Origin: an uncultured Bacteroidota bacterium
GTDB lineage: Bacteria; Bacteroidota; Bacteroidia; 2-12-FULL-35-15
Length of the DNA stretch: 64,000 nt
Reading direction: 5' to 3'
Assembly: GCA_903847205.1 (NCBI GenBank)
Contig: CAINDA010000044.1
Location: 62,001 to 126,000, forward strand
The notes under the pieces were generated by a model. That model was not told the origin of the DNA and ran no database searches. It saw nothing but the letters and a program-made list of their open reading frames with translations. This document shows, one piece after another, positions 1 to 64,000 of this stretch (the first letter of the stretch is position 1; the number at the start of each line of letters is the position of its first letter). The position numbers and the translations under genes are program-made.

Positions 1-194
1 ACTGTCCTTATAAGTTCGGCTGTTTAGAAAACGAAAATCATGTTTGTTTAGCAAAAGTAAATAATTGTGTAGATGCAAAAATTCATTTTGTAAATTGTAC
101 CGCCCAGCGATGCAATTATTATTTAAGTTTCGGCAGTCATGTAGTCTGCAGATGCCCTGTAAGGCAGGAAATATTTAATAAATACGGGAAATAA
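1..194 (+). CDS. 3' end of a cysteine-rich protein (partial)
   Basis: A reading frame open from base 3 to the TAA at 192-194 gives 63 residues and enters from outside the window. It holds eight cysteines, including a CxC followed by CPVRQEIFNKYGK-type C-terminal sequence, with no low-complexity bias, so it looks like the tail of a real Cys-rich (possibly metal-binding) protein. It ends 8 bases before the convergent gene at 203. I do not recognise the family, and without the N-terminus no function can be given. A chance open frame of this length is possible but the composition argues against it. Confidence 0.55.
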   Translation, partial: CPYKFGCLENENHVCLAKVNNCVDAKIHFVNCTAQRCNYYLSFGSHVVCRCPVRQEIFNKYGK

Positions 195-202
195 ATACCT
201 TA

Positions 203-5359
<5,157 letters not shown>

Positions 5360-5401
5360 GTGTTGATTTTTTATTCTGATTGGAATTAAGCTGTTCGGGG
5401 G

Positions 5402-6061
5402 TTAGAAATTACTTTTCATTCTTGCTCTTTTTTTGCTGACAAGATTAAAAGAAATGCCGAAATGAAATGAAACAGCGCGGTTATATAATTTCTGATTTTG
5501 TCCGCTTTCGGAATTTGTTTCCAACTGCATCAATCCTGTGGTATTACTTATTTCAGCAAACAGAGATGTAATTTCTGTGAATTGATATTTTAAGCCGCCG
5601 AAAATCGTAAGGCCGTAATCACTTGTTTTTATTCCTTTATCCGCAATCAGGTCATACGTGTCACTGCCGATCGTTTGGGAGGCTTTGTATAAATAGGATA
5701 TGTAAGGCGAAATACCTATGAATGGAGCAAATGAGCCGAAATGTTTTATGCAGCCGAAGCCGAGGTTGACATCAAAATAATTGAGCGACCAATCTAATTT
5801 TTGATTGTATAGATTGGAGACGGCTCCCAAATTTTTAAAGTCCATTTCAGGCCGGATAAAAAAACCTGAATGAAAAACCTTGGAGTAACTGAGCCCGAAA
5901 CCTGATCGGAAGGATGAACTCATATTTGGGTCGGTATTGCCCTGGGAGTCGGTGTATTTAAAAGTAGAATAATGCTGTGCAAAGTTTATTGAAACATTAT
6001 CCTGTGAGAACGCATTAGATGCTGCGGAAAAAGTGAAACAAAATAGAATAATTTTTTTCAT
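5402..6061 (-). CDS. Outer-membrane beta-barrel protein (PorT-like size), 219 aa
   Basis: A signal peptide of about 19 residues ending AFSQ precedes alternating hydrophobic/polar strands with many aromatic residues (for example GFGLSYSKVFHSGFFIRPEM and GISPYISYLYKA) and a terminal strand with SFHFGISFNLV. This pattern and the 200-odd residue length fit the small outer-membrane beta-barrel families common in Bacteroidota. It lies 13 bases downstream of the T9SS cargo gene and 42 bases upstream of the collagen-like gene, so the three are probably co-transcribed. The specific function is unknown. Confidence 0.7.
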   Translation of the reverse strand: MKKIILFCFTFSAASNAFSQDNVSINFAQHYSTFKYTDSQGNTDPNMSSSFRSGFGLSYSKVFHSGFFIRPEMDFKNLGAVSNLYNQKLDWSLNYFDVNLGFGCIKHFGSFAPFIGISPYISYLYKASQTIGSDTYDLIADKGIKTSDYGLTIFGGLKYQFTEITSLFAEISNTTGLMQLETNSESGQNQKLYNRAVSFHFGISFNLVSKKRARMKSNF

Positions 6062-6074
6062 CAGATTATATTTA

Positions 6075-6557
6075 TTAAAGAACTACTAATTTTTGATTAC
6101 AGTGATAACCAGATTTACTTATTACATTCACTAGATACACACCTTTGGGCAGTCTGCTTATGTCCATCACATAACTGGGTGAGGCATCGCTTATTTTTGA
6201 AAGCTGTTTCCCCAGCATATCAAAAACAGAAATCTGTTTTTCACCGATCTCTTCCGCAAATTTAATGCTGACATTTTCAGATGCCGGATTAGGGCTCAGA
6301 TAAAGCGTGCATTCTCTTTCCTTTGTTGAATTAGAAAGTGCCGCTGAAACTGGCTGCTGAAAACCCTGCCGCAGCAATGTTTTATCACCGGAACAGACTG
6401 TAGTATTTGAAGGCTGCCCGACAGTCTGGCGGAAAATGATGCCGTTATCGTATGCAGTATTTCCAAAGCTGCTAAGTGAAGAACGGATTATCTGCTGCGC
6501 AAAAGAATTTGCCGCAGCGCACAAAATTATGCCGATAAAAATGACTGATTTTTTCAT
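6075..6557 (-). CDS. Small T9SS type A sorting-domain protein, 160 aa
   Basis: Signal peptide (1-21, ending SFAQQ), a short region with the frequently seen IIFRQTVGQPSNTTVC and LRQGFQQP elements, then a C-terminal type A T9SS sorting domain: LYLSPNPASENVSI, VFDMLGKQL, and KGVYLVNVISKSG with basic QKLVVL end. The protein is expected to cross the outer membrane through the type IX system and be anchored or released. The mature part is only about 60 residues, so it may be little more than a carrier for the sorting domain. First gene of the probable three-gene unit 6557-203. Confidence 0.8.
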   Translation of the reverse strand: MKKSVIFIGIILCAAANSFAQQIIRSSLSSFGNTAYDNGIIFRQTVGQPSNTTVCSGDKTLLRQGFQQPVSAALSNSTKERECTLYLSPNPASENVSIKFAEEIGEKQISVFDMLGKQLSKISDASPSYVMDISRLPKGVYLVNVISKSGYHCNQKLVVL

Positions 6558-6788
6558 GCTGATTAAGATTTAGTTTTGTAATGTTACGCATTCCTTCACC
6601 TCAAAGGCGCTGAGACGCAGAGTTTTCTTTCTGATTACTTATTTTTTTCTGCTTCGTTCTTTTTTCATTCTATTTAGTGTCTATCCATAAAGCCGACTAA
6701 AACAAAACAACACTTGACAAGAATTAAAAACATTTTTGATTTAAAATTTGTGAAATTCGTGTCCATTCTTTGACATTACTGACAGACA

Positions 6789-9083
6789 CTATTTAATCAC
6801 AATTTCTGTCCTTCTGTTTTTTGCCCTTCCTTCCGGGTTATCTGTCCCGTCGGGGTTTTTATTCGGGGCAATTGGTTTTGCATCGCCGTAACCGATTACA
6901 ATTATTTTGTTTCTGTCAATTTTTTTTGATACAAAATACGCCGCGATAGATTCGGCTCTTTGTTTTGAAAGAGCAATGTTATACTGCTTCTCTCCTATCG
7001 AATCAGTGTATCCGGAAATTTCAATTTTGTTCTCAGGTTTTATCTTATAAAGAATTTCAAGCACTTTATCAAGTTCCGCTTTGGATGTTTCTTTAATGGT
7101 GCTTTTATTGTAATCAAAGAGACCGCCGTTAAAAGAGAGTGTTGTCCCTGCTTTGGATGCAGCAGAAACCTCAGGGAAAATTTTGACCGGCTCTTTTGCA
7201 GGCTTTTCACTTGTTTTACTTTTCCCGGAATCAAAAGACGGCTTCTCTAGGGAAGCTTTAGAATTCACTTTATCTAAACCAGTATCAAACGTAAGCGGAG
7301 CAATTTTAGTTTTTGGCGCAGCTGCCGGGTAAGTGAGGAGCCTAGTTTCAGAATAGCTGCGGAGTTTTGTTTTATCGGCTTTTTGAAGCATCGCTGAATA
7401 GCCTGATATATCTGTATTTTTAGCTGTATAGGCAGCATCGATTAATGCACTTTTAATATAAAGAGTGTCGCCGGGTCTTGTGAAAGTAATCTCCTGATAA
7501 ATGTCGTAACGTTTGCATTCATTAGGCGCCGGCACTAAAATTTCGGTACGAACCGGCTGACAACCTTCTGTTTCAAAAATGAAATCATAACGTCTCCCCG
7601 ATTTCAGATTGAGAGAATATCTCCCATCTTTTATAATGCATCTGCTGGTATCGCTTTTTAAAATACCATCGGTAACAGTAATAGTTCCAGAGGCAGCGCC
7701 GAATGTAATTCCTCTGATTGTATTTTCAGCCATGTCATCGCAAAAATCAATGGTGTAAATATCCAAATCCCTTGTATTGCTTCCGCCATAGGCTGAAGAA
7801 GAATACACAGCCTTGCTGCTGTTATGCAAAAATGAAAAGAAAAGATCATCACCGGGAGTATTAATTGGTATTCCTAGGTTTATTGGCTGCGTCCATCTGC
7901 CGTCTTTTTTAGTTGAAACAAAAACATCAAAACCACCGATACTTTTATTTCCGTTCGAAGAAAAGTACATTGTATTTCCGTCCGGGCTGAGGCTTAAAGC
8001 AGTCTCATCATACTCAGAATTAATAGGTGCTCCCAGATTTTCCATCGGGCCCCAGGTGCTGTCGCTCATTCTTTTTGAAACATAAATATCTTTACCGCCC
8101 AAGCCTCCGGCCTTTTCACTTATCATGTATAACTCATTTTTTGAAGACGTTAACGTATAACTGTAAATGTCTGCATCCTTAAAAGTACTGCCGGCTTCAA
8201 CAGCATTGAGCAATGGCTGCGGGAAATGCCAATGACCATCGGCAAAATCACTGTAATACAAAGAGCCTTCTTTAATGCCGCTTCGGTAAAAATAAATCCG
8301 TTTTCCATCCGGCGAGCAGTTTACTACAGCTTCGTAACTGTCTGTATTGATGGGCCAGCCAATGTTTTCAGCAGGAGTCCAAGAGTTATTTTTAAAACGT
8401 GAAAAATAAATATCACCGATATCCATCCGCCTGGATGTAAAAAAAACTGTTGAATCGTCAGCTGAAAACACAGGTCCGAAATCATCGGATAAAGTATTAA
8501 TATCAGTTCCGAGATATGAGAGAGTGATTTTTTTTCCTTCCTTCAGCAATGGGCTTCTTTCAGATGAGGAGGCAGAAAGATTCTTTCCGTTTTCACACAT
8601 TAGTATTCTATGAGAAATATCTTTTTTCGAATTTCCTATATCTTCTTTTGATAAAAAAGAAGGATGCCTTTCAAGACAGGAAAGATAAATTTTATAACAC
8701 TGTTCAGCCTTACTATAATTGCCTGCGAGATGCAGGGAAGCGGCAAGAAAAAAATATGCTTCTATGGCAGTATCTTTCTCATAATACACTGCTTTTTCGA
8801 AATAAGGGATCGATTTCGGCTGCTGAAAATTTGAATAGAGGGTAATTGCCATTGCATAATTGTAACCTGCATCAGCCGGATAGAGCCTGAGAAGGGCAGA
8901 ATAGTTTTTCAGAGCTGCTTCATATTCTTTAAATTCAATATCACGGCCCGCTTTATCCAATAACCGCTGTTCTATCTGCTTTGAAATTACGGAATAGGAC
9001 GTTTCATCAGGGCTTTGTTTTTGAGCACTCAAATTAGTTAACAGAATTATGATAAAAGAAAAAAGAAGTAACAGTCTAATCAT
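6789..9083 (-). CDS. TPR-PD40-OmpA family outer-membrane protein, 764 aa
   Basis: Signal peptide (1-20), TPR-like helices (about 30-165; KNYSALLRLYPADAGYNYAM), a PD40/WD40-like propeller (about 190-445, with repeated LSPDGNTMYFSSNG-type blades), a carboxypeptidase-regulatory-like beta domain (about 455-530), a low-complexity linker, and a C-terminal OmpA domain (about 655-764) with EISGYTDSIG and the NRRTE peptidoglycan-binding segment. Proteins with this order are outer-membrane lipoprotein or periplasmic scaffolds; one member, PorE, belongs to the T9SS, but this one has a signal peptide without a lipobox so I do not assign PorE. An inverted repeat starts 24 bases upstream of the ATG. Related to the protein at 39629. 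Confidence 0.85.
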   Translation of the reverse strand: MIRLLLLFSFIIILLTNLSAQKQSPDETSYSVISKQIEQRLLDKAGRDIEFKEYEAALKNYSALLRLYPADAGYNYAMAITLYSNFQQPKSIPYFEKAVYYEKDTAIEAYFFLAASLHLAGNYSKAEQCYKIYLSCLERHPSFLSKEDIGNSKKDISHRILMCENGKNLSASSSERSPLLKEGKKITLSYLGTDINTLSDDFGPVFSADDSTVFFTSRRMDIGDIYFSRFKNNSWTPAENIGWPINTDSYEAVVNCSPDGKRIYFYRSGIKEGSLYYSDFADGHWHFPQPLLNAVEAGSTFKDADIYSYTLTSSKNELYMISEKAGGLGGKDIYVSKRMSDSTWGPMENLGAPINSEYDETALSLSPDGNTMYFSSNGNKSIGGFDVFVSTKKDGRWTQPINLGIPINTPGDDLFFSFLHNSSKAVYSSSAYGGSNTRDLDIYTIDFCDDMAENTIRGITFGAASGTITVTDGILKSDTSRCIIKDGRYSLNLKSGRRYDFIFETEGCQPVRTEILVPAPNECKRYDIYQEITFTRPGDTLYIKSALIDAAYTAKNTDISGYSAMLQKADKTKLRSYSETRLLTYPAAAPKTKIAPLTFDTGLDKVNSKASLEKPSFDSGKSKTSEKPAKEPVKIFPEVSAASKAGTTLSFNGGLFDYNKSTIKETSKAELDKVLEILYKIKPENKIEISGYTDSIGEKQYNIALSKQRAESIAAYFVSKKIDRNKIIVIGYGDAKPIAPNKNPDGTDNPEGRAKNRRTEIVIK

Positions 9084-9106
9084 AAAATGAATTATTCATT
9101 GTAAAT

Positions 9107-9165
9107 CACTACTAAGCGGCTAAAAAAAATGGTTAGGACTAAAGCCCTTTAGCCGGTTAGTAGTG
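9107..9165. repeat. Inverted repeat upstream of the OmpA-family gene
   Basis: The arms at 9107-9124 and 9148-9165 match at 17 of 18 positions (cactactaagcggctaaa against its complement), with a smaller hairpin inside (ctaaagccctttag). It lies 24 bases upstream of the start codon at 9083, so it would fall in the leader or promoter of that gene. A dispersed palindromic repeat or a regulatory stem are both possible. Confidence 0.6.
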
Positions 9166-9313
9166 TTTGTAAATATAAAAATTAAATTCTACTTAAGTAT
9201 CAGAAACTAACGTTATAATATTAGCATGAGTTCGATTAATAATATTCCTTAAACATATTGATTTTATTGAAAAAAAATATTTTTACTGAGAAAATAATTT
9301 GTGCGGCAGGTGT

Positions 9314-9446
9314 CCACGAAAAGTGCGAACCTCAAGTTTTGTCGGCATATGGCGCAAGGCTTTTGAGGGCAAAACAAAAGCTTGAGGTTGGTTTTCGTGG
9401 TCTCTTTTTCTTTGTTACCTTCTTTTGGAGAAGCAAAAGAAAGTAA
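9314..9446. repeat. Two adjacent hairpins in a 490-base gap
   Basis: The gap 9084-9576 has no credible gene. Within it, ccacgaaaa (9314-9322) pairs with 9392-9400, and acctcaagttttgt (9329-9342) pairs with 9374-9388 with one bulge, making an 87-base stem-loop. Next to it ttaccttcttttg (9415-9427) pairs with 9434-9446 with one G-T mismatch. The rest of the gap (9166-9313 and 9447-9576) is A+T-rich with nothing I can name. The tandem hairpins look like a mobile palindromic unit or a structured RNA rather than a terminator, since no long T run follows the large stem. Confidence 0.6.
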
Positions 9447-9576
9447 AATGCCAATTGTAAATCGTTAATTTATTGTTATTGAGTGTTTTTTTTAGAATCG
9501 AACTCAGATTATTAATGAATTTATTGCTCAGAAAATACGCCGAAACAAGGAAAAAGGCATTTCATGGGCTGGCTGT

Positions 9577-10539
9577 TTAAACGGAAAGTGTTTCTGCAGG
9601 GCAAAGAAATGAAAGTGCTTTAGGAACTATATTAATTTTCATTGGTGAGTAACCGATAAATTCTCCGTCCATATCAATAGGCTGCGGAATTGATAAGGAA
9701 TCAATTGAAATTTCTTTTGCGGTTTTATAAATTATCTGTGGATGATTTATTTTAAGTCCTTTTTTAGCTGTGTTAGAAAACTTCAGAAAATCAATTAAAG
9801 AAACTTCCGCTAAAATCACTATTGCAAATTTTCCATCGTCAACCACTGCTTCGGGCGCAATACAAATGCCGCTGCCAAAATACCTGCCATTGGCTACAAC
9901 AAAATTTTTCACCTTCCCTTCAAAAGTAAATTCGTCAGAAACTGCCCTAATGGGCTGGTTGCGATATGTTAAAAGCGCATTAATAATCGCCGTCATGTAT
10001 GTGACATTGGCGCCTAATGCTTTTGTAAATCTTCCGATATTCTGAACAACTACCCCGCCGATTCCAATATCAGTAATATTAATAAAGTACCTGCTGCTGT
10101 CTGATCCTGAAGGATCTTTAAATTGAACAATACCAAGATCAATTTCTTTTGACGAATCATGGTCAATCATTTTTTTTATTCCGGAAATTGTATGCGGACT
10201 TTTAAGTGTTTTTATAAAGTCGTTCCCCGTTCCGAAAGGCAATACTCCCGCTTTAACATCAAGTTTAGTGTTTTTATTTTTTGCCTGCATCACACCGTTA
10301 ATAACCTCATTCAAACTTCCGTCTCCGCCGGCGCAGATAATATAATTAAACCCCTCTTCTGCGGCTTTGCAGGAAAGTTCTATTGCATGCCCGGAATGTT
10401 CTGAGGTAAAGAAACCGATTTTATAATTACCGGAAAAAGCCTCTTCAATTTCATTGATAAGCCCTTGTTGGTTCTTTAACTTCCCATGTATTACAAAGGC
10501 CGCTCTTTTCATTTCATTTGTTTTTTCCGATTGTAACAT
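9577..10539 (-). CDS. Diacylglycerol kinase / YegS-BmrU family lipid kinase
   Basis: ATP-dependent lipid kinase of the DAGK catalytic family, expected to phosphorylate a membrane lipid such as diacylglycerol from the cytoplasmic side. The nucleotide-binding GGDGSLNEV motif is at residues 71-79 and PFGTGNDF at 101-108, both hallmarks of the family, and the C-terminal beta-sandwich ends with MDGEFI. At 320 residues the length is typical. The start at 10539 is ATG; an internal ATG at 10512 (giving MKRAAFVIHG) matches the usual family start better and may be the true one. It stands alone between the hairpin region and the receptor gene. Confidence 0.88.
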   Translation of the reverse strand: MLQSEKTNEMKRAAFVIHGKLKNQQGLINEIEEAFSGNYKIGFFTSEHSGHAIELSCKAAEEGFNYIICAGGDGSLNEVINGVMQAKNKNTKLDVKAGVLPFGTGNDFIKTLKSPHTISGIKKMIDHDSSKEIDLGIVQFKDPSGSDSSRYFINITDIGIGGVVVQNIGRFTKALGANVTYMTAIINALLTYRNQPIRAVSDEFTFEGKVKNFVVANGRYFGSGICIAPEAVVDDGKFAIVILAEVSLIDFLKFSNTAKKGLKINHPQIIYKTAKEISIDSLSIPQPIDMDGEFIGYSPMKINIVPKALSFLCPAETLSV

Positions 10540-10791
10540 TACTCCGGCTAAAATAAAAATATCTATTCTAATACAGTCTTAAAAACAGAATTATTGTTTA
10601 CTGTTAAATTTATTAAGCATGAATAATTAAAAATGTCCTTTATAATTTGAGTCATCGAATTACTGTTTTTAATCAGCAGCTTTTGTAAATCTTATAATGG
10701 TTTTATGAGCTAAAACAGTAAAAATGGACGAATTGGAAATGGGTTTAAAGTGAGAAATCATTTCAATAAAGAAATCCATCAGCGATTTTTT

Positions 10792-13158
10792 TTAAAAAAC
10801 ACTCTTCGAATTTTTTTCATTATCCTGCTCAATCTTTTTTTCTGTCACATTAACAGATTTACCTTTATTGAAGCGGTAACTGACTTGAAGCATAATCATA
10901 TTTTTAAGAAAACTTATATCATTAGATTTTGTTTCGGTATAGTTATCCGTTTTAATATAATTGCCTTGGTTATAATCAACACCGCTGTTTATCGGCAGAA
11001 AATATAAAAACATCAAATTTAACTTCTGCTTAAAAAACGGCTTCTGAATAAGAAATATCCAGTAATCATTGGCTCCTCCTTTGTCCCATCCCTGGGCAGT
11101 AATCATCATTGCTAATTCCCTGCGGTACTCTAATACCATTGTTAAACCCGATTTCGAGTTTTGGTAAATGAGCTGATTTTTGGCTGTCCAATCATTCACG
11201 TAATTTATTTTATCAGCATACTTAATACTGCTTTTATAAATATCAAAATCCGATTTCAGGTAAAAACCTTTCCCTAAAGGAACTGTAAATCTCCCTTCAA
11301 CGCCGTAATTCTTATAGTCACCGGCATTGCTGTAACTATACTGAAAAATACTGTCGCTTCGCAGTGTTCCGGTTTCTGTTATGTAGCTGCTTGAAAAATG
11401 ATAATAGGGCTCAACTGTAACCAAACCATTAAGGACATTTGCCTGCATAGATACTTTATGCATTAATTCCGGGCTTAGATAGGGGTTCCCGGTTTTTACA
11501 CTCTGCAGGTCAATCACTGTTGTAAAAGGGTTTGTCTGGCTGATATTCGGATAATCGCTCTCTGCACGGTATTTAACTTTTATATTAAATAATTCAGAAG
11601 GTTTGTACTGAATATCTGCATAAGGCTGAAATATTAAATAGCTGTTTTTTTGCCCATTGGCGTCGCGCGAACTTGCTTCTGAAGCACCGCCGAATTTCAC
11701 ACTGAATTTTTTGCTCCACTGCCATGAATAATAAGAATACAATTTATTGCGTACATCAGAGTATTTAAATACACTCGACGATGCATCAGCGATATAGTTA
11801 TTATTCTGCTTTTCCCATGTATTGCCATAACCAATCTGCAGGCTGGTTTTATTTTTAAAAGTATGCAGATATTCCAAATAGAATTTAGTACTGCTTTTAT
11901 TGTCTGTACCTTCCTCATTCGTTTTGTTAAGCAGGTTTTCACTATACAAATTTGAATAGCGGTTATTATAATTCGAATATGTAAAATTGGAATTAAAAAC
12001 ATTATTTTCATCTAATTTCCCTTCGTAGAATAAAGAATTATATGAGCTTAAATTATTGGAATTGTTTTTTAAGTCGGAATTAAAATTATTTACTGCAATT
12101 CCATTCAGGGTGTTAATCACATTATATGAAGCATCTACATTGTTAGTTCCTGCAGGCTTAATTTTAACATTGCTTTCAAAACTAAGAGTGTTTTTGGGGT
12201 TAATATAATAGTCGGCTCCCAGAGTAACGCTGTGAAAAAGTTCTTTCACTTTGGTATTCATATCCTTTGCATCAGCGAAATTTTTTTCGATTGTAACTCC
12301 GTTATCATATACTTTTTTGTCGGCCGACTGCAAATTAAAATTATTATAATTAGTGCTGTAGCAGGAATATAAATTCAGCTTATTGTAAACATAATTTATC
12401 CCGGTGTATAAATTATTCTGAACCAGAATATATTCCTTTTTAACAGCATCAGCATCTGTCATTGATCTGTTGGTAAAAAAAAATTCAGTACCCTGATAAT
12501 CTTTTTTAAGAATAATATTAATAACTGCCGAATACCCTTCAAGGCCGTAACGTCCGCCTGGGTCGCGGATTATCTCAATTTTTTTCAGCCTGTCGGGCGA
12601 AAGATTTTTTATGTACTCCTGGTCCTTTTCAAGGCCGTCCACCAGTATCATAACCTTATCACTGTTATCTACTTTAATAGAATTGCTGAACCTGTCATAG
12701 CTTACGCCGTGCAGTTTATCTAATACATCCTTGGTATCTGATGCACCTTCACGCAGTTTATCAGTAACAATCTGTTCATCCCTGTCAATAAGATTATCAT
12801 GCGAACTGGTGGTTACCGACACTTCCTTGAGAAATTTTTCGTCTGGTTTTAATTTGAATACGCCTAAAAATTTATTTTCCATTATATCAGCAGGCTTTGT
12901 TGTATCAGTTTTATAGCCGATAAAACGGATAACAAAATGATAATTTCCTCTTTTCAATGTAAGGGCAAAAAAACCTTTATCATCAGTTACAGTGCCGGTG
13001 ATAAGACTGTCTTTGGAATTGAATACGGCAATAGAGCAGAACTCTAATATTTCCTTTGTCTGTGCATCTTTAACCTGGCCGGTTACCTCAACTTTTGCCT
13101 GTGCAAAAAGAACACTTCCTGATAAACAAATTAAAATAAGTGTAAGCAGTTTTTTCAT
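10792..13158 (-). CDS. TonB-dependent-receptor-like outer-membrane protein, 788 aa
   Basis: Signal peptide (1-19), a carboxypeptidase-regulatory-like domain (about 22-105, VTGQVKDAQTKEILEFCSIAV), a plug-like domain (about 125-220, with VMILVDGLEKDQEY and IEIIRDPGGRYG), then a long beta-barrel rich in Tyr and Asn. This is the outer-membrane beta-barrel 3 type of receptor frequent in Bacteroidota. The substrate cannot be deduced and no SusD-type partner is next to it. The C-terminus after the last barrel strand is Lys/Asn-rich. Upstream gap 10540-10791 has no gene on the other side. Confidence 0.85.
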   Translation of the reverse strand: MKKLLTLILICLSGSVLFAQAKVEVTGQVKDAQTKEILEFCSIAVFNSKDSLITGTVTDDKGFFALTLKRGNYHFVIRFIGYKTDTTKPADIMENKFLGVFKLKPDEKFLKEVSVTTSSHDNLIDRDEQIVTDKLREGASDTKDVLDKLHGVSYDRFSNSIKVDNSDKVMILVDGLEKDQEYIKNLSPDRLKKIEIIRDPGGRYGLEGYSAVINIILKKDYQGTEFFFTNRSMTDADAVKKEYILVQNNLYTGINYVYNKLNLYSCYSTNYNNFNLQSADKKVYDNGVTIEKNFADAKDMNTKVKELFHSVTLGADYYINPKNTLSFESNVKIKPAGTNNVDASYNVINTLNGIAVNNFNSDLKNNSNNLSSYNSLFYEGKLDENNVFNSNFTYSNYNNRYSNLYSENLLNKTNEEGTDNKSSTKFYLEYLHTFKNKTSLQIGYGNTWEKQNNNYIADASSSVFKYSDVRNKLYSYYSWQWSKKFSVKFGGASEASSRDANGQKNSYLIFQPYADIQYKPSELFNIKVKYRAESDYPNISQTNPFTTVIDLQSVKTGNPYLSPELMHKVSMQANVLNGLVTVEPYYHFSSSYITETGTLRSDSIFQYSYSNAGDYKNYGVEGRFTVPLGKGFYLKSDFDIYKSSIKYADKINYVNDWTAKNQLIYQNSKSGLTMVLEYRRELAMMITAQGWDKGGANDYWIFLIQKPFFKQKLNLMFLYFLPINSGVDYNQGNYIKTDNYTETKSNDISFLKNMIMLQVSYRFNKGKSVNVTEKKIEQDNEKNSKSVF

Positions 13159-13247
13159 AAAAAAAAAATTTAAAAATCAAAGTCTTATTTAAGACGAATA
13201 CACTTACGAGAAGTTACAGCACTCTTTGGAATTAAATTTAAAATTCA

Positions 13248-14138
13248 TTATAAACCACGCTGCCATTCAGCTCTGAGCCCGGCAGTTTTTGGATTATTTA
13301 CTGCAGATTGAAGCTTCTCCAGAAACAGAGATTTATCACGCGGCAGAATACCGCTGAGCACAATATAATTAGAGGCATGGTTGCTCCTGAAAATAGTGCT
13401 TTGCAATTCCAAATGAACAATAAACTCCTCCATCTCCTTTAATAGCTCGGGTATATTCATTGGAATATATTGAGCCCTGAATTTTTGTTTATATCTGTCA
13501 ATTCCAAAAGGAAAACTCAGAACCAACACAGAAGCAAATTCGGGCTGAATCAGATTGAGTACCCTCGCCGAATTAACTGCATGCTGGCTGGTGAATGTAA
13601 GGCCGCCAACCCCATTCAGAACTATCACTGAAAGTTTAATCCCCGCAGCTTTTGCTTTTAGAAGGCCTTCGGCAGTGCCTGCAAAAGTTTCTCCTTTATT
13701 AATCATATTTAGTACTTCATCATCCCCTGATTCTATTCCCACATATACCAACTTTAAACCGGCTTCCTTCAGCTCTTTTAATTCCTCAACGGACTTTGAA
13801 ATTAAATTGGAGGGCAAGGAGTAGGTTGATACACTTCGTACTTTAGGAAAAGCCAGCTTAATTGCTGCGAGTATTTTCAGCAGCCTCTTAGTTGACAGTA
13901 CCATCGGATTGCCATCAGCTAAAAAAACTTTACGAATATCCGGCCGGAGCTTTGCAACAGCATTTATCTCACGAAGAATTTCTTCCTCCTCCTTCGCTCT
14001 AAAAGTTTTTGAAGTGTACATTTCGCAAAACGAACATTTGTTCCAGCTGCACCCAAATGTCACCTGCAGGATTAAAGAGTCCGCTTCGCTTGGAGGGCGG
14101 AATAATGGTTCATCATATTGAATAGGAAAATAGTTCAT
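13248..14138 (-). CDS. Radical SAM protein with CX4CX2C cluster motif
   Basis: Putative Fe-S radical SAM enzyme. The cluster cysteines are C30, C35 and C38 in GCSWNKCSFCEMY, a CX4CX2C spacing instead of the textbook CX3CX2C; the HN/WN-C-x-F-C-x-M-Y form is known from one COG1032-like branch. Further family marks are LADGNPMVLS, VYVGIESGDDEVL and the conserved gly-rich VIVLNGVGG segment. At 296 residues it has no obvious B12-binding or SPASM domain. Substrate unknown. It is a single gene, with a promoter for the divergent hydrolase in the gap beyond its start. Confidence 0.85.
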   Translation of the reverse strand: MNYFPIQYDEPLFRPPSEADSLILQVTFGCSWNKCSFCEMYTSKTFRAKEEEEILREINAVAKLRPDIRKVFLADGNPMVLSTKRLLKILAAIKLAFPKVRSVSTYSLPSNLISKSVEELKELKEAGLKLVYVGIESGDDEVLNMINKGETFAGTAEGLLKAKAAGIKLSVIVLNGVGGLTFTSQHAVNSARVLNLIQPEFASVLVLSFPFGIDRYKQKFRAQYIPMNIPELLKEMEEFIVHLELQSTIFRSNHASNYIVLSGILPRDKSLFLEKLQSAVNNPKTAGLRAEWQRGL

Positions 14139-14229
14139 CTCAAAAAATGCGTAAAAACAATTATTATTGATTGTAAACCTAAGTTCCGAAGTTACTATTT
14201 TAAAGAGAAATTAGATTTTTTAAATCTCT

Positions 14230-14258
14230 TTTGATAAAAAAAGCAAACTGTATATTTG
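14230..14258 (+). promoter_or_regulatory. Bacteroidota-type promoter
   Basis: TTTG at 14230-14233, 17 bases, then TATATTTG at 14251-14258. This is a close match to the Bacteroidota -33/-7 consensus (TTTG-N17-23-TAnnTTTG), 19 bases upstream of the ATG at 14278. Confidence 0.75.
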
Positions 14259-14277
14259 TAAAAAACAAAAGAGAATA

Positions 14278-15111
14278 ATGGAAATTTTAAAGAATATTGT
14301 TATCGAAGGGAGTAAGCAAAAGAACATTGTGCTGGATGTATTTTACAAAGCTGATACTATTCCGAAACCTGTTATTATTTTATCTCACGGTTTCAATGGC
14401 TTTAAGGACTGGGGACATTTTAATTTATTAGGGAAGAGATTTGCAGAGGAGGATTTCGTTTTCGTAAAATTCAATTTTTCATACAACGGAACAACCGAAG
14501 AGAATCCCTTGGATTTTGCCGATTTAGAAGCTTTTGGAAATAATAATTATTCAATTGAATTAGATGACTTAGGAAAAGTAATTGACTGGGTGCTTGGCGC
14601 AGAAATTATTGCCGCTGAAATTGATAAAAACAAATTGAACCTGCTTGGGCACAGCAGAGGCGGAGGAATTACAATATTAAAAGCCAATGAAGATAAAAGA
14701 GTAAAAAAAATTGTTACATGGGCTTCTGTCAGCAATTTTATAAGCCGGATGAACGGATATGATTTGAAAGAATGGAAACAGGAGGGTGTTTTATACAGCC
14801 TGAATACACGCACCAATCAGCAAATGCCATTGTATTATCAGTTTTATGAAAACCTGATTGAAAATACATCAAGGCTTGATATAACAAAAGCTGCGGAAGA
14901 ATTGCAGATTCCATTTTTAATAATTCAGGGTACTCTGGATGAAGCTGTTTCTTTTAAGGAAGCTGAATCTCTGCATAACAGCTGTAAACATTCCGAATTA
15001 TTTTTGATTGAGGGGGCAAACCACACCTTTGGAGCAAAGCATCCATTTGAAAGCAGCGTGCTTCCTGCTCATGCCGAAATTGCCGTAAAAAAAACAATTG
15101 AGTTTTTATGA
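14278..15111 (+). CDS. Alpha/beta hydrolase, 277 aa
   Basis: Cytoplasmic serine hydrolase: no signal peptide. The nucleophile elbow GHSRGG places Ser126, with likely acid Asp221 (QGTLDEAV) and His249 (EGANHTFG); LSHGFNGFKDWG at about 35-46 gives the oxyanion loop. The fold resembles dienelactone-hydrolase and acyl-esterase relatives. The substrate is not predictable. It has its own promoter and is followed by a weak inverted repeat (caaattga 15116-15123 with 15137-15144). Confidence 0.85.
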   Translation: MEILKNIVIEGSKQKNIVLDVFYKADTIPKPVIILSHGFNGFKDWGHFNLLGKRFAEEDFVFVKFNFSYNGTTEENPLDFADLEAFGNNNYSIELDDLGKVIDWVLGAEIIAAEIDKNKLNLLGHSRGGGITILKANEDKRVKKIVTWASVSNFISRMNGYDLKEWKQEGVLYSLNTRTNQQMPLYYQFYENLIENTSRLDITKAAEELQIPFLIIQGTLDEAVSFKEAESLHNSCKHSELFLIEGANHTFGAKHPFESSVLPAHAEIAVKKTIEFL

Positions 15112-15307
15112 AAACCAAATTGAGTTGTTAACTAATTCAATTTGACCTGACATATTATTTTTACAACTAATTTTTTTATTAAGCGGCTAAATTGCACCAA
15201 TTGAATTCCTGCCAATCCGATGGGTTTTAAGAAAATTAGTATTGCTTAAATGCGGCTAAACATTTTTTTTCATCAAAGTTAAAGACCTGCGAGGATATAA
15301 AAATTGA

Positions 15308-15315
15308 TATTTTTG
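15308..15315 (+). promoter_or_regulatory. Putative -7 box for the Rrf2 gene
   Basis: TATTTTTG fits TAnnTTTG and lies 25 bases before the ATG at 15341. No convincing -33 element was seen, so this is tentative. Confidence 0.4.
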
Positions 15316-15340
15316 TTTATAAAGGTTCAAAAAAATTATA

Positions 15341-15802
15341 ATGATTTCTAAAAAAACTAAATACGCGATAAAAGCACTTCTTTATCTTGCTAAAAATTAT
15401 GGCGAAGGACCAATACTCATAGGACATTTATCAGAAGCCGAAAAAATTCCGAAAAAATTCCTGGAGGCTATTCTGCTTGATCTCAAAAAAGAAGGTATCC
15501 TGGGAAGCAAGATGGGGGCCGGCGGCGGTTATTACCTTATAAAAAAACCCAGTGAAGTAATGATGAGCCAGATACTCCGTTCAACAGGCGGACCGATAGC
15601 CCTGATACCCTGTGTGAGTTTAAATTTCTATGAACGATGTGATGACTGCATCGATGAAACTATATGCGGCATCCGCGATGTGATGGCTGATGTAAGGGAT
15701 GCAACCCTTAAAATTCTTTCTGCAACAACATTGGCAGATATTTTAAAGCGCGAGAAGCACTTAAATGCAGGTGCTAAAAAAAAGACAAAAAAAAAGAAAT
15801 GA
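15341..15802 (+). CDS. Rrf2 family transcriptional regulator with Fe-S type cysteines
   Basis: Winged-helix regulator of the Rrf2/IscR family. The N-terminus (KYAIKALLYLAKNY) and the wing region (KMGAGGGYYLIKKP, about 57-70) are diagnostic. Cysteines at 91, 100, 103 and 109 (PCVSLNFYERC, DDCIDETIC) could ligate an Fe-S cluster, so the protein may sense iron-sulphur, redox or sulphur status. The last ten or so residues are nearly all Lys, an unusual basic tail. Directly downstream lie a -7 box overlapped by an inverted repeat (15844-15876) that is a natural candidate for its operator. In many Bacteroidota such regulators sit by sulphur-assimilation genes, but none is in this window. Confidence 0.88.
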   Translation: MISKKTKYAIKALLYLAKNYGEGPILIGHLSEAEKIPKKFLEAILLDLKKEGILGSKMGAGGGYYLIKKPSEVMMSQILRSTGGPIALIPCVSLNFYERCDDCIDETICGIRDVMADVRDATLKILSATTLADILKREKHLNAGAKKKTKKKK

Positions 15803-15843
15803 AATTTTTTTATTATAATTCTACTTAATTGATAGATTATATA

Positions 15844-15876
15844 TATATTTGTGCGGTAAAACAAAAATATACCGCA
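15844..15876 (+). promoter_or_regulatory. -7 box with overlapping operator-like inverted repeat
   Basis: TATATTTG at 15844-15851 fits the Bacteroidota -7 box. Immediately after it tgcggta (15852-15858) and taccgca (15870-15876) form a perfect 7-base inverted repeat with an 11-base spacer, which would cover the transcription start. Position after the Rrf2 gene suggests autoregulation or control of the downstream transcript. The binding protein is inferred. Confidence 0.5.
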
Positions 15877-15888
15877 GATATCAAACTG

Positions 15889-15969
15889 ATGAATAACTTA
15901 AAATCCATATATCACAAGCCTTTCAGGATATTAAGTTCCGCATATTGCTGTATGTGCCTTTGGGCATAA
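15889..15969 (+). CDS. Possible 26-aa leader peptide ending in CCMC
   Basis: An ATG 38 bases after the -7 box opens a 26-codon frame ending in TAA at 15967-15969. The peptide has a basic N-half (KSIYHKPFRI) and a cysteine cluster near its end (AYCCMCLWA). Clustered cysteines in a short leader are typical of peptides whose translation reports cysteine or sulphur supply, which would suit the Rrf2 setting, but no clear attenuator stem follows. The stretch 15803-16158 otherwise contains only the promoter/operator and A+T-rich sequence. It may be a chance frame. Confidence 0.35.
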   Translation: MNNLKSIYHKPFRILSSAYCCMCLWA

Positions 15970-16158
15970 CACAACCTTTTATGAAGGCGTTTGTTTAAAA
16001 AACAAATCTTCAGCAAAAAACAAAATCAATAATTCAAAAATTAAGCTGCTATTATCAAAAGCTGAAAAGCATCTTGGTATATTTTAACCCGCAGTATTTT
16101 TTTGAACACATACTCAAACAAATTATTAATAATATAAATCATAAAAAAAACAGAAAAC

Positions 16159-16761
16159 ATGAGCACAACTATAATAGAAAAATCAGAACAGATAAAAAAC
16201 AGTATTAAAAATACTGCTGAAAAATCAAAAGAAATAATCCGCGAAATTATTGATTCGAACAATAAATATATCGGCACAGCATTGGATTCCAATAAAAAGA
16301 TTGTGGATTCAATTAAAGAGAAACTGAATCAAAAAGAGATTAATGATTCAGTAACAGACACTCTTAAGAATACTTTTGGAAAATCTGTTGAGCTTGCTGA
16401 AAATGCGCTAGACAGCATCATTAATGCCTATAACCAGCAGGTTGAATCAACAATTGATTTCAACACAAAATTAGTAGACGCTGTAAAGGAATCATCCGCT
16501 AAGAATCCTGAAAAGGTCCTGCAGCTGATCCAGGAAAATTTCGAATCATCACGTCAATTAACAATAAAAAACACAAAAGAGATTATTGATTTCTACAATA
16601 AACACACTAACCTCGCTGTAAATTTCAACAAAAAATTCGGCGAAAATATAAATACGCAGGTAGAATTATTGGCAGCGATACAGAGCAAAGGCCTCACAAA
16701 GTTTACAGAATGGGCGTCTGACTGGTGGAAAGAAAATGGAATAACTATTGTTAAAAATTAA
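16159..16761 (+). CDS. Phasin-like amphipathic helical protein, 200 aa
   Basis: All-helical, Lys/Asn/Ser-rich cytoplasmic protein without a signal peptide or membrane segment. It is built of repeated amphipathic stretches (VDSIKEKLNQKE, LVDAVKESSAKN, NTKEIIDFYNKHTNLAVNFN) with recurring FNxKL and NTK elements, and ends in a Trp-rich FTEWASDWWKENG. Length and pattern resemble phasins and apolipoprotein-like granule coat proteins, so binding to a storage granule or lipid surface is possible; no polyhydroxyalkanoate synthase is in the window. It is followed by a strong terminator and preceded by the leader region at 15844-15969. Confidence 0.6.
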   Translation: MSTTIIEKSEQIKNSIKNTAEKSKEIIREIIDSNNKYIGTALDSNKKIVDSIKEKLNQKEINDSVTDTLKNTFGKSVELAENALDSIINAYNQQVESTIDFNTKLVDAVKESSAKNPEKVLQLIQENFESSRQLTIKNTKEIIDFYNKHTNLAVNFNKKFGENINTQVELLAAIQSKGLTKFTEWASDWWKENGITIVKN

Positions 16762-16783
16762 ATCTTGGCTTGACAAAATCCCC

Positions 16784-16814
16784 CCCCCTTCTGCAATTGC
16801 AGAAGGGGGTTTTA
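16784..16814 (+). terminator. Rho-independent terminator
   Basis: cccccttctgc (16784-16794), loop aatt, and gcagaaggggg (16799-16809) followed by ttttattttta. It ends the phasin-like transcript. The run of nine C at 16780-16788 makes it slippage-prone. Confidence 0.9.
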
Positions 16815-16869
16815 TTTTTATACAAAGTTTTAATTAAAAATGAAAATTAATTTTCTGTATTGATTCAGG

Positions 16870-19800
16870 CTAGAACCCAGCAGGCTTTTTCAGCTGCGGA
16901 TTTTTCGGAAGGTTTTTAATTACTACTTTGCTGAAAGCATCTTTCTGCGTTTTGTAATCCTGTGTTAATACCTCAATAGCATCAAGCTGATTGGTATTCA
17001 TTTTTGCTTCTTTCCAGCATACAGAGGAATATAAATTAGATACTTTTTCACGAAGCCGTTCTTCATCTGCAAATATGGATGTTTTTTTAGTTGCCATAAA
17101 TTCTCCTTTTACTTTTTGCAGTTCATCGTAAAATGTTTTCGCATTTTTATTTTTCGAAAACGCTGTGCTGTCCGTCTTTAAGCCTGTCTGATAAAAAGTG
17201 ATGCTGTCAATTGTATTGTTAACTTCATTATAAAGTGTCTGCAGCAGCATCGATTTTTCGAAAACCAGCTTTCTATCTTCCAGGCTCAAATCTTTATTTT
17301 CAGCATCATGCACACATTGTATATCACTTGAATATTCTTTGTCTTTTATTTTCAGTTTAACAGTGTACATTCCCGGAAGCACCATAGGCGCGGTAAATCC
17401 GGCGCCATCTGCTTTTGTACTGCCTGCAGCAACCCTTGGAGGCGTTGATCGTAAATTCCAATAAATTTTATTGATGCCTTTACGGATAGTTCCGGGCATA
17501 GTTTGAACAAGGCGGCCTTTATCGTCATAAATTTCAACTATTGCTTTGCCGCTGCTCAAGCGGTCTTTCAAATAATAATCAATGGAAGGTGTTGAAGGCG
17601 GATTTCCTGCACCCCAGCCCCCTTGAACTTCAGTACCTCCCCAGCCGTATTTACCATTGTTCAAAGTAAGAGGCTGTGTAGGGAATAAATAAACATCTTT
17701 ATCCAAAATATCTTTTGTAAGGCTGCTTATCGGCCGGATATCATCTAATATATAAATACCTCTGCCATGCGTTGCAATAATTAAATCATGTGTTTTGGGA
17801 TTAATCTGAATATCCCTTACCATGGCATATTCGGGCATTTTATTTTTCATCCTGAACCAAAGCTCGCCGCCGTCTATGCTTGCAAACAAGCCCATTTCGG
17901 TTCCAAGAAATAACAGATTTCTATTTTCGGGATCTTCTTTAATTTTATGCGCAAAACTTGTAAACTCCGGGCTGTTTAACCTTTTCCAGGTTTTTCCCAT
18001 ATCGGTGCTTTTTGTGAGGTAAGTCTTAAAGTCACCGTACATGTGGTTTTCGAATGTTGCATACACAGTATTTTTATCAAACTGAGAGGGCTGAATACTG
18101 CTTACCCACGACTGACCGGCTATTCCGCATTTCGAAACATTAGCTGAAACATTTGTCCAAACAGTTCCGCCGTCGGTACTTACCTGCAGATTACCGTCGT
18201 CAGTCCCTGCCCATATTTGGTTTTCATCCAATGATGATTCAGCAATTGTAAAAATGGTGCAGTGGTTTTCAGCAGAGGTATTATCTTCACTTAAGCCGCC
18301 GCTGTCTTCCTGCTTTTGTTTCTTTTTATCATCCGTTGTTAAATCCGGAGAAATGCGTTTCCAGTTTCTTCCCTGATCAGTTGATTTATATAAAAACTGT
18401 GCGCCGATATATAAATTTTTCGGATTTTTTGCTCCAGTAACAATCGGTGTGTTCCAGTTCCAGCGCAGTTTATCTGTTTTTTCTGCAGCCGTTTTTTGAG
18501 GCTGAATAAATTCAGATTTTAAAGTGCCTAATGCAACACGGCTTACATTCCCGCCTTGGTATTCGGAATAAACAGTTTTGCCGTCAGCATCAGGAACAGT
18601 CCAGAAGCCGTCGCCCCCTCCTACCCTGCTCCAGCTGCCATTGCCTATACCTCCGGGAGCAGCGCTCGGTGCCATCCAGCTGCCGTTGTCCTGCAAACCG
18701 CCGTAAACATTGTAGGGTTCCTGATTGTCATAAGCAACGTGATAAAACTGCCCCACAGGCAGCCCTTGATTGAACTGCCAGGTAACACCTTTATCTATAC
18801 TTGTATATAAACCGCCGTCGGTGCCTACATACATCACATTAGTATTTGAAGGGTTTATCCACAAAGCATGCATATCGCTGTGTACCCATGTTCCGTCGCT
18901 GCTTGCTTCTGAAAATGAATAGCCGCCATCGCTGCTATAAGAAAAATAAAATGAAGGACGGTACACTCTCTTGGGATCTTTTGGATCAACCACAATGGTG
19001 CTGAAATAAAAAGGACGTGCGGTAACATTCAGCGGTGCACTCTGGCTTTTCCAAGTTTCACCTGCATCTGAAGAAATGTATAAACCTGTGTTTTCACTTT
19101 CAACAATTGCAAACATCTGCTTTGGGTCGATCGGCGCTAAAGCCATTGCAATTCTGCCGAATGGTTTTGCCGGCAGGCCTTTTGTAATTTCTTTCCATGT
19201 TTTGCCGGCATCAGTGCTTTTGTATAATCCGCTTGTTTTTCCGCCCGAACTAAAGCTGTAGGGCTGCCGTCTGAACTGCCACATAGAAGCAAATAAAACA
19301 TTTGGATTCGCAGGGTCCATCAGTAAATCAGCGCAGCCTGTCTGATCATCAATATAAAAAATTTTGTCCCAGGTATCTCCTCCATTACTGGATTTATAAA
19401 TCCCGCGGTGCTTGCTGTTACACCATAATGCACCGGGAACTGACACATAAATAATATCCGGATTTTCAGAATTAATTACAATTTTAGAAATATGCTCTGT
19501 GCTGTCCAGACCGATTTTTTTCCAATTGTCGCCCCCGTCTGTAGTCTTGTATAAGCCATTGCCTATGGAAACAGAATTACGCATATTGCTTTCGCCGGTG
19601 CCTGCATAAACAATTGAAGGATTTTTTTGATTGATGGCAACAGCCCCGATTGATTGGCAGTATTTATCAAACATAGGTTTATAAGAAGCGCCGGCATTGG
19701 TAGATTTCCAAACCCCTCCGCCTGCAGTTCCGATAAAAATAGTTTTTCCTTCGTCGTTTACAGCTCCATCAATTGCTGTGATTCTTCCGCTCATTGTACC

Positions 19801-19911
19801 GGGACCTAAGGCCCGCGCCTCCATTGTACCAAACATTGCCGCATTAACAGGGGACTGAGCATTTGCTGCACTTATAATAAGTGCGAAAGAAATAAGTGAT
19901 ATTTTTTTCAT
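16870..19911 (-). CDS. Sortilin/BNR-repeat propeller protein, 1013 aa
   Basis: Secreted beta-propeller protein related to sortilin (VPS10) and GH74-like BNR families. A signal peptide (1-18) precedes at least nine Asp-box motifs of the form S-x-D-x-G-x-T-W (STDAGKTWK, SSDAGETWK, STDQGRNWK, SIDGGELWF), spread over about residues 35-740. The C-terminal part holds a beta-sandwich-like region with EIYDDKGRLVQTMPG and IYWNLRSTPPRVAAG, then helices. Many Bacteroidota encode such proteins annotated as glycosyl hydrolases, but I see no basis for catalytic activity; ligand binding or peptidase-inhibitor-like roles are possible. No T9SS tail. A single gene following the terminator of the gene at 19982. 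Confidence 0.85.
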   Translation of the reverse strand: MKKISLISFALIISAANAQSPVNAAMFGTMEARALGPGTMSGRITAIDGAVNDEGKTIFIGTAGGGVWKSTNAGASYKPMFDKYCQSIGAVAINQKNPSIVYAGTGESNMRNSVSIGNGLYKTTDGGDNWKKIGLDSTEHISKIVINSENPDIIYVSVPGALWCNSKHRGIYKSSNGGDTWDKIFYIDDQTGCADLLMDPANPNVLFASMWQFRRQPYSFSSGGKTSGLYKSTDAGKTWKEITKGLPAKPFGRIAMALAPIDPKQMFAIVESENTGLYISSDAGETWKSQSAPLNVTARPFYFSTIVVDPKDPKRVYRPSFYFSYSSDGGYSFSEASSDGTWVHSDMHALWINPSNTNVMYVGTDGGLYTSIDKGVTWQFNQGLPVGQFYHVAYDNQEPYNVYGGLQDNGSWMAPSAAPGGIGNGSWSRVGGGDGFWTVPDADGKTVYSEYQGGNVSRVALGTLKSEFIQPQKTAAEKTDKLRWNWNTPIVTGAKNPKNLYIGAQFLYKSTDQGRNWKRISPDLTTDDKKKQKQEDSGGLSEDNTSAENHCTIFTIAESSLDENQIWAGTDDGNLQVSTDGGTVWTNVSANVSKCGIAGQSWVSSIQPSQFDKNTVYATFENHMYGDFKTYLTKSTDMGKTWKRLNSPEFTSFAHKIKEDPENRNLLFLGTEMGLFASIDGGELWFRMKNKMPEYAMVRDIQINPKTHDLIIATHGRGIYILDDIRPISSLTKDILDKDVYLFPTQPLTLNNGKYGWGGTEVQGGWGAGNPPSTPSIDYYLKDRLSSGKAIVEIYDDKGRLVQTMPGTIRKGINKIYWNLRSTPPRVAAGSTKADGAGFTAPMVLPGMYTVKLKIKDKEYSSDIQCVHDAENKDLSLEDRKLVFEKSMLLQTLYNEVNNTIDSITFYQTGLKTDSTAFSKNKNAKTFYDELQKVKGEFMATKKTSIFADEERLREKVSNLYSSVCWKEAKMNTNQLDAIEVLTQDYKTQKDAFSKVVIKNLPKNPQLKKPAGF

Positions 19912-19943
19912 AAAAAGTAATTTATTTAATGGATGGGATATAA

Positions 19944-19974
19944 AAAAAAGACCCGATGTGTTCAGGTCTTTTTT
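19944..19974 (-). terminator. Rho-independent terminator of the LolA-like gene
   Basis: aaaaaagacc (19944-19953) pairs with ggtctttttt (19965-19974) around an 11-base loop. On the minus strand it gives a stem followed by a U run just after the stop at 19982 and before the start of the BNR gene at 19911. Confidence 0.8.
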
Positions 19975-19981
19975 GAAATTA

Positions 19982-20695
19982 TTAATTCGGAAGTTTAAAA
20001 ACCGAATCTTCGATAACAGGATTTATTTCCAGCTTTACAATCTGTACTTCTCCCATACCCCCGTTAATGCTCATAGGATAAACAATACCTTCAGGCACCT
20101 TTTTATAATCGCCGTAGGTAATAGAATTTTCAACTTCCTTCCCGTCAGCTTTCATTTTATTTGTCTGTTTGATTAAATAATAATTACTGGGGTCAATATA
20201 ATAAGTTGTTTCCTTTCCATTTTTATCAGTCATTTTTATTTTAAAACATTCGGTGCCGTCCACATCATCTTTACCGATCAGTTCAATCTTTTTTCCCTGC
20301 TCAGCATAAGTCATAAATTCATCTTGAATATTTAATTCGTCCTGTGCATTTTTTACATCATCGGCGGTCATTGCTTCGGGCTTCGCCTGACCCTGAAAAG
20401 GCATAAACTCCCAGCCTTCAGTATTGGTAATGATACTGAATCCACTCATACCCATTAATGTAATATTTTCTCTCATCGCTTTTTTATCAACCTGGAAAGT
20501 AGTAGTATGTATTTCGGCACCCTGAGCTTTAATAACACTTTCCATCTTTAAAGTTTTTATTTTATTCCAATTAGCTTTACCGCCGACTGCCTCTGTGTGT
20601 TTGGCAATAATTTCATCAAGGGTTTGAGAAATTGCTGCAAATGAAGATGCACTTAAAAGTAATCCAAGAAATAATGATTTGTTTATATTTTTCAT
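19982..20695 (-). CDS. LolA-like periplasmic/outer-membrane lipoprotein-sorting homologue
   Basis: Signal peptide (about 1-23 after the chosen start, ending AAISQ) and a 210-residue domain with the LolA/LolB-like open barrel pattern: an initial TLDEIIAKHTEAVGGKANWNKIKTLKMES helix-strand unit, then repeated beta strands (TTFQVDKKAMRENITLMG, TECFKIKMTDKNGKETTYYID, YYLIKQTNKM). Proteins of this type are common single genes in Bacteroidota. The ATG at 20695 is chosen; an in-frame TTG at 20713 would add six residues before a second signal-like start and is less likely. Lipid or lipoprotein handling is inferred from fold only. Confidence 0.75.
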   Translation of the reverse strand: MKNINKSLFLGLLLSASSFAAISQTLDEIIAKHTEAVGGKANWNKIKTLKMESVIKAQGAEIHTTTFQVDKKAMRENITLMGMSGFSIITNTEGWEFMPFQGQAKPEAMTADDVKNAQDELNIQDEFMTYAEQGKKIELIGKDDVDGTECFKIKMTDKNGKETTYYIDPSNYYLIKQTNKMKADGKEVENSITYGDYKKVPEGIVYPMSINGGMGEVQIVKLEINPVIEDSVFKLPN

Positions 20696-20788
20696 GTTTT
20701 TATATTTTTTCAAATGTAATAAATTTATAATTGAAAAATCAGAAGAGAGTTGGCGGGTTTGAGAATTAAATATGCTTTTTATAAAGGA

Positions 20789-22315
20789 TTAAGCTAAACT
20801 GTTATTCAGTATGGAATGTATTTCATCTACATACTTTCTGTCATTGTTTAGACGGGGCACTTTATGCTGTCCGCCCAATTTGTTTTTTGATTCAAACCAT
20901 TTGTAGAAGGTCTCTTTGGGGAGGGATGTAACAATCGGAAGTTTCAGAATAAGATTTTGATAACGTTTGGCTTCATAATCCGAATTAATTGATTTCAGGG
21001 CATTATCAAGCATTTCAGTAAAATATTCAATAGTACTCGGCGATGTTTCAAATTCAATAAGCCATTCGTGAGTACCGTTTTCACTGCCGTTCATATAAAC
21101 CGGCGCTGCAGTGTATTCTCTAATTCTAGCACCTGATTTTTCACATGCAATACTTAAAGCCTTATCGGCATTATCTACAATTACTTCTTCGCCGAAAGCG
21201 TTAATGAAATTTTTTGTTCGGCCGGTAATTTTAAATCGGAAAGGATATAATGAAGTAAACTTAATGGTATCACCAAGCATGTAGCGCCATAAACCCGCAT
21301 TGGTTGAAATCACTAAAGCATAGCTGGTGTCCAAAGCAACTTCATGAAGTGATAATGTTTTCGAATTATGAACACCCAATTCGTTAACAGGCATAAACTC
21401 GTAATATATGCCGTAGTCGAGCATCAGCAGAAGCTCTGAAGAATCAGCCTGGTCCTGAATTCCGAAAAAGCCCTCTGATGCATTATATAATTCAAGGTAA
21501 TTCATATCCGGTTTATTAAATACGGTTTTGAACTGTTCCTTATACGGTCCGAAGTTTACCCCGCCGTGAAAATAAACTTCCAGGTTGGGCCATACATCGG
21601 TAATGGATTTTTTACCGGTAACTTCCAATACATGTTTCATAACAATGAGCATCCAAGACGGAACTCCTGCAAGGCTTACAACGTTTTCATCAATTGTTGC
21701 GCGCGATAATTTTTCTACTTTATCATCCCATTTATCCATCAATGCAATTGACAAATCGGGCGAACGGAAAAATTCTGCCCACATAGGCAGATTATTAATT
21801 ACTATAGCGGATAAATCGCCGTTCTGCGATGAATAGCTTCCAAAGTTATCAGTTGCCAAGCTTCCCCCTAATCCAAGATTTTTGCCGGTGAATAACTGTG
21901 TTTCAGAATGAAGTGAACAATAGATTGCAATCATATCACGCCCGCCGTTGTAATGGCATTCATCTAATGATTCTTCGCTTACCGGAATAAATTTGCTTTT
22001 ATCATTTGTGGTTCCAGACGATTTTGCAAACCATTTTATATCTGAATTCCACAAAACATTTTGTTCGCCTCTGCGCACCCTGTCAATAAAAGGTTTAAGA
22101 GTGTCATAATCCTGAATCGGAACAATGGATTTAAATTGTTCGTGATTAGTTATATTTTTAAAATTGTATAACTTCCCCCATTCAGTATCTTTTGCAGAAG
22201 AGATTAATTTACGCAGGCATTCATTCTGCACGTCATCAGGATATTTCATAAAAAGCTCTATCTGATGCATCCTTTTTTTCATCCACCAGCTTGCAATCGA
22301 ATTTAGAATGGCCAT
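20789..22315 (-). CDS. GH3 family acyl-adenylate/acyl-acid amido synthetase
   Basis: Member of the ANL-related GH3 family, first known as plant auxin/jasmonate-conjugating enzymes and widespread in Bacteroidota. The ATP/AMP-binding motif SSGTTNDKSKF lies at 99-109, the second motif YNASEGFFGIQ near 290 and the third LVISTNAGLWRYMLGDTIKF near 345, followed by KITGRTKNFINAFGEEV. At 508 residues the length is standard. The bacterial substrate is unknown; activation of a carboxylic acid and transfer to an amine is the family reaction. Single gene. Confidence 0.9.
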   Translation of the reverse strand: MAILNSIASWWMKKRMHQIELFMKYPDDVQNECLRKLISSAKDTEWGKLYNFKNITNHEQFKSIVPIQDYDTLKPFIDRVRRGEQNVLWNSDIKWFAKSSGTTNDKSKFIPVSEESLDECHYNGGRDMIAIYCSLHSETQLFTGKNLGLGGSLATDNFGSYSSQNGDLSAIVINNLPMWAEFFRSPDLSIALMDKWDDKVEKLSRATIDENVVSLAGVPSWMLIVMKHVLEVTGKKSITDVWPNLEVYFHGGVNFGPYKEQFKTVFNKPDMNYLELYNASEGFFGIQDQADSSELLLMLDYGIYYEFMPVNELGVHNSKTLSLHEVALDTSYALVISTNAGLWRYMLGDTIKFTSLYPFRFKITGRTKNFINAFGEEVIVDNADKALSIACEKSGARIREYTAAPVYMNGSENGTHEWLIEFETSPSTIEYFTEMLDNALKSINSDYEAKRYQNLILKLPIVTSLPKETFYKWFESKNKLGGQHKVPRLNNDRKYVDEIHSILNNSLA

Positions 22316-22517
22316 AATTAATTGGAGATTTCTTGCTGAGGGTTTTAGATTTGCTTAATGAATAAGAATAATTAATGAATTTGGTGCTAAAGATAAAATT
22401 TTATACCTGCCAATTCAAACTCAATTTACATCGAGTATAGTGATTGAATTTATTAAACCGGTAAAAAGATCATTTTGCGTTTGTTGAAATAATTTTCAAA
22501 TAATTAAACAGATAATG

Positions 22518-22525
22518 TACTTTTG
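22518..22525 (+). promoter_or_regulatory. Putative -7 box
   Basis: TACTTTTG fits TAnnTTTG, 27 bases before the ATG at 22553. No -33 element at the right distance was found. Confidence 0.45.
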
Positions 22526-22552
22526 CATTCCAAATTAAAAACAAAAAACATT

Positions 22553-23527
22553 ATGAGCAAAGGACCTATTTCTAATTTCATTGAAACGCACTATAAACAT
22601 TTTAATGCAGCCGCATTGGTGGATGCAGCTAAAGGTTACGAAGCACACCTTACTGAAGGCGGTAAAATGATGGTTACACTTGCCGGCGCAATGAGTACAG
22701 CTGAGTTAGGAAAATCATTAGCCGAAATGATACGCCAGGGAAAAGTTGATATTTTATCCTGTACAGGCGCTAACCTTGAAGAAGATATTATGAACCTTGT
22801 AGCACATTCTCACTATAAACGCGTGCCTAATTACCGCGATCTTACGCCGCAGGATGAATGGGATTTATTGGAAAATCATTACAACCGGGTTACTGATACC
22901 TGCATTCCTGAAGAAGAAGCTTTCCGCAGACTTCAGAAACACATTCACAAAATATGGAAAGACGCAGATGATAAGGGCGAACGCTTTTTTCCGCATGAAT
23001 ATATGTACAAGATTTTATTGAGCGGGGAGTTGCAGCAATATTATGAAATAGATCCCAAAAACTCCTGGATGCTGGCAGCTGCTGAACGTAATCTGCCAAT
23101 GATAGTGCCGGGCTGGGAGGATTCAACTATGGGTAACATTTTTTCTTCCTACGTAATAAAAAAAGAAATTAAAGCTTCCACCATGAAATCAGGTATTGAA
23201 TACATGGTTTTTCTTGCAGATTGGTATCCGAAAAATTCAGGCGGAAAAGGAATTGGATTTTTTCAAGTAGGAGGCGGTATTGCTGGAGATTTCCCAATAT
23301 GTGTTGTTCCAATGCTTTATCAGGATATGGAAATGAAAAACATTCCGTTTTGGAGTTATTTCTGCCAGATTTCAGATTCAACCACAAGCTATGGTTCATA
23401 CTCGGGAGCTGTTCCAAATGAAAAAATCACCTGGGGAAAATTAGATATACATACACCCAAATTTATAGTAGAATCTGATGCTACTATTGTTGTACCCTTG
23501 ATGTTTGCCTGGATTCTGGGCTGGTAA
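22553..23527 (+). CDS. Deoxyhypusine-synthase family protein
   Basis: NAD-dependent aminobutyl-transfer enzyme family. The catalytic-lysine region is intact: NEKITWGKLD places Lys296, matching the WGK lysine of deoxyhypusine synthases, and the NAD-site segments SCTGANLEED (about 71) and GGGIAGDFPI are present. Length (324 aa) is normal. Bacteria have no eIF5A to modify, so bacterial members more likely make homospermidine or another polyamine from spermidine and putrescine; that is inference from family knowledge. I take the ATG at 22553, not the TTG at 22523 within the promoter. Single gene. Confidence 0.9.
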   Translation: MSKGPISNFIETHYKHFNAAALVDAAKGYEAHLTEGGKMMVTLAGAMSTAELGKSLAEMIRQGKVDILSCTGANLEEDIMNLVAHSHYKRVPNYRDLTPQDEWDLLENHYNRVTDTCIPEEEAFRRLQKHIHKIWKDADDKGERFFPHEYMYKILLSGELQQYYEIDPKNSWMLAAAERNLPMIVPGWEDSTMGNIFSSYVIKKEIKASTMKSGIEYMVFLADWYPKNSGGKGIGFFQVGGGIAGDFPICVVPMLYQDMEMKNIPFWSYFCQISDSTTSYGSYSGAVPNEKITWGKLDIHTPKFIVESDATIVVPLMFAWILGW

Positions 23528-23581
23528 TTATTAATTTGAGATGTTTTTTCTGAACCAGTTTTTATTCTTTTTATAAAATAA

Positions 23582-23675
23582 TTTGTTTTTGCTAAAAATA
23601 GTTGTACATTAGTCCCCAGCAATTTGACTGCTGTGATGTGATTTCTTTATTTTTCATACAATTGTCAAATTGCTG
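23582..23675 (+). promoter_or_regulatory. Promoter-like element and inverted repeat before the sigma factor
   Basis: TTTG (23582-23585), 19 bases, TACATTAG (23605-23612) resembles a Bacteroidota promoter with one mismatch in the -7 box. Just downstream cagcaatttgac (23617-23628) and gtcaaattgctg (23664-23675) form a perfect 12-base inverted repeat with a 35-base spacer, which would lie in the 5' leader of the sigma gene. Confidence 0.45.
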
Positions 23676-23778
23676 ATTTATTTAAACCCGGCTTCGTTTC
23701 TCAATAACGAATGCCATAACCAAAGGAGAAACTGATATAGAAAAACTGCTACTTTTTTATTATTAACCATAAATAAAA

Positions 23779-23785
23779 AAGGAGG
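23779..23785 (+). promoter_or_regulatory. Strong Shine-Dalgarno site
   Basis: AAGGAGG at 23779-23785, four bases before the ATG at 23790. A consensus SD is unusual in Bacteroidota, where most genes lack one, and it fixes the start of the sigma-factor gene. Confidence 0.75.
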
Positions 23786-23789
23786 TCCT

Positions 23790-24392
23790 ATGCCTAACCA
23801 GCAGTTACTTAACGACCAAGAGCTCGTTAATCAGTATATCAGCGGCGATGAGTCTGCAATTTCCATTTTAATCCAAAGACATAAGCGCAGAATATTCGGT
23901 TATATAATAAATATTGTTAAAGACAAGGCCTTGGCTGAAGATATTTTTCAGGACGCTTTTATAAAAGTCATTAACACTATAAAAAAGGGGCAGTACAGCG
24001 AGGAGGGCAAATTTTTACCCTGGGTGATCCGAATTTCTCACAACCTGATAATAGATTTTTTCAGACATGAAAAACGTATGCCCACCATCAGCGGCAGCAC
24101 TAACTCAAATGGTGAAACATTTGATATTTTTAGTGTTCTTGGAATGCGTGACCGTAATAAAGAGCGGGATATTATTCAAGGTCAGATCCGAAAGGACATC
24201 CGTAAATTGATTGAGTGCCTGCCAATGGAACAGCGTGAAGTAGTAGTGATGCGTCATTATTTTGACATGAGCTTTCAAGAAATATCAGATCAAACTAACG
24301 TAAGTTTAAATACGGCTTTGGGAAGAATGAGGTATGCTTTAAAAAATCTACGTAAGTTGATAAAAGAACAAGATGTTGTAGTCAGTTATTAG
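23790..24392 (+). CDS. Sigma-70 family (ECF type) RNA polymerase sigma factor
   Basis: Region 2 (about 25-95) has YIINIVKDKALAEDIFQDAF and FLPWVIRISHNLIIDFFRHE; region 4 (about 140-195) has LPMEQREVVVMRHYFDMSFQEI and an HTH with SLNTALGRMRYALKNLRK. At 200 residues without region 1.1 or 3 it is an ECF-type factor. No anti-sigma gene is adjacent, so its control is unclear; the strong ribosome-binding site and the inverted repeat in the leader hint at post-transcriptional control. A terminator follows, then a small gene. Confidence 0.92.
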   Translation: MPNQQLLNDQELVNQYISGDESAISILIQRHKRRIFGYIINIVKDKALAEDIFQDAFIKVINTIKKGQYSEEGKFLPWVIRISHNLIIDFFRHEKRMPTISGSTNSNGETFDIFSVLGMRDRNKERDIIQGQIRKDIRKLIECLPMEQREVVVMRHYFDMSFQEISDQTNVSLNTALGRMRYALKNLRKLIKEQDVVVSY

Positions 24393-24422
24393 TAATGCAC
24401 TTTTTTTGCTTTTAATAATTTT

Positions 24423-24456
24423 ATCCCGGCAGATTTTACTGCCGGGATTTTTTTTT
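24423..24456 (+). terminator. Rho-independent terminator of the sigma factor gene
   Basis: atcccggcag (24423-24432) pairs perfectly with ctgccgggat (24439-24448) around a 6-base loop, followed by a run of T. Confidence 0.92.
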
Positions 24457-24519
24457 ATTTTTTTATACAATAAACAAATAGCTCCTTCGTTATATGATGT
24501 ATAAACCAAAAAAAACTGA

Positions 24520-24711
24520 ATGAACAAAATATCTACTAAAAAAAAATGTATTAAATCAGTTAACACAAAAATGACTGAAAACACTGCTGATATTAATGAA
24601 TTTCCATGTGAACCAGGCAGCAGCGTTATCAATAACATTTTGAATTACTCGAAAGCACTTAGTATTCGTAAATCTGCAAGTATGGAGTATTTTGAAGTGG
24701 TGTTAAATTAA
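24520..24711 (+). CDS. Small 63-aa protein with an ILNYSKAL motif
   Basis: A 63-codon gene framed by two terminators (24423-24456 upstream, 24731-24764 downstream), starting with a basic stretch (MNKISTKKKCIKSVNTK), then DINEFPCEPGSSVINNILNYSKALS and a C-terminal FEVVLN. The N-hxxhLNYSKAL and terminal V-x-L-N pattern resembles short uncharacterised proteins I know from other Bacteroidota, which supports a real gene. No signal peptide or membrane segment. Function unknown; its position after a sigma factor may be accidental. Confidence 0.65.
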   Translation: MNKISTKKKCIKSVNTKMTENTADINEFPCEPGSSVINNILNYSKALSIRKSASMEYFEVVLN

Positions 24712-24730
24712 AGGATTAAATCTTTTTGAA

Positions 24731-24764
24731 AAAGTTCCCCGAGGATACTCAGGGAACTTTTTTT
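24731..24764. terminator. Bidirectional terminator
   Basis: aaagttccc (24731-24739) pairs with gggaacttt (24752-24760), with an inner gag/ctc pair, A-rich on the left and T-rich on the right. It serves the small gene from the left and the patatin operon, whose last stop codon is at 24763, from the right. Confidence 0.85.
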
Positions 24765-27042
24765 ATTTCAACAGTTCCACTATCCGCTTAATTCCATCCT
24801 GGTTCTCGGGAAGATTGATGGATTTAAATAGTTTCTTTTTCTCTTTATTGGTAAGGTGCCAGCTTAAGGAAATATGATCGTTTGTTTCGTTATGCAGCTG
24901 AATATTTATCAATTCAATTTTTGATTTACACCAGGTATCCGCCATTTGTATCTGCAGGTTCTGATTATAATCCTGAACGTCAAACAGGGTTCCGTAAAAA
25001 CTGCCCATCGGTCTGCTGAGTGTCTGAAATAATGTTTTAGAAGGATTGTCCTCAATCGGGTCATTTTTATGTTTATCACGGATTTGAATAATTACAATAC
25101 CGCTGGTATTTTGCTCAATCCAATCGTTAAAAGCTTTAATAAAACGAAGGCTGGTTTCCAAACCGAAATTATCACGCAGTCCGGCATCCATAATATCAAT
25201 GCGGGGTTCGCTGGGCAGCGAAACAACAGGTGAGATGTAGGGGAATGTGGCGCTCATCCTTAAAATACTGCTGAACAAAGTTTTTGAGGCATCCTGCTTT
25301 TCGAAAAACCGTGAAAATTCAACAGCATCAAAAAGTTTTTCATAATTTATTTTATCGGTTTTTATATTTTGAGTAAGGTATGAAACCCCCTGCGATGAAA
25401 TAATCAATTTTCTGCCATCGTTCACAATTGACGGCGAAAATATCATCAAAGGAATTGAGGCTTCTGCTTCAGGCAGTTTATAGTCTGATAATTGTTTATT
25501 AAATGCATTGCCCGTATTTTGCTCTAAACGATGCTCAAAAGCATAAGCTCTGTCCTGAGGATATTGGTGGCCATTCATGGTGAAGTACTGCATAGAAAAC
25601 AGCCATTCGCTGGTTGCTACTTTAAATGCAATTGGATTTAAAATATCTTTTGCAATATTTTCATCATACTTTTCACCGTAATAATTTTGAATTTTATTTT
25701 TTTGTTTCTGGAGATATAATTCGCGGATATAAGCTGCACCTATCATACCGCCTGAGGAGCCGGTAATTAATTCTGTCTGCCCAAGCAGCTTTCCATTCAA
25801 TAAACTATCTACATACTGCATCGTGTAAAAGGTCCATAATGAAGAACGCAGACCGCCGCCGCTGGTATTGATAAAAACAAGTTTCGGTTTTTTTAGAGGC
25901 TCGCTTAATGAAGTGTTTTTCGCCTTCCATTTATTTAAAATACTTAAAGTGCTGTCAATATCCCGCTCATATAAATCACGGCTGTTATCAAGTTTTTTGA
26001 AATTTTTATAACTGTAATCTGCTTTTACTGTATCGTAATTTAAGCCATAGGCCATATCTACAGATAATAAATCGATTGTGTGTATATAATTAAATGCAAG
26101 CAAAAACACAATAAACACAGGGGTTGACCAGCCGCCCCACCATCTGTAAAAAGAACTGAAAAGCATAAGAAACATAGTAAAAAAAAGAAAAAGGCTTGCT
26201 GCCGCTGGTATTCCGAATGCATTTATTTCTCCTAAAAAACCCAGCCCGATTAAGGTAACCATTGTAATCATTTGAAATATAAAAGCGGCATGATGATTTC
26301 TTTTTAAAACATCTTTCAGCATTTCTTTTTTGTAATGCCGCACCGACCGTACCAGCCGTATTTTAGAAGGGCTGCTGAAATAGGTTTCAACATACCAATC
26401 GCGGGATTCTTTTATCAGCATTGGGTTGCGTTCTCCGGTAAGGCTTACTTTTTCAGCTCTCTGCTTTCCATCTAATTTTTGATTGATGCCGTAAAGTTTG
26501 AAAATATCTTTACCTGCCCTGAAAAAATAAGTGAAAGCAATAATAAGAAAGAGGCAGATACCGCTTAAAAAGGCAAATATCATTAAGAATATTGCCGGCG
26601 TTGACATTATATCTTCCCCGTTTAGGAAAAAATATATTTTAAAACAATAGAGTGTGATAAATAAGACCGGCAGAATAAAATTATTTAAACAATATTTCAT
26701 AAAAGGCGAGCGCAGCGATGCTAAAAATGGGAATCGATAAGCATTTTTAATAAAACTTGCAATATTGTATGCCATAATAAATCCGCCGCATGAAAAGCCG
26801 ACTATAAAATAGGAGAAGACACTTATTTTATTGAAATATTCGGGGCCGAGAAAAAGAAATGCTACACCATAATTAGGAGAAACATGATTTGTAATTACCC
26901 CGAAAAAAAATAACCAGAATAAAAGCAGGAGCAGATTTTTTTTAAAATCAAGCAATAGCAGCCGGAATGGGAAGGAAAAATAAAATCTTCGAAACGCAGG
27001 ATGTTTCCGTATTGTAATGCTTATTGAATTTAAAAATCCCAT
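24763..27042 (-). CDS. Multi-pass membrane patatin-like phospholipase, 759 aa
   Basis: The first 340 residues carry about seven hydrophobic segments (for example LLLLLFWLFFFGVI, AIFLMIFAFLSGICLFL and the STPVFIVFLLAF segment). The rest is a patatin-like serine hydrolase: oxyanion motif NTSGGGLRSS, nucleophile elbow GSSGG, and the dyad aspartate in MDAGLRDNFG. It should hydrolyse acyl esters at the inner membrane. The start lies two bases after the ftcD stop, so it is the last gene of the hutI-to-patatin run, ending in the bidirectional terminator. Patatins serve as effectors in some antiphage systems, but the long membrane part and the operon partner ftcD give no direct sign of that. Confidence 0.82.
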   Translation of the reverse strand: MGFLNSISITIRKHPAFRRFYFSFPFRLLLLDFKKNLLLLLFWLFFFGVITNHVSPNYGVAFLFLGPEYFNKISVFSYFIVGFSCGGFIMAYNIASFIKNAYRFPFLASLRSPFMKYCLNNFILPVLFITLYCFKIYFFLNGEDIMSTPAIFLMIFAFLSGICLFLIIAFTYFFRAGKDIFKLYGINQKLDGKQRAEKVSLTGERNPMLIKESRDWYVETYFSSPSKIRLVRSVRHYKKEMLKDVLKRNHHAAFIFQMITMVTLIGLGFLGEINAFGIPAAASLFLFFTMFLMLFSSFYRWWGGWSTPVFIVFLLAFNYIHTIDLLSVDMAYGLNYDTVKADYSYKNFKKLDNSRDLYERDIDSTLSILNKWKAKNTSLSEPLKKPKLVFINTSGGGLRSSLWTFYTMQYVDSLLNGKLLGQTELITGSSGGMIGAAYIRELYLQKQKNKIQNYYGEKYDENIAKDILNPIAFKVATSEWLFSMQYFTMNGHQYPQDRAYAFEHRLEQNTGNAFNKQLSDYKLPEAEASIPLMIFSPSIVNDGRKLIISSQGVSYLTQNIKTDKINYEKLFDAVEFSRFFEKQDASKTLFSSILRMSATFPYISPVVSLPSEPRIDIMDAGLRDNFGLETSLRFIKAFNDWIEQNTSGIVIIQIRDKHKNDPIEDNPSKTLFQTLSRPMGSFYGTLFDVQDYNQNLQIQMADTWCKSKIELINIQLHNETNDHISLSWHLTNKEKKKLFKSINLPENQDGIKRIVELLK

Positions 27043-27044
27043 AA

Positions 27045-28727
27045 TTAAATTTTGCCCTTGACGATACTCAAAATTTCGTTTTCAAGCAGTTGAGTGCTGT
27101 GCTCTATTACGTTGCCTTTTGCAATAAGTTGCTCGGCAAAGGCTTTATCTAGCAGTCCGGCCGCATTTATTTTAACATTAAGGAAAGCGCCCATAACTGC
27201 AGAACGCGCGCACAATGCACCTACACCAGCATCTGTAACCGAATTAGGGTTGCCGGTCTCTGCCATTGCTTTAATAACCGTCATTGATTCGAAACAGAGC
27301 TGCATTACTTTAAAAGGCACTTCTGATGCGTATTTTGTGGCGTCCTGAATAGCTGCAGTCCTGTTTTTCTTTTCTTCTTCAGTTGCTTTAGGCAGTCCGA
27401 AGGCATTCATAATTTTATTGAAGGCGTTAGTGTCTTCATCAACCAATTTTAAAAGTTCATTTTTGAAATACTGGCCTTTTTCAGCCCAGTCAGAAAACTC
27501 TTTCCAGCGATTATCCCAGCCTGGTTTATGTGATGATAAATTTGCAACCATTGTTCCCAGCGAAATACCAAGCACTCCGATATATGCTGCAATAGAACCA
27601 CCGCCGGGGGCAGGGCTTTCGCTGGCTGTTTCATCGGCAAACTCGGTTAGATTCATTTTTATTAAACGTGACTTTGAATCATCTTTTAATAAATATTCTA
27701 TAATTCGTTCCTCGGGTTTGAAAGGTGATAATTCCTCCAGACCAAGAGATTTTACTGCAATTTTAATTAAGTCTTTTTCTGAGATGCCGGTTGAACGATT
27801 TTGCTTTTCAAGAAAGTATTTTCCCGCATCCAGCATTGCTTTCAAAGGAATCAGGCCGACCAATTCAGAACCCGTTACCCGGATACCGCGTTCTGCAGCC
27901 TTTTTGCAGACTTCATCAAATGCAATATGAACGGGAGTTATATTAATGTTAGTTAAGTTCATTGAGATCTGCGCTATACCGTATTCTTCAATGAACCACC
28001 CGATTGCTTTTACTGATTTTAATGATCCTGGGATATTAACAGGGTTTCCTTTTTCATCCGTAACGATTTTTCCGGTTACCTGGTCTCCTTCCCGCTTTAC
28101 ACGGCCTGCTTCACGCACATCAAATGCAATAGAGTTCGCCCTGCGTGTAGAAGTTGAATTTAAGTTTACGTTATAAGCAACTAAAAAATCCCGCGCTCCG
28201 ATTACGGTAGAGCCTGATTTTACAGAGTGTTCAGCCGGCCCGAAATCTGGTTTCCATTCCGGTAATTTTATTTTTTTGAAGAAGCCTTCATATTCTCCGC
28301 CACGGATAACCGATAGATTGCTGCGTTTTTTATTTTGCTGCGCATCTTCATAAAGATATACCGCTATGTTTAATTCTTTGCCGACTTTCTCTGCTAATTT
28401 TTTTGCAAACTCAGCCGTTTCTTCCATTGTTATTCCGGCAATAGGGATGAGCGGACATACATCAGTTGCACCCATGCGGGGATGCTCTCCTTTGTGTTTG
28501 CTCATGTCAATCAGTTCACTTGCTTTTTTTATTGCTGAAAAAGCAGCTTCAATAACAGCTTCCGGAGTACCGACAAAAGTAACCACAGTGCGGTTTGTAG
28601 CTTTTCCCGGATCAACATTTAATAGTTTGACGCCCTCGACTGCCTCAATTTCATTGGTAATTTGTTTGATGATGTTCATGTCGTTCCCTTCGCTGAAGTT
28701 TGGAACGCACTCTATTAGCTGTGTCAT
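27045..28727 (-). CDS. ftcD: Bifunctional glutamate formimidoyltransferase / formimidoyl-THF cyclodeaminase
   Basis: Last step of histidine degradation: the N-terminal domain (about 1-325) moves the formimino group from formiminoglutamate to tetrahydrofolate, and the C-terminal four-helix cyclodeaminase domain (about 360-560) releases ammonia to give methenyl-THF. The start ECVPNFSEG and the catalytic His82 in GEHPRMGATDVCPLIPI mark the first domain; ETASESPAPGGGSIAAYIG marks the second. The fusion has the same order as animal FTCD. The ATG at 28727 is chosen because it gives the family-typical MTQLIECVPNFSEG; an upstream in-frame start at 28748 adds seven residues. HutI lies upstream on the same strand, but two unrelated genes intervene. 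Confidence 0.95.
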   Translation of the reverse strand: MTQLIECVPNFSEGNDMNIIKQITNEIEAVEGVKLLNVDPGKATNRTVVTFVGTPEAVIEAAFSAIKKASELIDMSKHKGEHPRMGATDVCPLIPIAGITMEETAEFAKKLAEKVGKELNIAVYLYEDAQQNKKRSNLSVIRGGEYEGFFKKIKLPEWKPDFGPAEHSVKSGSTVIGARDFLVAYNVNLNSTSTRRANSIAFDVREAGRVKREGDQVTGKIVTDEKGNPVNIPGSLKSVKAIGWFIEEYGIAQISMNLTNINITPVHIAFDEVCKKAAERGIRVTGSELVGLIPLKAMLDAGKYFLEKQNRSTGISEKDLIKIAVKSLGLEELSPFKPEERIIEYLLKDDSKSRLIKMNLTEFADETASESPAPGGGSIAAYIGVLGISLGTMVANLSSHKPGWDNRWKEFSDWAEKGQYFKNELLKLVDEDTNAFNKIMNAFGLPKATEEEKKNRTAAIQDATKYASEVPFKVMQLCFESMTVIKAMAETGNPNSVTDAGVGALCARSAVMGAFLNVKINAAGLLDKAFAEQLIAKGNVIEHSTQLLENEILSIVKGKI

Positions 28728-28792
28728 AAGTAAGCCCCTCTTGACCACCCGAAGGGGAGGAAATGTTAGTTAATTTTTGCTTTGAATTTATT

Positions 28793-29365
28793 TTAAAGTA
28801 CTGCTTGTTTAATTTTTTCTAAAAAGTATTTTGCGCTTGTGCAATTGGGATGTTCGGCAGCTTGGCTGAGAGAAAAATCATATTGGTTAATTAAATTATG
28901 AGCTAATTTAATTTTACTGTTTCCTATTCCTCTTCCAACTTTCCGCAATTTTATTTGTTTAATTTCTTCAAAAGGTATCAAATGGGATTCTGGAAATTGT
29001 TCTTCAAATGCAGCATCTGAAAAAAAAATTCTCATAGCCGTAGTATCAGCTAAAAAACAAGCCTCGATTTGTTTAATACTGACAACTACAATATGATTTT
29101 CCAATGGTTTGATTCTTTCCTTTGTGAGGGTTATGCATGCATCTAAATCAAGATCTGTCAAAATAATTATTTTAGATGCGCCTTTATCAATTAATATTTG
29201 TGAATGTTTTTCAATATTTCGAGGAAGCAAATTTCCGTTTCCTTTTGCATCAATTATTTCGGGAATAAAATCGATTTTTAATTCGTTTAGTAAATTTTTA
29301 AAATCTGCTGATTCTAATATCATTTTTTCAACAGCTCCTTCAGCAATAAAACCCAGTTTTACCAC
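28793..29365 (-). CDS. TOPRIM-like (DUF4276/RloB-like) protein paired with an AAA ATPase
   Basis: A 190-residue protein with features of TOPRIM-fold nucleases: Glu9 in GFIAEGAVE after the first strand, the acidic DLDLD cluster at 71-75 after strand IIILT, and IEACFLAD at 100-107, typical of DUF4276-like proteins. It starts with GTG that overlaps the ATPase stop codon by seven bases (29359-29365), which implies translational coupling. In related two-gene systems (OLD-type, PARIS-type) the ATPase senses and the TOPRIM partner cuts nucleic acid. The nuclease role here is inferred; the exact family needs a profile search. Confidence 0.7.
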   Translation of the reverse strand: MVKLGFIAEGAVEKMILESADFKNLLNELKIDFIPEIIDAKGNGNLLPRNIEKHSQILIDKGASKIIILTDLDLDACITLTKERIKPLENHIVVVSIKQIEACFLADTTAMRIFFSDAAFEEQFPESHLIPFEEIKQIKLRKVGRGIGNSKIKLAHNLINQYDFSLSQAAEHPNCTSAKYFLEKIKQAVL

Positions 29366-30387
29366 GGTATTCCCCCTCCCAAAGCATTTGTTAAAAGTGC
29401 TTCATCCATTTTTAAGCCGTGAAGATTCATTCCCTTTACCTGCTTAACAATGGTTTCACCATTTATTTTGTCAACAAGAATAATTTCATCTGTGGTTAAT
29501 TCCGAAACCAATGTTTGAGAATGTGTATTGAGCCAAATAAAATGTCCTTCCTTGCATTTCTGCCGGAAAAGATTTACCAACTCCTTAATTACTTTTGGAT
29601 TTAAACCATTTTCTGGTTCTTCAATACACAAAAATTGAGGCTCATCGGATTGGTAAACGGCTGTTAGTATGGCAAGGATATTATATGTGCCGTCAGAAAT
29701 TAAATTTTTATTGAAAGGTTTATTTGTGCCTTTTTCATAGATTAATAAATTATCTGATCCATTTAAATCATCTGATACGATTTCTATTTTTTCAAATTCT
29801 GGAATCAGAAGCTGAAGCCAATCGATAATTTCTTCTTTTTTGTTTTTATTTTTCAAAAGACGCTTTAAAACTTTTTCAAGATTTAAGGCATCAAGAGCAA
29901 GTTTTGAGTCATCTTGAACAATTCTTTTAACAAGCTTTTTGTTATTTACAAAAAGACGAGTAAAGTTGAAAAAAAGATTGTATTTGGCCGAGCCAACTCC
30001 TGGCTTGATAGTCGATTCAAATTCTTTGCTGGGTTCGTCTACTTCCAAGTAGTAGTTCTTATCACTATCATTTTTCACTTGAATAGATACGTATGGTCCA
30101 ATGCCATTGTCCCAAAGTGGAACATGTATCATAATCCTATTAGTCGCTCCCTGTTTATTTCGCCCACCAATATTGTTTTTATTAAACAAATCATTCGCAC
30201 TTCCGAATAAATTCAACGCTTGTTTGGGATTCATGAAACTGAAAAAATATAACAATTCTAATGCTTCAAATATATTAGATTTTCCTGAAGCATTTGCACC
30301 AACAAAAACAGAAAATGAGTTTGGTAATTTCAGTTCGAAATTAACAAGCGATTTGTAGTTTTCTATTTTTATACTTTCTATTTCCAT
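29359..30387 (-). CDS. AAA/ABC-type ATPase of an ATPase-TOPRIM pair
   Basis: RecF/SMC-like ATPase, 342 residues. It opens with IESIKIENYKSLVNFELKLP, then Walker A GANASGKS (30-37), an ABC-signature-like SDGT (231-234), Walker B FLCIEEPENG (252-261) and the switch histidine in LNTHSQT (His289). The C-terminus ends GGGIPW, a tail common in ATPases that sit before DUF4276-type genes. No long coiled coil is present. Spot counts of three 60-base lines (29701-29880) give 22-30% G+C, against 48-55% for two lines in hutI, which suggests separate origin. It lies between hutI and ftcD. A role as the sensor of an antiphage or plasmid-stability cassette is inference. Confidence 0.85.
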   Translation of the reverse strand: MEIESIKIENYKSLVNFELKLPNSFSVFVGANASGKSNIFEALELLYFFSFMNPKQALNLFGSANDLFNKNNIGGRNKQGATNRIMIHVPLWDNGIGPYVSIQVKNDSDKNYYLEVDEPSKEFESTIKPGVGSAKYNLFFNFTRLFVNNKKLVKRIVQDDSKLALDALNLEKVLKRLLKNKNKKEEIIDWLQLLIPEFEKIEIVSDDLNGSDNLLIYEKGTNKPFNKNLISDGTYNILAILTAVYQSDEPQFLCIEEPENGLNPKVIKELVNLFRQKCKEGHFIWLNTHSQTLVSELTTDEIILVDKINGETIVKQVKGMNLHGLKMDEALLTNALGGGIPW

Positions 30388-30475
30388 AGCGCAAATTTAT
30401 ACAAATTCCAATTAAGACTTTTTTCTGAATTATTTATTTGTCCTTCGTATTACATCCCCCTGCATCACACAGTCT

Positions 30476-30520
30476 TGCGCGCCCCCCTTCTTTCGCGCAC
30501 AAGCAATCACACAAGGGGGC
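30476..30520. other. G+C-rich overlapping hairpins between hutI and the ATPase gene
   Basis: Within the 146-base gap, tgcgcg (30476-30481) pairs with cgcgca (30494-30499), and gcccccctt (30481-30489) can pair with aagggggc (30513-30520) with one bulge. The two stems share bases, so they are mutually exclusive. The block is far richer in G+C than the ATPase gene and lacks a T run. It could be the edge of an inserted cassette, a repeat remnant or a weak terminator for hutI. Confidence 0.45.
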
Positions 30521-30533
30521 CTTTAGTAGCGCA

Positions 30534-31787
30534 TTATTCAATAGCTACAATCTTTCCATTAATAATAACCGTTTCAATCAGATTACTGCCGAAGGAATAA
30601 GGAATAAAAGAATATCCTGAAATTTCTCTGGTGATAAATACATTTGCCTGCTTGCCAACAGCAATGCTTCCGTGCGTTTCACTTAATCCCATCGCGTAGG
30701 CGGAATTGATTGTTGCAGCATTAATGGCTTCTTCTGGAGTCATTTTATACTGAATGCAGGCTAAAGCAATCATAGTATTCATGTTCCCGCTTGGGCAGCT
30801 GCCGGGATTAAAATCACTTGCAATTGCAAGAGGCAGGCCGGCATCAATCATTTTGCGCGCAGGCGGGAATTGCAGGTTCAAGAAGAGTGCAGCACCAGGC
30901 AGAATCGTCGGCATTGTTTTAGAATTTTGCAATGCTTCTATTTCAGCATCGGCGACAAATTCCAAATGATCAACGCTGACTGCACCCGCTTCAACACCCG
31001 CTAATACACCTCCTGAATTACTTAACTGCTCTGCATGAACTTTTGGAATCATGCCGTATTTTTTGCCGGCAGTGAGTATTTCAAAGGTTTCTTCTTTGGT
31101 GAAATAATTTTGTTCGCAGAATACATCGCAGTAATCGGCCAGCTGCTCTTCGGCAATTACAGGCATTATTTCATTGATGAGTAATTTTATGTAATCTGCT
31201 TTCCGCTCCTTGTATTCAAGTGGAACAGCATGTGCGCCCAGGAATGTAGCTTTGATAGTGAGAGGAGAAAGTGTTTTTAATTTTTTGATTACACGCAGCA
31301 TTTTCAATTCAGATGCCGCCGTTAAACCATAACCACTTTTTATTTCAACCGCTCCTGTGCCCTGCACCATTATTTCATTTAAACGTTTCAGCGCGCTTGC
31401 TGTAAGTTCCTCTTCAGAAGCATCGTTTAATTTTTTTGCAGAGTTTAAAATACCTCCGCCGCGCTGAAAAATTTCTTCGTAAGTCAAGCCATTGATACGG
31501 TCAACAAATTCAGTTTCACGGCTGCCGGCATATACAATATGTGTATGGCTGTCGCACCAGCAGGGGAAAACAAGTTTATCGGAAGCGTCAATGATTGTTA
31601 AGTCTGTCCAGTCTGCAATGCCTTCCCAATCATCCATTTTTCCGAAACCGGTTATTTTATCATTTTCTATTGCAAGCCAGGCATCATCAATATGGGGAAG
31701 ATTTTTCATTGCTTTCCCTGCAATTTTAATTTGGGGATTTTCTTCTGTCTGTACTAACTGTTTTATGTTTTTTATAAGAATTTTCAT
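30534..31787 (-). CDS. hutI: Imidazolonepropionase
   Basis: Third enzyme of histidine degradation, hydrolysing imidazolone propionate to formiminoglutamate. It belongs to the amidohydrolase superfamily: metal ligands in CDSHTHIVYAG (about 79-88), HAVPLE, KVHAEQLS, SVDHLEF, and the catalytic aspartate in ASDFNPGSCPSGNM. Length 417 aa is normal. The ATG at 31787 is preferred over an in-frame TTG at 31796. No hutH or hutU is in the window. Its product is the substrate of ftcD at 27045, so the intervening ATPase/TOPRIM genes interrupt a functional pair. Confidence 0.95.
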   Translation of the reverse strand: MKILIKNIKQLVQTEENPQIKIAGKAMKNLPHIDDAWLAIENDKITGFGKMDDWEGIADWTDLTIIDASDKLVFPCWCDSHTHIVYAGSRETEFVDRINGLTYEEIFQRGGGILNSAKKLNDASEEELTASALKRLNEIMVQGTGAVEIKSGYGLTAASELKMLRVIKKLKTLSPLTIKATFLGAHAVPLEYKERKADYIKLLINEIMPVIAEEQLADYCDVFCEQNYFTKEETFEILTAGKKYGMIPKVHAEQLSNSGGVLAGVEAGAVSVDHLEFVADAEIEALQNSKTMPTILPGAALFLNLQFPPARKMIDAGLPLAIASDFNPGSCPSGNMNTMIALACIQYKMTPEEAINAATINSAYAMGLSETHGSIAVGKQANVFITREISGYSFIPYSFGSNLIETVIINGKIVAIE

Positions 31788-31862
31788 GTTTTGCAATATT
31801 TCATAAAAGTAGATGTTATTGCACTAATTCTGAAATTAATATCAACTAATAAAATAAAATTT

Positions 31863-31878
31863 ATAATTTGCAAATTAT
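31863..31878. promoter_or_regulatory. 16-base perfect palindrome in a divergent promoter region
   Basis: ataatttgcaaattat is perfectly self-complementary and lies midway between hutI (start 31787, minus) and the TonB receptor (start 31944, plus). Its position suits an operator shared by both genes. The partner protein is unknown. Confidence 0.4.
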
Positions 31879-31943
31879 TAGTAAGGAAGGGTTAATTAAA
31901 CCAATTCTCTGAAATAAAATTTCACGTTGATTAATTATCAAAA

Positions 31944-34316
31944 ATGAAACTAAATAAGCTCCCATTCAATTTTTTATGCTCTTTACTTTTTATTTCCATC
32001 CTTACCCAGGCCCAGACAAATCAAAAATTTACCATATCGGGTTATATAAGCGAACATGGCAGTAAAGAAAGTCTTCCAGGTGTAAATATTTATGTTCCAA
32101 AACTTAAGCTTGGAGCAGTTTCAAATAATTACGGCTTTTACACAATAACACTGCCCGCCGATTCTGTTGAGCTTTTGATAACATTTGTAGGCTACAAACC
32201 GCAGTTATTTAAACTTGATCTTCATAAAAATATTCAACTGGATATTCCTTTGCAGAGCAGTATTGATTTAAAGGAAGTAGAAGTATCTGCTGATAAAATT
32301 GAAAGAATAAGCGATGAGGTGCAGATGAGTATAATTGACCTTCCTATTGAACAGATAAAGAATCTGCCGGCCCTGCTTGGCGAAAAGGATGTTTTAAAAG
32401 CCATTCAACTGCTGCCGGGTGTACAAAAAGGAAGTGAAGGGAGCAGCGGTATTTATGTGCGAGGCGGGGGACCTGATCAGAATTTAATTATTTTGGATGA
32501 TGCCACAGTTTACAATGCAACTCATTTATTCGGCTTTTTTTCTTTGTTTAACGGCGATGCATTAAAAAGCGTTGAACTCACCAAGGGAGGATTTCCAGCG
32601 CGTTTCGGCGGTCGTTTATCTTCCGTAATTGAAATGCAGATGAAAGACGGCGACAAACAAAAATACCATGCTGAGGTTGGTATAGGCCTAATTTCCTCAC
32701 GCTTTACTCTTGACGGACCGATTATAAAAGATAAAGCATCTTTTCTTATTTCTGCCAGAAGAACTTACATTGATTTTTTAGCAGAGCCCTTAATAAAAGC
32801 TCAAACCAACGGTGTAAAAACCGGTTATTATTTCTATGACCTGAATGCAAAATTGAACTATGTACTAAATTATAAAAACAAATTGTATTTAAGCGGCTAC
32901 TTCGGAAAAGATAAATTTTATATGGTAAACGATCTGAATTCGGATTATAAATCTGATGCCGGATTAAGCTGGGGAAATGCAACGGGAACACTGCGCTGGA
33001 ACCATTTGATTAATGAAAAAGTATTTTCAAATGTTTCCCTTATTTTTACAGATTTTTTATTTGATATTCAGGATAAAGAAACTAACTCGGGAGGCTTTTT
33101 AAATTTGAGATATTATTCTGGTATCAGGGATTACTCCATAAAATCGGATATAGATTATTCTCCGAATCCAAAGCATTTTATTAAAACCGGAATTTTGGCA
33201 ACATATCATTATTTCAGACCCAGCGCTATGGTAGCAGAGAGTTCCGATCCAACTATTGGTTTGAGCAGAAAAACAAATATTGATGCCTACGAAACTGCAG
33301 TTTATGCTGAGGATGATTTTAAAATAAATGAGAAGTGGCGCGCAAGCGGGGGTTTACGCCTGAGCAATTTTAATGTAAGAGGCAAAAGTTATATTAATCC
33401 GGAGCCCCGTCTCTCTGTACGTTATTTGATAAAACCTGATTTATCCTTTAAGGTCAGTTATTCCGGAATGAATCAGTATCTGCATTTACTGTCTAATTCA
33501 GGGTTCGGACTGCCTACTGATTTATGGGTGCCTGCCACCGACCGCATTAAACCGCAGCAATCACAGCAGGTTGCTCTTGGTTTAGCAAAGGATCTTAAAA
33601 TCAAAGAAGCCGCATTTATGGTATCATTAGAAGGGTATTATAAAAAATCACGTAATATTATCGGCTATAAGGACGGTGCTTCATTTCTAAATATAGATCC
33701 AACCCAGAGTTCAACTGAATTTACCTATGAAGATATAGTTACTTCTGGCAATGCCGAAAGTTACGGAGCTGAATTTTTTTTCCAGAAAAAGTTTGGAAAG
33801 CTCACCGGATGGATAGGTTATACGCTTTCATGGACATGGCTTCAATTTGATGAATTAAATTTCGGAAATAGATTTCCAGCCCGCTATGACCGCCGGCATG
33901 ACCTTTCAGTGGTCGGTATTTATAAATTAAGCGACCACATTACATTATCAGCAACTTGGGTTTATGGAACAGGCAATGCTATAACACTGCCTTTATCATC
34001 GTATCAGGCACAGGTACAAAATTCTCATCCAGCCTCCGGTTCGCAGGTTTTCGGCAATTCATATACGGTTAATGATTACGGCGATAAAAATAGTTTCCGA
34101 ATGGCACCGTATCATCGGTTTGATATTGCAATTCAATTTCATAAACAAAAGAAAAAATATGAGCGCACCTTCGAATTGGGTGTTTATAATGCTTACAACC
34201 GCCATAATCCATTTTTTTATTATACCGAGTTTGATTCTGCAACAAATCAAACTAAATTAAAACAAGTATCATTATTTCCTATAATTCCTTCTGTATCCTG
34301 GACATGGAAGTTTTAA
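31944..34316 (+). CDS. TonB-dependent receptor, 790 aa
   Basis: Signal peptide (about 1-23), a carboxypeptidase-regulatory-like domain (25-110, GYISEHGSKESLPGVNIYVP), a plug domain (about 115-235, with GVQKGSEGSSGIYVRGGGPD and LTKGGFPARFGGRLSSVIEM), and a beta-barrel ending in PSVSWTWKF with a terminal aromatic. It imports an unidentified ligand using TonB energy. It is followed 36 bases later by a DUF4249 lipoprotein, a standard partnership in Bacteroidota that parallels SusC/SusD. Confidence 0.93.
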   Translation: MKLNKLPFNFLCSLLFISILTQAQTNQKFTISGYISEHGSKESLPGVNIYVPKLKLGAVSNNYGFYTITLPADSVELLITFVGYKPQLFKLDLHKNIQLDIPLQSSIDLKEVEVSADKIERISDEVQMSIIDLPIEQIKNLPALLGEKDVLKAIQLLPGVQKGSEGSSGIYVRGGGPDQNLIILDDATVYNATHLFGFFSLFNGDALKSVELTKGGFPARFGGRLSSVIEMQMKDGDKQKYHAEVGIGLISSRFTLDGPIIKDKASFLISARRTYIDFLAEPLIKAQTNGVKTGYYFYDLNAKLNYVLNYKNKLYLSGYFGKDKFYMVNDLNSDYKSDAGLSWGNATGTLRWNHLINEKVFSNVSLIFTDFLFDIQDKETNSGGFLNLRYYSGIRDYSIKSDIDYSPNPKHFIKTGILATYHYFRPSAMVAESSDPTIGLSRKTNIDAYETAVYAEDDFKINEKWRASGGLRLSNFNVRGKSYINPEPRLSVRYLIKPDLSFKVSYSGMNQYLHLLSNSGFGLPTDLWVPATDRIKPQQSQQVALGLAKDLKIKEAAFMVSLEGYYKKSRNIIGYKDGASFLNIDPTQSSTEFTYEDIVTSGNAESYGAEFFFQKKFGKLTGWIGYTLSWTWLQFDELNFGNRFPARYDRRHDLSVVGIYKLSDHITLSATWVYGTGNAITLPLSSYQAQVQNSHPASGSQVFGNSYTVNDYGDKNSFRMAPYHRFDIAIQFHKQKKKYERTFELGVYNAYNRHNPFFYYTEFDSATNQTKLKQVSLFPIIPSVSWTWKF

Positions 34317-34351
34317 TTGAAATATTTTTTAAACAATGCAAATTAAATACT

Positions 34352-35182
34352 ATGTATAAAATAACTTATTCAATATTCATTTCTTGTCTCTGTATTTTCA
34401 TGAATGGATGTACAAAAGATGCTGATGTTAAACTGCCTGCTGTAGAATCAAAATTGGTAATAAATTCATTTATTTCGCCACAGGATACCATTGTAAAAGC
34501 AGTGGTTACAATCAGTCAGCCGCTTTATAATAATTCAAATTCAGGCAATTATTCTATCATATCCAATGCTGCAGTTCAAATCAGCGACGGTGTTAACACA
34601 AAAACACTGACTTATAACTCAACAGAGAATTATTATTCTGTACATACTTCTGAATTCCCAATAACAGCAGGTGGAAGCTATCATTTAACAGTTACTACTC
34701 CAGATGGTAAAAATGTAAATGCAAGTACCACAATTCCGTCAGCTAATTCAACTTTGACTTTTACTTCTCACCTTGTAAACGATCCCAACCAGTCGGATGG
34801 ATATTCTATAGAAGCCAAATGGAATGATTCACCTGGTACAGAAGATTATTATAGAATTGCCTATTATGGAAAAGAGTATTACGGAAATTCAGACACTTCC
34901 TATTCTGTTTTTTCTGATTATTTTTCTGATAAGGACGCTGATGGAAAAGTGTTTGATAAAAGCATAAAAATTTACCAATCCATTTCTGCGCCTGGAAATT
35001 CAGGTGAGCTTTATTTGATTCATGCAACAAAAGAATATTATTTATTTCATACAAAATTAGCTGCCTCGGGTAATTCGAGTGACAACCCATTTGCTGAGCC
35101 TGTTCAGATGTTTACAAACATAAACGGGGGATTTGGCGTATTCGCTGGTTTTAATCAATATAAATTACCGGTATTCTTATAA
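34352..35182 (+). CDS. DUF4249 family lipoprotein, receptor partner
   Basis: Lipoprotein with a signal sequence and lipobox cysteine (FMNGCTKD at about residue 20), then the DUF4249 pattern: KLVINSFISPQDTIVKAVVTIS, a beta-sandwich with ITAGGSYHLTVTTPDGKNV, and a C-terminal FTNINGGFGVFAGF. DUF4249 proteins are encoded next to TonB receptors and probably help capture the ligand. The ATG at 34352 gives the lipoprotein signal; an upstream ATG at 34304 overlapping the receptor gene would bury it and is rejected. Confidence 0.85.
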   Translation: MYKITYSIFISCLCIFMNGCTKDADVKLPAVESKLVINSFISPQDTIVKAVVTISQPLYNNSNSGNYSIISNAAVQISDGVNTKTLTYNSTENYYSVHTSEFPITAGGSYHLTVTTPDGKNVNASTTIPSANSTLTFTSHLVNDPNQSDGYSIEAKWNDSPGTEDYYRIAYYGKEYYGNSDTSYSVFSDYFSDKDADGKVFDKSIKIYQSISAPGNSGELYLIHATKEYYLFHTKLAASGNSSDNPFAEPVQMFTNINGGFGVFAGFNQYKLPVFL

Positions 35183-35187
35183 TTCGC

Positions 35188-35195
35188 TAAATTTG
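35188..35195 (+). promoter_or_regulatory. Putative -7 box for aroC
   Basis: TAAATTTG fits TAnnTTTG and lies 20 bases before the ATG at 35216, directly after the DUF4249 stop codon. It suggests that aroC has its own promoter. Confidence 0.5.
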
Positions 35196-35215
35196 TCTGT
35201 TTTGTAAAATAAAAT

Positions 35216-36316
35216 ATGGCAGGCAATACTTTCGGAAAGCTATTTACCCTTACTACTTTCGGCGAATCGCACGGTGAAGCATTAGGCGGCATCATTGACG
35301 GCTGCCCTGCTGGTCTGCAGATTGATTTAGATTTTATTCAATCTGAATTGGAAAGAAGGCGCCCAGGGCAGTCCCGCATTGTTACACAGCGAAAAGAAAA
35401 TGATGCTGTTGAATTTCTTTCGGGCATATTCGAAGGCAAGACTACAGGAACTCCAATCGGATTTATCATCCGAAATGAAAATCAAAAATCAAAGGATTAC
35501 GAGCATAACAAAGATGTTTACCGCCCGTCACATGCGGATTATACATACGATGCAAAATACGGCATGCGCGATTACCGCGGAGGCGGACGTTCATCGGCAC
35601 GTGAAACAGTGTGCAGGGTGGCTGCAGGAGCCATTGCAAAATTAATTTTAAAACACTCCGGTATCACTATCAGCGCTTATACTTCGCAGGTGGGCGATAT
35701 CAAACTTCTGAAATCATATCACGATCTGGACCTTACAAAAATTGATTCCAACATAGTCCGCTGTCCGGATGCATTACTTGCTGACACTATGATACAGCGT
35801 ATTGAACAGGTCCGGAAAGCCGGAGATACAATCGGCGGAGTTGTTTCATGTGTAATACAAGGAATGCCTGCAGGGCTTGGTGAGCCGGTGTTTGATAAAC
35901 TTCATGCAGATTTAGGGAAAGCAATGCTGAGCATAAATGCAGTAAAAGGTTTTGAATACGGCAGCGGATTTGATGGCATAAAAATGAACGGCAGCGCGCA
36001 TAACGATTTGTTTGAAGTACAAATGGCGAAGGGGCATGAGAGAAATTCTATCAGAACCAAAACAAATAATTCAGGAGGAATACAAGGCGGTATAAGTAAT
36101 GGAGAAGATATTTATTTTCGCGCTGCATTTAAGCCGGTTGCAACTATTATGCAAAAACAAAACACTGTAAATTCAAAAGGAGAAGCAGCAGAAATCACAG
36201 GAAAAGGAAGGCATGATCCCTGCGTTCTGCCTCGTGCTGTGCCAGTTGTGGAAGCAATGGCCGCATTGGTTTTGGCTGATCATTTATTGAGAGCAAAGAG
36301 TAACCGATTAACTTAA
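35216..36316 (+). CDS. aroC: Chorismate synthase
   Basis: Converts 5-enolpyruvylshikimate-3-phosphate to chorismate, the last common step to aromatic amino acids and menaquinone precursors, using reduced FMN. All signatures are present: [18 protein letters not shown] near residue 17, [20 protein letters not shown] near 117 and [19 protein letters not shown] near 330. Length 366 aa is typical. No other aro genes are nearby. Confidence 0.98.
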
Positions 36317-36351
36317 AGTTTTAATTTAACATAAATAAATGCCCAATTATT

Positions 36352-39183
36352 ATGACAGCAGAAATCCCAAAAAAGAAAAAAAGTTTAATCCTCAGGATCC
36401 TTAAATGGACTGGTATTACTTTTCTAGTAGTATTGATTTTAATAATTGCAGCACCTTTTCTTTTCAAAAAGCAGATTATTCAGTTAGTAAAAGATAAAAC
36501 AAATGAAAGTATAAATGCAAAAGTAAATTTCGGTGAGTTTGATTTGACATTAATCAGTTCCTTCCCTGATTTTACTCTTTCTGTGAATAACATAAGTGTT
36601 GCTAATATCGGCGATTTTCAAGGTGACACCTTGTTATCGGCTGAAAACCTTACGGCAGGTTTAAATTTAATGAGTGTTATCAAAGGCGACCAATATAAAA
36701 TAAATACTATTACTATTAAAAAACCACGTATTCATGCCTTGGTATTGAAGAATGGAAAATCGAACTGGGATATAACCAAACCTTCTGCAGCGCCTGTTGC
36801 AGCTGCTGCACCTGCCCCTCCTTCTAAATTTAAAATGACCTTAAAAAAGTTCGAAATCAAAAACGGTTATATTGTTTATGATGATGCGTCTATGGGAGTT
36901 AAAACAGAATTAGTGAATATGAATCACACATTGAGCGGCGATTTTACTTCTGATAATTTTTTGCTGAAGACCCTTACTGAAATCGAAAAGTTTTCAATGA
37001 CTTACTGCGGCGTTAAATATATGAGCAAGGTGAAAACCCGCATCAAAATTGACATGGATGCAGATATGCCGAATTTTAAATTCACATTTAAGGAAAATGA
37101 ATTTTCTTTCAATGAGTTAACGCTAGGTTTGGACGGATCCTTTGCAATGCCTCAGAAGGATATGGACCTGGATCTGAAATTCAAGTCAAATCAAACTGAA
37201 TTTAAAAATATTTTATCACTCGTTCCAGGCGTTTATACTGCGGATTTTGCAAGTGTGAAAACGGCTGGCTTATTATCATTGGACGGTTTTGCAAAAGGAA
37301 TTTACAATGATAAAAAAATGCCCGCATTCGGCGTAAAGTTATCCATCAAGGATGCAATGTTTCAATATCCTGCACTGCCAAAATCTGTGACAAATATCCA
37401 GGTTGATTTAGCTGTTGATAATAAAACCGGTGTGCCGGATGCAACTGTTATCGATCTGAATAAATTTCACTTAGAGATGGCCGGCAACCCTGTTGATGCT
37501 AAGCTTCACCTTTCAACTCCCGTTTCGGATGCGGATATAAAAGCGGAGGTTACAGCAAAAATAAATTTAGCGGGCATTAAAGACATTATGCCTCTTGAAA
37601 AAGGAGATGATTTGAACGGGTTGATTACAGCTGATATCAAGATGAACGGACACATGTCATCAATTGAGAAAAAACAATATGAAAAATTTGATGCAAGCGG
37701 CAGCCTCTCGGTTACTGATATGAATTACCAATCGAAAACACTCAATTACCCCGCTAAAATTGCTAAGTTAAATTTAAGCTTTACGCCGAAATTTGTTGAA
37801 CTGCAGGAACTGGATGCAAAACTTGGAAAGAGTGATTTTAAATTAGACGGAAAAATTGAAAACTTCCTTCAATATGCTTTAAAAGATTCTCTTTTAAAAG
37901 GTTCGTTTAATTTGAAATCCTCATTAATTGATTTGAATGAATTTATGGCAGAAGATAATACTAAACCTAAAACTACTGCACCTGCGGATACTACCCCGAT
38001 GAGCGTAATTGCAGTACCTTCAAATTTAGATGTGCAGTTAAATACAGGCATTTCAAAAATGTTATACGACAATCTTGATATTACGGGCATTTCCGGCAGT
38101 ATCAAAGTAAAAAACAGCAGTGCGGTTTTGGATAATTTAAAAATGGAACTGCAAGATTTGGATGGAACAATGGCTTTAACAGGTGTTTACAACACACAGA
38201 ACATTAAGAAACCATCAGTTGATTTTGATATTGATATTGCAGGTTTTGATATTGCTAAAACGTATAATACATTTAAAAGTGTTCAAAAAATGGCGCCCAT
38301 AGGCAAATATGCAAAAGGCCATTTTAGTACAACTTTAAAATTTAAAACCCTTTTAGATGCGCACATGATGCCCGATATGAAATCTCTTACCGGCGGCGGC
38401 AACATGAATACAAAAAGTGTTTCCGTTGAAGGCTTCGAACCAATTAATAAAATGGCTGATGCACTAAAGCAGGAGAAGTATAAAAAAATAACCTTTGAAA
38501 ATTTAAACGTGAGTTATAAATTTAAAGACGGCAGGGTTGAAGTTGAAGAAACCCCTATTAAATCAGGTAACATAACAGGTAATGTAAAAGGTTCAACGGG
38601 CTTCGATCAGACAATTGATTATATATGGATGCTTGAAATACCAAGTGATGAATTTGGTTCGAAAACAAATGAGGCGGCCGGTAGTTTAGTTAATCAGTTA
38701 AATAAAAAGGCTGGTACAAATGTAAAATTAGCGGATAAAATAAAAGTAAAAGTTTTGTTTAGCGGCACAGTAACAAAACCTATTGTTAAAGTTGATTTGT
38801 TAAATATGAAAGACAAAGCCGAAGTAAAAGAAGAGGTAAAACAAGAAGTAAAAGAACTGGTAACTAAAGGCGTTGATATGGCTAAAGAAAATGCAAGGGC
38901 TGAAGCAGATAAAATCATGAAAGACGCGCAGGCACAAGCTGATAAAATTAAAGCTGATGCTCAGATACTGTCTGATAAAACAAAGACCGAAGGTTATGCC
39001 GCGGTTGATAAAACCGTGACAGATGCAAAAGACCCTATCAGCAAAGGCTTAGCAAAAGCTGCAGCGCCGGAGGCAAAAAAGCAGGTTGATAAAAAGGCTG
39101 CGAAAATTGTTGAGGAAGCAAACAGTAAAGCCAACAGCATTTTAACAAATGCAAAAGCCGAATCTGATAAGAAATTAAAATAA
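36352..39183 (+). CDS. AsmA-like protein with Lys/Ala coiled-coil tail, 943 aa
   Basis: Inner-membrane anchored periplasmic protein of the AsmA/TamB-like group. One membrane helix (about 15-38, TGITFLVVLILIIAAPFLF) is followed by AsmA repeats: VNFGEFDLTLISSFPDFTLS, NGKSNWDI, and long stretches of beta strands in the middle. These proteins form bridge-like grooves that move phospholipids to the outer membrane. The last 130 residues are charged helix with repeated ADKIKADA-type segments, unlike the usual AsmA end, and may form a coiled coil. It lies 35 bases after aroC. Confidence 0.85.
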   Translation: MTAEIPKKKKSLILRILKWTGITFLVVLILIIAAPFLFKKQIIQLVKDKTNESINAKVNFGEFDLTLISSFPDFTLSVNNISVANIGDFQGDTLLSAENLTAGLNLMSVIKGDQYKINTITIKKPRIHALVLKNGKSNWDITKPSAAPVAAAAPAPPSKFKMTLKKFEIKNGYIVYDDASMGVKTELVNMNHTLSGDFTSDNFLLKTLTEIEKFSMTYCGVKYMSKVKTRIKIDMDADMPNFKFTFKENEFSFNELTLGLDGSFAMPQKDMDLDLKFKSNQTEFKNILSLVPGVYTADFASVKTAGLLSLDGFAKGIYNDKKMPAFGVKLSIKDAMFQYPALPKSVTNIQVDLAVDNKTGVPDATVIDLNKFHLEMAGNPVDAKLHLSTPVSDADIKAEVTAKINLAGIKDIMPLEKGDDLNGLITADIKMNGHMSSIEKKQYEKFDASGSLSVTDMNYQSKTLNYPAKIAKLNLSFTPKFVELQELDAKLGKSDFKLDGKIENFLQYALKDSLLKGSFNLKSSLIDLNEFMAEDNTKPKTTAPADTTPMSVIAVPSNLDVQLNTGISKMLYDNLDITGISGSIKVKNSSAVLDNLKMELQDLDGTMALTGVYNTQNIKKPSVDFDIDIAGFDIAKTYNTFKSVQKMAPIGKYAKGHFSTTLKFKTLLDAHMMPDMKSLTGGGNMNTKSVSVEGFEPINKMADALKQEKYKKITFENLNVSYKFKDGRVEVEETPIKSGNITGNVKGSTGFDQTIDYIWMLEIPSDEFGSKTNEAAGSLVNQLNKKAGTNVKLADKIKVKVLFSGTVTKPIVKVDLLNMKDKAEVKEEVKQEVKELVTKGVDMAKENARAEADKIMKDAQAQADKIKADAQILSDKTKTEGYAAVDKTVTDAKDPISKGLAKAAAPEAKKQVDKKAAKIVEEANSKANSILTNAKAESDKKLK

Positions 39184-39228
39184 TACTGTTGCGTAATAAG
39201 CAATAGAAGCGTACAAATTTTCCAGTAT

Positions 39229-39269
39229 TAACCAGGCCAGTCAGGTTTAAAACCTGACTGGCCTGGTTA
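39229..39269. repeat. Perfect palindrome, 20-base arms
   Basis: Arms 39229-39248 and 39250-39269 are exact reverse complements around a single A. The core gtcaggtttaaaacctgac is nearly the same as in the palindromes at 49959 and 60529. It lies 45 bases after the AsmA-like gene within a 445-base gap (39184-39628) that otherwise holds only A+T-rich sequence and the promoter of the next gene. No T run follows, so a dispersed repeat is favoured over a terminator. Confidence 0.85.
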
Positions 39270-39593
39270 TGATAAGGATAAAAAATCCATTTAAAATCGC
39301 TGCACACTATCCTTTGCGAAAATCATAATAATATTAGGTATAATGGAGCTATTGCCTGAACATTGGATTGCTTCTGAAATAATTCAGTCTTGAATTCTCA
39401 ATTTTAATTTTGCAGATTTCTGCAAAGAATAAACTTTTATATTTATAGGTATATTTGCAGTATAGATTAGACTAATGAAATTTTTCAAAACAAAACAATA
39501 AATAATTGATACAAATATTTTAGTAATAATTGTTTCTATTGATAAGCTTTGCCTATTCACAAATAACAAATAATATGATCAAAGCCGCGTTGA

Positions 39594-39601
39594 TAAATTT
39601 G
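39594..39601 (+). promoter_or_regulatory. Putative -7 box
   Basis: TAAATTTG fits TAnnTTTG, 27 bases before the ATG at 39629. Another match, TATATTTG at 39450-39457, lies further upstream. No -33 box was seen for either. Confidence 0.4.
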
Positions 39602-39628
39602 CATCCCCGCTGCACATTTAAACATTTT

Positions 39629-41644
39629 ATGAAAAAAATCAAAAACATATTTATCCTTTATTTAGTTCTAATTTCTTTTAACGCATCATCACAGGACGAA
39701 GCAAAATGCCAGGAAATGGATAATAAAAAAGCTGTAAAGCTCTATGAACAGGGCATTGATAAAAAAAACAAAAAGGAAGACCGTATGGTATATCTAAAGC
39801 AGGCACTAGATCTTGAACCCGATTATGTTGATGCAAATTTTGTTTATTCCGAAGAGCGCATTAAAACAATGATTTATGAAAACTCTTCGTTTAAGCCGCT
39901 TGAAGCGAATCTAAAAAAAATCATTGAAATCTGCCCCAAGTATCATTCCGACCCATATTATTATCTGGGTTTTATTTATTACGAAGCAGAAAATTGGGTT
40001 GATGCCGAAAAATATTTAAAGCTCTATTTGAATTTTAAGGATGATGATGAAAAAAAATTCAACAAAAACTACGATGCATTATTGTCGCAGGCAAAGCAGA
40101 TGATGCGTTACGCTAAAGTATATAACGATATTTTTAAAAATCCTGTCCCGTTTGATCCTCACCCGGTAGCGGGCATCTGTACTGAAAGAGATGAATACCT
40201 GCCTATTATTTCAGCGGATGATGAGGAAATGCTTTTTACCCGCAAGGTGCCTCTAGTTGATAAAAATGTACTTGGAGCAACCGACAGGGAACTTGAATTA
40301 TTCAGCTACAGTAAGCGTAATCCATCAACGGGAGAGTTTGAAAAAGGAACACGCATGCCCTACCCTTTTAATAAAAATGGAAGCGAAGGCGGTGCTACCA
40401 TGTCAATTGATAATAAACATTTATTTTTTACTGTCTGTAAAAATGAAGGAGGCGCTCAGGTAAACTGCGATATATATTACTCTGACTATATCAGCGGTGA
40501 ATGGACAGAACCGGCCAGAGTGGAAGGCATAAACGACCCTGTATATTGGGATTCACAGCCATCTTTAGCATCTGACGGCAAAACACTTTATTTTGCGAGC
40601 GACCGCAAAGGCGGTTACGGAGGTGTTGATTTATATAAGACAATTAAAAATACTGCAACCGGCCTTTGGAGCCCGCCCGAAAACTTAGGACATGTTATTA
40701 ATACAAACGGCAATGAAATGTCACCTTTTGTCCATTCCGATTTTCAAACGCTTTATTTTTCATCCGACGGTCATCCGGGAATAGGCGGTTACGATATTTT
40801 TATTTCCCGCAAGGGTGCTGATGATAAATGGACAGAGCCCAAAAACATAGGCGTACCAATAAATACTACAGGCGACGATTTAGGTTTTTTTGTGAGTACC
40901 GACGGGCATTTAGGATATTTCGCCTCTAACCTTCCAGCACGCGTTAAGGGCAAATCAGTAGGCGGATATGATATTTATTCATTTGAACTTTATAAAGATG
41001 CCCGCCCGGATGATGTTACTTTCTTGAAAGGAAAAGTTGAAGACAAAGGCAGCGGGGCCAGCAAAAAATTTAAAGTGGAAATAAAAGATGCCTCCACTAA
41101 AAAAGTAACCGAAGCAGTTGTGGATACAGCCTCAGGCCAGTATGTAGCGGTTGTTAATACAAAAGTTAAAAACGATTTAATTGTTACTGTAAAAAAAGAC
41201 AACAATTCCTTCAGCTCACAGCTGATTTCAAAAGATTCACTTATAAATTCGAAGCCGAAGAAAGTCAAAGATCTGGAAGCCGTTCCAATAAAAGTCGGGC
41301 AGACTTATACCCTTAATAATATTTATTACAAAACTAATTCTGCCGATTTAGATCCGCGCTCCATGATTGTTGTAGAGGAGTTTGCTGAATTCTTAAAAGC
41401 CAATCCAACTATAAAAATAGAAGTTTACGGACATACGGATTCGCAGGGAAATGAAGCAGCAAATCTTGCTCTTTCTACCGACCGTGCATTTACAGTACGT
41501 GATATTTTGCTTACAAAAGGAATTGCTGAAAAAAGACTTCAGGCTTTTAAGGGCTTCGGCGCCTCTCAGCCTATCGGCGATAATAATACAGAAGCAGGCA
41601 GGGCAATGAACAGAAGAACAGAATTTTTAATCGTATCAAAATAA
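39629..41644 (+). CDS. TPR-PD40-OmpA family protein, 671 aa
   Basis: Signal peptide (about 1-21 from MKKIKNIFILYLVLIS), TPR-like helices (about 30-150), PD40 propeller blades (about 170-470: LASDGKTLYFASDRKGGYGG, FQTLYFSSDGHPGIGGYD), a short beta domain and a C-terminal OmpA domain with VYGHTDSQGNEAANLALS and NRRTEFLIV. It resembles the protein at 6789 in domain order and probably links the outer membrane to peptidoglycan. The ATG at 39629 is chosen since it begins a proper signal peptide; the upstream ATG at 39530 would add 33 non-signal residues. Confidence 0.88.
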   Translation: MKKIKNIFILYLVLISFNASSQDEAKCQEMDNKKAVKLYEQGIDKKNKKEDRMVYLKQALDLEPDYVDANFVYSEERIKTMIYENSSFKPLEANLKKIIEICPKYHSDPYYYLGFIYYEAENWVDAEKYLKLYLNFKDDDEKKFNKNYDALLSQAKQMMRYAKVYNDIFKNPVPFDPHPVAGICTERDEYLPIISADDEEMLFTRKVPLVDKNVLGATDRELELFSYSKRNPSTGEFEKGTRMPYPFNKNGSEGGATMSIDNKHLFFTVCKNEGGAQVNCDIYYSDYISGEWTEPARVEGINDPVYWDSQPSLASDGKTLYFASDRKGGYGGVDLYKTIKNTATGLWSPPENLGHVINTNGNEMSPFVHSDFQTLYFSSDGHPGIGGYDIFISRKGADDKWTEPKNIGVPINTTGDDLGFFVSTDGHLGYFASNLPARVKGKSVGGYDIYSFELYKDARPDDVTFLKGKVEDKGSGASKKFKVEIKDASTKKVTEAVVDTASGQYVAVVNTKVKNDLIVTVKKDNNSFSSQLISKDSLINSKPKKVKDLEAVPIKVGQTYTLNNIYYKTNSADLDPRSMIVVEEFAEFLKANPTIKIEVYGHTDSQGNEAANLALSTDRAFTVRDILLTKGIAEKRLQAFKGFGASQPIGDNNTEAGRAMNRRTEFLIVSK

Positions 41645-41664
41645 TTTTTACAAACTCGGGCTTC

Positions 41665-42090
41665 TCAAACGTCTTTATTTTTTTTCTGAAAAGATGGATT
41701 GTAGTTTACAAAAATATTGATCCAGATTGCTCTTGAGTTTCTGAATACAATGGGGAACAGCACCAAAATAACTGTAATAATAGCTATAACATTAGGCGCA
41801 ATATCCCATCCGTAATATTGAAAAACAATGAGGTGAACAATTACTGCAAGCAGAGTAGTAACAGCATGGCTTACCATCATTGCCCCCCAGTAAAATCCCG
41901 ATTCACGCACAAAGTCTTCCGAACAAACGGGGCATTTGTCTGGCATTTTGTCAAATAATTTAAGATTATAAGGATTACGGGAAAGAAAAAGATCACCCTC
42001 CTGGCATCGGGGACATTTCAACCTGATAACGCTGTATATCTTCGTTCCCTTTTTAAAAGGATTAACTGCATTCAAAAGTTTCTTAAACAT
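41665..42090 (-). CDS. DUF983 membrane protein with zinc-ribbon N-terminus
   Basis: The N-terminus has two CxxC pairs (LKCPRCQEGDLF and DKCPVCSEDF), a zinc-ribbon-like arrangement, followed by ESGFYWGAMMVSHAVTTLLAV and two hydrophobic segments, the standard DUF983 layout. Function unknown. It is the last gene in a minus-strand run with two small paralogous genes upstream (42111 and 42439). Confidence 0.88.
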   Translation of the reverse strand: MFKKLLNAVNPFKKGTKIYSVIRLKCPRCQEGDLFLSRNPYNLKLFDKMPDKCPVCSEDFVRESGFYWGAMMVSHAVTTLLAVIVHLIVFQYYGWDIAPNVIAIITVILVLFPIVFRNSRAIWINIFVNYNPSFQKKNKDV

Positions 42091-42110
42091 CCGTGTTAAA
42101 ATAAATAAGC

Positions 42111-42389
42111 TTATGCTTTAACGCGTTTGAATGGTGCATCTAATCCCAGAAGAATTTTATTCATCAGGATTTCCTTAGCAATTTCAATAATTTCGAATTG
42201 TTTTTTCGAAAGCTCATCACTTTTAAACATCAGTGAAATATCGAGCTTTTGAATAAAGCTGACTATCAGGTGGTTTTTAATTCCTTTATTTTTTAGTTGA
42301 AGAACAGCATTGTTTATAACTGTTTCCACCGCTTTTGAATTACTGCATTGAATGATTTCTTTTGTAATTGTTTCTTTAAACTGAATCAT
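42111..42389 (-). CDS. Small helical protein, paralogue of the next gene, 92 aa
   Basis: No recognised domain. The pattern FKETITKEIIQCSNSKAV, ETVINNAV and IKNHLIVSFIQKLD aligns well with the 87-residue protein at 42439 (IEKILQSHDETEVEAIIKNA, NKHIIARFEMRLE), so the two arose by duplication. Acidic-basic amphipathic helices, no signal peptide. It lies 20 bases upstream of the DUF983 gene. Confidence 0.7.
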   Translation of the reverse strand: MIQFKETITKEIIQCSNSKAVETVINNAVLQLKNKGIKNHLIVSFIQKLDISLMFKSDELSKKQFEIIEIAKEILMNKILLGLDAPFKRVKA

Positions 42390-42438
42390 GAAATTATTTT
42401 ATTAATGATAATAGAATTATTGTTTTAATAAAATTATT

Positions 42439-42702
42439 TCAGCCGGCATTTTGTAATTCTTCGGCATTTTTGTGAATCACACGAAGCGCTTCTTTCAGAT
42501 TTTTTCGCACCGTTTCATTGTGTGGCTGCTGCTGAACAAAAATTAAATCTGATTCTAACCTCATTTCAAAACGTGCTATAATATGTTTATTGGTTCCGTT
42601 TTCAAGCATTAGATTTGCCGCATTTTTGATTATTGCTTCAACTTCAGTTTCGTCATGCGACTGCAAAATTTTTTCAATCAATTGTTTTCTAAATTCTAAC
42701 AT
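42439..42702 (-). CDS. Small helical protein, paralogue of the previous gene, 87 aa
   Basis: Shares with 42111 the order MxxFxxxIxxxIxxS, VExIIxNA, NKHIIxxFxxxL over the first 55 residues; the C-terminal helices differ. No Cys, no membrane segment. Function unknown. First gene of the run toward DUF983 with a 49-base gap to the next. Confidence 0.7.
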   Translation of the reverse strand: MLEFRKQLIEKILQSHDETEVEAIIKNAANLMLENGTNKHIIARFEMRLESDLIFVQQQPHNETVRKNLKEALRVIHKNAEELQNAG

Positions 42703-42851
42703 TACGTGTGATTTAATAAATTAATACTTTTTTTTAAAAACTACAATCAATAAAAACCAGCCTTACACATTCCTTTTCCTCTTCCTATTGTAATTACTTC
42801 TTTAATTATTCCATAAAACTAATTAATCTTTAGCCGATATCAAATCTATTT

Positions 42852-42965
42852 CTAAAGAATAAACAGCGCCGCCAAAATCATGATTATAATCACAACTAAA
42901 TACTGCCAAATGTCTGTAAAATACCTTCCGTATTCCTTATAAATATTTTTTAAATAATCCAGCAT
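42852..42965 (-). CDS. 37-aa single-pass membrane miniprotein
   Basis: Within the gap 42703-43078 a short minus-strand frame (ATG at 42965, TAG at 42852) encodes an amphipathic Tyr/Lys-rich half (MLDYLKNIYKEYGRYFTDIW) followed by one membrane helix (YLVVIIIMILAALFIL). The clean polar-then-hydrophobic layout favours a genuine small membrane protein. The remainder of the gap is A+T-rich without recognisable features. Confidence 0.5.
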   Translation of the reverse strand: MLDYLKNIYKEYGRYFTDIWQYLVVIIIMILAALFIL

Positions 42966-43078
42966 TCTATCATAAATTATTAATGGGTGTAGTTTTACAT
43001 TTATTCAGGCAAATTTAGAAGTTCCATTTTAAGTTTTGAAAAAATAATTTAATCATATTTTATTTCATTCCTTACTCA

Positions 43079-43672
43079 TTATAAAATGGAGGGATTCAGA
43101 ATTTCGTTGTCAGTATATTTTTTAAGTTGAGGAAAGAAGATTTCAAATTCATTTTCAAATAAATGATAATGCTCTTTCAAATCATGTATTGCATACTCCA
43201 TATTTGATTCGAATGCAGTTCTCCCGGCCATTCCTGACAAAACTTTTTCAATTCCTTCTAATTTGGAGTATGCAAAAAGGATATCATGCTGCAGCATATA
43301 CTTGGTAAACTGCGCTGATTTTTCCGGAAGTACAGAGTGGTTGTTTTTTATAATCGCATAAATATGCTGTGTGAATTGATTTAATTCAATATCAGAATGG
43401 GCATTCCAGTTCTTTGCTAAAAAATGATCATAAAAAATATCAACTATTACGCCCGCATATTTTCTGTATTTACTCCGCAGCCGTTCTTTGCTCTGCCCTA
43501 CTATTAAATGTGTATCAGTAAACAAATCTATTTTACGGTGAAGCAGAATCCCCTTTTGTATGTCCGGGTTATAGTTTTTATAGCTGCTTCCTTTAACAGA
43601 ATCTGCAATAAAATTTCCAATGATAATGCCTTCGTTACTGCCCGACAAATACAGGTGGGATAAAAAATTCAT
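43079..43672 (-). CDS. acpH: Acyl carrier protein phosphodiesterase (DUF479)
   Basis: Removes 4'-phosphopantetheine from acyl carrier protein. MNFLSHLYLSG at the N-terminus, GNFIADSVKG near 19-28, GILLHRKIDLFTDTH near 41-55 and the metal-binding VIVDIFYDHFLAKNW near 75-89 are the family hallmarks (HD-like metal site). Length 197 aa is normal. It is transcribed divergently from the membrane protein at 43767. Confidence 0.9.
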   Translation of the reverse strand: MNFLSHLYLSGSNEGIIIGNFIADSVKGSSYKNYNPDIQKGILLHRKIDLFTDTHLIVGQSKERLRSKYRKYAGVIVDIFYDHFLAKNWNAHSDIELNQFTQHIYAIIKNNHSVLPEKSAQFTKYMLQHDILFAYSKLEGIEKVLSGMAGRTAFESNMEYAIHDLKEHYHLFENEFEIFFPQLKKYTDNEILNPSIL

Positions 43673-43766
43673 TTTATTTTGAATAGTTTAGTAAATTTAA
43701 TCAATATAATCCGCCTTTAACATTAACAGTTATTTATTTTGAAATTAAACAATACTGATTAAATTG

Positions 43767-45104
43767 ATGAAATTATTCAACCGCCTTGTTATCTCAATTA
43801 TTATTTTAATTGTCACAGTCTGCTCTTCCAACATTCAGTGGGGAAAAGATAATTGGAAAAACATTATTAAAGCGGACGGAAAGGGTAATTATGCATACCT
43901 CCCGGCAGTTTTTATTTATCATGATTTGAATTTTTCTTTTTTTGATTCTATAGAAACAAAATATCCCAACCCGCCGATATATTATGATTACCGCATTCAT
44001 CACAATGGAACAACAGCTGATAAATATTTTGCAGGCACTGCGGCCGCCATTCTTCCTTTTTTTTTAGCAGCTCATGCAATTACTTGTTTTATTGGTTTCC
44101 CTGCCGACGGCTATTCTAAGTTATATCTTATCGGAGTAAACATTGCAGCCATTTTCTATCTGCTTACAGCCTTAATTTTTGTTAAAAAAATATTAAAACT
44201 GTACGAAGCATCTGATGCACTTACAAGTTTTTTATTGATTGCGATGACATTTGCAACTAATGTATTTTATTATACAGTGTGCGAACCAGCTATGTCGCAC
44301 ATTTATTCGTTTGCATTTATTACTATGTTTATTTACTACATGCGCAATTATTTTCTGTCTTCAGAAAGCCTCTATATAATTATTTTAGGGGCATTACTGG
44401 GAATTATTACTTTTATCCGCCCTGTAAATGTTTTAATAATCTTAATCGCCCCATTTATTTCAGGCGATAAAAAAACCTTTAATAATGGAATTAAATATTT
44501 GAAAACTCACATATCCGCAGGTATTTCAGCGGGTTTTGTTTTTCTGTCAATTGTTTCAGTTCAGCTTCTGATTTACAAACTGCAGACAGGATGTTTTTGG
44601 ATTGATTCGTATGGAAGCGAAAAATTTAATTGGAATAATCCCCGGCCATTCGATTTTTTATTCAGCTTTAAAAAAGGACTTTTTATTTATACGCCAATCG
44701 CTTTTTTAAGCCTATTGGGTTTTGGGGGATTATTTAAGCAGAATAAATTTCAGTTTTATTCGCTGGCAGTTTTTTTACTTTCATTGCTTTATGTGCTGTC
44801 GTCCTGGTGGAGCTGGTGGTATGGAGGCAGCTTCAGCTCAAGAGTATGTATTGATTATTATGCGGTAATGTGCCTGCTTATTTGTTTTGCATTTAACTTT
44901 CTAAAAACAAAACGGAGGAGAATCCTCTACTCATCATTAATTTTAAGCTTTTTAATACTATGCCAGATTCAAACATATCAATACAGGTATTATTTTATCC
45001 ATTGGGAAAAAATGGATAAGCAGCATTACTGGAATGTTTTTATGCGTGTAGATTTATTAAAAAGCCACGAGAACCCAAATGACGATTTATTGAAGGAATT
45101 ATAA
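43767..45104 (+). CDS. Multi-pass membrane protein, GT-C glycosyltransferase-like
   Basis: About ten membrane segments. The first loop has KADGKGNYAYLPAVFIYHDL and later HHNGTTADKYFAGTAAAILP, a pattern seen in Bacteroidota membrane proteins related to the GT-C (PMT/ArnT) fold, which use polyprenyl-phosphate sugars in the periplasm. No catalytic site is certain, since the Asp in KADGKG is the only obvious candidate. The ATG at 43767 is used; the frame begins one codon earlier with TTG. The 3' end overlaps mazG convergently by six bases. Confidence 0.65.
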   Translation: MKLFNRLVISIIILIVTVCSSNIQWGKDNWKNIIKADGKGNYAYLPAVFIYHDLNFSFFDSIETKYPNPPIYYDYRIHHNGTTADKYFAGTAAAILPFFLAAHAITCFIGFPADGYSKLYLIGVNIAAIFYLLTALIFVKKILKLYEASDALTSFLLIAMTFATNVFYYTVCEPAMSHIYSFAFITMFIYYMRNYFLSSESLYIIILGALLGIITFIRPVNVLIILIAPFISGDKKTFNNGIKYLKTHISAGISAGFVFLSIVSVQLLIYKLQTGCFWIDSYGSEKFNWNNPRPFDFLFSFKKGLFIYTPIAFLSLLGFGGLFKQNKFQFYSLAVFLLSLLYVLSSWWSWWYGGSFSSRVCIDYYAVMCLLICFAFNFLKTKRRRILYSSLILSFLILCQIQTYQYRYYFIHWEKMDKQHYWNVFMRVDLLKSHENPNDDLLKEL

Positions 45105-45890
45105 TTTTTTTGCTTCATTCCAATAAACATCCATTTCTTTCAAAGTCATGTCACTTAACTGTTTCCCCGCTTTTTCCGCCTGACTTTCCAGATATTGAAA
45201 ACGCTTGATGAATTTTCTATTTGTTTTTTCAAGTGCGTCTTCCGGACTTATTTCCTTAAAGCGTGCATAATTAATTAACGAAAATAAAACATCACCAAAC
45301 TCTTCCTCTGCTTTTTCCTTGGATGAATTTGTATCAATTTCATGTTTAAATTCAGCGATTTCTTCAACTACTTTTTCCCATACCTGTTCAGGCTTGTCCC
45401 AGTCGAAACCAACGGCACGTGCTTTTTCCTGTATCCGTTCAGCTTTTATCAGCGAAGGAAGTGAAACCGGAACACCGCTCAACACAGACTTACTGCCTTC
45501 TTTTAATTTTAACTTCTCCCAGTTTTCTTTCACCTGCTGTTCGTTTTCTACTTTAACATCACTGTAAATATGAGGGTGGCGGTGAATTAATTTTTCACAA
45601 AGCGAATTAATTACGTCGGCAATATTAAAGCCTGCTGTGAGAGGATCCCCGCCCTCTTTTGTTTCAGAAGCGATACGTGCATAAAAAACAATATGTAAAA
45701 GAACATCACCTAATTCTTTTTTTATGTTCAGCATATCTTTGTCAAGAATAGCATCTGCCAGTTCGTATGTTTCTTCAATTGTCAAATGGCGTAAACTTTC
45801 TATGGTCTGCTTTTTATCCCATGGACATTTTTCTCTCAACTCATCCATAATGGTTAATAAACGTTCGAATGCTTTTAATTTTTCCTGCAT
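45099..45890 (-). CDS. mazG: Nucleoside triphosphate pyrophosphohydrolase MazG
   Basis: House-cleaning enzyme that hydrolyses (aberrant) NTPs to NMP and pyrophosphate. Both halves of the duplicated MazG domain are present: CPWDKKQTIESLRHLTIEET with ELGDVLLHIVFYA, and VGFDWDKPEQVWEKVVEEI with EEFGDVLFSLINYAR. Length 263 aa is typical. Single gene, convergent with the one before. Confidence 0.95.
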   Translation of the reverse strand: MQEKLKAFERLLTIMDELREKCPWDKKQTIESLRHLTIEETYELADAILDKDMLNIKKELGDVLLHIVFYARIASETKEGGDPLTAGFNIADVINSLCEKLIHRHPHIYSDVKVENEQQVKENWEKLKLKEGSKSVLSGVPVSLPSLIKAERIQEKARAVGFDWDKPEQVWEKVVEEIAEFKHEIDTNSSKEKAEEEFGDVLFSLINYARFKEISPEDALEKTNRKFIKRFQYLESQAEKAGKQLSDMTLKEMDVYWNEAKKL

Positions 45891-46063
45891 ATTTCTAATT
45901 ATTAAAAATCTAAAATCGGCCTTCTTTATTTAATGAAATTGAAACATGAATGTTCTCATATTTCAAATTATCTTTGTCGAATGTACTAATTATTCAGTTT
46001 CAATTTGTAAATTCATATAAAGTGGATTTTCACATCAATTCAATTTCACACTGATAATTTTAA

Positions 46064-46071
46064 TATTTTTG
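46064..46071 (+). promoter_or_regulatory. Putative -7 box
   Basis: TATTTTTG fits TAnnTTTG, 25 bases before the ATG at 46097; TTTC at 46044-46047 might act as a degenerate -33 element. Confidence 0.4.
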
Positions 46072-46096
46072 TAAGAATAGATATTTTACTTTTTAA

Positions 46097-47206
46097 ATGA
46101 ATAAAATAAAAAAGCTGTGCAAGATTGTCATTGCAGCTGTTCTGATACTTCAGCCAATTATTCTGCCGGCGCAGAATTTACCTCAGCACGATTTTTTAAT
46201 TTCTGCCCAGGGCCATTACGGCTTTATATTGGCGCACCGTAATGACATGGCTCATTTGATAAAAGGGCATATTTACGGCGGAGAGTTGAATTATATTTTT
46301 CGCACTAATGGCTGTAAACCATGGCAGCAGATACATAAATACCCTGAAATAGGAATCTGTTTTCTGCACATGTATTTGTCTAATCCGCAGCAGTTAGGAA
46401 ATCTGGAAGCTTTATATCCTTATACAAATATCCGGCTGAATAAACAGAGCAGGAGAAACCACCTGAATCTTAGGATAGGTGTAGGACTCGCTTATGATAC
46501 AAAGCCATTCGACAGAATTGAAAATCATCAAAACAATGTTATCGGGTCGCACTTTAATGGTTTTGTAAACCTTAGATTAAGTGAAGCAATTATGCTTTCT
46601 GACGCGTGGAGATTGGATGCCGGCGTTGGATTAACGCACGCATCAAATGCTGCAATGAGTACACCAAATTTGGGATTGAATATGGCTACGGTCAACTTAG
46701 GATTAGGATATGCATTCGGAAATAAGGTTTGTAAAATTATTAAAGATTCAATACCGCCTGTCCAGATGGACTGGCAGTTTTCTGTGATCGGTGTTACCGG
46801 TATAAAACAGCTGGAGGCTCCCGGCGGTCCGGAATATATTGCTTACGGTTTTCAGGCCAATATTTACAGAACATTGAATTATAAAAATAAGCTGGGCGGG
46901 GGAATTGAAGCTGCATATAACAATGCAACTAAAAAAGTTTGGGAAAATGACTCTGTTTATAATTCCCCCTTTAAAGATATTGTTCAGGCGGGGGTAAAAA
47001 TCTCATATGCATTTACAATAGACAGGCTGACTCTTCCCGTTGATTTTGGCGTTTATTTATACAAGCAGCAACCCTATAACGGAATATTTTTTCACCGTAT
47101 CGGCTTAAGATACATGGTTACAAAACATATTATTGCAAATGCTACATTACTTACGCACTGGGCAAAAGCCGATTATTTTGAGTGGGGAATAGGTTATCAA
47201 TTTTAA
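46097..47206 (+). CDS. PagL-like acyloxyacyl hydrolase / lipid A 3-O-deacylase
   Basis: Outer-membrane enzyme expected to trim an acyl chain from lipid A. Signal peptide (about 1-25, ending LPAQN), then a beta-barrel-like sequence with GLTHASNAAMSTPNLGLNM near residue 180, which matches the PagL catalytic His-x-Ser-Asn block. At 369 residues it has an extra C-terminal barrel-like half (VTGIKQLEAPGGPEYIAYGF onward) as in other Bacteroidota members. Its neighbours are also envelope genes. Confidence 0.8.
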   Translation: MNKIKKLCKIVIAAVLILQPIILPAQNLPQHDFLISAQGHYGFILAHRNDMAHLIKGHIYGGELNYIFRTNGCKPWQQIHKYPEIGICFLHMYLSNPQQLGNLEALYPYTNIRLNKQSRRNHLNLRIGVGLAYDTKPFDRIENHQNNVIGSHFNGFVNLRLSEAIMLSDAWRLDAGVGLTHASNAAMSTPNLGLNMATVNLGLGYAFGNKVCKIIKDSIPPVQMDWQFSVIGVTGIKQLEAPGGPEYIAYGFQANIYRTLNYKNKLGGGIEAAYNNATKKVWENDSVYNSPFKDIVQAGVKISYAFTIDRLTLPVDFGVYLYKQQPYNGIFFHRIGLRYMVTKHIIANATLLTHWAKADYFEWGIGYQF

Positions 47207-47287
47207 ATTTTTTCAGGCCGATAAAAATGATTCACAATTCAATATGAATTTTGAATTTCAATTAAATAAAATTTACAACGTTTTAAA

Positions 47288-48025
47288 ATGAAAAAAATAC
47301 AAAAAAAAGGAATCACATTATTATTATCTGCAATAATTTTACTTTCTGCATGTAAAAAAGAAAACATGTGCGACTGCATTAAACGTACCGGTGCAATTAC
47401 CACTGAAACACGCGCGATAAGTGGTTTTAATATGGTGTATGTGGAAGATAATTTAAATGTTTTTATTACTCAGGATTCAACTTTTGAAGTGAAAGTAGAA
47501 GCTGGTAAAAATATTGTTCCTCTAATAGAAACCTCTGTATCAGACGGGACTTTATTTATAAAAAACAATAATCGCTGCAACTGGACGCGCAGTTACGATA
47601 AGCCTTTTAATGTTTACATTAAAATGCCAGTTATAAAATACATTACTTCAGACGGCACCGGGAACATACAAAGTATGAATACCATTACAACTGATGCTTT
47701 TGATGTGCAGACCAAAAACTCCGGAAACATTGAATTAACTATAAATAATTCAAAAATCACTTCTCACATGCATGGTTCCGGGGATTTAACTTTACATGGA
47801 AAAACAACCGAACATGCATGTGATATCGGAGGCACTGCATTTTTAAAATGTCAGGACCTGCTGACAACCACTACATGGGTCCACACTTATACAACTGGTA
47901 TCTGCACAGTTACTGCTGCCCATTTAACCTGCCTGATTGATTATATTGGAGATGTAAATTGTTACGGAAACCCAGTAGTATTGCAGGATATTCAAACGGG
48001 GGCAGGACGGCTGTATCTGAAATGA
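47288..48025 (+). CDS. DUF2807 (head GIN domain) lipoprotein
   Basis: Lipobox at about residue 21 (LLSACKKE), followed by the DUF2807 beta-helix: AISGFNMVYVEDNLNVFIT, TFEVKVEAGKNIVPLIET, then repeated short strands with SGDGTG-like turns (ITSDGTGNIQ, MHGSGDLTLHG). Role unknown; such proteins are thought to be surface or periplasmic. Its stop overlaps the next start as ATGA (48022-48025), so the two genes are translationally coupled. Confidence 0.85.
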   Translation: MKKIQKKGITLLLSAIILLSACKKENMCDCIKRTGAITTETRAISGFNMVYVEDNLNVFITQDSTFEVKVEAGKNIVPLIETSVSDGTLFIKNNNRCNWTRSYDKPFNVYIKMPVIKYITSDGTGNIQSMNTITTDAFDVQTKNSGNIELTINNSKITSHMHGSGDLTLHGKTTEHACDIGGTAFLKCQDLLTTTTWVHTYTTGICTVTAAHLTCLIDYIGDVNCYGNPVVLQDIQTGAGRLYLK

Positions 48026-49881
48026 AAATAAATAATTTTAAAATACATTTTTTAATACGCCTGCTGATTTTTTGGCTTTTGTTTTTTGCGTTTTTTAGAG
48101 TTGTATTTATTATTTACCATCATACCAAAATCCCCGACGGACAGCATTCAGAAACAGGAATGAGTTTTTTTTATGCTCTTCGTCTTGATTTTTCAACTGC
48201 ATGCGCTGCTCTTACTTTCCCTTTTATATTTTGGGCATTCCAGCAATTTTTTAAACGCAGATTATTTCATCTTCTTAATCTCGGTTTTAATATTGGATGT
48301 ATTGCAATAGTTGCAATACTTAGCGTTGCAAATTTAAAAATATACGGCGATTGGGGTACTCCGCTCAGCGCAAGGGCTTTCAGCTATTTAATGTATCCCA
48401 AAGAAGTGCTTGCTTTTATTTCGGTTTGGTCCTTGACGCTTTTATTGGCAGCATGTGCTTTTTTTATTTACATCGGAATAAAAGCTTACCGAAGGTTTAT
48501 TACTAATTTTTCTTACCCTGTTGAAAATAGCAAATACAAAATTGCGCAGGTTGTTATTATACCAGTTCTGCTGGTAGTCGGTTACCGAGGCGGATTACAG
48601 CTGGCTCCTGTTAATGAAAGCTGTGCTTATTATTCTACTTTGGCAATAAACAATCACATTGCAACTAATAATATCTGGTATTTGGCGCATAGCATTGTTG
48701 AATCAAATGATGAAAAAAATCCATATGTTTTTATGGATGATAAAACAGCGAAAAAAATCACTGCCGGCTTATTTGAATCAACAGCTGATAAAACAAAAAT
48801 ATTTTCTAAAACCCAAAAGCCGAATATTGTAATTGTTATTCTAGAAAGCTGGACAGCAGATATCATAAAGGCGCTGGGCGGTGAAGAAAATGTAACCCCG
48901 CATTTTGATGAACTTCGTAAAGAAGGATTATTATTTACACAGATGTACGGAAGCGGTTTCAGAACGGAACAGGGGCTTGTATCGATCCTCAGCGGTTTTC
49001 CATCACAGCCTAATAATTCTATAATGACTACTCCGGATAAAGCCGAACGGCTGCCATCGCTTAATATTGAATTAGGGAAACAGGGCTACCAGTCTTCATT
49101 TTATTACGGGGGTGAAGTTGAATTTGCCAATATGAAATCATACCTGCTCAATACACATTTCGAAAAGATAATAGACAAAAATAATTTTGATAAAAATGAG
49201 CTGAACAGCAAATGGGGAGCTCATGATGAGTATGTTTTCAAGAAACAGCTCGATGGACTCAAGGATGAAAAACAGCCTTTCTTTTCGGTAGTTTTAACAT
49301 TAAGTACTCACGAACCATACGAAGTAACTATGCAGACTCCTTTCACTGGCGGTGAAGAAGCAGAGCGTTTTAAAAAGGCTGCATATTATACCGACTATTG
49401 TTTATTCAATTACTTTAATGAAGCAAAAAAGCAGCCTTGGTATAATAATACTATATTCATTCTCGTTGCTGATCACGGCCATCATTTACCTAAGAATAGA
49501 AATATGGATACCCCTGAAGGGCGCAGAATTACTGCAATGATAACAGGCGGTGCTCTTTTAGACAGTTTAAGAGGAAAAGAATTTAATAAAATAACAAATC
49601 AAAATGATATTCCTGCGGTTGTTTTAGGTGCATTAAAATTGCCTCACACTAATTTTGTATGGAGCAGAGATGTGTTTAATAAAGGCATAAAAGAATTTGC
49701 ATATTACTCAAATGAAAATGCCTTAGGCTGGGTTGCCCCGGAGCAGAATATTATTTATACTTTTAATTCAAAAAAAGTTGAGGGATTACAGGCGAAAACT
49801 GAAACTAAATTGAACGATACCATTTTAACTCAGGCGAAAGCATATCTGCAGACACTGTATGGTCAGTATTTATCGTATTAA
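48022..49881 (+). CDS. LTA synthase/sulfatase family membrane phosphotransferase, 619 aa
   Basis: About five N-terminal membrane segments (to residue 200) then an extracytoplasmic sulfatase-fold domain: metal ligand Glu275 in ILESWTAD, catalytic Thr315 in GSGFRTEQG, and Asp484/His485 in VADHGHH. This is the architecture of lipoteichoic-acid synthases and phosphoethanolamine or glycerol-phosphate transferases; Gram-negative relatives act on glycans or lipids in the periplasm. The start at 48022 overlaps the DUF2807 stop by four bases; an earlier frame opening at 47959 lies inside that gene and is not used. Substrate unknown. Confidence 0.88.
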   Translation: MKINNFKIHFLIRLLIFWLLFFAFFRVVFIIYHHTKIPDGQHSETGMSFFYALRLDFSTACAALTFPFIFWAFQQFFKRRLFHLLNLGFNIGCIAIVAILSVANLKIYGDWGTPLSARAFSYLMYPKEVLAFISVWSLTLLLAACAFFIYIGIKAYRRFITNFSYPVENSKYKIAQVVIIPVLLVVGYRGGLQLAPVNESCAYYSTLAINNHIATNNIWYLAHSIVESNDEKNPYVFMDDKTAKKITAGLFESTADKTKIFSKTQKPNIVIVILESWTADIIKALGGEENVTPHFDELRKEGLLFTQMYGSGFRTEQGLVSILSGFPSQPNNSIMTTPDKAERLPSLNIELGKQGYQSSFYYGGEVEFANMKSYLLNTHFEKIIDKNNFDKNELNSKWGAHDEYVFKKQLDGLKDEKQPFFSVVLTLSTHEPYEVTMQTPFTGGEEAERFKKAAYYTDYCLFNYFNEAKKQPWYNNTIFILVADHGHHLPKNRNMDTPEGRRITAMITGGALLDSLRGKEFNKITNQNDIPAVVLGALKLPHTNFVWSRDVFNKGIKEFAYYSNENALGWVAPEQNIIYTFNSKKVEGLQAKTETKLNDTILTQAKAYLQTLYGQYLSY

Positions 49882-49958
49882 ATGGTCTTTCACTTTAAAA
49901 GGTTTTCTGATTTCAGAAATGTGTACAATAAATATTTTAATTTATTGTTATCAAAGTA

Positions 49959-49991
49959 AGACCTGTCAGGTTTTAAAAACCTGACAGGTCT
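49959..49991. repeat. Perfect palindrome, 16-base arms (copy 1)
   Basis: agacctgtcaggtttt and its exact complement around a single A. The same 33 bases plus flanking taaata recur at 60529-60561. It lies between the LTA-synthase-like gene and the T9SS plug gene. No long T run; likely a dispersed palindromic repeat that could also act as a transcription end. Confidence 0.9.
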
Positions 49992-50050
49992 AAATAAAGA
50001 AAACTTTTTGTTCATCCTGCAATCTGCCGTTTAAATTTTTACATAATATA

Positions 50051-51415
50051 ATGCTGAACAAATCATCCGCCTGTTTTAATTTTTTGCTGTTTGTTTTTTT
50101 ATTTTGCAGTGCAATAAGCTATGCACAGAAAAATAAAAAGCCCGGATTATGGAAAGCTCTCAATACCCCTGCCGGAGCTGACACCACCGCCGAAGATTAT
50201 TATGGAAACGCTGCTATACGTTATGAAGATTATGTTTATAAGCCAGGCATTAAGTCCGTTCAGCTTCATGAAGAAAGTTTTGAGATGTCGCAGCCAATCC
50301 TTAAAATGGATTCGGAAGAAAAACTAAAATTAAGTTTTGATGATCTCGATGCCGGACTAAAAAATTACACATATACCTTTATTCACTGCAGTGCAGGCTG
50401 GGAACCTTCTGATTTAGCTCCTGCTGAATTCATTGATGGTTTTCCTGAAAATCAAATCAGCGATCATGCATACTCATACAATACAATCCAGCATTTTATA
50501 CATTACAGCTTTGTATTTCCAAATGAAAATCTGCGTTTTACTAAAAGCGGAAATTATATTTTGAAAGTTATTCAGGATGGCAAAGCAGATAATATTGTTT
50601 TGACAAGACGGTTCATGGTTTATCAAGACAAAGTAAATATTACAGCAAAAGTCACTCCCGCAAGCATTACCGAATACAGGGCCTTTAAACAGGAATTGGA
50701 TTTCACAGTCAATCACTCAGGTTATGTTATCACTAATCCTTATGAAGATCTTAAAATTGTGATGATGCAGAATAACCGCTGGGACAATGCCAAAACAAAC
50801 TTAAAGCCTCTATTTGTTAAAGATGATGAACTGGTATATGATTATGATGATGCAAATGTTTTTGACGGCGGCAATGAATTCCGGTATTTTGATATGAAAA
50901 GCATCCGCTATCATTCCGAAAAAATTGCTGATGTATTCAAAGATTCACTCGGCTATCATGTTACTTTATTAACGGATGAAAAACGGACATTCAAGCGCTA
51001 TTCTACTTACACAGATATTAATGGCAACTACTTGATTAAAGTGCAGGAAGGAACTAATTCTGAAGTGGAAGCTGAATACTGTTACGTCAATTTTTTTCTC
51101 GATTACAATGCCGTCTTAACGGATGGTAATTTATACTTGTATGGTTCATATAATGCCTGGAAATGCAATCAGGAAAATTTAATGCATTACAATCAAAAGC
51201 GCGGAGGATATGAATGTACCTTGTACTTAAAGCAGGGCTATTATAATTATGAATATGTATTTTTAAAAGACGGAACAACAGCTGCAGATCAAACCTTAAT
51301 TGAAGGAATGCACTACGAAACCGAAAACGATTATACCATCTATGTTTACCACCATCAGCAGGGAACTTTTTACGATCAGCTTATCGGCCTAAAACGTTTA
51401 AATTCCATCAAATAA
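50051..51415 (+). CDS. Type IX secretion system plug protein (DUF5103)
   Basis: Signal peptide (about 1-25, ending SYAQ) and the DUF5103 sequence: YVYKPGIKSVQLHEESFEMS, LSFDDLDAGLKNYTYTFIHC, FPENQISDHAYSYNT, HYSFVFPNENLRFTKSGNY and a C-terminal domain with YNAWKCNQENLMHYNQ and FYDQLIGL. In Flavobacterium the Plug protein closes the SprA (Sov) translocon from the periplasmic side, so this gene supports a working T9SS in the organism. Single gene. Confidence 0.88.
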   Translation: MLNKSSACFNFLLFVFLFCSAISYAQKNKKPGLWKALNTPAGADTTAEDYYGNAAIRYEDYVYKPGIKSVQLHEESFEMSQPILKMDSEEKLKLSFDDLDAGLKNYTYTFIHCSAGWEPSDLAPAEFIDGFPENQISDHAYSYNTIQHFIHYSFVFPNENLRFTKSGNYILKVIQDGKADNIVLTRRFMVYQDKVNITAKVTPASITEYRAFKQELDFTVNHSGYVITNPYEDLKIVMMQNNRWDNAKTNLKPLFVKDDELVYDYDDANVFDGGNEFRYFDMKSIRYHSEKIADVFKDSLGYHVTLLTDEKRTFKRYSTYTDINGNYLIKVQEGTNSEVEAEYCYVNFFLDYNAVLTDGNLYLYGSYNAWKCNQENLMHYNQKRGGYECTLYLKQGYYNYEYVFLKDGTTAADQTLIEGMHYETENDYTIYVYHHQQGTFYDQLIGLKRLNSIK

Positions 51416-51613
51416 AAGCCCCTAATTTCAGCTCACAGAGCCATTTAAGAATGAATGTCTGCGAGCCTCCTGCAAATGTGAATTCTGAATTTGCAGCCAG
51501 TAGTTATCCTGCCCCTTTAAAAATCTTTGGCTTAATCCTTGCGGTTATTGAAAAAGAAATGTTTAATATTGTGCAGATTCAATCAGCTGAAGTATTACAA
51601 GAAAAAAAATGTT

Positions 51614-52009
51614 ATGGGAACACATGCAGTGCAGGTTACACAGGGAATTAAAATAAGCGTTGAAACAAAATTCAGCGAAGAGAATTCCGATGCATCAAAA
51701 AGTCATTTTCTTTTTTTATATCAGATTACTATCGAAAACAAAAGCGATTATACTGTGCAGCTGATTGCACGGCACTGGGATATTTTTGATTCTAACAATA
51801 ACCACAGCGAAGTGGATGGCGAGGGTGTAGTAGGCAAACAGCCGGTGCTTGAGCCGGGCGAAATTTTTGAATACGAATCTGCATGCGGTCTTACCACTGA
51901 TATCGGTAAAATGAAGGGTACTTATTTAATGGAACGCAAAGTTGATAAAACACCTTTTTTTGTTACCATTCCCGAGTTCGAATTAATGGTTCCTCAAAGG
52001 CTGAATTAA
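51614..52009 (+). CDS. apaG: ApaG (DUF525) protein
   Basis: Small cytoplasmic fibronectin-III-like protein: ITIENKSDYTVQLIARHWDI, GEGVVGKQPVLEPGEIFEY and a final FFVTIPEFELMVP. Length 131 aa from the ATG at 51614 matches the family; an earlier frame opening at 51539 adds 25 residues of non-family sequence and is rejected. ApaG was linked to Co/Mg phenotypes in enterics but its biochemical role is not settled. Confidence 0.93.
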   Translation: MGTHAVQVTQGIKISVETKFSEENSDASKSHFLFLYQITIENKSDYTVQLIARHWDIFDSNNNHSEVDGEGVVGKQPVLEPGEIFEYESACGLTTDIGKMKGTYLMERKVDKTPFFVTIPEFELMVPQRLN

Positions 52010-52071
52010 TGGGGGGGGGATTGGGATGTTTTTAAATTCACGCTCTGCAAATTGCCAATCAGTCTGCCCTT

Positions 52072-52527
52072 TTAGCGATTAAATTTTTCCTGCAGCATTT
52101 TTCCTGCAATTTTATCTATCGGGAGCGTAAAATCATTCTCGCTTATTTCATTTAGATTCTTCCAGCGGAAAAGCTGTGAATACTTGGTTTTGCTGATGAA
52201 ATCAAACTGTTTGTCAGTTGTTTTGATTTTAAAAAGTGAAGCGGGCTTTACAAGGTAGTAAATACTGATAATCTGGTGGTCGGGACTGAATGCGGACTGC
52301 TGGAAAAAATCAGTAGTATAAAAATGCTCAATTATTTCAATTTCATTGGCCGTTTCCTCAATAAATTCGCGTTTTACACAATCAATAGCTCCTTCTCCAA
52401 ACTCTAAACCGCCTCCCGGAAATTTTGTTATTTCTTTCCCTTTTATCAATTCATCACTTAATAATACCTGATTATCTGTATTGATCAATATGCCGTAAAC
52501 ACGTATGTTAAAATGTTTTAATGCCAT
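52072..52527 (-). CDS. Nudix hydrolase, 151 aa
   Basis: The Nudix box is complete: GGGLEFGEGAIDCVKREF then IEETANE, i.e. GX5EX7REUXEEXGU with Ala for the last Gly position. The N-terminus FNIRVYGILINTDNQVLL is the usual first strand. The substrate class (sugar-nucleotide, dinucleotide or oxidised nucleotide) cannot be told. It converges on apaG across a 62-base gap with a run of eight G. Confidence 0.9.
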   Translation of the reverse strand: MALKHFNIRVYGILINTDNQVLLSDELIKGKEITKFPGGGLEFGEGAIDCVKREFIEETANEIEIIEHFYTTDFFQQSAFSPDHQIISIYYLVKPASLFKIKTTDKQFDFISKTKYSQLFRWKNLNEISENDFTLPIDKIAGKMLQEKFNR

Positions 52528-52566
52528 AAAAAATTTGTTTTTATTTGGCTGCGCGAGAGTTTCCTG

Positions 52567-53301
52567 CTACTTCACCTTCTGCATAAAAATTGTCATCGCC
52601 TGCCAATATTCGCGGTAGCCCGGATTCACTTTCCATAAAGCTTTAGAACCATGCACTCCCTTTTCAGCAGGAATGAACTGCTGCTTTTTTTCTGATTTCA
52701 TTGAATTAAACAATATCCCCGCTGTGCCAGCTTCATCCTGCGAAGACGAAATAAATACAGGTTTATCAAATTGCTTGATTGCATCTTTTAAATTTAACTG
52801 CGCTCCAAAATATTCAGCCGGACTAAAGGCAATTACGGCTTTAACGTTATCATTTGCCACGCCTATTTTTAAGGCTAAAGAAGCGGTGTAGGAACTCCCA
52901 ACCACAATCACTTTTTTATGGCTTTTCTCAAACGCATAATCAATTGCTGCAACAATATCCTGTTCTGCATCGAGGTAAGTTGTTTTTTTGCTTTGTGTTT
53001 TCGCAGCTAATACGGTTTCATTTTTCACTTCGTTAATTTTATCACCCGAACGGGAATCAACAGCAATGCAGTTGTATCTGAATTTCGTAAATTTTGGAGC
53101 AGTTTCATTATACTCCCCCCGGCTGGAACCGCCCTGATGACAGAGAATCATATAAGGCAGGGTATCACTGATAAAATAAAGATCGGCAGTAACATTCAAT
53201 CCGTCTTTCGCTGTAAAAGAAATTATTTTTTGTGCCTTTAAAAGAGCGGTATTAAAAAAAGAACAAACTGCTATTAAAAACGCAAAGGATATTTTTCTCA
53301 T
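52567..53301 (-). CDS. Secreted alpha/beta hydrolase, 244 aa
   Basis: Signal peptide (about 1-24, ending LLKAQ) then an alpha/beta-hydrolase core: LCHQGGSSRGEYNETAP (oxyanion loop), VVGSSYTASLAL with the likely nucleophile serine, SSSQDEAG (acid) and KGVHGSKAL (His). It is periplasmic or exported, unlike the hydrolase at 14278. The ATG at 53301 starts the signal peptide; the frame opening at 53316 adds five residues. Substrate unknown. Confidence 0.75.
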   Translation of the reverse strand: MRKISFAFLIAVCSFFNTALLKAQKIISFTAKDGLNVTADLYFISDTLPYMILCHQGGSSRGEYNETAPKFTKFRYNCIAVDSRSGDKINEVKNETVLAAKTQSKKTTYLDAEQDIVAAIDYAFEKSHKKVIVVGSSYTASLALKIGVANDNVKAVIAFSPAEYFGAQLNLKDAIKQFDKPVFISSSQDEAGTAGILFNSMKSEKKQQFIPAEKGVHGSKALWKVNPGYREYWQAMTIFMQKVK

Positions 53302-53365
53302 AATTAATTTTACCAATAAAAAAGCTATCCTAAAAAATTATCCTTAACGGATTTGAACACTTCTT

Positions 53366-56300
53366 CTAACGAAGTAAGGTCACAGATCCATTTAAATCAA
53401 TGTATTCTCCCTTTGAATTTTTATAACGGACAATATATATATATACGCCTGGCTCGCATTTGGCGCCCCCGGCAGTGCCATCCCATCCTTGATTTACCTG
53501 GCTTGAAGTAAATATCTGAGTACCCCATCGGTCGAATACCGAAAACTCATATTCTGTGAAATTAACATAGGTTGTAACAGGCACAAAAACTTTATTAAAA
53601 TCTCCTGCCGGCCTGAAAGCGTTTGGAATAAATACTTTTGGATCCTGATAAGCCTCTGCAACATTTGACAAACTGTTTTCTGTGAAATTGTAAATATCTC
53701 CCATTCCTTCAACAGCTTCAATATAATAATCAAACACTCCCTGGCCGCTCAACAGCAATGAAACATCATCAGTAAATGTGTTTGTTCCTGAACCGCTGAA
53801 AGGAATACCTGTTATAAGAGGAACAGGATTTATAACTCCGTCAATTCCTCTATAAATATTATAATGATCAACACCTCCAAGCCAAATTTCAAAATCATTC
53901 CAGGTTAACGTGTTTATCATGGTTATGCTGTTACCGATGGCAGTTAATAAAATAGTCCTGTCGGTATTGGTTTCCAGACCGTCGTAGCCGCAACTGTCAA
54001 CATTTATTATTTTGTAATAATAGCTGCTCACATCAGTAAGCGCAGTATTGTCGCTGTATGCGATAGGTGTTGAAGTACTTGCGGGTACAGTGCCGATATG
54101 CACAAAATGAGCAATGTTGTTATCGGGTGACCGCATCACTTTATAATTTAATGTAGATGCAGCAGCATCAATATGACAGGTTAAATCAACCTGGTTAGGT
54201 GCAGTTACGCTTACTTTCCTCAAATAAGAAAACTGGGGAGGCAGAGGAGTAGCAGAAAAAAAAGTTATCCGGTTGGACGATGTTGTTTTTGTTCCTGATG
54301 TATCAACTGCTGTTATTTTATAATATGTATTTAAACGAGGAGCAAGTGAAGTAACGTTATAAGTAAGCGTTCCTGCAGGTACAGTGGCTATCAGCGTATA
54401 CGGCCCCGACTGGCCGACTAAAGACTGGTATATATTATAAGATGCCAAACCGTTTCCTAAACCGGTATATGCTGTCCAGTTAAGCGCCACACTGCGTTTG
54501 CAAATATCTGCAGCTGAAGTTAAATACATGGTGCTGTAAATAGTTCCTAACGGGCTTATGTTGCTGCAGCTGTCGAACGCAGCAAGGCGGTATTGTTCAG
54601 AGCCTGCACCGGCAGCAGAGGCTAAATAATTTAAAGAGGTGCTGTTAATTCCGTAAACAGTATCAATAGGAATCCAGCCGGTGCCGTTAAATTTATAAAT
54701 TACATAGGCTTTTACATCGGGAGAGGGGCTCACCTTCCAGCTTATTATTGCCTTATTGCTGTCGTCAACGCTTAAAGTATCCAAAACGGGAATTGCCGGA
54801 ACAATTGTATTTTGAAATATTCCGCCGTCAATCGATGATACTGAAGTACAGCCACTATTATCAGCAATTTCAACTCTGTAATGGAGGGTTGCATTGCATA
54901 CAAAAATAGAATCAATATAACTCAAATTTGATGTTGTATGAAGAAGTGTCCAAACTCCAGCAGGATACTCCTGGTAAATATTATAAATGCCCGCAGAAGT
55001 AGGCAGGTTGGGCGAATGAACCGGATTCCAGGATAATACAGCTGTTCCGTTTCCCGGATTTAAAACATTTAAATGTATGGAGCTTATAGTGTCTGCAGGA
55101 GAATACACCTGACCGAAGCATCCTGATCGGGTTTCGATATAATAGTAAACAGGTGCCGTATTTCCGTTTGCAGTTAAATCTATAAAAGAGGTGGTGCTGT
55201 ACGTAAAGATGCTGTCAATATCAGTAAATGGGCCCGTCGGTGAATTCGACCTGAAGATATGATAACTGTTAAATGTGTTCCCGGGATCAGGAGGGGTAGT
55301 CCAGCTGAGGCTGATATTGCCGTTCGGCAGAACCGACACGCAGTTTGGATCAGGTGATTTAACAATAGGGTTAGCCAATACTGTAATTGAAACGGTAGAA
55401 ATATTTTCGGCAGGTGCCGGACAAAAATCATCTTTCACTCTGAATACAAACGTGTAAGTATTGGATACTGTTGCACACCTAGTGTTGTACGAAATATGAT
55501 TACAGCTTGTCTGCCAGTTGAAAGTTGTACTGATATTTGTGGCTGCCGATGAGGGCAGACTGCTGGTTAATGTTGCACATGGCGGATTTAAACAGCCTGA
55601 TGCCACATTTGTAAACCCCGCGCCGAATTGGGTGCCAGATGCGTTAATGGTTAAAGATTGAGGAGTAACACCGTCCGCAAGGAAGCCCGGATCATTTGCA
55701 TTTAAAGTGAAACTGACTAAAGTACCTGCAGGAACAGTGGTTTGGTATGAAGTATAAGTTACTGTCGGCATACTGTTAACAGCACAGGGAAGTAATACTA
55801 CCTGAATTTCGCGGTATATTTCAGATACCAAAACGCCGCATTTCCATGATTCTACTTTCACATTTGTAACAAAATAGCCTTGTGTGAAAGAAGTAAAAGA
55901 AATTTCTCCTGTTAAAGGATTTATTGACGCAGGAATGTTTGCCGGATTCTGTGTTGTTCCCGGAAGCGGGCTGTTAAAGGTATACCCTCCTGCAAAAGGC
56001 ACTGGCGCCGGGTCAGTAGGCGGATTGAAAACTGTCATGCTGATAGTTTGCTTTAAAGGCTCAGCCCATGAAAAAGAAATTGAATCTAAATCAGTATCAA
56101 AAGCATTGTGATTGTATTTAAAAGGAGAACCCAGGCAGATAACTGTACTGGGGCTCTCTAAAAACGTGGGTGATGAATCGAAGCAGGGATCGGCATTTTG
56201 GCCATGAAAAGAATACATAATTGCACGAAGAGTAAAACCGTACGAACTTGCATTTGTTAAATTCGAGAGAGAACCGTTTCTGCAGCAGTCGGAATATGCG

Positions 56301-56767
56301 AATACCCAGCCTTGAGGCGGAGGGATGCCTGCTAAAGTTATTGGCGCCGATTCAAAAACTGATTCTTCTACCGCACCTGCAATAGGGCTTCCGCTATTAG
56401 GCCAGCCGGTCTGCGTCTGCGCATTGGAGCAGGAAATAGCAGGCCCTGCGGCGTTGCATACCGGTGATATATCAGAAAAAGTACTGCGGGTTAAATTAAT
56501 TGTTGATACCGTTGGATGATTAAATACAAGTAATGAAACTGTAGTAGGGGTGTTAATGCCGTTGCAGTCGCGGTACAATTTTAAAGTAAAAATATACTGT
56601 CCGTTGCCCTGGCAGGCCCATGTTATTTCGCCGCCCATTAAATGAGAAGCTTTTGCATTGAAAGAAAATAAAGATGAAAACAGCATTATCAGAAAAAAAC
56701 ACCTGCAAAGCTTTCTCCTTATAAGGGAGAGTGAGTCTGTAAGGATTATTTCAGTTGATGATTTCAT
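53366..56767 (-). CDS. T9SS type B (gliding-motility-associated C-terminal) surface protein, 1133 aa
   Basis: Large secreted protein. After a signal region near residues 20-42 (FFLIMLFSSLFSFNAKAS) comes an N-terminal domain (SHLMGGEITWACQGNGQYIF) frequent in Bacteroidota surface proteins, then several fibronectin-III-like domains (repeated LSWTTPPDPGNTFNSYHIF, LSWNPVHS, ISWKVSPSPDVKAYVIYKF). The C-terminus is a type B sorting domain: VFIPNAFRPAGDFNKVF, FSVFDRWGTQIF, GWDGTAGG and GVYIYIVRY. Likely an adhesin or structural filament exported by T9SS. Confidence 0.9.
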   Translation of the reverse strand: MKSSTEIILTDSLSLIRRKLCRCFFLIMLFSSLFSFNAKASHLMGGEITWACQGNGQYIFTLKLYRDCNGINTPTTVSLLVFNHPTVSTINLTRSTFSDISPVCNAAGPAISCSNAQTQTGWPNSGSPIAGAVEESVFESAPITLAGIPPPQGWVFAYSDCCRNGSLSNLTNASSYGFTLRAIMYSFHGQNADPCFDSSPTFLESPSTVICLGSPFKYNHNAFDTDLDSISFSWAEPLKQTISMTVFNPPTDPAPVPFAGGYTFNSPLPGTTQNPANIPASINPLTGEISFTSFTQGYFVTNVKVESWKCGVLVSEIYREIQVVLLPCAVNSMPTVTYTSYQTTVPAGTLVSFTLNANDPGFLADGVTPQSLTINASGTQFGAGFTNVASGCLNPPCATLTSSLPSSAATNISTTFNWQTSCNHISYNTRCATVSNTYTFVFRVKDDFCPAPAENISTVSITVLANPIVKSPDPNCVSVLPNGNISLSWTTPPDPGNTFNSYHIFRSNSPTGPFTDIDSIFTYSTTSFIDLTANGNTAPVYYYIETRSGCFGQVYSPADTISSIHLNVLNPGNGTAVLSWNPVHSPNLPTSAGIYNIYQEYPAGVWTLLHTTSNLSYIDSIFVCNATLHYRVEIADNSGCTSVSSIDGGIFQNTIVPAIPVLDTLSVDDSNKAIISWKVSPSPDVKAYVIYKFNGTGWIPIDTVYGINSTSLNYLASAAGAGSEQYRLAAFDSCSNISPLGTIYSTMYLTSAADICKRSVALNWTAYTGLGNGLASYNIYQSLVGQSGPYTLIATVPAGTLTYNVTSLAPRLNTYYKITAVDTSGTKTTSSNRITFFSATPLPPQFSYLRKVSVTAPNQVDLTCHIDAAASTLNYKVMRSPDNNIAHFVHIGTVPASTSTPIAYSDNTALTDVSSYYYKIINVDSCGYDGLETNTDRTILLTAIGNSITMINTLTWNDFEIWLGGVDHYNIYRGIDGVINPVPLITGIPFSGSGTNTFTDDVSLLLSGQGVFDYYIEAVEGMGDIYNFTENSLSNVAEAYQDPKVFIPNAFRPAGDFNKVFVPVTTYVNFTEYEFSVFDRWGTQIFTSSQVNQGWDGTAGGAKCEPGVYIYIVRYKNSKGEYIDLNGSVTLLR

Positions 56768-56828
56768 CTTTTATTTTATTCTATTCTATTCTCTTTTTTA
56801 AAATTCGGTATTCGAAAAATGTCTTTTT

Positions 56829-58118
56829 CTATTTTTTACCAGCCACTAATTCCAGCATACTGTCCTTATCAAAATAGGCATTAGCTAAATTACGAAGTTT
56901 AGATGCCGAAATCTCTTTAATGGTTGCAATGTAATTATCAAAATAATCGTATTGTAAATTATATTCCATAATGCCTTTAAACCTTTCTGCCAAAGCAAAA
57001 GGGCCGTCAATACTTCTTAAAAAAGTTCCCAGAAGGTAATTTTTCACCAGTTGTAATTCATCTTCAGGAACAAGTTCCTGACGTAAACGATTCATTTCGA
57101 AATATATTTCATTAATTGCATTCTGACACACCTCCACTCCTACTTCGGTTGCAATAAAAAAGTATCCTGAGTTTTGGAGAGATACAATGCCGGACCCTAT
57201 ACCATAAGTATAGCCCTTATCTTCACGGATATTTGACATTAAACGGGAACCGAAATAGCCGCCGAAAATAGTATTTAATATCTGTAAGGATTGAAAATCG
57301 GGGTGGGTTTTATTGAACAGCACTTTGCCTATCCGGATGGCGGACTGCACAGCATCTTCTTTAAAAACTAAATGACTGTGTTCTTCTGAAGTAACAATCT
57401 TCGGGATGCTTTTGCTGCTTAAATCGGTTTCTGCATTCCAGTCATTACCTCCGAAATGATTATCCAGCAGGCCGAATACATCATCATCTACTTTTCCGGC
57501 CAAAATAATTTTGCAGTTTGAAGCACGGTAATATTTTGAATAGAAATCTTTCAAATGCGATTTATCGATTGCATCAAAATCGGATTCTTTTACATTTATT
57601 CCGTAAGGATGTTTTTCGCCGAACAGCAGTTCAGTGAACCGTTTGCGGGCTATATTAGCAACCTTTTGATTGTTCACATAAAAGGCCTGCTTTTTATTCC
57701 GGATATGGGTATCCAACTCATTCTTCGGGAAAACAGAATCTTTGATCAGCTGTTCCACAACCGGCAGGGTTGATTTTAAATGTTTGTTAAGGGTATATAA
57801 AACAATGGAGGCGCTGTCCTGTGAAACGCCAGTTTCGAGGAAAGCTCCGTAATAATCAATTTTTTCGGCAATCTGTGCTGCAGTTAATTTTGATGTGCCT
57901 TCTTCCATCATTGCATTTACGGTAGAAGCCTGCAGCGGAATCTCCTGCTGGTACATACCTGCCGAAAATAAAAATTCTATTTTAATAAGTTCCTGAGTGC
58001 CGGCATTGATGGAGTAAACAGGTATATTGTTGCGCAGACGCTGTTCGCCGGCATGTATCATTTGTATTTTTTCTACCGTTTTAAATGCCGGTGATTGTTT
58101 TCTATCGAGTGTAAGCAT
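56829..58118 (-). CDS. M16 (insulinase-like) peptidase-family protein lacking HxxEH
   Basis: M16 fold: ELIKIEFLFSAGMYQQEIPLQ at the start, AFLETGVSQDSASIVLY, LFGEKHPYG, and a C-terminal half with LQILNTIFGGYFGSRLMSNI and REDKGYTYGIGSGI. At the place of the zinc motif HxxEH the sequence has ASTVNAMMEEG, so it should be the non-catalytic subunit of an M16B pair, whose active partner is normally adjacent. No partner is seen here: upstream lies a tandem array and then UbiD, downstream a T9SS gene. No signal peptide. Confidence 0.85.
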   Translation of the reverse strand: MLTLDRKQSPAFKTVEKIQMIHAGEQRLRNNIPVYSINAGTQELIKIEFLFSAGMYQQEIPLQASTVNAMMEEGTSKLTAAQIAEKIDYYGAFLETGVSQDSASIVLYTLNKHLKSTLPVVEQLIKDSVFPKNELDTHIRNKKQAFYVNNQKVANIARKRFTELLFGEKHPYGINVKESDFDAIDKSHLKDFYSKYYRASNCKIILAGKVDDDVFGLLDNHFGGNDWNAETDLSSKSIPKIVTSEEHSHLVFKEDAVQSAIRIGKVLFNKTHPDFQSLQILNTIFGGYFGSRLMSNIREDKGYTYGIGSGIVSLQNSGYFFIATEVGVEVCQNAINEIYFEMNRLRQELVPEDELQLVKNYLLGTFLRSIDGPFALAERFKGIMEYNLQYDYFDNYIATIKEISASKLRNLANAYFDKDSMLELVAGKK

Positions 58119-58212
58119 GGTGCAGGGTTTAAATTTCTTTATATGATTAAAGAAGAATATTTAATGAGAGTAAAGGTAAGTGTTTTGGGAAAGCGGTTTG
58201 AGGTTTTTTATT

Positions 58213-58272
58213 GAGTGTCTTGTGGTTTTATAAATGAAAAAAAAATTCATTTACGCACTTTTTGGGACACTC
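58213..58272. repeat. Nested inverted repeats flanking the start of the tandem array
   Basis: gagtgtc (58213-58219) pairs with gacactc (58266-58272); inside it taaatgaa (58231-58238) pairs with ttcattta (58246-58253). The structure ends four bases before the 21-bp tandem array. It may be a terminator-like stem or the edge of a repeat element. Confidence 0.45.
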
Positions 58273-58275
58273 TCC

Positions 58276-58558
58276 GGTAAACATAAGCCCGTTTATGATA
58301 AACGTAAGTACGTTTGTGGTAAACGTAAGTACTCTTGTGATAAACGTAAGTACTCTTGTGATAAACGTAAGTGCTCTTGTGATAAACGTAAGTACTCTTG
58401 TGATAAAAGTAAACCAGTTTATGATAAACATAAGCACGTTTGTGATAAAAGTAAACCCTTTTATAATAAACGTAAGCACGTTTGTGATAAAAGTAAACCG
58501 GTTGGTGATAAACATAGATACGTTTGTGACAAAAGTAAACCGGTTTGTAATAAACGGG
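58276..58558. repeat. 21-bp tandem array, 13 copies plus a partial
   Basis: Thirteen contiguous 21-base units from 58276 to 58548 and a 10-base partial, consensus gataaacgtaagtactcttg plus t. Copies 3-6 are nearly identical; copies 7-13 alternate between two variants (gataaaagtaaacc-type and gataaacataagcacg-type), a 42-base higher-order unit. Within units acgttt and aaacgt form small palindromes. Since 21 is a multiple of three, frames stay open on both strands, yielding heptad peptides such as CDKRKYS or FITRVLT; I regard these as by-products. No spacers, so not CRISPR. The 480-base gap 58119-58598 holds nothing else but the stem at 58213. Confidence 0.92.
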
Positions 58559-58598
58559 ATTCTGTTCAAGATTTGAGAAGAGAGTATAAAGAAGCCGT

Positions 58599-60437
58599 CT
58601 AAATTATCCCAAACAAGGATTTCCCTTTTACTCCCATAGCATCCACACGTTTTTCAATTGCGGGATCTTTAATTAAAGGCGGAGCATGATGAGGTTTTAT
58701 GCGGGCATCAATAACCAGAGAGCCTCTGCATCCCCAGTGTTTGTTTTCGATAAAGCTGGCAATGCCATGAATATCATTAGAAGGATTGCTTCGTGTAAAC
58801 GTTACCCAAAGGAAATTATTTAAGCTTTGAGAAACAAAATCGCTGTTGTCGCAGATTATAATTAAGGGGAAGGGATTTAAAAGTTCAAAGTTTAAAGTTA
58901 AAAGTTGGCTGAGGTTTTGAATTTGTGATTCTGATGCGGCTTGATCGGTATATTTAAGTCCTTCGATGGCAATAACGCCGGGCATTACCAGTTTTGGATT
59001 ATGGAAGCCTTCGGGGAGATTTATTTCTGGTAATTCGGTTCCAAGTTCTCTTAATTTATTTCCGGCAGCAGCAATTACCACTTTGCTTCCGCTGTTTAAA
59101 CCGGAACCGCTGTAATCTAAGGTATCAATTGTAGTACGGGTATAAAAGTGCAAATCTCTTGTAAAGTCAACCCGTTCAAGCACATGTTTGAAATAAGCAG
59201 CAATGTCATGGGTTGTTAATTTCGGATTGTCTTCTCCTGCAGTGATGAAAAGATATTTAGCCAGACTTAACTGTCCGGAGCCGAGTATATGATTTGCTAT
59301 GGTAAGTATTTCCTGGGGCTTGCGCTCCTTATTATAAGGGGTGTAACGCTCACTGCCGATGGTCAGCAGTAAAGGATGAACACCTGCTGCATCAACAGCA
59401 TTTATTTCAATTAATCCCGGAATTTCTTTTGGGATTGCAGTGCCTGTAATTTCATGAATCAATGCGCCGAAGCTGGTATCTTCCTGCGGAGGCCGGCCCA
59501 CAACGGTAAATGGCCATATTGCATTATTACGGTGAAATACTTTGTGAACCCGCATTACAGGGAAATTATGTTTTAAGCTGTAATAACCTAAATGGTCGCC
59601 GAAAGGGCCTTCGGGTTTTGTTTCATTCGGATACAGTTCTCCTGTAATCACAAAATCCGCATCAGATGCGATGCAGAAGCCCTCATCATAAGTATATCTG
59701 ATTCTTCTGTTCCCCAATGCCCCGGCAAATGTCAGTTCGCTCATGCCTTCAGGCAAAGGCATCACTGCGCCTAATGTAAGCGAAGGCGGCCCGCCCACAA
59801 AAATGCTGACTTTAAGGGGCTGACCTTTTGCATCTGCTTTTGACTGGTGTACCCCGATACCGCGGTGCAACTGGTAGTGAAGTCCTATTTCTTTATCAGG
59901 AATATAGTTATTGCCGCTCAGCTGAATCCTATACATTCCTAAATTAGAATTCATAACGCCGGGTTTATCAATGTCTTCGGAATATACAATAGGAAGTGTG
60001 ATAAACGCGCCCCCATCATCCGGCCAGCATTTAATCTGCGGAAGCTCGGAAATTTTAATTTGGTTTTGTAAAACAGGATTATTAAAATTCGATTTTTTTG
60101 GCAGAGCCGAAAAAGCAGTAAGCGCTGTATCGGCATATTTTAATGGATGTTTAAGTGCTTCGAGGGGATTATTTTTTAAATCGATGAGTGTTTTTATTTT
60201 TTCGATGCTGTCTCTGAAAATAAATTTGCTGCGTTCTAAAGTCCCATATAAATTGGATGCTGCTTTGAATTTACAGTCTTTAATATTTTCAAACAACAGC
60301 GCAGGCCCGCCGTTTTCAAACACCCGGAGATGTATCGCAGCCATTTCTAATTCAGAGCTCACTTCTTCTTTGATGCGGATGAGATGTCCGTGTTTTTCTA
60401 AATCAACGATACATTCCTGTGTGCTCTTATATCCCAT
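58599..60437 (-). CDS. UbiD family (prenylated-FMN dependent) decarboxylase, 612 aa
   Basis: Non-oxidative decarboxylase of the UbiD family. The catalytic set appears intact: Arg170 in GMYRIQLSG, Glu276 and Asp281 in EGPFGDHLGYY, with the metal/prFMN neighbourhood HYQLHRGIGVHQ near 187-198. Length of 612 aa, longer than E. coli UbiD, fits the form many Bacteroidota annotate as menaquinone-biosynthesis decarboxylase; the actual substrate is uncertain. No ubiX (flavin prenyltransferase) gene is nearby. Preceded upstream by a palindrome at 60529. Confidence 0.9.
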   Translation of the reverse strand: MGYKSTQECIVDLEKHGHLIRIKEEVSSELEMAAIHLRVFENGGPALLFENIKDCKFKAASNLYGTLERSKFIFRDSIEKIKTLIDLKNNPLEALKHPLKYADTALTAFSALPKKSNFNNPVLQNQIKISELPQIKCWPDDGGAFITLPIVYSEDIDKPGVMNSNLGMYRIQLSGNNYIPDKEIGLHYQLHRGIGVHQSKADAKGQPLKVSIFVGGPPSLTLGAVMPLPEGMSELTFAGALGNRRIRYTYDEGFCIASDADFVITGELYPNETKPEGPFGDHLGYYSLKHNFPVMRVHKVFHRNNAIWPFTVVGRPPQEDTSFGALIHEITGTAIPKEIPGLIEINAVDAAGVHPLLLTIGSERYTPYNKERKPQEILTIANHILGSGQLSLAKYLFITAGEDNPKLTTHDIAAYFKHVLERVDFTRDLHFYTRTTIDTLDYSGSGLNSGSKVVIAAAGNKLRELGTELPEINLPEGFHNPKLVMPGVIAIEGLKYTDQAASESQIQNLSQLLTLNFELLNPFPLIIICDNSDFVSQSLNNFLWVTFTRSNPSNDIHGIASFIENKHWGCRGSLVIDARIKPHHAPPLIKDPAIEKRVDAMGVKGKSLFGII

Positions 60438-60528
60438 AAAAAACTCAAAACAAATTTGTTAAACAAGGCTGGCGAAGGTGTTTCACTCTTGCCGATTATT
60501 AGACATCCTTATTCAGCTGTTTGCTTCA

Positions 60529-60561
60529 AGACCTGTCAGGTTTTAAAAACCTGACAGGTCT
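60529..60561. repeat. Perfect palindrome, 16-base arms (copy 2)
   Basis: Identical over 33 bases to 49959-49991, and sharing the preceding a and the following aaata. It sits between the M1 peptidase stop (60590) and the UbiD start (60437), so on the minus strand it follows the M1 gene. Confidence 0.9.
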
Positions 60562-60589
60562 AAATAAGGGATTTTGTGATATACCCCAA

Positions 60590-63034
60590 TTAATGCGTTA
60601 CCATAAATTTAGATTTTGCAACAGCAGCATCTTTCACTTTTATAGTAATAAAATACACCCCGCTGCTGTATCCGGCAGTATTGATGTTTACAGTATTCTG
60701 CTGATTTAATTTTTCAGTATAGATATTTTTTCCTGCAGCATTGATAACTGTTAAAACTGAATTAGCTGATATCTTCAGCGATGATGCCGCCAGATCAATT
60801 GTAATCATTCCATTTGAAGGATTCGGAAACACTTTAATTTCGGGCAGTACAGAAGCTTCCATTTTATTTTGAATACCCATTGAAGGGTCTTTCATAGCAA
60901 ACACATATTCACCTGCTTTTAATGAATCTATAATAACAGCGCCATGTTTATCGGTACTGTTGCCCTGATTATTTTTAGTATAGTATGGAAATATATTCCA
61001 ATCGGAAGCTGCATTTCTGCGATACATCAATACAAGGCTGTCTTCTGAAGCAGTGATTAAATCATTATCAAGCCATAGGTTTCCTGAAAAGCTTGAAGTA
61101 CGCCCGTCATAAAAGATAGTTGCTTTTGCTTTAAAGCTTGCCGGCATTATTCCATCCACTTTCCAATAATGATTCGGCGATAAACGATAAGGCCTGCAGC
61201 AGGTTTTGAAACCATCAGGTGCGGTATAATTATGCTCCACCCTCACAAAAGCTGAATCGGTAATACTCGAAACCGAAAGACTCATTTTTGCATTTGCAAA
61301 ATTGTGAGTACCTGTTGTTTTTATTTTTTGAAATTCGGGAGCAATCGCGTGGCTGATTTTTTCACCCATGTTTACTGCCGTAAATACAGGCTTGAAAGGG
61401 ACAGTAAAATTAAAAGAAGCATTCGCTCCTGACATTACAAACTTTTGTGTCTGCTCTGTCCAATCGGCTTTTTTAAAAGTTATTTCAAGAGGCACGTTAG
61501 TAAAATAATTCGGGGCACCGGTTAATTTTTGTTTTACATAAACGGTAACATTATAATTATTTCCGTTCTGAACTGCCACTGTTGAATCTATTGAAAAATG
61601 AGGCCATCCCGGGTTAAACACCCAATTGTTAAAAAAATTAGTCATGTTAATACCGCTAGCTGCTGTAAGTGCATCTCTGAAATCTGCGCTGGAAACATCT
61701 GTATAATGATGCTGCGCTAAATATGATTTAAGGGAATAAAAAAACAAACTGTCGCCCATATAACCTCTCATGGTATGAGACACATCTGCACCTTTGTTAT
61801 ACACATGATCGCCGTAAGTATAAGTACCTGGGATATTTGAAAGCGTTAAATAACCTCCTTCTTTTACATGCAGAAAATGTAAATTATCTTCGTGATTAGT
61901 TCTTGCTGCCGCTAAATAATTTGAATAGCCGCTCAATCCTTCTGTAAATAAAAATTCGCAGTAATGCGCCCAGCCTTCGTTAAGCCACATATCTTCCTGA
62001 GTACGGCAGGTTGCTAAATCGCCGAACCAGTGATGTGATAATTCATGGGCATATACGGTTTGATAATTTAATGTGCCGTCCGATAATGCAATGGGGTACG
62101 ATATATTGGTTGCATGCTCCATAGCTCCTGAAGTGAAAGGCACCATGCTGTAGCCGACACGGTTCCATAAATAAGGGCCGAAATGATTTTCAAAAACAGA
62201 GATTGCAAGATTTAAATTGACGAATGAATTTTTTACCGCTGTTGTATCTGTCGGCAAAGCAGCAATAATAATAGGGATGCTGCCATTCATACTGCTGTAG
62301 GTTTGGTTAATCTGCGCGTAATTGGCAACAGCTACACATGCAAGATAACTCGGTATCTGTTCACGCATAATCCACCTGCGCATTCGGTTTCCATTATTGT
62401 CAGTAGTATCATGAGCAAGATAACCATTGCAGTAGGAAGTTTTTCCGTTGTTGGTTGTGATATTAAATTCATACGAAGAACGCTCAACAAAATTATCGAA
62501 ACATGGAAACCATACCCGCCCGTAAGTATGCGGGTTTGCCCCGAAGCCGACTCCTAAATTATAAGCGTAACCGCTGTCGAAATAAAAACCTCCCCAGCCG
62601 GTTGCATCAATCTGCGGTGTGCCGTGATAATAAACGGCTAAGGTTAAAGTATCATTTGTATTATATGCTGCGGGCAGATTTACTTTAAGAAGGGTATCAT
62701 TGTAAGAATAGGTAACAATTGATCCTCCAAGCATTATAGAATCCACCGTTAGTTTCAACAGATCTAAATTCAGTTTATTCACTCCGTTAATTTTCGGTGT
62801 AAATTTTATCTGTGTATTGCCGCTGATTATTTTCCCTGTAAAATCTGTAATATTCAAATTGATTGTATAATTCAAAATATTAACAGTATCGCTGCGCATG
62901 TTGGAAGCCTGCGCCTGAGAAACCTGAGGGTGTGATTTTTTTTGAGAAGAAGAATGAGTTTTTCCAATTGGATCCTGCGCCTGTGTTCCGCAGATTATAA
63001 ATGTGAAAACAAGAATGAATATAATTTTTTTCAT
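60590..63034 (-). CDS. Secreted M1 family metallopeptidase with T9SS type A tail
   Basis: Zinc aminopeptidase-like enzyme exported by T9SS. Signal peptide (1-19), an N-terminal beta domain, the exopeptidase motif GAMEH (303-307), the zinc site HELSHH (330-335) with third ligand Glu353 in LNEGWAHY, and a C-terminal sorting domain: IKVFPNPSNGMITIDL, VINAAGKNIYTEKL and SGVYFITIKVKDA. At 814 aa it lacks the ERAP-type C-terminal helical domain. It would digest extracellular peptides. Confidence 0.93.
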   Translation of the reverse strand: MKKIIFILVFTFIICGTQAQDPIGKTHSSSQKKSHPQVSQAQASNMRSDTVNILNYTINLNITDFTGKIISGNTQIKFTPKINGVNKLNLDLLKLTVDSIMLGGSIVTYSYNDTLLKVNLPAAYNTNDTLTLAVYYHGTPQIDATGWGGFYFDSGYAYNLGVGFGANPHTYGRVWFPCFDNFVERSSYEFNITTNNGKTSYCNGYLAHDTTDNNGNRMRRWIMREQIPSYLACVAVANYAQINQTYSSMNGSIPIIIAALPTDTTAVKNSFVNLNLAISVFENHFGPYLWNRVGYSMVPFTSGAMEHATNISYPIALSDGTLNYQTVYAHELSHHWFGDLATCRTQEDMWLNEGWAHYCEFLFTEGLSGYSNYLAAARTNHEDNLHFLHVKEGGYLTLSNIPGTYTYGDHVYNKGADVSHTMRGYMGDSLFFYSLKSYLAQHHYTDVSSADFRDALTAASGINMTNFFNNWVFNPGWPHFSIDSTVAVQNGNNYNVTVYVKQKLTGAPNYFTNVPLEITFKKADWTEQTQKFVMSGANASFNFTVPFKPVFTAVNMGEKISHAIAPEFQKIKTTGTHNFANAKMSLSVSSITDSAFVRVEHNYTAPDGFKTCCRPYRLSPNHYWKVDGIMPASFKAKATIFYDGRTSSFSGNLWLDNDLITASEDSLVLMYRRNAASDWNIFPYYTKNNQGNSTDKHGAVIIDSLKAGEYVFAMKDPSMGIQNKMEASVLPEIKVFPNPSNGMITIDLAASSLKISANSVLTVINAAGKNIYTEKLNQQNTVNINTAGYSSGVYFITIKVKDAAVAKSKFMVTH

Positions 63035-63083
63035 AATGATAAAACAGTTGTGGTTTAGGCAGACAGCTTCAGGCGGACTATTT

Positions 63084-63551
63084 TTAAAGACCTTTCACTT
63101 TTTTAAATTCGAATTCTTTCCTGGAAGCTTTTCCCGACTTAATCCCTTCCACGTGAGCAGAAAGGGAATCACTTGACCGTTTAATATAAATTATACGCTT
63201 TGGAAAATCATGTTCCAGGTTTTCAAAAACAACAGAATCTTTATCACTCTTAATTAATTTGAATGCAATCGGGCCTGAAATTTCCGGTACAACAGCTACG
63301 TAAAACAGGCTGCCGTTTTTAATTTCCATTTTAATTTCTTCGGCAAACATAGTATCTCTATTTGAAAGCACTCCCCCGAAACCATGCATTAAATTTTCAT
63401 TTACCGGTTTCCATTCTTCAAAAGTCTGCATACCTCCATAGTCGCCTTCCCATCGGCCTTCCAGCCAATGAAACTGTTTCATATCAGTATTTACTCTGTT
63501 ACAGCCGGCAGACAAAAGTACCGCCGTAAAAATTATACTGAATTTTTTCAT
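63084..63551 (-). CDS. DUF6265-like lipoprotein, 155 aa
   Basis: Lipobox at residue 17 (LLSAGCNRV), then the beta-barrel-like pattern of DUF6265: MKQFHWLEGRWEGDYGG, FEEWKPVNENLMHGFGGVL, VVFENLEHDFPKRIIYIKR. Probably a periplasmic or surface lipocalin-like protein. Function unknown. It lies 49 bases upstream of the M1 peptidase start and may share its transcript. Confidence 0.75.
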   Translation of the reverse strand: MKKFSIIFTAVLLSAGCNRVNTDMKQFHWLEGRWEGDYGGMQTFEEWKPVNENLMHGFGGVLSNRDTMFAEEIKMEIKNGSLFYVAVVPEISGPIAFKLIKSDKDSVVFENLEHDFPKRIIYIKRSSDSLSAHVEGIKSGKASRKEFEFKKVKGL

Positions 63552-63652
63552 TTAATAATTGTTAGCGCCGCTGTCAGCGGATTTTAAAAAATCGAACCCT
63601 GAAACCAATGACTTAATTATAAAAAAACAATCAGACTTTTTTCAGGACAGTA

Positions 63653-64000
63653 TTATGATTTTGCTTCTTCAAACATTTCCTGCATAGCACCTAAATAATA
63701 GGCATCCCAGCCGTCTGAAATACTATTCAGCGACTTTTCTGGAACATCTTCATGAAGCAATTCAATAATAGTATTTTTTCCTTTTGCTTTAAGTGTGAAT
63801 GTTACTTTCGACGGACTCAGCCATTGATCGTACGACCATTCCTGCACCAATTTTTTATTTTTCACAACTTCTAAATTTTTACCGAACATCTGTCCGCCCC
63901 AGAGAGAAAAATCTGCACCTACCTGGGCGCTCATTTTAGCTTCGTCACCAGACCAATGCTGGATAAGATCAGGGTTTACCAATGCTTCAAATACCTCTTC
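63653..64000 (-). CDS. SRPBCC (AHSA1-like) domain protein, 5' end cut by window
   Basis: The frame stays open to base 64000, so the N-terminus lies outside the window. The visible part has EEVFEALVNPDLIQHWSGDE, FSLWGGQMFGKNLEV, QEWSYDQWLSPSKVTFTL, IELLHEDVPEKS and a C-terminal helix DGWDAYYLGAMQEMFEE, typical of the Activator-of-Hsp90-homologue START-like family. These bind hydrophobic ligands or act in stress responses; the role here is unknown. Confidence 0.85.
   Translation of the reverse strand, partial: EEVFEALVNPDLIQHWSGDEAKMSAQVGADFSLWGGQMFGKNLEVVKNKKLVQEWSYDQWLSPSKVTFTLKAKGKNTIIELLHEDVPEKSLNSISDGWDAYYLGAMQEMFEEAKS

Follow-up and report, generated by a model that had tools for sequence, protein, structure and literature searches.

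A predicted HEC-01-type ATPase/TOPRIM gene pair with a variable ATPase segment in a histidine-degradation operon of an uncultured Bacteroidota bacterium

Pairs of an OLD-type ABC ATPase and a TOPRIM protein are widespread, and for most of them we know of neither trigger nor target. In the OLD classes 1–3 (P2 Old, Gabija GajA, and the retron-linked class), an ABC ATPase is combined with a TOPRIM that carries an E...LxD...E metal site. In the split system PARIS, the ATPase AriA senses phage proteins and releases the TOPRIM effector AriB, which cuts tRNA (PMC12409363). A further pair, HEC-01, is catalogued in PADLOC-DB as a candidate only and is uncharacterised. The literature searched contained no paper on its function, none with the term DUF4276, and no published phage, plasmid, or nuclease assay bearing on an antiphage function of a HEC-01-type pair; HEC-01 is mentioned in one paper, as a call in Desulfovibrio piger. 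In the following, we describe a pair of this kind and compare it with these systems.

Genes A and B between hutI and ftcD

The stretch of DNA analysed here (64,000 nucleotides, in the following the window) carries two genes, A and B, within a histidine-degradation operon. The features of the locus, all on the minus strand, are:

27045–28748, minus strand: ftcD, the downstream flank, fused to a cyclohydrolase domain (TIGR02024, 2.7e-110)
28793–29365, minus strand: gene B, predicted stand-alone TOPRIM protein of the DUF4276 type and putative nuclease (GTG start, 190 aa)
29063–29341, minus strand: putative metal-site core of B (E9, E13, L69/D71/D73, E101), from conservation and the fold match to OLD TOPRIMs
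29359–29365, minus strand: overlap of A and B (7 bases), where the GGGIPW tail of A runs over the start of B
29359–30387, minus strand: gene A, OLD-type ABC ATPase and putative sensor/regulator (ATG start, 342 aa)
29938–30267, minus strand: hypervariable segment of A (residues ~41–150), putative specificity or sensor part, exchanged between otherwise similar loci
30277–30300, minus strand: Walker A of A (residues 30–37), read from the sequence
30534–31796, minus strand: hutI, the upstream flank, a gene of the host operon outside the A–B system (TIGR01224, 2e-125)

Coordinates and flanking HMM matches agree with a first-pass annotation of this DNA, which had described two minus-strand open reading frames overlapping by seven bases between hutI and ftcD; the same 7-base overlap recurs in nearly all relatives. 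The true start of ftcD is probably the ATG at 28727 (MTQLIECVPNF). The low G+C content that had been ascribed to the ATPase gene holds window-wide: B (30.2%) and A (32.4%) have the two lowest GC contents among the 40 window ORFs of at least 150 aa, and in the same set B also has the lowest GC3 (17.8%; A, 27.7%), with GC contents of 40.8% and 41.7% in the flanking hutI and ftcD, respectively. No mobility gene lies alongside the pair in the 64-kb window, and a promoter and terminator scan at the locus gave counts no higher than those of shuffles.

Protein A is an OLD-type ABC ATPase in which the features of an ABC head (Walker A and B, signature, H-loop) are all present. It matches Pfam AAA_21/AAA_15 (1.9e-24) and contains a Walker A motif GANASGKS (residues 30–37), SDGT at residues 231–234, a Walker B motif around FLCIEEPE, the H-loop histidine H289, and a conserved C-terminal tail GGG(L/I)PW. 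Across 60 relatives, G30, N32, G35, and K36 of Walker A are invariant, and the residues of the SDG signature, Walker B, and the H-loop are invariant or nearly so. The AlphaFold model (pLDDT 85, with the variable segment modelled poorly) is best realigned with the ABC heads of Rad50, SMC, and PtuA (Z 18–20). Profile, motif conservation, and structure hence bear out the ABC-type ATPase with Walker A at residues 30–37, Walker B, and GGGIPW tail that had been read from the letters.

The B protein of the window has no Pfam match, even at an E-value of 10, and that of its closest congener matches DUF4276 (PF14103) at 7.6e-6, under the gathering score. All 65 scanned relatives of B match this family (five of them additionally OLD-like_TOPRIM, one RloB, and one DUF3226), and the initial guess of a DUF4276-like TOPRIM partner was therefore right, albeit by way of the relatives and not of B itself. 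With the AlphaFold model of B (pLDDT 96.3), plain Foldseek returned nothing below 0.001, and a PDB sequence search with the B profile gave only chance-level ribosomal matches. When the model was structurally realigned against 1000 Foldseek candidates with VIA-align, the top six matches were all OLD, PARIS, or Gabija TOPRIMs (Z 9.5–7.5, unrelated folds from 6.3), among which only the best, Burkholderia OLD 6nk8 (Z 9.5), clearly exceeds the level reachable by unrelated folds. It is accompanied by Xanthomonas OLD 6njv and 6njx (within the same range), PARIS chain 8ux9_A (Z 7.8), GajA 8jq9 (Z 7.6), and Thermus OLD 6p74 (Z 7.5). Structure prediction did yield a TOPRIM fold, OLD-type TOPRIMs ranking first, and this order is in agreement with the conserved residues of the metal site. 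At least 90% of 66 aligned family members share E9, E13, L69, D71, and E101, and among them E101, A102, A106, D107, and P125 are invariant; the OLD-type fold, ExxxE, LxD, and the distal E are all present in B. Regarding the TOPRIM residues proposed at first (Glu9 and DLDLD at 71–75), E9 and D71 stood, but the DLDLD reading needs correcting because residue 73 varies between D and E and position 75 lacks conservation, as seen in a first 8-sequence alignment.

Relation to HEC-01 and other described systems

A is matched best, out of 117 families, by HEC-01A (PADLOC PDLC04176, 1.3e-90) and B by HEC-01B (PDLC04191, 2.3e-61 over residues 1–187). As in the PADLOC-DB candidate, the two near full-length matches are adjacent and co-directional, and with both HEC-01A-type and HEC-01B-type features present we assign the pair, by sequence, to HEC-01. 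The layout had at first been likened to antiphage pairs such as OLD and PARIS, and a distinct, little-described type had been suspected. Profile and fold indeed reveal an OLD-type ATPase/TOPRIM pair, which is, however, not PARIS itself; and while the type is uncharacterised, it had already been listed as a PADLOC candidate. What is known already is therefore the OLD-ABC plus TOPRIM kind and the PADLOC listing of the pair.

With PARIS, the locus shares the split into an OLD-ABC sensor (AriA) and a TOPRIM effector (AriB), the match of the B fold to 8ux9_A, and the occurrence of such pairs inside BREX loci. By contrast, A scores only 3.4e-26 as AriA as compared to 1.3e-90 as HEC-01A, B matches only HEC-01B models and no AriB model, and B, with its 190 aa and of the DUF4276 type, is shorter than the 306-residue PARIS chain. 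Neither protein classifies as the respective PARIS component, and identity with PARIS was rejected. The OLD classes 1–3 likewise combine an ABC ATPase and a TOPRIM with the E...LxD...E metal site, and the Burkholderia OLD TOPRIM (6nk8) is the best structural match of B, but in the present locus the two domains are separate genes with no adjacent helicase or reverse transcriptase. Gabija in particular was dismissed, as no UvrD-like helicase GajB adjoins the pair, the neighbours being hutI and ftcD. A also matches MAD3 models of MADS (PADLOC 1.1e-23, NCBIfam 1.1e-24), but with 87 bits it falls far short of the curated MAD3 cut-off of 420, the ground on which MADS was rejected; next to the pair, none of the remaining MADS genes was found.

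Operon sites and exchanged segments

Of the 36 congeneric genomes, 32 contain hutI (E <1e-200), and two further genomes gave weak amidohydrolase matches only. Most of the 30 hutI loci that were read have hutI followed by ftcD at a distance of 5–155 bp and no A–B pair. The pair occupies this junction in three of the 32 hutI-bearing congeners, namely the window genome, G005, and G023 (the contig of which ends inside A), and the B gene was not found anywhere else in the 36 genomes. In G005 and G023, A begins 9 bases past the hutI stop. The occurrence of the pair in three of 32 congeners, always between hutI and ftcD, with most of the other junctions empty, supports the cassette insertion into the hut operon proposed in the first-pass annotation; a situation in which all relatives carry the pair at the same site with matched codon use did not occur. 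On the HutI tree, carriers and congeners with an empty junction intermingle, so that this site must have seen at least two gains, or else a single gain with several losses. Other cargo is accommodated at the junction as well: hutG (formimidoylglutamase, named by eye) follows hutI in six congeners, and small ORFs of a four-helix-bundle type (by eye) lie in the hutI–ftcD gap of three loci, one of which has hutG in addition.

Between hutI and A, the window contains a palindromic repeat of 133 bp (30394–30526, minus strand), with TGCGCTA copies at 30527–30533 and 30387–30393. Partial copies of it, 75–84% identical, occur on three other contigs of the genome, it folds better than shuffles (z −3.05), and it is missing from G005 and G023. 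This repeat has the appearance of a REP-type or small mobile element and is a separate insertion, no part of the A–B pair. The TGCGCTA repeats were rejected as ends of the pair since they bound this separate element; insertion of the pair by a transposon or integrase was likewise rejected, given that no mobility gene adjoins it and that the gap is replaced at both hutI/ftcD and tktN/tktC.

One scan of 84,980 genomes gave 77 loci, in nearly all of which A overlaps B. According to a simple ORF caller, the neighbours are co-directional with the pair upstream in 52 of 59 and downstream in 59 of 69 loci. Two sites dominate in Bacteroidota, directly before ftcD and, in Spirosomataceae, between the halves of a split transketolase (neighbour identities were HMM-checked for L070 and L060 among these loci); seven loci, the window among them, have ftcD as the next gene downstream. 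In Proteobacteria, many pairs are placed in defence operons: two loci have PglX upstream and PglZ downstream, a third has PglZ downstream, one is preceded by a Type I HsdS and another by a Type I restriction enzyme, and one has Type III methylase/restriction flanks; four more loci share this setting, as judged by eye. On the E. coli plasmid NZ_CP010234, the order is pglX-A-B-pglZ-brxL, that is, within a plasmid BREX operon. The placement in BREX is not new, because OLD-ABC/TOPRIM modules in BREX loci have already been reported (PMC12839542). In two further loci, two or three different ATPase plus TOPRIM-like pairs seem to stand in tandem around A–B (by eye). A phage origin of the pair was rejected, since viral contigs yielded no more than three weak relatives and phages one partial relative, as was a plasmid origin: plasmid copies are from E. 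coli only, and the inspected copy lies inside BREX.

Site fidelity is seen at the transketolase junction. In Spirosomataceae, the B-family gene is found in 26 of 81 genomes (15 genera); 25 of the 26 genes lie 5–80 bp before the gene for the transketolase C-half (tktC), and the remaining copy, at a contig end, is still preceded by tktN and A and followed by the first tktC residues. All 26 detected pairs hence sit at the tktN–tktC junction. Inspection of 29 readable junctions revealed 11 filled and 18 empty ones, the latter with a spacing of 8–193 bp. A filled and an empty junction can be compared within genus g220 (G518 and G534, respectively). They share 95.6% identity as far as the tktN stop codon and once more from a point 3 bases ahead of the tktC start codon, from which we conclude that the gap was replaced, with no target-site duplication seen. 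The B tree, the base of which is unresolved, has starred branches that force at least two changes for the transketolase label and one for ftcD. Altogether, the site of the pair is not incidental, given the strong site fidelity of the family inside operons. As side observations, genome G517 has the split transketolase locus twice, with the pair in one copy only, and in four tktN–tktC loci with highly divergent A and B a conserved gene of 195–196 aa (Uma2-like by eye) precedes A.

The most interesting feature of the locus, absent from the first-pass annotation, is the swapped segment of the ATPase. Between G518 and G559, a non-aligning block of 266 bp in A (residues ~46–134) is flanked by DNA of 88% and 92.5% identity, and B is 99% identical despite the swapped A block. 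Three genomes of genus g82 have flanks of 94–99% identity, and in all comparisons the upstream similarity breaks at A residue 46–47, just after the Walker A helix, with most of the cassette interior being different. A similar picture is found for the window A versus that of G005: identity amounts to 65% and 90% over the first 40 residues, drops to 10–35% at residues 41–140, and reaches 55–100% beyond, the DNA similarity likewise breaking at the segment. The A proteins of the window and of G023 still agree where the segment begins.

The information content of A falls to 1.0–1.8 bits at residues 71–140. Bacteroidota pairs share on average 63% identity in the conserved parts of A and 25% in the segment, and even those with 85–87% identical conserved parts have only 28–29% identity in the segment, whereas the listed pairs from other phyla with 82–90% in the conserved parts keep 62–88% (the sequence pairs in these comparisons are not independent of each other). 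This contrast speaks against a lobe merely free of constraint throughout the family, and no wholesale replacement was found in the Proteobacterial relatives. An unconstrained lobe that diverges rapidly could give rise to some of these differences, but not to the sharp replacement inside near-identical DNA. Judged from the alignments, residues ~46–135 thus appear to have been replaced wholesale in the Bacteroidota clade, as expected of an exchanged specificity segment. A conserved frame with a swapped specificity segment at a fixed chromosomal locus is well known from the exchange of target recognition domains (TRDs) in HsdS of Type I restriction–modification systems; the likeness to A is by analogy only, since the proteins are unrelated and DNA specificity is not implied.

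The core of B appears to be exchanged as well: L061 and L095 have similar A proteins (81% identity over the C-half and 73% over the segment), with B residues 1–145 only 35% and the last B residues 70% identical. Between close relatives, B is under purifying selection (G518 versus G559: dN 0.004, dS 0.099, dN/dS about 0.04). One genome (G484) has an intact A and a frameshifted B, of which only about residues 55–189 of the model are matched. Neither metabolic-operon sites nor an exchanged ATPase segment of HEC-01 were met in the literature searched, and we have not seen this mode of life in Bacteroidota, a fixed metabolic-operon gap combined with segment exchange within the ATPase, described.

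Proposed mode of action and rival explanations

Because fold, gene order, overlap, and defence linkage are alike, the pair should work like PARIS, with A sensing and B cutting. A would bind ATP and, presumably in a complex with B, keep this putative TOPRIM nuclease inactive until a molecule of an invader engages A, probably via the hypervariable lobe (~46–135). A change of state in A would then free or activate B, which may cut nucleic acid with two metal ions held at E9, E13, L69/D71/D73, and E101. Conceivable targets are host tRNA, as for AriB, or DNA, as for OLD and GajA, and the infection would be aborted. Since an immune sensor is expected to diversify while the ATP-binding frame and the effector stay, the sensing surface is most naturally sought in the exchanged segment. 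From its position in the intergenic gap of an operon (hutI–ftcD, the transketolase halves, pglX–pglZ, or restriction genes) and from the spacing, the pair is likely to be co-transcribed with its host operon; it may be gained, lost, and re-alleled by recombination via its neighbours on either side and the conserved ends of the pair, with no mobility gene involved.

Taken together, we regard it as probable that the pair is a HEC-01/DUF4276-type anti-invader module, most likely antiphage, which works in a PARIS-like manner and occupies a polymorphic, recombining operon locus. The neighbours in Bacteroidota are metabolic, and guilt by association with defence therefore comes only from the other phyla. 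We put forward more tentatively, as a possibility short of an even chance, that the Bacteroidota branch represents an immune locus in a metabolic-operon gap, where recombination at conserved ends swaps the ATPase lobe and, separately, the nuclease core, and thereby yields a polymorphic repertoire for invader recognition with no mobile element.

The main rivals of the defence reading are an addiction module and a homing-like selfish element. In the former, B would be a toxin and A its restraint, and the pair would be kept by post-segregational killing or under stress with no specific invader sensor. The two overlapping genes, the match of A to AAA_21 (in Pfam 'putative AbiEii toxin, Type IV TA system'), and the other small cargo in the same junctions fit such a module. 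Yet A is larger than a typical antitoxin, the swap of one internal A segment is not expected, the junctions are often empty, and in other phyla the pair is linked to defence operons, so that we consider this explanation unlikely. A homing-like element would nick the empty or divergent allele and be copied in by repair from the flanks, with no benefit to the host needed. This would account for the extreme site fidelity within families, the exact gap replacement, the presence/absence polymorphism, and the missing integrase, and the OLD relative GajA has been described with a site-specific nicking activity (PMC10568477). It accords poorly with highly divergent alleles at one site, different sites in different families, Proteobacterial members inside BREX and restriction–modification operons, a most variable part that lies in the ATPase, and the cleavage by most studied OLD TOPRIMs, which lacks sequence specificity; we deem it improbable.

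OLD-family proteins can also have cellular roles, for example archaeal Cran1 in cell cycle and DNA repair (PMC12796447), but a housekeeping function of this kind is very improbable here, as the pair is patchily distributed and low in GC, has its segment replaced rapidly, and includes a broken B in G484, all of which befits an accessory gene. Hardly credible is, finally, a metabolic accessory that regulates or supports the host histidine or transketolase operon: the pair does run in the same direction as nearby metabolic genes (with ftcD next to it on the downstream side in seven loci, the window among them), but it is missing from most congeners with an intact operon, its family occurs in unrelated operons including BREX and restriction–modification, and its ATPase segment is hypervariable.

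For the anti-invader reading, near-identical strains whose main difference, at one and the same locus, is the ~90-residue ATPase segment or the nuclease core constitute a natural experiment, by which the phage-sensing part becomes directly testable through segment swaps. Candidate defence genes can also hide in housekeeping operons, where surveys of defence islands do not expect them. A laboratory-friendly relative is the pair on the E. coli plasmid NZ_CP010234, which is annotated there as 'AAA family ATPase' and 'hypothetical protein'.
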